This document shows positions 1-42,398 of a stretch of 42,398 bases of DNA, in pieces. The translations under genes were made by a program, and so were the position numbers. This DNA comes from Candidatus Fermentithermobacillaceae bacterium. GTDB lineage: Bacteria > Bacillota > Sulfobacillia > Fermentithermobacillales > Fermentithermobacillaceae. A model generated the notes under the pieces. The model was not told where the DNA came from and made no database searches. It saw only the letters and a list, made by a program, of their open reading frames with translations. Within the stretch, counting starts at the first letter, position 1, and the number at the start of each line of letters is the position of its first letter. The stretch covers positions 1-42,398 of the forward strand of contig JAAZEL010000003.1 of NCBI GenBank assembly GCA_012512325.1, read 5' to 3'.

Positions 1-6
1 AGCGTA

Positions 7-38
7 TTGAAGGGGCTGTAGTGATACAGCCCCTTCAA
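7..38. terminator. Perfect 14-bp stem-loop (terminator-like, no clear T-run)
   Basis: TTGAAGGGGCTGTA-gtga-TACAGCCCCTTCAA perfect inverted repeat. Confidence 0.45.
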
Positions 39-42
39 CTTT

Positions 43-80
43 GCAAAACAAATTCACCCGGGAGGAGGCCCCCCGGGTGA
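43..80 (-). terminator. Putative intrinsic terminator of groES-groEL
   Basis: On the minus strand CACCCGGG-N9-CCCGGGTG (55-79) is followed by AATTTGTTTTG, just after the groEL stop. Confidence 0.6.
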
Positions 81-105
81 GTTCCACTTAAATCCAGCAG
101 ATGGA

Positions 106-1725
<1,620 letters not shown>

Positions 1726-1851
1726 TTAACGATTCCCTCCTTAAGAGATTTGCTTGAACACGGCGAACGACCTGTTGTTCAAGGTATCCTCACGGTGCTT
1801 TCCGAGCACTTCCGAGTCGTTCCCAGTGGTGTGGTGACTCAGAACAAGGAG

Positions 1852-2145
1852 CTACTCCTCGACCCTAATCGCAAGGATGTCGCTTTCCCGGACGATCAGG
1901 TACTCCTCGCCGTTAATCTTGATTTCCGTACCGCTGTACTTGGAGTAGATCACACGGTCGCCAACCTTGACGGTAGGCTCGAGTTGGGCGCCATTTTCGA
2001 GGATTCTGCCGGGACCTACAGCAATAACTTCTCCTTCCTGCGGCTTATCTTTGGCAGTGTCAGGCAGAACGATACCGCCTTTTGTCTTCTCTTCTGCTTG
2101 GATGGGTTTGAGGACTACGCGATCAGAAAGCGGCTTAAGAACCAA
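1852..2145 (-). CDS. groS: 10 kDa co-chaperonin GroES
   Basis: [44 protein letters not shown]...; likely TTG start at 2145 after AAGGGGGG (the ORF-track start at 2193 lies in the CIRCE element). Confidence 0.97.
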
Positions 2146-2186
2146 AATGAACCCCCCTTGTAGTATTGGCTGATAAATCCTTGTTG

Positions 2187-2213
2187 TTAGCACTCGACAC
2201 GGGTGAGTGCTAA
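2187..2213 (-). promoter_or_regulatory. CIRCE operator (HrcA binding site)
   Basis: TTAGCACTC-N9-GAGTGCTAA, a perfect match to the CIRCE consensus upstream of groES. Confidence 0.97.
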
Positions 2214-2222
2214 CTGAGGATC

Positions 2223-2252
2223 ATTATATGGATCGACACTACTAATTGTCAA
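2223..2252 (-). promoter_or_regulatory. Sigma-A-type promoter of groESL
   Basis: TTGACA (2252-2247), 18-bp spacer, TATAAT (2228-2223), immediately upstream of CIRCE. Confidence 0.9.
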
Positions 2253-2325
2253 CGTTTTCTTCGATGTCCATTCATTTGCTGAGAAAACCGGTGTAGGACA
2301 CGGAGGCAAGGATTGAGAATCTTCC

Positions 2326-3090
2326 TCACTTGATGGTAATCAGGGGCTCAATCTTTGAGTATGTGACTTCACCGATTCCAGACACCTTCAACAAGTCCTC
2401 CTTGCGGGTAAAGGGCCCCCGCAGCCGTCGGAACTCAACTATCGCCGCAGCCTTTGCAGGACCGATCCCGGGAAGCGCCTCCAACTCCTTGGCCGTAGCC
2501 GTGTTTACGTTAATGGGAAAAACCGGCCCTTTAGAGGCTGAGCCTGACTTCGCCTGCCCGGTGTCTGAATATGGCGGTGACCAGTGTCCGTATAAAGAAC
2601 CTTGTCCGGAAGCAGCTCCCTGGACATCGGCAAACTCGCCTTTCTTGGGTACATATATCTTGTCCTGGTCGTAAAGCATGCCTGCAAGGTTCAGATAATC
2701 CAGGTCAGCATCCTCCCGGGGAACTGCCAGTTCCAGAGCTTCATAGAGCCGCTGTCCTTGTCTCAGCTTGTACACTCCCGGTGACTCCACGGCGCCGGCT
2801 ATGTGGACGAAGATGACCTCTGTTTCGTCTTCCCCGTCTTGAGAGGAAACCCCACCGTCAATGGCACCGGTGCCACCGGGACCGGTAGGACCGTTGAAGA
2901 CCGTGGATTCGTCGTCGCCGGCTTGATCTTGTCCCCCTCCCGGACCGCCCCAAGCCTGGGACTGGCCGTCGGGAACAAGCACAAGCTCATCGCCTGATGA
3001 AGGGAAGATGCCGCGCCACCACAAACCGGCGGCTCCTATCAGCAAGAGGATTGATATGGCGCAAATGATAAGCTCTGCCTGTCGGGTCAT
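2326..3090 (-). CDS. comEA: ComEA-like competence protein (SLBB plus helix-hairpin-helix)
   Basis: N-terminal TM, EVIFVHIAGAVESPGVYKLRQGQRLYEAL (SLBB) and VNTATAKELEALPGIGPAKAAAIVEFRRLRGPFTRKEDLLKVSGIG (HhH). Start MTRQAELIICA is preferred over the ORF-track start at 3210. Confidence 0.9.
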   Translation of the reverse strand: MTRQAELIICAISILLLIGAAGLWWRGIFPSSGDELVLVPDGQSQAWGGPGGGQDQAGDDESTVFNGPTGPGGTGAIDGGVSSQDGEDETEVIFVHIAGAVESPGVYKLRQGQRLYEALELAVPREDADLDYLNLAGMLYDQDKIYVPKKGEFADVQGAASGQGSLYGHWSPPYSDTGQAKSGSASKGPVFPINVNTATAKELEALPGIGPAKAAAIVEFRRLRGPFTRKEDLLKVSGIGEVTYSKIEPLITIK

Positions 3091-3288
3091 GCCATTATTG
3101 TACCCGGATTTCCATAATCTGACAAGCTCTTGATTGCGCACTGACTCGTCTCCACTCGTGTCCGGAGAGGGTAACAAAAAAGCCGCCGGCAGACACGCCG
3201 CGCCCACCAACGGCCCTGATCCAACGGCACTTGCCGCAGCCCAACCTACGCCTTAGACCACATCGGTGGTTTCGACCACATAGGCGCT

Positions 3289-5940
3289 TCAGCGCTTGGT
3301 GACTATGTTCACCAGTTTGTCCTTGACAACCACCACTTTGGCGATCTTGTCCCTTGCCTCAGAGCCTGCTCCCAGCAATCGCACGATCCTGTCAGACGCA
3401 AGGGCTTTGGCCGTAAGCTCTTCATCGCCGGCACCGGCCTCAACCTGGATCCTGTCGCGGACCTTGCCGTCAACCTGGACCACAACCGTCACGATTCTCT
3501 CTGCGACCAGCTCCCTGTCATACTCAGGCCAGCCTGCCTCTTCAACCGTCCCGCTGCAGCCGAGCCTCTCCCACAGCTCATGGGCCAGATGGGGCGCAAA
3601 GGGAGAAAGCAGCCTCACCAAGGTGGCCCTGGCTTCAGCCAGTGCCTCCGGGTCCTGGGCATCCTTGGGCAGCCTGAGGTACCTGCCGATGTAGTTGGAC
3701 AGTTCCATAAGCTGGGACACCGCCGTGTTGAGGGCGAACCGCTCCAGGTCTTCAGTCACCTTCTTTATGCTTTGATGGGTTATCCTGAGCAGGCCTTCCG
3801 TTGAAACTGCGTCTCCGGGCCCACCTTCGACTCCCGGCCGATCGTTCTCAAACTCCCCGGTTACCTGCCTCCAAACCCTGTGCAGGAACCGGTTGGCACC
3901 CTCGATCCCCCGGTCAGACCACTCAAGGTCTTTTTCAGGAGGAGCCGCGAACATCATGAACAATCGGAGCACATCGGCTCCAAACTTGGCGACCATCTCA
4001 TCGGGAGAAACCACGTTGCCCTTGGACTTGGACATTTTAGCCCCGTCGCGCACAACCATGCCCTGGGGACGCAGTTCCGTAAAGGGCTCGTCGGCAGGGA
4101 CCAAGCCGGCGTCGTACAGTACCTTTGTGATGAACCTGGCATACAGGAGGTGCATCACCGCATGCTCCACACCGCCGATGTACAGATCCACAGGGCACCA
4201 GTAATCCACGTCCTCCTTGGCAAAGGCCGCGTCTGTATGGTGTGGGCTGGCAAATCTGAAGAAGTACCACGATGAGCACACGAAGGTATCCATGGTGTCA
4301 GTCTCCCGCTTGGCAGCCTCGCCGCATACAGGGCAAGCCGTATTGGCGAAGGCCTCATGTCTTGCCAAAGGCGAAGGCCCTCCGCTTGTAACCTTCAGGC
4401 CCAAGGGCAGCACCACCGGCAGGTCTTCTTCGGGGACAGGCACTGTGCCGCACTTAGGGCAGTAGATAACCGGGATCCGTGCTCCCCAGTACCTTTGCCT
4501 GGATATCAACCAGTCCCGCATCTTGTAAGTGACCTTGCCCCGGCCTATGCCCTTTTCCTCAAGGAACCGGGTGACTTCCGCCCGACCTTCTTCGCTGCCC
4601 AGGCCGGTAAAGGGGCCCGATTCCACCATGATCCCAGGATCGACGTAGGCGGTCTCCATCTCCTCCAAGCTGAGGCTCTTGTCTTCATTCTGGATCACGA
4701 TCTTAACCGGCAGCCCGTATTTCTTCGCGAAATGGAAGTCCCTTTCATCGTGTCCGGGAACACCCATGACCGCCCCTGTACCATATTCGTAGATAACGTA
4801 ATTGCCTATCCAAACAGGCACCTTGTCGCCTGACACCGGATTGGTGGCATAGACCCCCGTGAATATGCCTTCTTTTTCCAAGGCCTCAGAGGTCCTGTCG
4901 ATCTCAGACATCCGCATCACTTTGTCTATGAATGCCCTCACAGGCGCCTCGTACTCGGTGCCCTGTATGAACTTCTCCACCAACGGATGCTCCGGAGCAA
5001 GCACCAGGTAAGTAACGCCGTAGATTGTGTCCTGGCGCGTGGTGAACACCGGAATCTCTTCGGAATTTGGCCCCCTGAAGACTATCTCCGCACCTTCGCT
5101 CCTGCCTATCCAGTTGGCCTGCATAGTCTTGACGTACTCAGGCCAGCCGTCCAGTTTGTCCAGGTCAGCCAGGAGTCGTTCTGCATAATCGGCTATCTTG
5201 AAGAACCACTGGTCCATCTTGCGCTTTTCCACCAGGGAATCGCAGCGCCAGCACCTGCCTTGCTCTACCTGCTCATTGGCCAGCACAGTGTGACAGGTGG
5301 GGCACCAGTTGGCCGGAGCAGTCTTCTTGTACGCCAGCCCGCGCTCATAGAGAAGCAAGAACAGCCACTGGGTCCACTTGTAGTACTCAGGAAACGCAGT
5401 GGTGACTTCCCTGGACCAGTCGTAGCTGAAGCCCATCCTCTTGAGCTGCTCCCTCATATGGGCGATGTTGCTCCACGTCCATTCGTCGGGCCGAACGCCA
5501 CGGTCGATGGCTGCATTCTCTGCAGGCAGCCCGAAAGAGTCCCAGCCCATGGGGTGGAGGACGTTGAACCCCCGTGCCCGCTTGTACCTGCTGACCACAT
5601 CGCCGATGGTATAATTCCTCACGTGGCCTACATGGAGGTTACCCGACGGGTACGGGAACATCTCCAACACGTAGAACTTGGGCTTTTCCAGGTCCTCGTC
5701 GACCACATAGGTTTCGTTGTCCCGCCATATGGCCTGCCATTTCTCTTCGATCTGCCAGGGATTGTAGCCCTGGTTGCCGGGCCCGGCCTTTCCATTGCCA
5801 ACAGAAGCATCCCTGCTTACAACAGGCCTGCTGCTTACAGCAGCCTTGAGCTTCGGCCGCGGGCCTCCGTTGTCTTCACAGGCGGGACAGTTGTGTTTCT
5901 CGCCAACATGGCCCTTGTCACGGTTCTTGTCGTCTGCCAT
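3289..5940 (-). CDS. leuS: Leucyl-tRNA synthetase with an N-terminal extension
   Basis: 883 aa; MFPYPSGNLHVGHVRNYTIGD (HIGH motif), MSKSKGN (KMSKS), editing domain TTRQDTIYGVTYLVLAPEHPL. Confidence 0.98.
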   Translation of the reverse strand: MADDKNRDKGHVGEKHNCPACEDNGGPRPKLKAAVSSRPVVSRDASVGNGKAGPGNQGYNPWQIEEKWQAIWRDNETYVVDEDLEKPKFYVLEMFPYPSGNLHVGHVRNYTIGDVVSRYKRARGFNVLHPMGWDSFGLPAENAAIDRGVRPDEWTWSNIAHMREQLKRMGFSYDWSREVTTAFPEYYKWTQWLFLLLYERGLAYKKTAPANWCPTCHTVLANEQVEQGRCWRCDSLVEKRKMDQWFFKIADYAERLLADLDKLDGWPEYVKTMQANWIGRSEGAEIVFRGPNSEEIPVFTTRQDTIYGVTYLVLAPEHPLVEKFIQGTEYEAPVRAFIDKVMRMSEIDRTSEALEKEGIFTGVYATNPVSGDKVPVWIGNYVIYEYGTGAVMGVPGHDERDFHFAKKYGLPVKIVIQNEDKSLSLEEMETAYVDPGIMVESGPFTGLGSEEGRAEVTRFLEEKGIGRGKVTYKMRDWLISRQRYWGARIPVIYCPKCGTVPVPEEDLPVVLPLGLKVTSGGPSPLARHEAFANTACPVCGEAAKRETDTMDTFVCSSWYFFRFASPHHTDAAFAKEDVDYWCPVDLYIGGVEHAVMHLLYARFITKVLYDAGLVPADEPFTELRPQGMVVRDGAKMSKSKGNVVSPDEMVAKFGADVLRLFMMFAAPPEKDLEWSDRGIEGANRFLHRVWRQVTGEFENDRPGVEGGPGDAVSTEGLLRITHQSIKKVTEDLERFALNTAVSQLMELSNYIGRYLRLPKDAQDPEALAEARATLVRLLSPFAPHLAHELWERLGCSGTVEEAGWPEYDRELVAERIVTVVVQVDGKVRDRIQVEAGAGDEELTAKALASDRIVRLLGAGSEARDKIAKVVVVKDKLVNIVTKR

Positions 5941-5957
5941 AGTCGTCTACCCCCTGC

Positions 5958-6322
5958 CTAAACACAAAGCCCTCATCCTAGGGACGAGGGCCAATTCAGC
6001 TCAACCGCGGTACCACCCTGGTTCGGTTATCACTTGGCGGTAATCAAGTGATAATCCGCACTCTGAGCGCTTAACGCGCGCCTTACGTGTGCCGCTACCG
6101 GGGCCGGCCCTGTCGCACCTTTAGGCCTTTTGGGCAGTAGCCTGCCGTTGCTGCTGCGAACCAGGGTCCTGCTTCGGGTCATGCGCCTTTCGCAGCACCT
6201 GCTCCGGGACGAGTTCGGAATGCTCCGCGGTACCGGGCTCGCACCTTACCCCGGCTCTCTTCACCGGGAAGCCATTCCTACTGCTTCCCTTCATAGCGTG
6301 TACATGGATGTTTTAACTGATT
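5958..6322 (-). promoter_or_regulatory. T-box leader of leuS, specifier CUC (Leu)
   Basis: T-box consensus AGGGTGGTACCGCGG (complement near 6005-6020), stem I distal motif AGAGAGCCGGGGTAAGGTGCGAGCCCGG, specifier loop AGTA...GAA-CTC (CTC at 6213-6211), and terminator GCCCTCGTCC-CTA-GGATGAGGGC-TTTGTGTTT just before leuS. Confidence 0.95.
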
Positions 6323-6328
6323 GCTCGC

Positions 6329-6357
6329 ATTATATGGTATGTTCCCCTTGAAGTCAA
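6329..6357 (-). promoter_or_regulatory. Sigma-A-type promoter of the leuS T-box transcript
   Basis: TTGACT (6357-6352), 17-bp spacer, TATAAT (6334-6329). Confidence 0.9.
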
Positions 6358-6407
6358 TGCAAGGGGCGGACTTCCCTGGCATCACTCTCATTCAGGCCTT
6401 CCTGCCG

Positions 6408-7550
6408 TCAAATATTCAGCATGAGGCCTGCAAGCAGTGCCGCCCTTTCGGGCAAGCTGGACGTGATGACATATTCAGTGACTGCATGGGCATCGTCACC
6501 TATGGAGCCCAAGCCATCCAGTGTAGGAATGCCCAAAGCCGAGGTGAAGTTTCCATCGCTTCCGCCACCTGTCCCTGCTTCTTCCAGCTCTATTCCTATT
6601 TCTCTGCCGATTAGCTGAGCCAGCCTGAAGAGGCGGAGGTTTTTCTCATTCCTTTCCATGGGAGGCCTGTTCAACCCGCCTTCGACGGACAGCTTGATCC
6701 TGGGGTCGAAAGGCCTCAAGTTCCTCATGTTCGACAGCAGCTTTTCAGCCGCATCCATGGCCACCACTCTTACGTCGACATCTAAGGCCGCTTGTTCGGC
6801 AACTACATTGGACCGGGTACCTGCCCTCACCACACCTACGTTGACGGTGGTCCCTTCTTCCAAGTCCGTCAGGTCATGCAAATACAGGATCTGACGGCCG
6901 GCTTCGGTGATGGCGGAGACTCCTCGCTCATAGTCGGCGCCTGCGTGAGACGCCCTACCTGTAATGGACACTGTGAAGCCCCCCACACCTTTCCTCCATG
7001 TCTTCAGTGCTCCGGGCCCCTCAGACGGTTCTGCGACGAGCACCGCGGCGGCCTTCATTGCTTCCTCTTCTATGATGGGCCTGGACGACGGCGACCCGAT
7101 TTCTTCGTCTGACGTGTGCAATACCACTATCTTTTTCCCGGGTACCATGCCTAAGTCAATAAGTGCCTTGACGGCATATATGGTCTGTACGATTCCGGAT
7201 TTCATATCGTATACCCCGGGGCCGTACGCCTTTCCGCCCTCGACCCGGAAAGGTCTCTTCCGGGTTTCATCGGCATCCCAAACCGTGTCCATGTGACAGA
7301 GGACCAGTATGCTTTCATCTCCGCAATTCCACTCAGCCTTTACGTGACTGCCGTATTCAGCCTGAGGAATTACGGTAACTGCGGCACCCAATGATCTCCA
7401 TTCTTCCGCAACCATTTCTGCAAACCTATCGGTGTGTGGCTTGTCGGTGCTCGGGGAAGGGGCATTGGTGAACCTGCCCAATAACTCAAGCATCTCAGCC
7501 TCACGCGATTGGAGGAATGACAAAATTCGCTTCTGCCTCGACAATTCCAC
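6408..7550 (-). CDS. M20 family metallopeptidase (glutamate carboxypeptidase-like)
   Basis: LVLCHMDTVWDADE, GPGVYDMKSGI, TSDEEIGSPSSR, GGGSDGNFTSALGIPTLDGLG; conserved M20 metal-site motifs. Confidence 0.92.
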   Translation of the reverse strand: MELSRQKRILSFLQSREAEMLELLGRFTNAPSPSTDKPHTDRFAEMVAEEWRSLGAAVTVIPQAEYGSHVKAEWNCGDESILVLCHMDTVWDADETRKRPFRVEGGKAYGPGVYDMKSGIVQTIYAVKALIDLGMVPGKKIVVLHTSDEEIGSPSSRPIIEEEAMKAAAVLVAEPSEGPGALKTWRKGVGGFTVSITGRASHAGADYERGVSAITEAGRQILYLHDLTDLEEGTTVNVGVVRAGTRSNVVAEQAALDVDVRVVAMDAAEKLLSNMRNLRPFDPRIKLSVEGGLNRPPMERNEKNLRLFRLAQLIGREIGIELEEAGTGGGSDGNFTSALGIPTLDGLGSIGDDAHAVTEYVITSSLPERAALLAGLMLNI

Positions 7551-7607
7551 TTATCCTCCTTCCGAATCCATCCCCCTGGGGGTTTCCGGCCTTCATAAGG
7601 CTATTCT

Positions 7608-8969
7608 TCAGCGGTTCTTCTCCAGGGCGATCTTGTTCAGCCGGGACACCCTGCCCACGGACTTCAGCAAGCAGCCACAGACCCGGCCGTCATAGTCGCG
7701 AATGAACTCGACATAGCTGTCTGTTTGCCTGTCCGCCAGAAACAGGTCTCTTGACAGGGGTAACAGGTCGAATTCTGCAAGGGGCTGGTCGTTGGCAAGC
7801 ATTACTGCCTTCAGGCCCGGGGAGTTCCCTTGGGGCCACTCAACCTCGATTTCCAGCCGCCTGTCCCAGGGCTGGGTCCGGAAGCGGCCAAGCTTTTCCG
7901 AGTAGTGCTCCTCGGGAAGAACCGCAGGCACCAGGGGCTGCATCTTATCCCCCAGCATTAGGCCTGCAATCGCACCCAATATCCTGTCTAACCCTATACC
8001 GGCGGCATTGGACAGCAGGATCACGCAGAGCTGCTCATCAGGAAACCGGCTCAAGAGGGCATTGTAGCCCAGGGTTGAACCGCTGTGGTGGATCTCACGG
8101 ATCCCCCGCCGTTCACCCATTATCAGGCCGAAACCGTACCTGGTAACATAGGGGTTAACTGGGTTCCACGGCACAAACGCCTGGGAAAGCTTGGCCAGAG
8201 GCAATAGCTTGTCCGATGATTGAGCCTGAACCCACTTGACCATGTCGTCTACCGTTGAGATTATGTTCCCGTCAGCCCAACCTACCACAGCCCGGTTGTA
8301 CGGCGCTTCCTTGAACGTCTTGTCTTTGGTGTTGAACTCGTATCCAATGGCCATGCCCGCCGGCCTTGCCCTTGTCTCTCCCGCAAAGGTGTCTTCCATC
8401 TCCAGCGGTTGGAACACCTTCTCTTTCACAAATTGGGCAAAGGTTCTACCCGAAGCCTTCTCGATTATCGCATCCAGCAGGATGTAGTTGGAGTTGGAAT
8501 ACCGCCAGTTTGACCCCGGCTCGAAGTCCAGTTGTTCGTACGAGCGCATGCGGTTCAACAGGGTGCCCCGGTCAATGTCCTCGTCTCTTGCGTTCACTTC
8601 CTCCCAGAACTCCTGGGTGAGATATTCGGGAATACCTGAGGTATGCTGAAGAAGCTGCCTGACGGTGACCCTATCGCTCCACTCGGGAAAGCCGGGAAGG
8701 AAGCGGGAGACAGGATCATCGTAGTCCAACAGACCACCATGCTTGAGCATCATCACACACATGCCCACAAACTGCTTTGTAACAGAGCCGATGATAAACC
8801 TGTTTTCGGGTACGAGGGACTGCTTTTGCTCCACATCAGCCAGACCGTAGGCTTTCCTTACAAGCACGCGATCCCCCCTGCCGATGAGCACTGCAACACC
8901 CGGTCCCTGAGGTGACACGAAATCCCTCATTATGTCGTCGATTGCCTTCGTAAGCGTCGCATCCGGCAT
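7608..8969 (-). CDS. Serine hydrolase, S12 / class C beta-lactamase family
   Basis: FIIGSVTKQFVGM (SxxK), RYSNSNYILLDAIIEKASG (YxN), HHSGSTLGYN. Start MPDATLTKA preferred, with GGGAGGT upstream. Confidence 0.88.
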   Translation of the reverse strand: MPDATLTKAIDDIMRDFVSPQGPGVAVLIGRGDRVLVRKAYGLADVEQKQSLVPENRFIIGSVTKQFVGMCVMMLKHGGLLDYDDPVSRFLPGFPEWSDRVTVRQLLQHTSGIPEYLTQEFWEEVNARDEDIDRGTLLNRMRSYEQLDFEPGSNWRYSNSNYILLDAIIEKASGRTFAQFVKEKVFQPLEMEDTFAGETRARPAGMAIGYEFNTKDKTFKEAPYNRAVVGWADGNIISTVDDMVKWVQAQSSDKLLPLAKLSQAFVPWNPVNPYVTRYGFGLIMGERRGIREIHHSGSTLGYNALLSRFPDEQLCVILLSNAAGIGLDRILGAIAGLMLGDKMQPLVPAVLPEEHYSEKLGRFRTQPWDRRLEIEVEWPQGNSPGLKAVMLANDQPLAEFDLLPLSRDLFLADRQTDSYVEFIRDYDGRVCGCLLKSVGRVSRLNKIALEKNR

Positions 8970-9046
8970 TGCCGTACACACCTCCCATCGCAAACCTGGG
9001 GGGCTGTGGATCCGAATAACTTCCCTTCCCAACAGCCCCCTGTACG

Positions 9047-10033
9047 CTAATTCACATCGACGCTGAATGACTCACCATCCCCGCCTTGTGCCGTCTCTGC
9101 CAGCAAACTTGAGTCGATGTTGCCGCCACTTATGACAATGGCCACACGCCTCCCACTAAAGCTCCGGGGGCTCTCGAGTACGCAGGCTACTCCGGCAGCA
9201 GCGGAAGGTTCGACCACCAGTTTTTCAGCAAACAGCAGGAAACCAACGGCTTTGAGAATGGATGCTTCACTTACCGTTGAAACCCTGCAACCTAACCGGC
9301 TGATATGCTCAAAGGCCACCCTTTCCACTCCTCCGATGAGCCCTTCGCAGACGGACTCATCACAGGGGTATTCTTCATATGCTCTTCCTTCTTCCAAAGA
9401 TGCAGCCATGGCGGGGCATGCAGCTGTCTGAACACCCGAGACCGCCACAGACGGATCCAAGGCCTTCATGGCTACTGCGATGCCTGTCATCAGGCTCCCG
9501 CCACCGACGGGCACGAGGACCTCGTCTAAGTCAGGCTCTTGTTGCACCAACTCGGTTGCTATTGTGCCGTAACCGGCCATCACCCGGATATCCCCTTGCT
9601 CGATGAAGGTCTTCTGATAGGCACCGGCGGAGAGCTCTTGCCTCGCATTGAGGCGACACTGGTCGTAGTTATCTCCGGTTACCTTAACCTTAGCGCCGAA
9701 CCCGGATATCCTGCGGAGTTTGGATTGGGGGGTGTTACGGGGAACAAACACATCCACAGGGATGTCGAATACCGATCCACAGTAGCTCGCTGCAAGGCCG
9801 AAGTTCCCCGATGATACTACCGCTATACCTCGTGACAGCACATCCCGGTCCATGGACATTACCTTGTTGAGCATGCCTCTTATCTTGAAGGCGTTGAGCC
9901 TCTGCAGGTTCTCCAGCTTCAGGTATATCTCTCCACCGGCGAGCTCGCTGAGACAGTCAGAGCGCAGCAACGGAGTCTTCCGGATTAGGGGCGCGATTTG
10001 CTTTGCTTCTTCTACAAGTTCATAAGTCAGCAT
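9047..10033 (-). CDS. PLP-dependent threonine/serine dehydratase family protein
   Basis: Fold type II: IYLKLENLQRLNAFKIRGMLNK, VVSSGNFGLAASYCG, PVGGGSLMTGIAVAMK, VISGGNID. Confidence 0.85.
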   Translation of the reverse strand: MLTYELVEEAKQIAPLIRKTPLLRSDCLSELAGGEIYLKLENLQRLNAFKIRGMLNKVMSMDRDVLSRGIAVVSSGNFGLAASYCGSVFDIPVDVFVPRNTPQSKLRRISGFGAKVKVTGDNYDQCRLNARQELSAGAYQKTFIEQGDIRVMAGYGTIATELVQQEPDLDEVLVPVGGGSLMTGIAVAMKALDPSVAVSGVQTAACPAMAASLEEGRAYEEYPCDESVCEGLIGGVERVAFEHISRLGCRVSTVSEASILKAVGFLLFAEKLVVEPSAAAGVACVLESPRSFSGRRVAIVISGGNIDSSLLAETAQGGDGESFSVDVN

Positions 10034-10063
10034 GTCTTACTCCGGTTGTCAGAATCGCCCTAC

Positions 10064-11713
10064 CTAGACAAGCTTGCTCTTCCGCCTGAGAAGCTGTCCG
10101 GGCAGAACTTCTGTGAGTTGTTCGTCCTTTACTACGAACTGTCCGTTCACCAATAGGTGAACCACGCCTTCAGCGTAATGATGGGGATCTGCGAACGTGG
10201 ATGCACACCCGGCCTTCCAGATGTCTAGGACAATCAGGTCGGCTTTGGCGCCCGGCCTCACCACGCCCCGGTCGCCCAATCCAAGTTTCCATGCAGGCAA
10301 GCCCGACATCTTATAGATGGCAGTCTCCAACGGCAGTAGCGATTCGTCCCTAACCAATTGGTACAATACCTTGGAGAACGCACAATAGGTCCGGGGATGG
10401 GGCATGCCTTCGCCGAGCTTTGTTGCCCTGCTGTCGCTGCAAATCATTCCAAGCCTGTGGATCAGGGCCTTCCTGTTGTCCTCTTCACCCATGCCGCCTG
10501 CGATCATGGATATGTCTATGTCTTCTTCGGCCAGGGCAAACAGCACCTCAATGGGGTCTTGGCTTCTCAGGGCAGCTACATCCGCTACGGTCTTGCCCAC
10601 ATACTCCGGGAACTTGCTTGATGCGGTGATAAGCAATCCTTCGGGTTTGGCGTCAAGATAGATGTTCTCCCATTGAGTTGACGGCCTTACCAGTTCCCTC
10701 CTGATCCGAGCCCGCACATCCGGATCTTTGATTTTCTGCTGCAAAGCAGCCTTCCCGCCTGATCTGGCCCAGTCGGGGAACAGCACGAACAGGCTTGCAC
10801 CGGAAGGGGTAAAGGCATAGACATCAAACGTAACCTCTATACCTGTGCGGCGTGCGTATTCCATGTTTTTCAAAGTGGTGTCCACAATGCCCCAGTTTCT
10901 TTGCCCGGAAGCTTTGAGGTGTGAAACTTGCACCCGGCATCCCGATTCTTCCGCGACCTCCAAGCATTCCTTCAGGGCATGGAGCATGGTATCAGCTTCG
11001 CTTCTCAAGTGACTCACGTAATATCCGCCGTACTTGGCAACCACTTCAACGAGACTCGCAATTTCCTCTTGGTTCGCATACATCCCGGGACTGTATATGA
11101 GCCCTGTGCTCAGGCCAAAAGCCCCGGCCTCCATGGCCTCAGCAACATGGGCCTGCATACGGGTAATTTCGTCACGGGAAGCCGGCCTCTTTTCCAGGCC
11201 GATGGCACAGCTTCTGACCTGGCCATGCCCGACCAAGGTAGCGACGTTTATCGCTTTTGGAAGTTTGTCCAAAGCGGACAGGTAGTCGGCAAAGGACAGC
11301 CCTTCGTACAGGGATTCACTCCCTGTGCGTTCAGCGATGAAGCTGTGCAGCTCGCTGCCGTCGTCTCCTTCGGACAGGGGAGCTACGCTGGTTCCGCAAT
11401 TGCCGACCACAATGGTGGTTACACCCTGGTAGACATAGTTCAACGCGTCGGGATTGTGGAAAATGGCCAAGTCGCTGTGGTTGTGGATGTCGATAAATCC
11501 CGGACACAGGATCAAACCTTCACAATCAATCTCCACCGCTGCGTCGTATGTCACCGCCTCACCGGTCCGTGGGCGCACAAACTCTATTCTGTCTCCCTTT
11601 ACTCCTACATCGGCATAAATCCACGGGCTTCCGGCGCCGTCGACAAGCTTGGCGTTCCGAAACACGATATCAAGCTTGCCGCCATCATCTGCCGCTAAGA
11701 TATTCTTAGGCAT
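10064..11713 (-). CDS. N-acyl-D-amino-acid deacylase (D-aminoacylase) family amidohydrolase
   Basis: LCPGFIDIHNHSDLAIFHNPDALNYVYQGVTTIVVGNCGTSVAPL, AFGLSTGLIYSPGMYA, VRPGAKADLIVLD. Confidence 0.88.
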   Translation of the reverse strand: MPKNILAADDGGKLDIVFRNAKLVDGAGSPWIYADVGVKGDRIEFVRPRTGEAVTYDAAVEIDCEGLILCPGFIDIHNHSDLAIFHNPDALNYVYQGVTTIVVGNCGTSVAPLSEGDDGSELHSFIAERTGSESLYEGLSFADYLSALDKLPKAINVATLVGHGQVRSCAIGLEKRPASRDEITRMQAHVAEAMEAGAFGLSTGLIYSPGMYANQEEIASLVEVVAKYGGYYVSHLRSEADTMLHALKECLEVAEESGCRVQVSHLKASGQRNWGIVDTTLKNMEYARRTGIEVTFDVYAFTPSGASLFVLFPDWARSGGKAALQQKIKDPDVRARIRRELVRPSTQWENIYLDAKPEGLLITASSKFPEYVGKTVADVAALRSQDPIEVLFALAEEDIDISMIAGGMGEEDNRKALIHRLGMICSDSRATKLGEGMPHPRTYCAFSKVLYQLVRDESLLPLETAIYKMSGLPAWKLGLGDRGVVRPGAKADLIVLDIWKAGCASTFADPHHYAEGVVHLLVNGQFVVKDEQLTEVLPGQLLRRKSKLV

Positions 11714-11755
11714 AAGAATCTCCCCCTTGGTGGTTGTAAGGTACTGGACCTGCTT

Positions 11756-12358
11756 CTATCTATAAATGCCTACGCATTGCAGGATCGTCTTGAACGTCCC
11801 GATGAGGAGCGCAAAGTTGTCGAAAATGCTGGTTGCGAACACCACCCCGAAAGATATCATCATGGTAAACCTACCTACCCGGCCGATGCTCCCTACTGCC
11901 CTCACGCGACTTGTGACCGAAAGCAGGAAATATATAACGGTGGCCAATACTCCGACGACCAGTATGATGTTGTTTAGGCTGTTGAGGGGAATCATAGTAG
12001 CCCTTATCTGAGACAGAATCCTGGATGAGATTATCCCCGTCATTGCCACTCCGGTTCCCAACCCTACAAGGAACGAAGTGGGGTATCGCTTAACCCAGGC
12101 ATGTTTTGGAGCAAGGCCGATGTACAGGCAGAGCCCCAACAGACACGGAATTATCAACCAGACGGAGCCTTGGCTGATAGGAGTAACGGCCTTTGCCTTT
12201 ATGTTGACCCATGCCATGGCAAGGGAATAGCCGGCAGAAAGCCCCACATAAAGGTGCTCTGCAAAACGATACAGCGGGTTTTCCTTAAACAGATACGAGT
12301 ATATGGCTATGATAGCGATTGCCGCTAACCAAATCTTCGGATCAGTACTCACGCTCAT
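11756..12358 (-). CDS. Uncharacterised polytopic membrane protein (about 6 TM)
   Basis: 200 aa with roughly six hydrophobic segments; tight spacing to neighbours, GGAGGTG upstream. Confidence 0.75.
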   Translation of the reverse strand: MSVSTDPKIWLAAIAIIAIYSYLFKENPLYRFAEHLYVGLSAGYSLAMAWVNIKAKAVTPISQGSVWLIIPCLLGLCLYIGLAPKHAWVKRYPTSFLVGLGTGVAMTGIISSRILSQIRATMIPLNSLNNIILVVGVLATVIYFLLSVTSRVRAVGSIGRVGRFTMMISFGVVFATSIFDNFALLIGTFKTILQCVGIYR

Positions 12359-12368
12359 CCACCTCCGG

Positions 12369-13205
12369 CTAGTTTTCCTCGCGGCTGGTACGCTTGTCTA
12401 TGAAGTAACATATATTGCCAATCACCAAGAACACCAGTATTGTCACATGTGCCAGCAACAGAGCACCCATGGCACCGCTGCCGGATCCTATGACGCCTGT
12501 TAGGAGCTCGTACTCGGCTGCCGCACGCAGCCCTCCCAACAGCCCTGCAAGATCTCCCGAATCGTATAGGGGCAGGACCACAGGTGTAATGGTGAACGAG
12601 ACACCGGGGATTACCGCTACACCGTAGGGAAGACCCAGCTGGCGTACATAGATGTCGGGGGTACTGCTGCTGAATGTGAAGAACGTGTGGATGTCCGCGG
12701 CAGTCTTCAGGTAATCCATGATGGGAAACTGCTTAATGTCATCACCGTTCACATCAACCGGAAATGCCGCATGCATATCCTGGGCGGCATATGCCACGGC
12801 TGCCTCCGATCCGGCTCGGAATCCCAGGTTGATATAGTCAACTCCATATGTCTTGCCTGCCTCCGCAAGGATCCGGAGGGCCCTGTCAGCCCATTCCGGC
12901 CCGTCAGGATAAGCGAAGCTCACACATACCACTTTTACTCCGTCCTTCTTTGCCAGGTGTCGCATGATAGCTTCGCTGATGGGAAAAGTCTCAGGCGCTG
13001 AACCCGCACTTACATCAAAAGAGAACATCACTACGTCGCCCGGCTCGAGGCCGTCGAGTCGATCGTAAACCTCCTGGGTGGTGTCAGTGACTATCAGGGG
13101 AACGGCAAATGGAACCAGTATAGGGATTAACACTGCGAGAGTTGTAACGCCGTATATGATCCGCCTGTCTATCCGCTGGAGTTTATTGACCCAACTCTCC
13201 TTCAT
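12369..13205 (-). CDS. Uncharacterised membrane-anchored protein (N-TM / soluble domain / C-TM)
   Basis: Hydrophobic segments near both ends (IIYGVTTLAVLIPILVPFAVPLIV; GALLLAHVTILVFLVIGNICYFI) around a ~180-aa domain. ATG at 13205 has GGGGGAGG upstream, 1 bp after the previous stop. Confidence 0.75.
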   Translation of the reverse strand: MKESWVNKLQRIDRRIIYGVTTLAVLIPILVPFAVPLIVTDTTQEVYDRLDGLEPGDVVMFSFDVSAGSAPETFPISEAIMRHLAKKDGVKVVCVSFAYPDGPEWADRALRILAEAGKTYGVDYINLGFRAGSEAAVAYAAQDMHAAFPVDVNGDDIKQFPIMDYLKTAADIHTFFTFSSSTPDIYVRQLGLPYGVAVIPGVSFTITPVVLPLYDSGDLAGLLGGLRAAAEYELLTGVIGSGSGAMGALLLAHVTILVFLVIGNICYFIDKRTSREEN

Positions 13206-13206
13206 C

Positions 13207-13824
13207 CTACTCCACCTCCCCCAAGTAGCCTCTTTCAATGCCCACCAGGATTCTTATACTCACGCTAATGGCACCTATGGCACTGCACACCATTAAGCCT
13301 CTTTGACCTGCCAGGTTCGGCACATTGTTCAGCCAGAAAAACAGCTTGCCGAAGGAAGGATGGATGAGCTCTCCCAGGCCTGTCTGGTACAAGATGCAGA
13401 TGATGCTCGTCACAAGCAGGACGGTCGCATCCAGGTTCCTGGCCACAAAAGCCCTATACGCCGCTGAGGCTACGTAGAATGCGAGCATGGCGAACATGGC
13501 TGCACCCATGGGAGCCATAAGTGAGTCGTATAAGAAGGTAAAGGTTGAAGATTGCGTTCCAAATGCGACACCGGCGAAGAACATCACCGCAATCCCAACA
13601 ATTAAGGCCAGGCTGTAGATGGTGTTCTTTCCCGTCTTAATGTTCCGGCCGTGTACCAGGACCAGGTTGATGGCTCCTACACCCAGAGCAAAAGAAGAGA
13701 TGATTATGCCCCAGTTTTGAACCTCAGACACCAGGTTTGACACTACGGGTATGTCCACAAATCCGCCCAGGATCATCAGGATCCCTATCACGAAGGTTAT
13801 GGCAACAGGAATTTCATAACGCAT
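13207..13824 (-). CDS. Uncharacterised polytopic membrane protein (about 6 TM)
   Basis: About six hydrophobic stretches; likely start MRYEIPVAITFVIG after GGGAGGT. Confidence 0.75.
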   Translation of the reverse strand: MRYEIPVAITFVIGILMILGGFVDIPVVSNLVSEVQNWGIIISSFALGVGAINLVLVHGRNIKTGKNTIYSLALIVGIAVMFFAGVAFGTQSSTFTFLYDSLMAPMGAAMFAMLAFYVASAAYRAFVARNLDATVLLVTSIICILYQTGLGELIHPSFGKLFFWLNNVPNLAGQRGLMVCSAIGAISVSIRILVGIERGYLGEVE

Positions 13825-13835
13825 GTCTGCTTGTC

Positions 13836-14639
13836 CTACCTCCCATACTTGGATAGTATCTGCCACAGCGAATCACTGCCCACAGTCTGCAATAGAGCGC
13901 CGAGAGCCAAGAGACCGATACATAGGAGTTTGATGATGTCCTGTCCCCATACAGCTCCCAGCCTGACGGGGGCTCTGGAGTAAAATGCACCTCCTGCAAA
14001 CATCTCATCTCCTAAGAGGGTGTAGTCGCAACACGCTACGAAGTTGGGGACTTGAAGAACATTGGTGGTGGCCCCGATCTGCACCGCCTCTAACCCAACT
14101 GCCGCCTCCGCCAGCAGAAGCGCTTCGGCGGCAAAGTTTCCGAACATCAGGTTTGCAGCGATCTTTTCCCTTTCCATTATCCCCATGGCCTGAGCCGCCG
14201 CAGGAAATTGGAGTTCCGAAACAAACCTGATGTTTTCCGGCTTGAAATTCTCCGCGGTGCCATGCCTGAGGTATGCTTCCCTCACCACAGATTCTGCGAT
14301 GGTATGCACCACCGGGTTCCTGTTGGTTACTATGAGGTCGCAATCGTATCGCGCGCAGAAGTTCGCTGTGGCCGCCAGTATATCCAAGCTGACCAAAGAC
14401 TCGGGTGCGCCTACCGCAGTGATGACTCCCGAGCCGGTACTGTAGTGAACCGGCCTTCCCATTTCAGTGGCCCTTCCCACAGCCTCTTCTATGGCTACAA
14501 ATCCCGGAATGGCCCTGATGGTTACGTCCTTTCCACTCTTGCTTCTGCGTATACCGTACAGGATTGCTATGAACATAAAAACCAGGACTGCAAAAGTGAA
14601 ACTTCGTTCCACGTTGAACATTAAGGATACCACTCCCAA
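13836..14639 (-). CDS. Membrane-anchored protein, DUF6754-like (family name tentative)
   Basis: N-terminal TM (FTFAVLVFMFIAILYGI), IPGFVAIEEAVGRATEMGRPVHYSTG, C-terminal TM (IIKLLCIGLLALGALL). Confidence 0.7.
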   Translation of the reverse strand: MGVVSLMFNVERSFTFAVLVFMFIAILYGIRRSKSGKDVTIRAIPGFVAIEEAVGRATEMGRPVHYSTGSGVITAVGAPESLVSLDILAATANFCARYDCDLIVTNRNPVVHTIAESVVREAYLRHGTAENFKPENIRFVSELQFPAAAQAMGIMEREKIAANLMFGNFAAEALLLAEAAVGLEAVQIGATTNVLQVPNFVACCDYTLLGDEMFAGGAFYSRAPVRLGAVWGQDIIKLLCIGLLALGALLQTVGSDSLWQILSKYGR

Positions 14640-14773
14640 TCAAGAAACAGATGCCGGCTTGCGATATCTCACGAACTCTAAGCAGACCCAGCCATCGCCT
14701 CCCCCAGCCGGTGGATACCTGTGTACAAGGCTGTGTCATCGTCCGTGTATGTGTATAACTATTCATATTCGTG

Positions 14774-14803
14774 AGTATAGCATGAAACTCCTTCTTTTGT
14801 CGC
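14774..14803 (-). promoter_or_regulatory. Candidate promoter of the membrane-protein operon
   Basis: TATACT (14779-14774) preceded at 18 bp by GCGACA on the minus strand; the -35 is weak. Confidence 0.4.
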
Positions 14804-14902
14804 ATAGAAGTGTTGAAAACGGCGATCTTTATACTCTCTTCTTGAAACGGTTCTGTTCGAATCAGTGGGTAAACTTGGGTTGGCAGCGGAAGAGGCGGTA
14901 CA

Positions 14903-15017
14903 ACATGAGCCCGGACCAGGCCATCCGGCCTGACTCATGTTTCCCGCTTGTGAGCTGTTTGAGTTGGCATGCATGAGAAAGCGGTCGACCCGGTGGGATT
15001 CATCAGATCGACCGCTT
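14903..15017. repeat. Two intergenic inverted repeats (stem-loops)
   Basis: ACATGAG...CAGGCC-atcc-GGCCTG...CTCATGT (14903-14940) and AAGCGGTCGA...TCGACCGCTT (14979-14988 / 15008-15017). Confidence 0.6.
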
Positions 15018-15129
15018 CCGCACACTTACGCGGTGGAAATCAAAGCGCAGGTGGTGGCATACCCTGTTCACGGGTTTCCTGGACTGCGCCGGTTGAAACA
15101 AAAGCCCTCGGCCTGCTATGACTCCGTGT

Positions 15130-16929
15130 TCACTCCAGCTTTACAGTCTCCGTCACACACCCTGCCCTGGGGCTCTTGACTTTGATGGCGACTTCGGTAC
15201 CCGGCTTGGCTTTCACCACCCAGCTTGCTTTCCTAACTCTCTCATCCCTTGCAGCGCGAGGTGTCCAGCTTGAGAAGGCTGCTGTAGTGCCCGACCTGCC
15301 GTCCAGATGGCCGATGGCTTGCTTTGCCTTGCCGATTACTTCGATGCAGCCTGCTTCAGTCCGGGCCTCTTGGCTGGGGCCCTCTTGGCTGGGGTCTTCC
15401 TGGCTTTGGGCTTCCCGGGTTTGGCCCTCCTGGCCCGATGCACACAATTCCGCCGTAACCGGCTCGGCCTTCTTAAGCTGCAGCGCCTTGTGGCTTCCAT
15501 ATGTGGGCAGGAAGCCTACATTTTTGACCACGGCGCTCACCTCATATACCCCGTCGCCCAAGGCCCTGCACTTAACATCATCAACCACGAGCCTGGGCAA
15601 GGTGGCAGCCGCCCTGATTATGAACATGGTGTTCTTGTGGCACTCGGCCTCAAGGAACTTGGGCGGCACGTTCTGGAGCACAAACTTGGCATACCAGCCA
15701 CCAATCTCCACTTCGCCCAGTTGGGGGTGGTTGAAAGGCCGCCAGTTCTCAAAGCCCCTGCCCGCCAGCTCCCGGTCGTTCCAGGCCAGCATCTTGAGAT
15801 AATCTTCCTCCTGTTCCTGAACCGACTTCTCCCTGGTTGGAAACTGGTGAATCCCCGACCGCTGCTCCAGATTCCAGGTTTCCACGGTGTACGCCAGGAT
15901 GCCCCGGTGGTCAAACAGCCAGTCGTCAAAAGCACCCCTGCTGTAGGCGTCTCCGCCCTCGTAGTACTCCTCGAAACACGGCTCACACGGGTAACCCGTT
16001 TCTTCAGCGCCCATTTCGCCGATGGCTATCAAGGCCTGGATATCCTGACGCGGGCTTTCCTTGGAGGAGTGAGATCCGGGAACCCGCAGGATTACCCCGC
16101 CTGTTGTGTGATATGTGAAGGCCAGGGAAATATTAGGATGGTTCGCAATGAACTCTGCAACCGCTCTGGTCTCGGGTTCAGACAGGGGGAATGCCCCTGC
16201 ACCGGGCTGCTCTACCTCAGGCACCCACTTAAACGGGAAATTTCGGTTGAAATCCAAGCCCCACTTCGGCGGAGCGTTCTTTATGGTGCCCCCGTCATGC
16301 TCCCGCAAAAATCCTTCCACGTAGACCCGGTAAAACGCGCCTTCATCCTCGTCAGGCTTCCTCCGCACCATCGCCCTGGGATCTCGGGAGGACACTTTCC
16401 ACTCGCCTGTCTCATCCCTCACCCGCATCATGAGGATATGCCCGTCTCCGTCCACATCGGCGGGGTACAAGCCCTCCAGCTCGTCGGGATTGGGGAAAGG
16501 ATACGGCCTGGGGGCTGATCTTAAGGTCTCGGGGGTTGTGAGGTACACCTCGGCCCCGTCTGGCGACACCCTCGGAATCACATACAAGGTGTTGCGCCTG
16601 AGCAATTTGGTGACCCGGTCATCCTTGCCGTAGTTCTCGAGGATGTATTTTACGGCATAGAGGTTTATCATTGACCCGGTTACTTCTCCGGCATGGAAGT
16701 TCCCGTCTATGTAGATTGCGGGTTTTTCGTCAGGATTGCCGGTTGTCCTGTCTGAAAGGGTGACAGCCCAGATATCCCGACCCTCGCCGCTCTTCCCGAT
16801 GGAGGATAGCTGGGCCAGATCCGGATACCGGCTTGCCATAGCCTTCAGGAACGATTCCATTTCCTCAAAGGTAAAGTAGTGGTCGAATCTGGCATTTGCA
16901 GGATCCACGGTTCTCCCCCCTGGTGTCAA
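15130..16929 (-). CDS. M14 family zinc carboxypeptidase
   Basis: IYIDGNFHAGEVTGSMINLYAVKYIL (HxxE), GLDFNRNFPFKW, AFTYHTTGGVILR, YTVETWNLE. Confidence 0.9.
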   Translation of the reverse strand: MTPGGRTVDPANARFDHYFTFEEMESFLKAMASRYPDLAQLSSIGKSGEGRDIWAVTLSDRTTGNPDEKPAIYIDGNFHAGEVTGSMINLYAVKYILENYGKDDRVTKLLRRNTLYVIPRVSPDGAEVYLTTPETLRSAPRPYPFPNPDELEGLYPADVDGDGHILMMRVRDETGEWKVSSRDPRAMVRRKPDEDEGAFYRVYVEGFLREHDGGTIKNAPPKWGLDFNRNFPFKWVPEVEQPGAGAFPLSEPETRAVAEFIANHPNISLAFTYHTTGGVILRVPGSHSSKESPRQDIQALIAIGEMGAEETGYPCEPCFEEYYEGGDAYSRGAFDDWLFDHRGILAYTVETWNLEQRSGIHQFPTREKSVQEQEEDYLKMLAWNDRELAGRGFENWRPFNHPQLGEVEIGGWYAKFVLQNVPPKFLEAECHKNTMFIIRAAATLPRLVVDDVKCRALGDGVYEVSAVVKNVGFLPTYGSHKALQLKKAEPVTAELCASGQEGQTREAQSQEDPSQEGPSQEARTEAGCIEVIGKAKQAIGHLDGRSGTTAAFSSWTPRAARDERVRKASWVVKAKPGTEVAIKVKSPRAGCVTETVKLE

Positions 16930-16995
16930 TTGAGCCTCTTTGGATGGCTCTCTACCGACGATTTCTCGTGACTCTAAATTTCTATTCTATTCTCC

Positions 16996-17433
16996 CTATG
17001 GGATACCTTCCGTCGAAACCCCGGACGGGGAAAAGTTCCGGACATCAGAAGGTTGAACATCAGGACTTGCACAGCGGACCCTTCGCACCAGTTGATCGCA
17101 CATGTAGCTAAGGCTTGCCCGGCCCGGCGAACCGGGCAGCCGGGCCAGATCCTGCCTGGCCGAATCGAGGAGGGCGCAAGCTACATGCCCGGCACGTCTC
17201 ACATAACCTCCGGCTATGAGTTTGCTTCGGAGTTCCGGGATCTTCCAATCAGGTACAGTCTTGTTTGACAGGCATTCAAGGATGTCACTGCCCACCTCCG
17301 ACTCCTTGGCATAAATGAGGGGTAGGGTAAGGGTCCCCTGCCTTAAGTCGCTGAACACAGGTTTGCCCAAGGATTCTCCGTCAGACACGATATCCGGGAT
17401 GTCGTCTACAATCTGAAACGCTGTGCCTATCTT
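16996..17433 (-). pseudogene. C-terminal remnant of a polyprenyl diphosphate synthase
   Basis: KIGTAFQIVDDIPDIVSDGESLGKPVFSDLRQGTLTLPLIYA carries the second Asp-rich motif and GKP..DL..G..TLP. The N-terminal half with the first DDxxD is absent. Confidence 0.8.
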
Positions 17434-18062
17434 TCAACTGCAAGCCGCTCCAAGTATCCACCGTCATCTCCGGCCGGGTATAGGCTGTAGGAGTCCTCCA
17501 TAGGCCTTGTTGGGTCAACCGCGCACAGCATGGCTCCATGGAGTCTCATGGAAGACAGAAACCTTCGGGCAGCCGCGTCCAAAGCATTTGAACGAACCGT
17601 GCCCTGAGTGGGGTCAGCCGGCTCTTCCGGACACTCTACCCCCATGACACCGCCCTTGCCGGCAGCGGGATTCCAAAAGCACGCCCTGTCGCACAAATTG
17701 TCCAGGTAGTCGCTTATGGTTTGGATGGCTACTATGGCCTTCACCAGGTCTTTCACCCTGTGGCCGTTCAGCAGGGCGAACACCGCCCCGCCCACACTAT
17801 GGAAACTCTTTTTGCCAATGGAGGCAAGGGCCTGGCCCCTTAGCTCCGGATCCGGGATACTTCGTGCCTTACGTTCCCATTCCTTCAGCTCTCGCTTTGC
17901 CAGGGGGAATATGCGACCGGCCATGGAGAGATACACCGAACATTCACGGAGGTTGGCAATAAGTTCCGGGAAAAACCCTCGGCAAGCAACCGGAAGGGCA
18001 CCGGTTTGCCGCTCCATGGTCCGTGCCCACCCCCGACATTGCCCGTGGAACCGCGGCTGCAA
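17427..18062 (-). pseudogene. N-terminal part of a DUF2600 / YtpB-like protein (tetraprenyl-beta-curcumene synthase family), truncated
   Basis: ELKEWERKARSIPDPELRGQALASIGKKSFHSVGGAVFALL, AIQTISDYLDNLCDR, LYPAGDDGGYLERL, then stops where the family normally continues. Confidence 0.75.
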
Positions 18063-18097
18063 CCCCTCGACTCAATCGGCCACCTCAACCCGTTGCT

Positions 18098-18970
18098 TTA
18101 CTTCCCAAACTCGCAAGGCTCATTCTTAGATCGCTTCAGGAGTCTTCTGAGGGTTGCCATGAACCCCTTTGACCTCCCATGGTCCTGAGGTTCGTCACCG
18201 CCTGACCGATCCCCGGATGCACCGCCCGAATCCGCCGGAATGCCGTCCCGAGAATACAAGGCCCTGCCCACTGCTTCTAACTGAGCTTCACTAGCATGCT
18301 GCCAATCGTAGTAGCTTATTCCCCTGAGGCCGTTGGCCCATGCCAGTTCGGCGAATCGCACAATCTCATCGGGAGTAACCTTCCCGTAGCACTGTCCTAC
18401 AGGAGCAAGGGGTAGCTTGTACTTGTCAAGTGCCCTTAGGCACAATGCAAACGCTTCTTCCAGGGGAATATTCATCGCGCCCCAGTAAACCTGGGGCAGA
18501 CACACAGAGCAAAAGGACGAGAACTCCGCGTATGGGAAGTTTTCGTGGTACTGGGGGAGGGCAAAAGTCGTGTAGCCCAGTGGAAGATCAGTGCCTATAG
18601 CGCGGGTCAGCTGGAGCCCCAACTCAAGCGCCTTGTGCTTGCCTTCTCGGCTTTCGTATTCTTTCTCGGCGTCGATCACCAACCAGTCAGCCCCGGCATC
18701 CAGGGCTTTGCGCATTGCCTTTACCTCGCCGGAGATGTTGTTGCCGTAGCTATATCCCCACGCTCCTACGACCAACCCAGCATCATGGGCGGGGCCGGCA
18801 AGCTGCTGCAACTGCTCAAGGAAAAGCCCCGAAGTGCCTCCGTCCCAAGCCTTGACCAGAAGGCCTGAAAGCCCCATGTTCACCGCTCTGCGTATCAGGT
18901 GTTCCAGGGGGCCGGCCTGTGACAACATCCATATCCATATATGCTTCCCTTCCCAGGGATGTGTAGGCAT
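18098..18970 (-). CDS. Hypothetical TIM-barrel / glycoside-hydrolase-like protein
   Basis: HIWIWMLSQAGPLEHLIRRAVNMGLSGLLVKAWDG, GADWLVIDAEKEYE, LPQVYWG, GISYYDWQHA; start MPTHPWEG after AGAGGGGG. Confidence 0.6.
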   Translation of the reverse strand: MPTHPWEGKHIWIWMLSQAGPLEHLIRRAVNMGLSGLLVKAWDGGTSGLFLEQLQQLAGPAHDAGLVVGAWGYSYGNNISGEVKAMRKALDAGADWLVIDAEKEYESREGKHKALELGLQLTRAIGTDLPLGYTTFALPQYHENFPYAEFSSFCSVCLPQVYWGAMNIPLEEAFALCLRALDKYKLPLAPVGQCYGKVTPDEIVRFAELAWANGLRGISYYDWQHASEAQLEAVGRALYSRDGIPADSGGASGDRSGGDEPQDHGRSKGFMATLRRLLKRSKNEPCEFGK

Positions 18971-19119
18971 CAGATGTCCCCCTCTGCCCTTGTTCGCCTG
19001 CCGGTTGGCGGCAGGCTCCGATCCGCGTTCTTTGTAACGATGCTCAATACATTGTTCTAATACTGTATGCAACCGCGAGTTGTTATGTTAACACGCGTCA
19101 AGCGCACCGCCGTCCTGGC

Positions 19120-19137
19120 TTATGCATCGATGCATAA
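19120..19137. promoter_or_regulatory. 18-bp perfect palindrome, candidate operator
   Basis: TTATGCATCGATGCATAA upstream of the rocB-like gene. Confidence 0.4.
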
Positions 19138-19216
19138 AAAAGAGGGAAAGGAGATACGCGGGTCGAAATGATGCCTCGCAAGGCACACAACATATAATCA
19201 ACACGCTATTGCCATA

Positions 19217-19232
19217 ATACCGGTGCCGGTAT
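19217..19232. promoter_or_regulatory. Inverted repeat, candidate operator
   Basis: ATACCGG-TG-CCGGTAT upstream of the rocB-like gene. Confidence 0.35.
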
Positions 19233-19363
19233 GAGCGCAAGTCTTCAGGCGTTACATAGTTGCCGGCCCTTTGCCCAATGCGACGCAGCGGGCATAGTAT
19301 CGGAGGTTTCAAGGGTTACACCCTGATATTTCAAGAGCACATACAAACGAAGGAGGCTGACAG

Positions 19364-21004
19364 ATGACCGTTTCGAGACAAGAGATTTACGACTTGATGC
19401 TGGAATTGGTGGCCATCCCAAGCGTGTCGCCGAGCCCGGCTGAAACCGAGCTAGCCGAGCTTATCTACAGCAAACTCGCCGAACTCCCGTACTTCAAGGC
19501 AAACAAAGATGACCTCGTTTACATCCCGGTTCCTGACGACCCCTATGGCCGCAAGGCGGTGTTCGCAATCGTAAGGGCACAGCCCGAAACCAATCGTACC
19601 CTCATCCTCACCGGCCATTTTGACGTGGTTGACACAAGCTCGGCAGGAGCGCTGGCCGACGTGGCCTTCAGACCTGAGGAATACACCAGGAGGATTCGAG
19701 AGCTCAAAATGCCGGAAGAAGCCCGCCAAGACCTTGAATCAGGCAAGTTCCTTTTCGGCAGGGGCGTCATGGATATGAAATTGGGCATAGCCATACAAAT
19801 GGCGCTGCTAGGGAAGTACTCTCAAGCACCGGAAAACCTGCCCGTGAACATCGCATTCCTTGCGGTAGGCGACGAGGAGAACAACTCGGCAGGTATGCGC
19901 GCTGCCATCACCTACCTGGCGAATATGCAAGCAGAGGGATACGACTTTCTCGCCTGCATAAACAGCGAAGGAGTGATCCCCAAGTTCCCGGGGGACACCA
20001 ACTGTTACGTCGACATCGGGACGATCGGCAAGATCATGCCCATGTTCTACTGCGTAGGACGGGAGTCCCATGTGGGCCAGTATTACGCCGGACTCAATGC
20101 CAACCTGCTGGCTGCTGCGGTGGTCATGGAACTCGAGGGCAACCCGGAATGGGCCGAAGAATGGAGAGGCGAGGTATACCCGCCGCCTGCCTCCCTCAAG
20201 CTCAAGGACCTGAGAGACATTTACTCCGTCACCCTGCCTGCCAGGGCCGTGGTGTATTTCAACCATCTGACCGTCACCGGCACTCCCGATGAGATACTCG
20301 AAAAAATGAAGTCCGTGGCCCACAAAGCCTTCGAAAGAGCTGTTGAGCATATGTCCAGGAGCGCAGCCAGCTTCTGGGAAAGGGCCAAGGCCCCCGCGCC
20401 GGTTCCCTGGGAACCCAAGGTCATCACCGTACAAGAGCTGGTAAGCGAAGTAGCCCAAACCTTCCATGGGGACTTGGATGGCCATATCAAGGCCTATATC
20501 GGCAAGCTCCCCGAAGGCACGGACGAAAGGGAGAAATCCCTGTTTGTAATGGAAGAACTCTTGAAGTTCTATCCGGATAAGAATCCCATGATCGTAGTAG
20601 GTTTCCTGCCGCCCTACTACCCCCACAGGACAAACAAGCGGGAGTCAGCCAGGGAAAAAGGCTTGCTTGACGCCGTGAACCGGCTTATCGCCCAAGCCAA
20701 GGCCGAGTTTAACGAGACTCTGGTGATTTCAGAGCATTTTGCCTCCATCAGCGACCTGAGTTATGTGGGATTCCAGGGCAAACGGGAAGAACTGGTCCCC
20801 CTTGCCCACAACACTCCAGGATGGGGCGTTATCTACGATATCGACCTGGACAACCTGCTCAAACTTGACATCCCCGTGGTAAACCTTGGGCCGTGGGGCA
20901 AGGATGCCCACAAGTTCATGGAAAGGGTGGAGTTGGATTATTCCCTTGAGGTCGTGCCGGTACTGTTGGAGTCGCTGATTGAAAAACTGGCTCAATTGGA
21001 TTAG
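19364..21004 (+). CDS. M20 family peptidase, RocB-like (arginine utilisation)
   Basis: 546 aa; LILTGHFDVVDTS, FGRGVMDMKLGIA, AVGDEENNSAGMRAA, VNLGPWGKDAHKFMERVELDYS. Confidence 0.88.
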   Translation: MTVSRQEIYDLMLELVAIPSVSPSPAETELAELIYSKLAELPYFKANKDDLVYIPVPDDPYGRKAVFAIVRAQPETNRTLILTGHFDVVDTSSAGALADVAFRPEEYTRRIRELKMPEEARQDLESGKFLFGRGVMDMKLGIAIQMALLGKYSQAPENLPVNIAFLAVGDEENNSAGMRAAITYLANMQAEGYDFLACINSEGVIPKFPGDTNCYVDIGTIGKIMPMFYCVGRESHVGQYYAGLNANLLAAAVVMELEGNPEWAEEWRGEVYPPPASLKLKDLRDIYSVTLPARAVVYFNHLTVTGTPDEILEKMKSVAHKAFERAVEHMSRSAASFWERAKAPAPVPWEPKVITVQELVSEVAQTFHGDLDGHIKAYIGKLPEGTDEREKSLFVMEELLKFYPDKNPMIVVGFLPPYYPHRTNKRESAREKGLLDAVNRLIAQAKAEFNETLVISEHFASISDLSYVGFQGKREELVPLAHNTPGWGVIYDIDLDNLLKLDIPVVNLGPWGKDAHKFMERVELDYSLEVVPVLLESLIEKLAQLD

Positions 21005-21095
21005 GCGCGGGTTCGGGATACAGACTCCGGCCGGGCTGCGATTTCCGCGGCCCGGTTTGTTGTTCCTCCAATCACTCCTAGGCAATGCCCATCTG

Positions 21096-22169
21096 TCACC
21101 TGGCAGCTTGAGGCCCTGGTTCAGCCTTTCCGTCCTTTATTTGGTCATCCCTCCGGCAGTTCTCTTCCCTCTTGTACCGCAGCGGAGGTTCAAACCGAAT
21201 CTTCTCAAACACCGCAACAAGCTGTTCCCGCCTGATGGCTAGAGGCTCTCTGAGACGGGCCCATGCAAGATCCACATACTTCCGGTTGATGTCATACCCT
21301 ACGAAATGGCGGCCCAAATGCCTTGCAACTTTGAGGGTTTGGCCCGAGCCGCAGAAGGGATCAAGTACGAGGTCTCCCGGGTATGAGTACAACCGGATCA
21401 ACCTGTAGGGTATCTCCTCAGGGTAAGGACACGGATGTTCAATGTGGCCGGGCGGGACGGGGGCGATATGCCATACCGTGTTGGCGATTTCGTTGGTGAA
21501 AAGCTTGTCCGTTTCCGCTTTGGCATCTTGCTTTTCAGTATCTGATCGGCCTTTGTATATGGGAGGGCCCGGTTTCCGGAACACAAGTATGTATTCAGTC
21601 ATTATGTTGGGGTAATAGTAGCCGGGATACGGATGCTGGAGGAACACTCCCGCTCTCTTAACTCCGCCGGTGACCTTATGCCATATTATATCCTGATGGA
21701 ATTCCCAGGAAGGGCCTGATGCTTGGCGATAGTACCCCGCATTATAGGCCATGGGATCATTGCTTGCAGTCCGCCGATTGGCGAATTCACCCGCATCCAA
21801 GGCATCTGGGCCATTTCCGGCATCTCCCGCCAGAAGGGAAACCACATCAAAGGGCACAGGGTAATGCTTCCGCTCTAATAGCACCGTCCCGATGACAAGG
21901 GCCATGAACCCCCCGGGCTTGGTGACACGGAAGATTTCGCCGGCGATGTTCTTGAGCCAGCTCAGGTAATCCTTGTAATCCCGGTATCCAACCGAATAGC
22001 TGCGCGTGCGGTAGTATTGGCGGGCATCTTCCACATGGCGGTCGTAGTCAATCGCGTTCCAGTAAGGAGGCGAAGTGACAGTCAGAGAGACTGAGCCATC
22101 GGGTAGTTCGTCCATACTTTGGCATGACTTGCAGAAAACCGTATCCATGTATCCACGGGAGAGGGTCAC
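21096..22169 (-). CDS. Site-specific DNA methyltransferase (SPPY type)
   Basis: LTVTSPPYWNAIDYD (motif IV), VLDPFCGSGQTLKVARHLGRHFVGYDIN (motif I); GTG start after GGAGGT preferred over ATG 22199. Confidence 0.9.
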   Translation of the reverse strand: MTLSRGYMDTVFCKSCQSMDELPDGSVSLTVTSPPYWNAIDYDRHVEDARQYYRTRSYSVGYRDYKDYLSWLKNIAGEIFRVTKPGGFMALVIGTVLLERKHYPVPFDVVSLLAGDAGNGPDALDAGEFANRRTASNDPMAYNAGYYRQASGPSWEFHQDIIWHKVTGGVKRAGVFLQHPYPGYYYPNIMTEYILVFRKPGPPIYKGRSDTEKQDAKAETDKLFTNEIANTVWHIAPVPPGHIEHPCPYPEEIPYRLIRLYSYPGDLVLDPFCGSGQTLKVARHLGRHFVGYDINRKYVDLAWARLREPLAIRREQLVAVFEKIRFEPPLRYKREENCRRDDQIKDGKAEPGPQAAR

Positions 22170-22206
22170 TTCTTCCACCTCCGGGTGCCCGATTCCCATG
22201 GTCGTT

Positions 22207-23211
22207 CTAGAACTCGACGAAGGGAATCAACACTATGAGTATCAGATTGGCCGCCAGAAAAACAAACATCAGGATCCAGGGCCATTGCCTGACCAATTCC
22301 TTGAACCTCATGCCGGACTGGGGCTTTTCAGTAAACTGCCGCCACATCCTGCGAAATTCCTGCCACAGCCAAGAGAACTTGCGGCGAAACATAAACACCG
22401 AAACTACAATTGCCATGAGGGCTACCTCCGCGATGGTTTCAGCCCAAGCAACTCCGGCCATCTCAACAAGCCGTCCTGCAAGCAGGGGCAAGAGATTGGC
22501 CGCGGCATGCATGAGCACTGCCGGGACAATGGAATTGTAGCGCAGCACAACCATGGCAGCAAGCACGCCGATGACAAAAGCTCCGGGCATCATTGCCGGC
22601 GGGTGCACCAGGGCAAAGATGATGCTCGGAAAGACTACCGCCCACCCTCGCCCCCACCCGGAAAAGGCCGATACCGAGAAGCCCCTAAACAGCAGTTCTT
22701 CGGCTATGGGGACCAAAACCGCCGTAAGCAGTATTCTGACCAGGAAAGACTCGGGGTGGTCGCGTACGTCATATAACTCCATCCATTCTGCAAGCTTACC
22801 CTTTGTGAGCCAGTTGACCCCTTCCAACAGGAGTATCTCCAATGACATAAAACCTGCGCTCAACAGCGCCAGGTAGCGGAAGTCAGGGTCCCACCTAAGG
22901 CGCAGGTAAAATGTGTCTTTGATACACAAACCTTTGGACCAGCTTAAGTAGATTGCCACCGCAGGAAGCCCCAAGATGTGGATGACGCGTGCCCAGGATT
23001 CGGGAACGACCAGGGCCCCGGCGATGAGGTCAGGCAGAAACATGCCGAGAAAAAACGCTTTGCCTGCGTCAAACGGCCCAATAGCCTGAGAGCTTGGCTC
23101 AAGTGATCCGTCGGTACTGCTTCCACCCTTGAAACCCCGATCCTGAGTATCAGGCTTGCCGTGGTTTTCAGGCACGTTTTGGCCTTCGAGCATATCATCA
23201 GGTTTCGGCAC
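22207..23211 (-). CDS. CPBP family intramembrane metalloprotease
   Basis: VPIAEELLFRGFSVSAF (EExxxR), FALVHPPAM, polytopic. Confidence 0.88.
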   Translation of the reverse strand: MPKPDDMLEGQNVPENHGKPDTQDRGFKGGSSTDGSLEPSSQAIGPFDAGKAFFLGMFLPDLIAGALVVPESWARVIHILGLPAVAIYLSWSKGLCIKDTFYLRLRWDPDFRYLALLSAGFMSLEILLLEGVNWLTKGKLAEWMELYDVRDHPESFLVRILLTAVLVPIAEELLFRGFSVSAFSGWGRGWAVVFPSIIFALVHPPAMMPGAFVIGVLAAMVVLRYNSIVPAVLMHAAANLLPLLAGRLVEMAGVAWAETIAEVALMAIVVSVFMFRRKFSWLWQEFRRMWRQFTEKPQSGMRFKELVRQWPWILMFVFLAANLILIVLIPFVEF

Positions 23212-23391
23212 TTACTCACCTCCCAAATACCGCCCCGGGAAAGTCAAGCCTCAAAAACATGAAGGCCAAATGGCCCGTTGTGCACTAGAACACAAGCCCC
23301 GCTAACCTAACTTCTACCGCTTGGAGGGATTCCCTGCCTGTGACAGCTTTCCCCCTCCTCACACCGTCCCGACCGTCCCCTTCCGGGATAT

Positions 23392-23733
23392 CTAGAGCAT
23401 TTCCGCCACAAAAACCAAGATCGAAATCAAACGGAGGGCCAGGGTCAAACACATAATAGCCCAGGGCCATTGCCGTACCGATGTTCCAAGTCTTGTCCCC
23501 CACCGGAGCTCTTGGACAAATTCCCGCCACAACCTGCAGAACTCATGCCACAACCGCACAAATCTGTGACGGAAGGCAAACATCAGGACTACCAGGGCGA
23601 GACGGCCCGCGACGCAAAACGCTTCAGTCCAGGAAGCCGTCACAAGGCAGTGATACTTCCACATCACCTGGGGCAAGAAGTTTTTCGCGGCGCACCGCTT
23701 GTTTGTGACACTTGACCACCTCCCTATCTTCAA
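23392..23733 (-). pseudogene. C-terminal fragment of a second CPBP-type protein
   Basis: RHRFVRLWHEFCRLWREFVQELRWGTRLGTSVRQWPWAIMCLTLALRLISILV parallels RRKFSWLWQEFRRMWRQFTEKPQSGMRFKELVRQWPWILMFVFLAANLILIVL of the neighbouring gene; the EExxxR region is absent. Confidence 0.7.
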
Positions 23734-24070
23734 ACGACCCGGCTCCTTCTATCTACTTTTGTTCGTCTTACTGGGAAGAATCTCCTCTGCCAGAACTTAT
23801 GGCCTATCACCGGAACTTTACACTCTCAGCCGTGCCGGGACCATGTCTAGCTGGGCTCAACCAGAGCATATTGTCTGAGCTTTTCGGCGGTTTTCTGGTA
23901 TTCTAGAGATCGGCGGTAGTTTGGAGAAAAGGGACAGAACAACGAGATCAGTGGCAGTTCAGCCATTAGAGGTAATCCAGCGATCGAAGATAGATCAGGG
24001 ATGAAATCTCACAAACAGGGATGAAACCCGGCAACTAGCCTTAACAAAGAAAGGGAAGCTAAGGAGCAGA

Positions 24071-24547
24071 GTGACCGATATGCATACAATGGACAAGGAA
24101 CGCAGAAGCATATTCGATAGATTTGGTTTGAACCGCAACCGGGCCGGAAACCCCGGTGAGACAGACACTGGCAATCCTGATGAAAAGAGACGGCGCAAGA
24201 AAGCCCGCCTGATTGTGGGGTTATCAATAATCCTGCTCGCGGTAGCCGGGGGCATGTGGATCTATTCCTCAGGCCTGTTCCGGGAAGACCCGGACATGCT
24301 CTTGGTAACCTCAGGAGATAAGATGGTAATATGGCGCCCGCTGAAGGACATCTCTGACGGGACCATACCTGTTGAGGGCCCCTTGGGCACTACCATTGTG
24401 GAAGTCAGGCAGGGACGTGTGCGGGTGCTGAGCTCACCGTGCCCTGAACATATATGCATGAACACCGGCTGGATATCCAAGACCGGCCAGATCATAGTGT
24501 GTATGCCCAACCGGATTGTAGTGCGCCTTGTGAAAAAGCCTTCATAG
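24071..24547 (+). CDS. NusG domain II-containing membrane-anchored protein
   Basis: N-terminal TM plus VEVRQGRVRVLSSPCPEHICMNTGWISKTGQIIVCMPNRIVVRL. Confidence 0.9.
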   Translation: MTDMHTMDKERRSIFDRFGLNRNRAGNPGETDTGNPDEKRRRKKARLIVGLSIILLAVAGGMWIYSSGLFREDPDMLLVTSGDKMVIWRPLKDISDGTIPVEGPLGTTIVEVRQGRVRVLSSPCPEHICMNTGWISKTGQIIVCMPNRIVVRLVKKPS

Positions 24548-24612
24548 TAGCTCCTGGTGTCTCCTTGCAGGCGCTGCTTAACGGTGCACCAGGTGTACCG
24601 GGGACAAGCTCG

Positions 24613-25323
24613 TCAGAACCCTGCACCGCTCCCTATCAATTGGACCAAATAACATATGGCCGGAGTAAGGAATATGGCCGGCAGCAGGTTGGCTACCCGC
24701 ATTCTCTTGATTTCCAGAAGGCTGAGCCCTATGGCAAACAGTAGAAGGCCCCCTGCAGCAGTCATCTCAGTCACCATTTGGTCAGTGAGAACCCTGTCGA
24801 AAAACCCTGCTCCCAGAGTAATCGCGCCCTGGTACAAGGATACAGGCAAAGCCGAGAAACCCACGCCCAGCCCTAAGGACGAGGCAAAGGCGATTGAGGT
24901 AAACCCGTCGATGGCTGCTTTGGCAGCCAAAGTGCGGAAGTCTCCGGTAAGGCCGTCCTGTATCCCGCCGATGATGGCCATCGGCCCGACACAGAACAGC
25001 AAGGTGGCCGACACAAAGCCCTTGGCAAACAAACCCTGCGATTGCTTCCCAAACCTGCTCTCAAGGGCCTCGCCGAGCTTGTTGATCCAGCTTTCTATGT
25101 TTAACCATTCGCCGATGATAGCCCCAAGGGCGATCCCGGACAGGGGATAGAGGATATTCTCAGTCTCAAGGGCCATGCTGATCCCTATGATACTGGTCAC
25201 AAGACCCATACCGTTCATTACCGTCTCTTTCATTTTCTCCGGATACTTCTTGCCCACAAGCATCCCGATACAAGTTCCTGCTACGATTGTTGCTGCATTG
25301 ATCAGTGTACCTGTCAACCCCAT
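24613..25323 (-). CDS. DUF554 family membrane protein
   Basis: MGLTGTLINAATIVAGTCIGMLVGKKYPEKMKETVMNGMGLVTSIIGISMAL, IGLSLLEIKRMRVANLLPAIFLTP. Confidence 0.88.
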   Translation of the reverse strand: MGLTGTLINAATIVAGTCIGMLVGKKYPEKMKETVMNGMGLVTSIIGISMALETENILYPLSGIALGAIIGEWLNIESWINKLGEALESRFGKQSQGLFAKGFVSATLLFCVGPMAIIGGIQDGLTGDFRTLAAKAAIDGFTSIAFASSLGLGVGFSALPVSLYQGAITLGAGFFDRVLTDQMVTEMTAAGGLLLFAIGLSLLEIKRMRVANLLPAIFLTPAICYLVQLIGSGAGF

Positions 25324-25481
25324 TCGCCCTTTCCCGCAAATCATGGTTTGTAAACCGGTCCATTTGCAAGCCGGCCCGTCTGCCAACAGGCCTGCCTGTC
25401 TTATTAAGTTAAGTTGCATATATTCTACACCGGATGTCAAGAAAGGTCAGCAATCACCATCGATGACATTATTTCATAGAT

Positions 25482-26450
25482 ATGCTATCCTTAACAAAAC
25501 CATCTGCCCAAGTAAAGCCTAGAGCCGGATTTTCCGTTAGGGCCATGGCAGGACTGCCGTACGCAGGTCACTCGAGGCAGGGCCGCAAAGGAGGTAGCAT
25601 CTCAACGAACGACACCCCGAAGACCGACGTTTCCATCCCCCTGGGACGGCTCGAAGAAGGAATCCTGGCGGATCGGCCCAACAGGTTCCTGGCAGTTGTG
25701 GACTTGGCAGGTCGGGCTATCAAGGCCCATGTGCCTGACTCAGGCCGCCTTCGGGAATTGCTGTTCCCCGGCAACCGGGTCATGGTCCGCAAGGCCGCTT
25801 CCCCAACGCGAAAAACTTCCTATGACCTAGTACTTGCGGCCTCGGGAGGTACAGAGTCCGGCGGTGAGGCGTCCGGAGGCATTTGGGTGTGCGTGGACAC
25901 CAGATACCCCAACCGCATCTTTGAGCAAGGGGTTAAGCAACGGGCCCTGGATGCTTTCAGAGAGTATACTTCAGTGCGGCGGGAAGTCCGGCTGGAACAG
26001 GCCCTGACACAGGCCCTAGAACGGACAGAAGACGCTGTCGTAGACGGTAAGGCCAAAGCTTCGGAGGCCCCTACCCGCGCTTCTAAGACGCCCAAATCCA
26101 GGTTCGATTTTCTGCTGGAAGGCCCGGGCAAACGCCCCTTGCTGATTGAGGTGAAATCAGTTACCTTGAGTGTCGACGGTACAGGCCTGTTTCCTGATGC
26201 GCCTACTCTAAGAGGTGCCCGCCACGTCAGCGAAATGAAGGAAGCCCTGTCTAGAGGCCTGGATGCCTGCGTAGCGTTTATTGCCCAAAGACAAGACGTT
26301 ATCCGGGTTTCAGCCCATAGGCAAATGGATCCCAAGTTTGCACAAGCTCTGGATGAAGCCACAAGAGCGGGTGTCAAGGTTCACGCCTACCGGTGCGAGG
26401 TAACACCCGCCCACATCCGGCTGGAATCTGCTGAGGTGCCTTACCGGTAA
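25482..26450 (+). CDS. sfsA: DNA/RNA nuclease SfsA
   Basis: GRLEEGILADRPNRFLAVVDLAGRAIKAHVPDSGRLRELLFPGN, RFDFLLEGPGKRPLLIEVKSVTL, FPDAPTLRGARHVSEM. The true start may lie downstream. Confidence 0.95.
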   Translation: MLSLTKPSAQVKPRAGFSVRAMAGLPYAGHSRQGRKGGSISTNDTPKTDVSIPLGRLEEGILADRPNRFLAVVDLAGRAIKAHVPDSGRLRELLFPGNRVMVRKAASPTRKTSYDLVLAASGGTESGGEASGGIWVCVDTRYPNRIFEQGVKQRALDAFREYTSVRREVRLEQALTQALERTEDAVVDGKAKASEAPTRASKTPKSRFDFLLEGPGKRPLLIEVKSVTLSVDGTGLFPDAPTLRGARHVSEMKEALSRGLDACVAFIAQRQDVIRVSAHRQMDPKFAQALDEATRAGVKVHAYRCEVTPAHIRLESAEVPYR

Positions 26451-26464
26451 AGCATTGATAAACA

Positions 26465-27307
26465 TCAGTCGGGCGATAACACAACCCCGATCATTCCCGG
26501 GCCACCGTGGACAGCAAGGGAAGCCCCCACTTCCGCTACGATGAGCTGGCGCACCCTGATGCGCTTCTTGATCTGTTCCGCGAACCTTTGGGCTTCCTCA
26601 GGGCTGTTGCCATGCATCACTGCAACTCGTGACGGGAACCTCGATACCGCTTCCGCAGCCAGTTCCACTACCCTTTCAAGGGCCTTGGGGTAACTCCGGA
26701 CCCTGTCAACAACCTCCAGGATGCCGTCTCTTACCTCAATCACGGGCTTTATTGAAAGCAGGGAGCCGAAAATGGCCTGCCCGCGATTGAGCCGGCCGCT
26801 CCTCTGGAGGTACCTGAGGGTAGGCAATGCCACGAAAGCCCTGATCTTGTCCCTTATGGCATCCAGCCGTTGCCTTATCTGTTCAAGGGTAAGCCCGTCA
26901 AGGGCGGCCTTGGCGGCTTCAATGCTCAGGAATCCGGTTCCCATGGAAACCGTGTTAGAGTCATACACATGCACCTTAACCCTGTCAGCCACCGAATCCG
27001 CGGCTACTATGGCCGATTGGCAAGTGCCGCTTCCCTTTGCGGTAACGTGGATGGAGATAATGTCGCTTGCCTCGGAAGCCAGTTGGCTGTATACCTCAAC
27101 GAAATCCCCGGGGGAAGGGCTGGAAGTCTTGGGCATCACTCTGCCGTCCAACAGCCGGTATAACTCCTCAGGGGAAAGGTTGACCTTTTCCTTATACGAT
27201 TCCTCCCCTATTTGGATGGGGATGGGCACAACCGTTATGTCATACTGCTTCTCGAGCTCCTTCGGAAGACCTGAAGAGCTGTCAGTTACTACCTTCACCC
27301 TTGTCAT
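26465..27307 (-). CDS. DegV family protein
   Basis: MTRVKVVTDSSSGLPKELEKQYDITVVPIPIQIG, TSSPSPGDFVEVY, RYLQRSGRLNRGQAIFGSLLSIKPVI. Confidence 0.95.
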   Translation of the reverse strand: MTRVKVVTDSSSGLPKELEKQYDITVVPIPIQIGEESYKEKVNLSPEELYRLLDGRVMPKTSSPSPGDFVEVYSQLASEASDIISIHVTAKGSGTCQSAIVAADSVADRVKVHVYDSNTVSMGTGFLSIEAAKAALDGLTLEQIRQRLDAIRDKIRAFVALPTLRYLQRSGRLNRGQAIFGSLLSIKPVIEVRDGILEVVDRVRSYPKALERVVELAAEAVSRFPSRVAVMHGNSPEEAQRFAEQIKKRIRVRQLIVAEVGASLAVHGGPGMIGVVLSPD

Positions 27308-28769
27308 CTGCCTTCCCCCCTGACCCCTCACGATTGTCCTCCCGCGATCTAAGGATGAGCCTGGACCCGTATCTCAGTGCCCACACCTCGCCGCTTGAGT
27401 CAAACAGGAAACGGACGTGGTTTTCAACGCCCTGAACGGTGACCACAGCGGTATCCGGCCCTGTAGTGTCTACCGGATATGTCTTGGAGTCCACTTCAGC
27501 CTCAAGCTTGCCTTGATTGACCCTGACTACTATGTTGGCACCTTCACCGGATCGATATGTGCCGGCCAGCTTGAGCAGCACCGCTTCCGGCTGGGGGATT
27601 ACAGCTTTCTCAACCAAGGGGTTATCAACTGCCAATCCAAGCAGCAGGTTCACCGCGCCCAGCCATACCTTGCCAGCAGGAAAACCGGTAAGGTTCGAAA
27701 GCACCACAGCGCCTATTCCCTTTTCAGGCACATAGCCGATATTGGAGGCGACCCCGCGTAGGGAGCCGCTGTGCTGGATCAAGGTAACGCCCTTGTAGTC
27801 AGGCCTTACAATGAACCCGTAACCGTACCATCTCTCCGGATAGTACGGGTGGTAAGGCGTGATCATCCGGGAGATCCCTGCAGGAGATATCACCCTGCGG
27901 CCTTGGAATTCCCCCTTGTTCAAATACATGCTCACATAAGAGAGCAGATCGTTTAGATTTGACTTGATGAAGCCGCACGCCGTCAAGGGGGGAGCCTCTT
28001 GCCAGTTGTCGGACACACACAAGCGGTCATCCTTGTCCTTGTAGTACAACCGGGTTACCTCCGGGAATTGGTGCAGCTTGTCAAGTCTGGTTGTGGTATG
28101 GGTCATCTGCAAAGGGCCAATGATGTTTTGCTGTAGGTATTCTTCGTATCCCAAGCCTGAAACCCGCTCGATAATCGTTCCCAGGAGCCCGAAGGCATCA
28201 TTTGAGTAGCTGACGTATTGCCCGGGAGGGCCCAGCAGCTTGTACTTGTGGGTTGACATGAACCGGAGCAAGCTCTCGGTATCCAGGATGGCGGGCCTAT
28301 CCTCGGTCCCGGCCAGTCTTTCCGCCTCTTCTTTGTCATCCTTGTCCGGATTGTCAGGGTTGGTGGCGTCCAAGATGGAGTAGCTCAAAGACGGAAGTGG
28401 CGGAATCCCGGCAGTGTGAGTAAGAAAATTATGTACGGTTATTCTCCATGCATGTTCACTCTCTCCCGGCAAGTCAAACTCGGGCAAGTACCGTTTTACA
28501 GGGTGCTCCACTCCGAGCAGTCCCTTTTCGGCAAGCTGGATGATTCCAAGCGCAGTGAAGGACTTGGATACCGATGCAATCCCAAACACGGTTTCAGGCG
28601 TCACAGGCAGTTTGCGCTCAAGATCTCTGTATCCAAACCCCCGGGAGTAAATCACACGGCCGCCGCGGATTATGCCCACCGCCACGCCGGGAGCTTCGAA
28701 TTCATCCATCAAGTCTCTGACGAATTGTTCAAACTGGGAAACGTCGAAATCCCGGCAGGACTGAGACAC
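27282..28769 (-). CDS. Serine hydrolase, S12 / class C beta-lactamase family
   Basis: FGIASVSKSFTALGI (SxxK), YVSYSNDAFGLLGTIIERVSG (YxN), IQHSGSLRGVASN; overlaps the degV start by 26 bp. Confidence 0.9.
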   Translation of the reverse strand: MSQSCRDFDVSQFEQFVRDLMDEFEAPGVAVGIIRGGRVIYSRGFGYRDLERKLPVTPETVFGIASVSKSFTALGIIQLAEKGLLGVEHPVKRYLPEFDLPGESEHAWRITVHNFLTHTAGIPPLPSLSYSILDATNPDNPDKDDKEEAERLAGTEDRPAILDTESLLRFMSTHKYKLLGPPGQYVSYSNDAFGLLGTIIERVSGLGYEEYLQQNIIGPLQMTHTTTRLDKLHQFPEVTRLYYKDKDDRLCVSDNWQEAPPLTACGFIKSNLNDLLSYVSMYLNKGEFQGRRVISPAGISRMITPYHPYYPERWYGYGFIVRPDYKGVTLIQHSGSLRGVASNIGYVPEKGIGAVVLSNLTGFPAGKVWLGAVNLLLGLAVDNPLVEKAVIPQPEAVLLKLAGTYRSGEGANIVVRVNQGKLEAEVDSKTYPVDTTGPDTAVVTVQGVENHVRFLFDSSGEVWALRYGSRLILRSREDNREGSGGKADDKGEGSN

Positions 28770-28968
28770 CGGTAATACCCCCTTAGTTCATGTCTGGTAC
28801 AGCCTTTGCGGTTCAGTTCTGACGCGGCTTCAAGAGCCGGCCGATTGTTCCATATCTTCAGTTTCTCCGCCCTTCTCCTACATTCCTTTGTGTGCGGACG
28901 CTTAGGTCCCTTCGGGCGACGTCCTACAGTCCTCATATTGTCCAAGCCTATGCTCATATCAATCAACT

Positions 28969-29029
28969 GAGGCAGGCCCACAGCCAGCGAAATGTCGTTT
29001 ACGGGTAGGGGGATTCTTGGGCCTGCCTC
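28969..29029. repeat. 12-bp perfect inverted repeat, 37-bp spacer
   Basis: GAGGCAGGCCCA (28969-28980) ... TGGGCCTGCCTC (29018-29029). Confidence 0.65.
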
Positions 29030-29147
29030 CCTTGGGCCGGCTCACAGTTCTGGCCTGCTATCTCAGCCTCCCCGTTGCTCAAGAGGGGTTGTTTGCCGGC
29101 TTGCGGGCCCGGCAGCACCTTGCAGACGTACAATAACTAACCGGTTG

Positions 29148-29240
29148 CGTTACCTCACAGGCCACACGTTACGCCACAGGCTGCCCGTTACCCCGCGGGC
29201 GCGCGTTACCTCACAGCTCCGCCTTACCTTACAGGCTCTA
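29148..29240. repeat. Degenerate 18-19-bp tandem repeat, about 5 units
   Basis: CGTTACCTCACAGGCCACA / CGTTACGCCACAGGCTGCC / CGTTACCCCGCGGGCGCG / CGTTACCTCACAGCTCCGC / CTTACCTTACAGGCTCTA. Confidence 0.75.
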
Positions 29241-30552
29241 TGATGATTCCACCGCCGTATACCAAATCACCTTGGTAAAACACGAGCGACTGTCCCGGAG
29301 TAACCGCAAACTGAGGTTCATCGAATTTCACCAGCACGACACCGTTTCGCAAGCCCGGCCCTTTCCCCGAGGAATCTCCCAATACACCGTCTTTGCCCCC
29401 GTCCGGGCGGCCTTCCCGACCCGGTATCAAAGTGGCATTGACCTCCTTGCCCCTGTAACGGACCATGCAGCTACCCCGTACAGGAGCCTCCGGGTAGTCT
29501 GACATGATGAAGTTCACATCATCTATGTAACATCCTTTGGCGTACGCCTCTTCCCTCTTGCCCACTATAACCTGATTGGCCTCAGGATCGAGGCCCACCA
29601 CATACAGGGAATAGGGCGCTGATACACCCAGCCCCCTTCGCTGGCCCACGGTGTAGTATGCCAGCCCTTGATGACGCCCTAACACCCTACCGGATGTATC
29701 CACTATGAGCCCGGGCCGGGCTTCAGCGTTTCTTTCCCGCAACAACTCCCTGTAGCTGTTCCAGCCTGCACCGCCTACGAAACAAATCTCCTGGCTTTCG
29801 GGCTTTTCCGCAGCTAACAGCCCTCTCCGGCGGGAAAGACCGGTCACCTGCTTCTTGGTGAAGCTGCCCAAGGGAAACATGGCATGTGCCAGCATGTCCT
29901 GGTTGAGGCGGTACAGCACGTAGCTTTGGTCTTTCCCCGGATCCAGGCCCCTGGCAAGCAAATGCCTCTGTCCGCGTCCGGGATCTGCCATGCTTGCTTC
30001 AGCGACCGCTCCGGCCTGCCCGGCCGATGCCACAGCGGCATCGCGGCTTTCTGCCCCGGCCCTATCTGTGCCTGTGGCTGCATCTGCATTTGCAGCAGTC
30101 GTGGCAGCCATCACATGGTTTTCAATGAACTCCCCTGTATGCTCGGGGATTCTTCCTGCCCGTGCATAATGGCCTGTTGCCAGGTAATCCGCCCCTAACT
30201 CCATGGCTTTGTTGAGGAGATACCCGAATTTGAACTTGGCGTTGCACAACACGCAAGGGTTAGGTGTTGTGCCCCGGGAATAGCTCTCGATGAAGGGAGT
30301 TATTATTTCTGCCTCAAACTCTTCAGTAAGGTCTACGGTATGGTGAGGGACTCCCAGCTTCCGGCAGATTTCCCTTGCCTCGTGTTCAATCGGCGGGGCA
30401 CACGCGGTATGCAGAGGTGTGGCAGGCGCGCCCAGGATCTTCATGGTAATCCCGAAAACGTCAAAGCCCTGTTCAGCCAGGAGCATGCACGTGACTGAAC
30501 TGTCTACCCCGCCTGACATTGCCACTGCAACAGTCGGTTTTGGCACACACAA
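29224..30552 (-). CDS. mnmA: tRNA-specific 2-thiouridylase MnmA, with an Ala-rich insertion
   Basis: VAVAMSGGVDSSVTCMLLAEQGFDVFGITMKI, NPCVLCNAKFKFGYLL, DYLATGHYAR, KDQSYVLYRLNQDMLAHAMFPLG. Confidence 0.97.
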   Translation of the reverse strand: MCVPKPTVAVAMSGGVDSSVTCMLLAEQGFDVFGITMKILGAPATPLHTACAPPIEHEAREICRKLGVPHHTVDLTEEFEAEIITPFIESYSRGTTPNPCVLCNAKFKFGYLLNKAMELGADYLATGHYARAGRIPEHTGEFIENHVMAATTAANADAATGTDRAGAESRDAAVASAGQAGAVAEASMADPGRGQRHLLARGLDPGKDQSYVLYRLNQDMLAHAMFPLGSFTKKQVTGLSRRRGLLAAEKPESQEICFVGGAGWNSYRELLRERNAEARPGLIVDTSGRVLGRHQGLAYYTVGQRRGLGVSAPYSLYVVGLDPEANQVIVGKREEAYAKGCYIDDVNFIMSDYPEAPVRGSCMVRYRGKEVNATLIPGREGRPDGGKDGVLGDSSGKGPGLRNGVVLVKFDEPQFAVTPGQSLVFYQGDLVYGGGIIIEPVR

Positions 30553-30806
30553 CCCGCCTTCTCTGTGTACTTATTTCTCAGCGTATTTGTTGCCCGTCCC
30601 CATGCATTCAACTACCATACCGATATCGATCCCATTGATACCCGGGTTGATTTCCTTCCGGATCATATCCCACATCATGTACATCATAATCGTAGCTATG
30701 CTTCATCCGGGATGTCAACAAAATACCATATGGTTTGGAGGAATTACCTGTCCGGCCTTGAAGCAATTGCTTGGTGAGAAAGCTGTTCCGGCAAGGAGGT
30801 CATCCT

Positions 30807-32132
30807 ATGTCCCAAGGCTTAAGCATATCGATACTGGGAGGCGGGAGTGCCTACACACCCGGCTTAGTACAAGGGTTCATCAATAAATCGAAAGATGTGC
30901 CTTTGGACCGGCTTGTGCTCATGGACATAGACGGGCACAAGCTGGACACCGTGGGACATGTGGTCCGTCACATGCTTGAGACCGCCCTTCCCAAGTGCGA
31001 GTTGCGTCTTACAACCGACAGGGACCAGGCTATCAGGAACACGGACTTCATCATATGCCAGATCAGGGTTGGCGGGCTTCAGAGCAGGCACATCGACGAG
31101 AGCATACCTATCAAGCACAGGGTTGTCGGTCAAGAAACCACAGGCCCGGGCGGCTTGGCTATGGCCTTACGCACAATCCCCGTGATGGTGGAGATCGCCG
31201 CTGAAATCCAGGAGAAAAACCCCCGGGCATGGCTGATTAACTACACCAACCCTACAGGCCTGGTGGCAGAAGCCATAATGAAAACCTCGGACATACGTCA
31301 CATCTCCATCTGCGACGAACCCATGGTGCTGCAAGAATCCCTGGGCGCCTTCTTAAGAGTGCCCCCTGAAAGACTGTTTTTTGACTATTTCGGGCTAAGC
31401 CACCTTGCGTGGGCAAGAAGGGTTTTCTTGCAAGGCGTGGACATACTTCCCCAGCTTAAGGACACGGTGGAACATACCCCTCTGGAGAAGATCGAGTCTT
31501 TGTTCGGGGAAGAAGTGCTCAAGGACCCTAAGGTGCGGACTGAGCTCAGAAACACGTTGCGGATCTTCAGGGAAACCGGGATGTTGCCTTCCCCCTATCT
31601 CCAGTACTACTGGTTTACCGACGAAATCCTGGAACAGCAGATCCGGTCAGGGCGGACAAGGGCCCAGGAAGTAATGCAATTGGAGCAAGTAATCCTGGAT
31701 GAATGCCGCAAAGCCGCGGCCGGAAAAAGGCCCTTTGAGGCTCTCAGGGGCGGAAAGCGGCACGCGGACATGATGGTGGGGATGCTGGGGGCGATAGCCG
31801 ACGACACCCGTGAGGTGTTCATCGTCAATACCACTAACCGTGGAGCGCTCCCTGAGCTTCCCTACGACAAGATAGTAGAAGTGCCTGCAGTGGTGGACGC
31901 AAGGGGAGCTCACCCCTTAGCCATGGGCACTATGCCTGTCCAGGTCCGGGGGCTCATACAGGCAGTCGCAGCCTATGAGGAGCTGGCTGTGGAAGCAGCC
32001 TTGGCCGGTAGCTACGGCCTGGCACTTGATGCCCTGTCATGTCATCCCCTGGTTCCCTCGAGGAAGCTTGCAAAGAGCATCCTGGATGACTACATGGCGG
32101 CCCATGGGGAAAGCTTGGCCTATCTGAAATAG
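30807..32132 (+). CDS. GH4 family glycosidase (6-phospho-beta-glucosidase-like)
   Basis: ISILGGGSAYTPGLVQGF, QIRVGGLQSRHIDESIPIKHRVVGQETTGPGGLAMALRTIPV, INYTNPTGLVAEA, AAGGAGG upstream. Confidence 0.92.
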   Translation: MSQGLSISILGGGSAYTPGLVQGFINKSKDVPLDRLVLMDIDGHKLDTVGHVVRHMLETALPKCELRLTTDRDQAIRNTDFIICQIRVGGLQSRHIDESIPIKHRVVGQETTGPGGLAMALRTIPVMVEIAAEIQEKNPRAWLINYTNPTGLVAEAIMKTSDIRHISICDEPMVLQESLGAFLRVPPERLFFDYFGLSHLAWARRVFLQGVDILPQLKDTVEHTPLEKIESLFGEEVLKDPKVRTELRNTLRIFRETGMLPSPYLQYYWFTDEILEQQIRSGRTRAQEVMQLEQVILDECRKAAAGKRPFEALRGGKRHADMMVGMLGAIADDTREVFIVNTTNRGALPELPYDKIVEVPAVVDARGAHPLAMGTMPVQVRGLIQAVAAYEELAVEAALAGSYGLALDALSCHPLVPSRKLAKSILDDYMAAHGESLAYLK

Positions 32133-32244
32133 CCGAGACTCAGGTGACAACCGCAAACACGGAACCGAAGGCGATATGCCCACCCCGCCGGCTTGCCCGA
32201 TAAGCCGGGTAAGAACGGATACGCCGGATAGAAGGCCTGCCTGG

Positions 32245-33411
32245 TTACCTTTGCCCCAGGCTGGCCTTGATTTCCTCCAGCCTCTCCCCTTCCAAGGGGT
32301 AATGGCGGAAAATCAGGAGGGCAACGCCCATGGCAAGTATGGGAATCAAGGTCATCAAGAATCTCATCCCGGTCAGGGCGCTTGCCGGTTGAACCTCAAG
32401 GTTGGGGTCGTATCCGAAGGCATCTAGGATCTCCCCCATTATGACGGCGTTCAGGGAAATCCCAAGCCTTATCATGAACCCGTTTACCCCGAAGTACATC
32501 CCTCGCGCCTCACCCCGGTCTTGAGTTCGTCTTCGTCAACCACGTCGGCTATCAGAACATCCAGCAGCACCAAGAGTCCCGCAAGCCCAAAAGCCAGGAA
32601 CAATGCTATTATCACCGCGTGGATGTAATTCTTGGCTATCCAGAAGGGCAACAGGCAAAGAGCGTACCACACGCCTGAGTAAATGAACGATTTTTTCGCC
32701 CCGAGCTTGGATATGAGCTTCCCCCCAGACGGCCGCCAGGGGTATCGCAGTCACAAACATGGCTCCCAGGAATATTGTGGTTTCAAACTCGCTGGCGTTG
32801 AGCACATACTTGGTGTAAAAGGGGATCACCGCCTGGAGCGCCACGAAGGTATATTGGATAAGCATTGCGGGAATCACATAGGTCAGGAAAGACTTGTTCA
32901 GGTAAGTCTCCTTCAGCGCCTGAACCAACGGAAGGCTCGGTTCTTGAGCGTATTCAGGCCTTTCCTTGGCGCCGTACAAGGATGCATACATGGTTACAAG
33001 CCCCAGGATGCCAAAGGAAATACCCACGAACCTCCAACCGAATCTCTCTGCCAGGACGGGAGGCAGAGCCACCCCGAAAATCAGCCCTATGATGCCGAGC
33101 ACCTGCCTCAATGCTGACACTCTGGCCCTGTCTTCGAGTTTGGGATACATTTCCGGGAAAAGGGCGGTCCAGTTGAGCACAACGATGGTGAAAAGCCCGT
33201 CAAACAGGAATATCACAACAAAGTACCAAATAAAGAGAGATTTCTCCGCGCCTGCGGGATACGGAGGCATCCACAGCAGGGCAAAGGCTATGCAAAGGGG
33301 AAGGGTAAACCCTGCAACATACGGGATGCGCCTTCCCCACTTGGTCCTGGTGGAATCAGAAATCTGCCCAAACAAAGGATCGTTTATGGCATTCCAAATG
33401 TGAATAACGCC
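32245..33411 (-). pseudogene. GPH-family sugar:cation symporter, N-terminally truncated and frameshifted
   Basis: IWNAINDPLFGQISDSTRTKWGRRIPYV, then two frame changes (C6 run at 32721-32726; near 32500) leading to DELKTGVRREG / GMYFGVNGFMIRLGI. The first TM helices are missing upstream. Confidence 0.8.
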
Positions 33412-33556
33412 CGGGTTGCCGCCGCCCTCTGTACAGCTTGGCGCAGTAATCCAATTCTTTGCCTATATGGAAGCTCCTTCTCTTGGTGTAGCAGGCTGAT
33501 TGGGGAACCATCGGCCCCCGTATCCGGCCCGGCACCGGCGGATCGGTCTCCGTTTG

Positions 33557-33585
33557 TAGACAAGCTGCCCCCTAACCTATATAAT
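33557..33585 (+). promoter_or_regulatory. Sigma-A-like promoter
   Basis: TAGACA (33557-33562), 17-bp spacer, TATAAT (33580-33585), upstream of the methyltransferase-like ORF. Confidence 0.65.
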
Positions 33586-33618
33586 GATGTTTGAGCATGA
33601 AATAGCCCGGAGAGTACC

Positions 33619-34462
33619 ATGGACCTCAAGACAGCAGTATGCAAGACCGTAAACAAGCTGTTTCCCGTGCCCCGGCATCCTTTCAACCTGCAGAGTTCGG
33701 GGCAGGAAACCTATGCTGAATGGCAGTACAAGCGCGGCGAAGATACCATCCGGTTTTTCCTGGACAACACTTCAACCGAAGAGATTTCCGGGACAAAGTG
33801 GTATTGGATATCGGGTGCGGAGCGGCAGGCAAGACCCTTTACTATGCATCTCAAGGGGTCAGGAAGATATACGGCATCGATGTGGTGGAACGGTACGAAG
33901 AAGAAGCCAATGCCTTGGCGCGACTAAAGGGCATGGAGCACTTGTTTCAATTTGTACTGGCAGATGCGGCTGATACGGGATTTGAGGACAACTTCTTCGA
34001 CACCATCATAATGAACGATGCAATGGAACACGTGGAGAAACCCTTGGAGGTCTTGCGCGAATGCTACAGGGTACTCAAGCCCGGAAGCCGGCTCTATATA
34101 AATTTCCCTCCATATTACCATCCCTGCGGAGCCCATCTGAGCGACGCCATTGGCTTCCCGTGGATTCACCTGTTTTTCCATGAGCAAACCCTGATCAAGG
34201 TATATAAGGACTTGGTGAAAGATCTGCCTGACGGCGATGAGAGGATAAGGTTCAGGATATCCGTTGATGAAACGGGCAGGGAGTATCTCTCAACAAAATG
34301 ACCATCAGGAGATTCCGCAACTTACTTAAACAAGTTGACTTTGACATCATCTGCTACAAAGAAGTGCCTCTACGCCCTTTCCTCATGCCCCTGAGCAGGA
34401 TTCCTGTTATCAAAGAATGCTTTGTCAAGATGGCAGTGTGTGTGCTTGAGAAACCCAAATGA
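33619..34462 (+). pseudogene. Class I SAM-dependent methyltransferase, split by two apparent frameshifts
   Basis: DKVVLDIGCGAAGKTLYYASQGVRKIYGIDV, MEHVEKPLEVLRECYRVLKPGSRLYINFPPYYH; the N-terminal part is in frame 1, the core in frame 0 and the tail (MTIRRFRNLLKQVDF...) in frame 2. Confidence 0.75.
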
Positions 34463-34638
34463 CGGCTGGTAGGCGGCTACGCCGGATAGCTACAGGCAGA
34501 ACCAAGAACACTCGTTACTGATGGTCCGGCTGAGAGGGAATTGAAGCCATCACTGGAATGATCATCCAACCAACTTGTGACGCCTTCGCTACAACTGACA
34601 GCCGGCCTCACATCCACCACAGAGGGAGAGTGGTATAA

Positions 34639-36501
34639 ATGGAGGGTGAAGCAAGGCAACACAAGGCCTCCAAGCAAGGCAAAGTCAGCACCTGGCGGGT
34701 ACTCAAGCAAGCCCTTGCGCTCGCCGGCAAACTTAACGTGTACCTGTATCTGGCTGCTATAGCTGCAATCATAGTGTCAGTGATCCACGTCGCTCAAGCC
34801 GACCTGCTTGCCCGCCTATGGGACTCAATGCTTGCAACGGATCTGCCCAAGTTCAAGCAAGCAGCCATCGCGACATTAGTCCTGGAAATAGCCGCTGTCA
34901 TCCTTGTCACCACGCAGAAAGCGTCGATTGGACGGTTCGGACATTCATCCTTGGCCCTGCTCAATTCGGGTGCAGCGCACAGGATCAGCCGCGCCTGTGC
35001 ATCTTACATGTCCCATGAGCACTCGGGGCAAATCATCGCCCGGGTCACAAACGACCTTAACCTGGTCCAAACCTTACTCCAAGACAACCTGTTAAGGCTC
35101 ATATCAGGGCTCCTCACTGCGGCACTGGCCATAGGTTACATGTTCTACAACGACTGGCTCCTGGCGATTATAGCTGTATTCGGCACACCCGTGATTTTCC
35201 TGGTTGTTGGGAAAATCCAGGCGCCCCTTGTCGCCCTTACCAGGGAAGCCCAGGAAGCCTTAGGCGAGATCAACGTACTGATTGAAGAATCCATAGCAGG
35301 CGCTGCCATCGCCCGAGTATTCGGACTTGTGAAAAACCTGTCTGCAAGGTTCCGCCGCTATAACCGGACATGGCGGGAGAAAAACACTCGCAGAAACGCC
35401 TTTGCGGCCTTGCTCTCGGCAGTGGGCTTGGTTGTATCCTTAACTCCCTTCCTCTTGGTGTTCGGTATAGGAGGCATCCTCATGCTCAGGGGGCGGGTCA
35501 CCTTCGGTATGTTGTTCGCCTTCGTCTTGCTTCTCGATTACACAACCTTCGCAATCGAGCACCTGCCCCGAACCCTGGGTGAGCTTGCGTCCAACTCAGC
35601 CGCCTTGGAACGGGTGCTTGAGGTGCTCCGATTGCCTGTGGAACGTGAGGACGGGGAAGCCTTTGAGTTTGTCCGGGGCGCCCCTGTGGTTGAACTCCGG
35701 AACGTGACCTTTACATACCCGGGCGCGGCGCAGCCTGCCCTTAAGAACGTGAGCTTTGCTGTGCACCAAGGTGAAAAAGTGGCATTTGCAGGTTCAAGCG
35801 GTTCAGGCAAGTCCACCATCTTCAGGCTGCTTCTTGGCGAATACGGGCCAGACCAGGGAGAAGTGCTGGTTGGAGGACATGAAGTCAGCAAGTGGTCCCT
35901 CCCCCATCTGCGTTCCCACTTCGCCAAAGTAAGCCAGGAAACATACCTGTTTCCCTACTCCATCAGGGAAAACCTCACCCTAGGCGCAGACGTTTCCGCT
36001 GAAGAACTTGACCTGGCCGCAAGCATCGCTTCCGCCGACGGGTTTATCGCGGAACTGCCCGATGGCTACGACACCCCTGTAGGCGAGCTGGCCGGTAGGT
36101 TTTCCGGGGGGGAGCGCCAGCGCTTGTCCCTGGCCCGGGCCATCTTGCGGAAACCGGAGATACTGCTCCTGGATGAAGCCACGTCAGCCATGGACTACCA
36201 GGTGGAACATCAAGTGATGGGTGGCCTGATGGAACTGTTTGAGAGGGGCACTGTCATGTCCATAGCCCACAGGCTTTCAACCATAGTAAACATGGACCGG
36301 ATCTGCGTGCTCCGCGAAGGTGAGCTGGTTGAGAGCGGAACCCATGAGTCACTTATGGCAGCCAAAGGCCGCTACGCTGCGCTTTATTCTAAACAAGAAA
36401 CGGAAGAGAGCACGGGCACCGCCAAGGAGAGCCATGAGCCCAAACACCGATGGTCTACAGCCCTCAAGGGGGGAGAAGCAGATGGCGCCTATATCAAGTA
36501 A
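34639..36501 (+). CDS. ABC exporter, fused TMD-NBD
   Basis: Walker A GSSGSGKST, signature FSGGERQRLSLARAI, Walker B ILLLDEATSAMD. Confidence 0.95.
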   Translation: MEGEARQHKASKQGKVSTWRVLKQALALAGKLNVYLYLAAIAAIIVSVIHVAQADLLARLWDSMLATDLPKFKQAAIATLVLEIAAVILVTTQKASIGRFGHSSLALLNSGAAHRISRACASYMSHEHSGQIIARVTNDLNLVQTLLQDNLLRLISGLLTAALAIGYMFYNDWLLAIIAVFGTPVIFLVVGKIQAPLVALTREAQEALGEINVLIEESIAGAAIARVFGLVKNLSARFRRYNRTWREKNTRRNAFAALLSAVGLVVSLTPFLLVFGIGGILMLRGRVTFGMLFAFVLLLDYTTFAIEHLPRTLGELASNSAALERVLEVLRLPVEREDGEAFEFVRGAPVVELRNVTFTYPGAAQPALKNVSFAVHQGEKVAFAGSSGSGKSTIFRLLLGEYGPDQGEVLVGGHEVSKWSLPHLRSHFAKVSQETYLFPYSIRENLTLGADVSAEELDLAASIASADGFIAELPDGYDTPVGELAGRFSGGERQRLSLARAILRKPEILLLDEATSAMDYQVEHQVMGGLMELFERGTVMSIAHRLSTIVNMDRICVLREGELVESGTHESLMAAKGRYAALYSKQETEESTGTAKESHEPKHRWSTALKGGEADGAYIK

Positions 36502-38440
36502 TACTTCTAAGGCGCAGGTGAACGCAGGAAAGCAGACAAAGCCAAGAGGCCCCGGGCCCTTGCGACGCCTTTTGCCGTTCATAAAGCCGTATGCCGCCCT
36601 TTATCTGGTCGGGATAGTGGGCGTTGCCCTGGCTAACCTGGGGTTCAACGTGGTGTTTGCCCGGATGATCATAGACTTCACCCGCGGAGCAATGGAGATA
36701 AGCCCTCGTGCTATCTTGGGTTCGGTACCTCTCTTGGCTGCGTCCATGCTTGTCTTAGGTGTACTCGTGTTCTGGGCGGGACGGAAGCTCATCAATGCAA
36801 CCACCATGGTTCTGGGCGACCTGAGAGACGCCTTCTTTCACAAGGTCTTGACCATGCCTGTAGGAGAAACGGAACGACGGCACTCAGGAGACATCCTCTC
36901 CAGGGCAACCAACGACATCTCTCTGGCAGGCACGGCTTTCAGCCAATCGTTCCAGACCCTTGCCAACACCGTGTTTTCAGGAGTCGGCTCTGCCGTCTAT
37001 GCTGTCATGCTTGACCCAAAGCTAGGACTCATGGCCATTGCGGTATGCGCCCTACCTCTTATTGCCAGTTCCTTTTTCGTTCCGCGACTCCGCGCCGCCG
37101 GCAGGGTGCTTCAGGAAAGCAAAGGGAGGCTTGTATCGGGGTTTTCCGACCTCATCCAAGGCGCTGAGGTCATCAGGACTTTCAACCTTTCTGACGCCAT
37201 GTACCAGCGTGTAGCCGGTGAGATCGCACAAGTACAAGAAGCCGGCCTGCGGCAAGCACACCTGGAGGCGGGCCGGTCTGCCGCCGGAGGGGTGGCGGGG
37301 CTCATCAGGGTTCTGTTCACCGTATATGCCACCCGCCAGGCGATTCTGAACCCGGCCATGATACCCTTGCTTGTCGGCATAGTGCAGCTCATGAATCCCA
37401 TAGGGAACATGTTCTCCACCTTGGGCACAACCATCGCGGGGATACAAGCCAATCTCGCCGCCGGGGAGAGGGTGCTGGAAATACTGGACATTCCCGCAGA
37501 GCCCGTGATCTACACTCCCCCGATTGCTGCTACCCCTCTGAAGCCCACCCATGTGGTAACCGCCAGCGAGACAGCCGCCGACACGGCGGCCGCTGATACT
37601 GGCGCTGGCGACGCAGGAACAGAGGATGCAGGTATCGTGGGTGCAGATGGTGCCCGTCCCGGGGAAGCTATGCCTGGTGTCACAAAAGAAGCACCTGCAA
37701 TACTGGTCAAAGACCTGACGTTCAGATATCCTGACAACCCTGTGAATACCCTGGAAGGGGTGTGCTTCTCCGTACCCAAGGGCAAGACCGTGGCTGTGGT
37801 GGGCCCGTCCGGCAGCGGGAAGACAACCCTGTTTAAGGTGCTGCTTGGGCTGTACCCTCCCCTGTCAGGGGATATCTTGGTAGACAGCCAAAGCATCTAT
37901 GAGACCGACCTGGAAGCGTGGCGGGCCAAGTTCTCATATGTCCCCCAGGACGCCTTCCTGTTTTCGGGTACCGTGTTGGAAAACGTGCAAGGCTCCGAAC
38001 AAGGCGCGGGCCCTGACTCAGCTTTGGGCGAGGTTGACAAGGCGCTTGCCATCGCCCACGCCGACGAATTTGTCGGCAAGCTGCCCGACGGACTACATTC
38101 ACAGGTGGGGCAAAGGGGCGGAAACCTATCGGGAGGCCAGCGCCAACGGCTTGCCATCGCCAGGGCCGTCTTCAAAGACGCGCCTGTGCTGCTCTTGGAT
38201 GAAGCCACGTCGCACCTTGATACCGAATCTGAGAAGCTGGTCCAAGCTGCCCTGCAACAGCTGATGCAAACGCGCACTTGCATTGTGATCGCCCACAGGC
38301 TGTCCACAGTTGAGAACGCCCATCAGATCCTATACCTTGAAGACGGGAGAATAACTGAAAGGGGTACCCACGGGGAGCTAATGGCCGACCTTGACTCAAG
38401 GTACAGACTGCTGGTGGACAGGGAATTGTCACATAGATAA
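36482..38440 (+). CDS. ABC exporter, fused TMD-NBD (partner of the preceding gene)
   Basis: Walker A GPSGSGKTT, signature LSGGQRQRLAIARA, Walker B VLLLDEATSHLD; start MAPISS at 36482 after AAGGGGGGAG, overlapping the previous gene by 20 bp. Confidence 0.95.
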   Translation: MAPISSNTSKAQVNAGKQTKPRGPGPLRRLLPFIKPYAALYLVGIVGVALANLGFNVVFARMIIDFTRGAMEISPRAILGSVPLLAASMLVLGVLVFWAGRKLINATTMVLGDLRDAFFHKVLTMPVGETERRHSGDILSRATNDISLAGTAFSQSFQTLANTVFSGVGSAVYAVMLDPKLGLMAIAVCALPLIASSFFVPRLRAAGRVLQESKGRLVSGFSDLIQGAEVIRTFNLSDAMYQRVAGEIAQVQEAGLRQAHLEAGRSAAGGVAGLIRVLFTVYATRQAILNPAMIPLLVGIVQLMNPIGNMFSTLGTTIAGIQANLAAGERVLEILDIPAEPVIYTPPIAATPLKPTHVVTASETAADTAAADTGAGDAGTEDAGIVGADGARPGEAMPGVTKEAPAILVKDLTFRYPDNPVNTLEGVCFSVPKGKTVAVVGPSGSGKTTLFKVLLGLYPPLSGDILVDSQSIYETDLEAWRAKFSYVPQDAFLFSGTVLENVQGSEQGAGPDSALGEVDKALAIAHADEFVGKLPDGLHSQVGQRGGNLSGGQRQRLAIARAVFKDAPVLLLDEATSHLDTESEKLVQAALQQLMQTRTCIVIAHRLSTVENAHQILYLEDGRITERGTHGELMADLDSRYRLLVDRELSHR

Positions 38441-38474
38441 CATACATGTACTCCGCGAAAGGAGGGAAACACCT

Positions 38475-39218
38475 TTGTACATACCGATTCCGGACCTCAG
38501 GCAGGCCAAGAACTTGCTTGTGGTATCACCCCACCCCGATGATGCCGAGATAGCGGCAGGCGGAACCATAGCACTCCTGGCTGAAGCAGGCGCCAGGATC
38601 ACTTACGCCATGGTAACGGACGGTTCCAGGGGCGGCCTGGAGCCTGGGGTCCCAGAGGCTCAGCTTGCCGCAACCAGAAGGGCTGAACAGGAACAAGCCG
38701 CAGAAGTGCTTGGGGTGGACGACATAATATGGCTGGGTTTTGAGGATACGGAGGTACCCGGACCTGAAGTGGTGCGGGAGCCCCTGATCTCTCTTATCAG
38801 GGAAATACAGCCTGATTTCGTGATCAGCCTGGACCCGTGGCTTCCCTATGAGGCACATCCTGACCACCGCAGAACCTCCATGGCGGCGGTTGAGGCTTGC
38901 CTGTTCGCCGGGTTGCCCATGGTCCAGCCTGAGGACTTGGAGCGCGGGTTGATCCCGCGGCAGGTAACAGGAGTTGCCCTGGCGTTGTCGCCCAAACCCA
39001 ACACCTTCATCGGTATCGACCGCACGTGGGAAAAGAAGGTTCAGGCCTTGCGATGCCATAGGTCCCAATTCCCAAGCCAGGTCTGGGAGATGTTCTACCC
39101 CGTTATACTGGCCAAGTCGCAGGAATACGGGAACAAGGCAAACGCAACGGTAGGAGAGGCGTTCAAAGTGCTTACCACCGCCCACCTTCATGTTATGGTG
39201 GATACATGGGAAGCTTGA
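38475..39218 (+). CDS. PIG-L family deacetylase
   Basis: LLVVSPHPDDAEIAAGGTIALLAEAGARITYAMVTDGSRGG, YEAHPDHRRTSMAAVEA; likely TTG start after AAAGGAGGG. Confidence 0.92.
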   Translation: MYIPIPDLRQAKNLLVVSPHPDDAEIAAGGTIALLAEAGARITYAMVTDGSRGGLEPGVPEAQLAATRRAEQEQAAEVLGVDDIIWLGFEDTEVPGPEVVREPLISLIREIQPDFVISLDPWLPYEAHPDHRRTSMAAVEACLFAGLPMVQPEDLERGLIPRQVTGVALALSPKPNTFIGIDRTWEKKVQALRCHRSQFPSQVWEMFYPVILAKSQEYGNKANATVGEAFKVLTTAHLHVMVDTWEA

Positions 39219-39255
39219 TTGCAATGAAGGGAGGGACAACAGCGTCTTAACGGGC

Positions 39256-40614
39256 ATGAAGACTATCAAACTGGCGGTAGTGGGCGGGGGTTCATCGTAC
39301 ACCCCTGAGCTCATCGGCGGGCTTATCAAACGCTGGCAAAACGAGGAGTTCTTGGCCGGAGAACTGGCACTCATAGACATCCCCCAAGGCAAAGACAGAT
39401 TGGAACAAGTGGCCGCCTTGATACAGAGGATGATTGCAAGAGCAGATATGCCGTGCAAGGTAACCACGTGGACTGACCTTGCCGCCGGCCTTGAAGGTGC
39501 AGCTTTCGTCATCAGCCAGATCCGCGCGGGCGGGATGAAAGCCAGACAGACAGACGAGCACATCCCGGTTAGATACGGCATCGCCGGGCAGGAAACCACC
39601 GGTCCCGGCGGGTTTGCATGCGCCTTGAGGAGACGATTCCAGCGGCCATTGCCATCGCCGGAGAAATGCAAAGCGCGTGCCCAAACGCGTGGCTCCTCAA
39701 CTTCACCAACCCGTCGGGTATCGTAACCGAAGCACTGCTCAAGCACACACATACCAAGGTGTTCGGCCTGTGCAGCGTGCCCATATCGATCAAGATGGGT
39801 ATCGCCAAGGCTTTGGGGGTTCCCCACGAGAGGCTCAGCGTTGACGTGTCCGGTCGGCCTGAACCACCTGTCTTTCGTCACCGGCTTGTGCCTTGACGGC
39901 GAAAGCATAATGGACCGGGTGACGGAATCGCCTTTGCTCGACGAATACCTGGACAAGATCAAGGTAGGTAGACACCTTGGATTTTTCGTGAGGGAGCTCA
40001 AGGTGATCCCAGGCAGCTACCTCTACTACTACTGGTCCCGGGAGAAGGCAGTCAGGGAGCAGCAAGAAGACATATCTTCAGGCAAGGGCACAAGGGCGGA
40101 CCAGGTGATGAAAATCGAGGAAACCCTGTTCAAACTGTACGAAGACCACACCCTGGACACCCTCCCACCTAAACTCAAGCAACGGGGCGGCGCATATTAC
40201 TCTGATGTTGCCCTTAACTCGATCTCGAGCATAGTCAGGAATGCCCCCCATTTTGAAGTGCTCAACGTAGAAAATAAGGGGGCTGTACCGGGACTTCCGC
40301 AAGATGCAGTTGCGGAAGTGACCTCGGCGGTTGACGGCACCGGGCCCAAGCCGGTGGCGCAAAAGATGCTGCCCGCGGAAATCCTCGGGTTGGTCCAAAA
40401 GGTCAAGTGCTACGAACAGCTCACCGTGGAGGCGGCCATCACAGGCAGCGTTGAGAAAGCCTTTTCCGCCCTCATCAATCATCCTTTGGTTCAGGACGGG
40501 GAAATCGCGGCGCGGCTACTCAAGGACATACTGGAAGCTAACGCTGAGTTCTTACCTCAGTTCAAGGGGAAACATGTGCCTGTTATGATGGGGCCTTCCA
40601 GGCGGAGCTTCTGA
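39256..40614 (+). pseudogene. Second GH4 family glycosidase, interrupted by two compensating frameshifts
   Basis: KLAVVGGGSSYTPELIGGLI ... GQETTGPGGFACALR / EETIPAAIAIAGEMQSACPNAWLLNFTNPSGIV / VGLNHLSFVTGL...; frame 1->0->1 with shifts near 39630 and 39853. Confidence 0.85.
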
Positions 40615-40766
40615 TTGAGGTGTCTCAAGGGACGTTTATGGTTTTGGGACACATAAGGACAGTTTCTGATATGAGGGCCGGATTGCTGCATCCGGCTTGG
40701 ATCCTTGATCGGCATGCTTGTTGACGGCATTTGGATGGGCAATGTGCTACTGAAAGGAGGATGGAG

Positions 40767-41780
40767 ATGCCTTTCATTCTGGGAGTTGACGGCGGAGCTA
40801 CCAAGACCTTGGCGGTAGTGGGAGACGATACCGGCCGGATCCTGGGAGCAGGCCTGGGAGGGCCGACCAATTATCAGATCATAGGAATCGAACCCGCAAT
40901 GAGCAACCTCAACTCGGCGGTAAGGGGCGCCCTAAGCTACGCAGGCATCAGCATGGACAAGGTTGACTGCGCCGTGTTCGGGCTTGCAGGTGCCGATTTC
41001 CCCGTTGATTTCCGCAACCTCACCGCGGGTATCCAAAAGCTTTACCCCGGTCTGAAGTTTGAGATCGTCAACGATACATGGGTGGGCTTCCGTTCAGGCA
41101 CCGAGGAAGACTACGGCGGTGTGGTGATTGCAGGCACAGGGGCGAATTTCGCGGCGGCAGCCCCCGACGGGAGGAAGGTCACGGGCAGGGGAATGGGCTA
41201 TGAATGGGGCGGCGAAGGCGGTGCCGGGTATCTGATAAGGAGCGCGCTGCACTACGCCTTCAGGTCCAATGACGGCACAGGCCCCAAGTCCCGCCTGGAG
41301 CAAGTTGTGCTCTCACTGCTTGATTTCCCGTCTTACGATGATCTGTCCCTCTACATGTGCGAAGTTCAGGGCCAGTTCGCCAGGATCTACATGAAGGCTG
41401 AAGCGATTGTGCCGGCAGTGTTCCAGCTGGCTAATGAAGGCGACGAAGTATGCACGGACATACTCATGAACCTGGGCCACGCCATGGGAGACATCATAGG
41501 CAGGATGATCAAGTCCCTGGGTTCATGGCAGCTGCCTCAGGACGTTGTGATGGTTGGAAGCCTGTTCACAAAGGGTGCAAACCCGCTGTTGAGGGATTCG
41601 TTTGCCCTCTCTTGCCATAAGTTTGTGCCCTTTGCCAGGTTCAAGATGCCTGAGCTCGAGCCTGCCGGGGGAGCCTACCTCATGGGGCTGGAGAAAAGCA
41701 AGCTGCCGGCCAAGGGAGAAGCGAGGGCCAGGGCAATCGAAAGTTTCGGGCAACTTGAACTTGATGTGCCCGGAATCTGA
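40767..41780 (+). CDS. BadF/BadG/BcrA/BcrD ATPase family protein (N-acetylglucosamine kinase-like)
   Basis: ILGVDGGATKTLAVVGDDTGRILGAGLGGPTNYQ, VVIAGTGANFAAAAPDGRKVTGRGMGYEWGGEGGAGYLI; AAGGAGG upstream. Confidence 0.9.
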   Translation: MPFILGVDGGATKTLAVVGDDTGRILGAGLGGPTNYQIIGIEPAMSNLNSAVRGALSYAGISMDKVDCAVFGLAGADFPVDFRNLTAGIQKLYPGLKFEIVNDTWVGFRSGTEEDYGGVVIAGTGANFAAAAPDGRKVTGRGMGYEWGGEGGAGYLIRSALHYAFRSNDGTGPKSRLEQVVLSLLDFPSYDDLSLYMCEVQGQFARIYMKAEAIVPAVFQLANEGDEVCTDILMNLGHAMGDIIGRMIKSLGSWQLPQDVVMVGSLFTKGANPLLRDSFALSCHKFVPFARFKMPELEPAGGAYLMGLEKSKLPAKGEARARAIESFGQLELDVPGI

Positions 41781-41921
41781 AACACGCATGAAAAGATCGT
41801 CAAGCCTGACCCAGCCTGCCTTGGGAACCCTGCATTCGGAAATCCTCCGGACTGGGCCCCCAGGCAGGCCGGGCCCTTTCACTCCGTTTCCTCTTTCTTA
41901 TCACCTTAGGCCCGGTGGGCT

Positions 41922-42395
41922 TTACCTTATCACCTTCACCCTGCTCGGCCTGATGACTTCGCCCTTGTACATATATCCCCTCTGGAACACTTCCACTATG
42001 GCACCGTGCTCCCCGCCGCCCTCTTGGGCAAACACGGCTTCGTGGTACTCGGGGTCAAAGGGCTTGCCTACGGGGTCCTCCATGGGTTCTACGCCTTCCC
42101 TGGCCAGCACATCCAGGATCTGTCGCCGGATAAGGACTACCCCGTCGTAAAACGCTTTGAAAGCACCATCCCGGTCTTCCTCAGCGTTTTTCTCCCCGGC
42201 GGCCAGGGCCCTGTCGAAATTGTCCAGCACATCCAGCAAAGGCAATATGAGCTCAGCCTTACCTCTGTTTACCCGCCGGTGGATGTCCCTTTCAGTGCGC
42301 TTCCTGAAGTTTTCCATCTCCGACCTTGCCCTGAGGTACCTGTCCCAATAGTCCTCGGCCTTGGACTTCCATTGGTCCCGCTCAAGGGTGAGCAC
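41922..42395 (-). CDS. grpE: Nucleotide exchange factor GrpE (5' end beyond window)
   Basis: YLRARSEMENFRKRTERDI, LLDVLDNFDRAL, GVEPMEDPVGKPFDPEYHEAVF, VFQRGYMYKGEVIRPSRVKV. Confidence 0.95.
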   Translation of the reverse strand: MLTLERDQWKSKAEDYWDRYLRARSEMENFRKRTERDIHRRVNRGKAELILPLLDVLDNFDRALAAGEKNAEEDRDGAFKAFYDGVVLIRRQILDVLAREGVEPMEDPVGKPFDPEYHEAVFAQEGGGEHGAIVEVFQRGYMYKGEVIRPSRVKVIR

Positions 42396-42398
42396 CTG

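Follow-up and report, generated by a model that had tools for sequence, protein, structure and literature searches.

The question raised by the window, i.e., the whole 42,398-nt stretch of Candidatus Fermentithermobacillaceae DNA that was analysed, is what is encoded by four closely packed minus-strand genes (g1 to g4 in transcription order) that had been singled out as an uncharacterised membrane module. All four open reading frames were present as originally described between positions 14639 and 11756:

13836..14639, minus strand: g1, DUF6754 protein with an N-terminal membrane helix, a predicted cytoplasmic Rossmann-like domain and a C-terminal membrane helix (PF20539 match, AlphaFold model, charge distribution)
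13207..13824, minus strand: g2, protein with about six membrane segments, without family; homologues are the second gene at essentially every locus
12369..13205, minus strand: g3, N-terminal membrane helix, predicted extracytoplasmic Rossmann-like domain and C-terminal membrane helix; candidate substrate receptor (AlphaFold model, charge distribution)
11756..12358, minus strand: g4, protein with about six membrane segments, without family; conserved as the fourth gene

Translation starts were chosen from homologues and ribosome-binding sites. Thus, the homologue alignment favoured ATG 14621 for g1 (alternative TTG 14639), while g2 started at ATG 13824 with GGAGG upstream, g3 at ATG 13205, 1 nt past the g2 stop codon and preceded by GGAGGTGGAG, and g4 at ATG 12358. 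A longer GTG-initiated reading frame for g2 from 13866 was rejected for want of homologue support.

Families, folds and topology of the four subunits

The first gene, to which only a tentative DUF name had been attached, proved to be a clear member of DUF6754 (PF20539; E 8.7e-76, 254.9 bits against a cut-off of 27) with residues 7-259 aligned to profile positions 5-254 of 257; the family is a name without a function. Meaningful matches to g2, g3 and g4 were not found in Pfam or NCBIfam, nor was there a significant match between any of the four proteins and PDB sequences. AlphaFold models of g1 and g3, computed from alignments of 60 and 47 sequences, had mean pLDDT values of 94.9 and 94.6, respectively, in agreement with the well-folded look of the two soluble domains, and each showed a Rossmann-like alpha/beta domain between two single membrane helices. 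Foldseek comparison of these models with the PDB gave a best E of only 0.023 for g1, i.e., no convincing solved relative, and for g3 only Rossmann matches of the fusion-partner or GT-B kind with query TM-scores of 0.36 or less. Matches of g3 to GPCR constructs were attributed to Rossmann fusion partners and helices and were not accepted as homology. About six hydrophobic segments were recognised in both g2 and g4 from the hydrophobicity profile and by reading, of which a strict hydrophobicity window returned five in g2 and three in g4, the remainder coming from reading. The layouts first proposed for the bitopic and the polytopic proteins were therefore upheld, and Pfam, NCBIfam, PDB sequences and PDB folds provided no characterised transport homologue, no secretion-system homologue and no solved relative for any module protein.

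Counts of Lys and Arg averaged over the alignments were 4.5 after the first membrane helix of g1 versus 0.7 before it, and 3.1 at both protein ends of g3 versus 1.3 and 1.1 at the helix ends facing the domain. From these positive-inside charges, the g1 domain is predicted to lie in the cytoplasm and the g3 domain outside the cell.

The alternation of bitopic and polytopic genes had suggested a duplicated two-gene unit, and g1 and g3 are alike in their TM-alpha/beta-TM layout and in the order of secondary-structure elements of their AlphaFold models. In profile-profile comparisons with hhalign, however, the probability of homology was 17.5% over 55 columns for g1 against g3 and 3.1% for g2 against g4, and the charge bias indicated opposite topologies for g1 and g3. 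The duplication thus lacked support at the sequence level, and descent of g1/g3 and g2/g4 as paralogous pairs is considered very unlikely; a very ancient common fold of g1 and g3 may underlie the similar order of elements in the two models.

Conservation and copy number of the module

By automatic gene calling, the g1-g2-g3-g4 chain was complete in 98 of 123 distinct loci. Twelve of the 123 were cut off by the end of the contig or locus, and at nearly all of the remaining loci the "missing" gene was recovered by six-frame translation, so that apparent g1-g3 or g1-g2-g3 modules were artefacts of the gene caller. The one exception was L090, where g1 stood alone apart from a short stretch resembling g2. 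Gene order in archaeal modules was the same as in bacteria. Conserved order across genomes, which had been proposed as a check on the module, was thus seen at essentially every locus, far beyond chance. Median intergenic gaps along the module were 17.5, 14.5 and 4.5 nt, and mirror-tree comparison of the distance matrices of the four subunits gave correlations of r 0.80-0.83, compared with a permutation maximum of 0.11, which indicates that the four genes are inherited together. Taken together, gene order, spacing and mirror-tree correlations bear out the view of the four genes as one uncharacterised membrane module, the products of which almost certainly form one complex.

DUF6754 occurred at nine contig places in the window genome (G000). 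Two of these places, on contigs C62 and C42, overlapped by 127 identical bases within g1 and were therefore halves of one split module, which reduced an apparent nine modules to eight loci, i.e., seven complete modules and one degenerate copy (a solitary g1). Twelve full-length and two truncated DUF6754 genes were noted in a relative with a complete chromosome (G006), up to 15 in the 1.4-2.4 Mb genomes of Fermentithermobacillaceae, and 27, the highest number among relatives, in a member of another family of the same class (G028). For 64 of the 67 modules in the family, the best relative of both g1 and g3 was found in another genus rather than among paralogues, indicating that the paralogues are old, individually maintained lineages. 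Among the paralogues of G006, g1 was the most conserved subunit (46%) and g3 the least (36%), as would be expected if g1 docked on a core and g3 bound ligand.

The MutL and barrel-sandwich core

No ATPase had been recognised originally, a statement that was correct for the four-gene cluster but not genome-wide, where a MutL-type ATPase core was encoded elsewhere and co-occurred with the module. In deeper relatives (L043, L044, L045 and L048), the module was followed by mutL, by bsh, the gene for a barrel-sandwich protein, and by one or two smA genes for proteins of about 120 residues; the same linkage was recognised at L037 and L047 from g3-g4 and the genes after them. Contigs of deeper relatives that ran further carried mutL-bsh repeats (mutL-bsh-smA-mutL-bsh in one operon with the module), and several of these arrangements were preceded by ph, a gene for a small membrane protein. 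In the family of the window, the modules were scattered and the core was present once, in an operon of its own with the order ph-mutL-bsh-smA-mutL-bsh (L086 in G000 and L093 in G006). Core and modules alternated within one cluster in an archaeon (G268, L222), and mutL was followed by bsh in each of the four archaeal genomes inspected.

Scores of the proposed core ATPases against PF13941 were about 400 bits (405 bits for L086:9078-10970), placing these proteins, as opposed to the window genes, in the MutL/GlmL family, and their DVGSTTTK and GVDIGGATTDVFS motifs, read in the sequence as ASKHA phosphate-binding motifs, were intact. The bsh products gave barrel-sandwich matches of the RnfC_N type. 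The first core MutL (MutL-A) ended in a basic-aromatic tail (e.g., KKRGGLFGIFRR), which was GGKKRGGLFGIFRR in the window genome and GKKRGFFARLFKR-like elsewhere and was absent from the second core MutL and from canonical GlmL. Membrane-targeting tails occur in other cytoplasmic proteins, and by analogy the core may be recruited to the membrane through the MutL-A tail. PF13941 proteins are known from amino-mutase operons, where they are regarded as accessory or reactivating proteins rather than transport motors. The core MutLs differed from these in length (600-650 versus about 470 residues), in the MutL-A tail and in their pairing with a barrel-sandwich protein; moreover, the core operon L086 was not encoded with B12-dependent amino-mutase subunits and was flanked by a peptidase S58 gene, whereas canonical GlmL-type paralogues were separate genes (C33:56435 in G000). 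D-Aminopeptidase, alanine-racemase-like and S58 peptidase genes were observed near cores.

The association of module and core was evident from their distribution. Among 61 related genomes, DUF6754 was present in 33, all of which also encoded MutL and bsh, while a bsh match was noted in three of the 28 genomes without DUF6754 (G023, G045 and, weakly, G030; Fisher p 4e-14 for DUF6754 against bsh). Module genes were carried by L047, which comes from a close relative of G023. An independent test was provided by 250 genomes from the archaeal phylum of L050, of which seven contained DUF6754 (three to nine matches each) and exactly the same seven contained full-length MutL, whereas both were absent from the remaining 243 (p 9e-14). 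These p-values are optimistic given the relatedness of the genomes, but the pattern nonetheless holds in two domains of life. One metagenome-assembled genome (G063, L052) had a module without MutL, possibly on a stray 6-kb contig. That the four-gene module has a linked MutL core is stated with high confidence.

Gene neighbourhood and candidate function

Genes on either side of the module in the window lie on the same strand:

10064..11713, minus strand: D-aminoacylase-like amidohydrolase (PF07969, E 7.9e-28), first downstream gene after a 42-nt gap
9047..10033, minus strand: PLP-dependent threonine/serine ammonia-lyase-like enzyme (PF00291, E 2.1e-65), 30-nt gap
7608..9032, minus strand: beta-lactamase-family serine hydrolase, possibly of D-aminopeptidase/esterase type (PF00144, E 4.8e-69), 14-nt gap
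6408..7550, minus strand: M20 peptidase/aminoacylase-type hydrolase (PF01546, E 5.2e-29), 57-nt gap
15130..16929, minus strand: M14 zinc carboxypeptidase upstream of g1 (PF00246, E 1.2e-48), 490-nt gap

The best NCBIfam match of the ammonia-lyase-like enzyme was threonine ammonia-lyase, below the equivalog cut-off, and the M14 carboxypeptidase gene, despite its strand, probably belongs to a separate transcript from g1.

Amidohydrolase genes recurred directly downstream of other modules. Thus, among 18 modules with a co-directional first downstream gene within 200 nt, this gene encoded a peptidase or amidohydrolase in 14 (amidohydrolase in six, DUF885, which we counted as peptidase-like, in two, M20 in two, and creatininase, M24, M10 and S9 in one each), three assignments being based on orthology to scanned genes. 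Amidohydrolase and M20 genes occupied the directly downstream position in 8 of 18 cases as opposed to 9 of 112 more distant genes at the same loci (p 0.0003; p 0.003 with orthologues collapsed). Enrichment of these families across the complete G006 chromosome was weak (p about 0.04), and the neighbourhood claim therefore rests on the directly downstream genes. Archaeal neighbours chosen for scanning included amidohydrolases, DUF885, M24, TldD, M81 and M55 proteins, whereas the immediate archaeal neighbours taken together were mixed. Other neighbours included a ThiD-type kinase gene adjoining two unrelated modules (L067 by Pfam, L212 by reading), urocanase and histidase-like genes downstream of the solitary g1 of L090, and regulator genes directly upstream of two modules, one IclR (PF01614/PF09339) and one RpiR-type (PF01418). 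Substrates probably differ between modules. Gene neighbourhood is only suggestive as a clue to function. Ordinary ABC peptide-binding proteins were also encoded by genomes with modules.

Interchangeable modules, one ATP-binding core, catabolic neighbours and the contrast in conservation between g1 and g3 make up the picture expected of uptake with a shared energiser, and the presence of many modules and one core per genome is the genomic architecture of that principle. We consider the chances evenly balanced that the window genes represent one substrate-specific module in a multi-subunit type of uptake system that has gone unrecognised. Weighing against this reading are the failure to find a characterised transport homologue or PDB relative of any of the proteins, the accessory role ascribed to PF13941 proteins, the weak chromosome-wide enrichment in G006, the small number (18) of modules with a close co-directional gene downstream, the mixed archaeal neighbours, the ordinary ABC peptide-binding proteins of these genomes and the module without MutL in G063. 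Possible, but more doubtful, is the wider proposal of a class of primary-active uptake systems in bacteria and archaea, in which interchangeable four-subunit modules would depend on one shared core of MutL-type ASKHA and barrel-sandwich proteins instead of ABC ATPases. In such a system, the outward-facing g3 domain would capture solute, g2 and g4 would make the membrane path, and the inward-facing g1 domain would dock on a cytoplasmic core common to all modules in the cell. The core would consist of MutL-family ASKHA ATPases, barrel-sandwich proteins and the protein of about 120 residues; it could be held at the membrane by the basic-aromatic tail of one MutL, and binding or hydrolysis of ATP by this core would serve to power the module or to gate it. 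The module of the window would import a peptide or an N-acyl/D-amino-acid compound for degradation by the downstream amidohydrolase, M20 peptidase, serine hydrolase and ammonia-lyase. Transport, its direction, the substrate, docking, stoichiometry and energisation by MutL are inferred, and MutL might power the module, gate it or only assemble it.

Opposite placement of the g1 and g3 soluble domains, many paralogues per core and the IclR and RpiR-type regulators upstream of two modules would also suit a sensory complex in which g3 senses ligand outside, g1 relays inside, the MutL core is the common output and the catabolic neighbours are the regulon. This interpretation seems unlikely since none of the subunits showed an output, kinase, HAMP or receiver domain in Pfam and NCBIfam, two proteins of about six membrane segments per module would be excessive, and the flanking regulators are ordinary soluble ones. 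An envelope or secretion machine, for export or remodelling of cell wall, lipoproteins or small molecules with MutL and barrel-sandwich proteins as cytoplasmic motor or scaffold, would be in keeping with the barrel-sandwich domains found in envelope-spanning machines, with other mutL-bsh pairs of the same genomes that adjoin permease genes (L089, L105) and with genes in the vicinity of cores (D-aminopeptidase, alanine-racemase-like and S58 peptidase) that would suit cell-wall chemistry. It is, however, similarly improbable, because many individually conserved copies, lying next to genes for catabolic enzymes as varied as urocanase, ThiD, ammonia-lyase and hydrolases, typify substrate-specific uptake and genes for cargo or with secretion signals were not seen. 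To a third reading, i.e., that MutL and barrel-sandwich proteins act as a chaperone for assembly or repair, a role proposed for GlmL, and are needed only for maturation of a secondary transporter or membrane enzyme, we likewise give little weight. Annotation of PF13941 from amino-mutase accessory proteins and the canonical GlmL-type paralogues of the same genomes favour it, whereas two MutLs with unlike C-termini, two barrel-sandwich proteins and a conserved small protein in the module operon resemble a stoichiometric machine more than a chaperone.

If the uptake reading is correct, primary-active uptake would extend past ABC-type and other known ATPases, an ATPase of the actin/Hsp70 fold would power membrane transport through many specificity modules at once, and part of the MutL/GlmL family would have a function other than amino-mutase repair. 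A testable common context is gained for DUF6754 and for three families without a name. The system is strongly amplified in Fermentithermobacillaceae and occurs also in Bathyarchaeota-type archaea, groups that are known mostly from metagenomes and whose nutrient uptake is largely guessed. A literature search outside subscription journals and preprints found nothing relevant on DUF6754, the MutL/GlmL family or ASKHA-linked transport, and no description of g2-g4 partners or a MutL core for DUF6754.

Among known systems, a parallel in organisation is provided by group II ECF transporters, in which a shared energising module serves interchangeable S components; here, too, one cytoplasmic ATPase core accompanies many membrane specificity modules beside pathway genes. 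In contrast with ECF transporters, nothing related to ABC ATPases, EcfT or S components was detected in the module with Pfam and NCBIfam, the ATPases of the core are MutL proteins of the ASKHA fold, and each module is built from four subunits, the domains of which are predicted to face both the inside and the outside of the cell. TRAP and tripartite tricarboxylate transporters likewise combine several membrane proteins with an extracytoplasmic binding domain, as predicted for the module, but no subunit matched DctP/DctQ/DctM or Tct families in Pfam and NCBIfam, and the candidate binding domain of g3 would be tethered to the membrane by two helices. As for ABC importers, no ABC_tran gene was present between 6408 and 14639, an interval that takes in the module and the genes following it. 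Compared with FtsX proteins of the MacB/LolCDE type, the four window genes lacked ABC or FtsX homology in Pfam and NCBIfam, although further mutL-bsh pairs in the same genomes adjoined FtsX/MacB-like ABC permease genes (L089, L105), so that this type of core may serve several kinds of membrane machine.

C-terminal tails of core proteins

The first of the two MutL products of the window genome's core operon (L086:7194-10970) ends in a conserved basic-aromatic tail that resembles a membrane-targeting peptide, and equivalents with this tail were noted in the core of genome G006 (L093), in deeper relatives with module and core in one operon (L043, L044 and L048) and at loci L047 and L099. W/R-rich tails, e.g., RRRRWWPFGR, terminate several smA proteins.

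Genes adjoining core and module

Apparent operons composed of a mutL-bsh pair and genes for a LolD/MacB-like ATPase and an FtsX-type permease (L089:9922-16480 and L105:8658-16472) suggest FtsX-like ABC systems as a further partner of the MutL/barrel-sandwich pair. D-aminopeptidase (M55), peptidase S58 and C26-like amidotransferase genes near core operons (L086:11894-13768, L043:6768-8409 and L215:10439-11266) hint at D-amino-acid or peptidoglycan-derived peptides. A ThiD-type kinase adjoining a module in one bacterium and one archaeon (L067:10022-15978 and L212:5331-9724) hints that one module subfamily may handle thiamine precursors.

Modules at L052 and L090

In G063, a 6.8-Mb 'Proteobacteria' MAG from which MutL was absent, the module occupied a 6-kb contig (L052), possibly a product of binning contamination. 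Contig C6 of the window genome carries a degenerate or truncated module (L090:6721-11210), in which g1 (DUF6754) is solitary and diverged and a short stretch resembles g2; urocanase and a histidase-like gene lie directly downstream.
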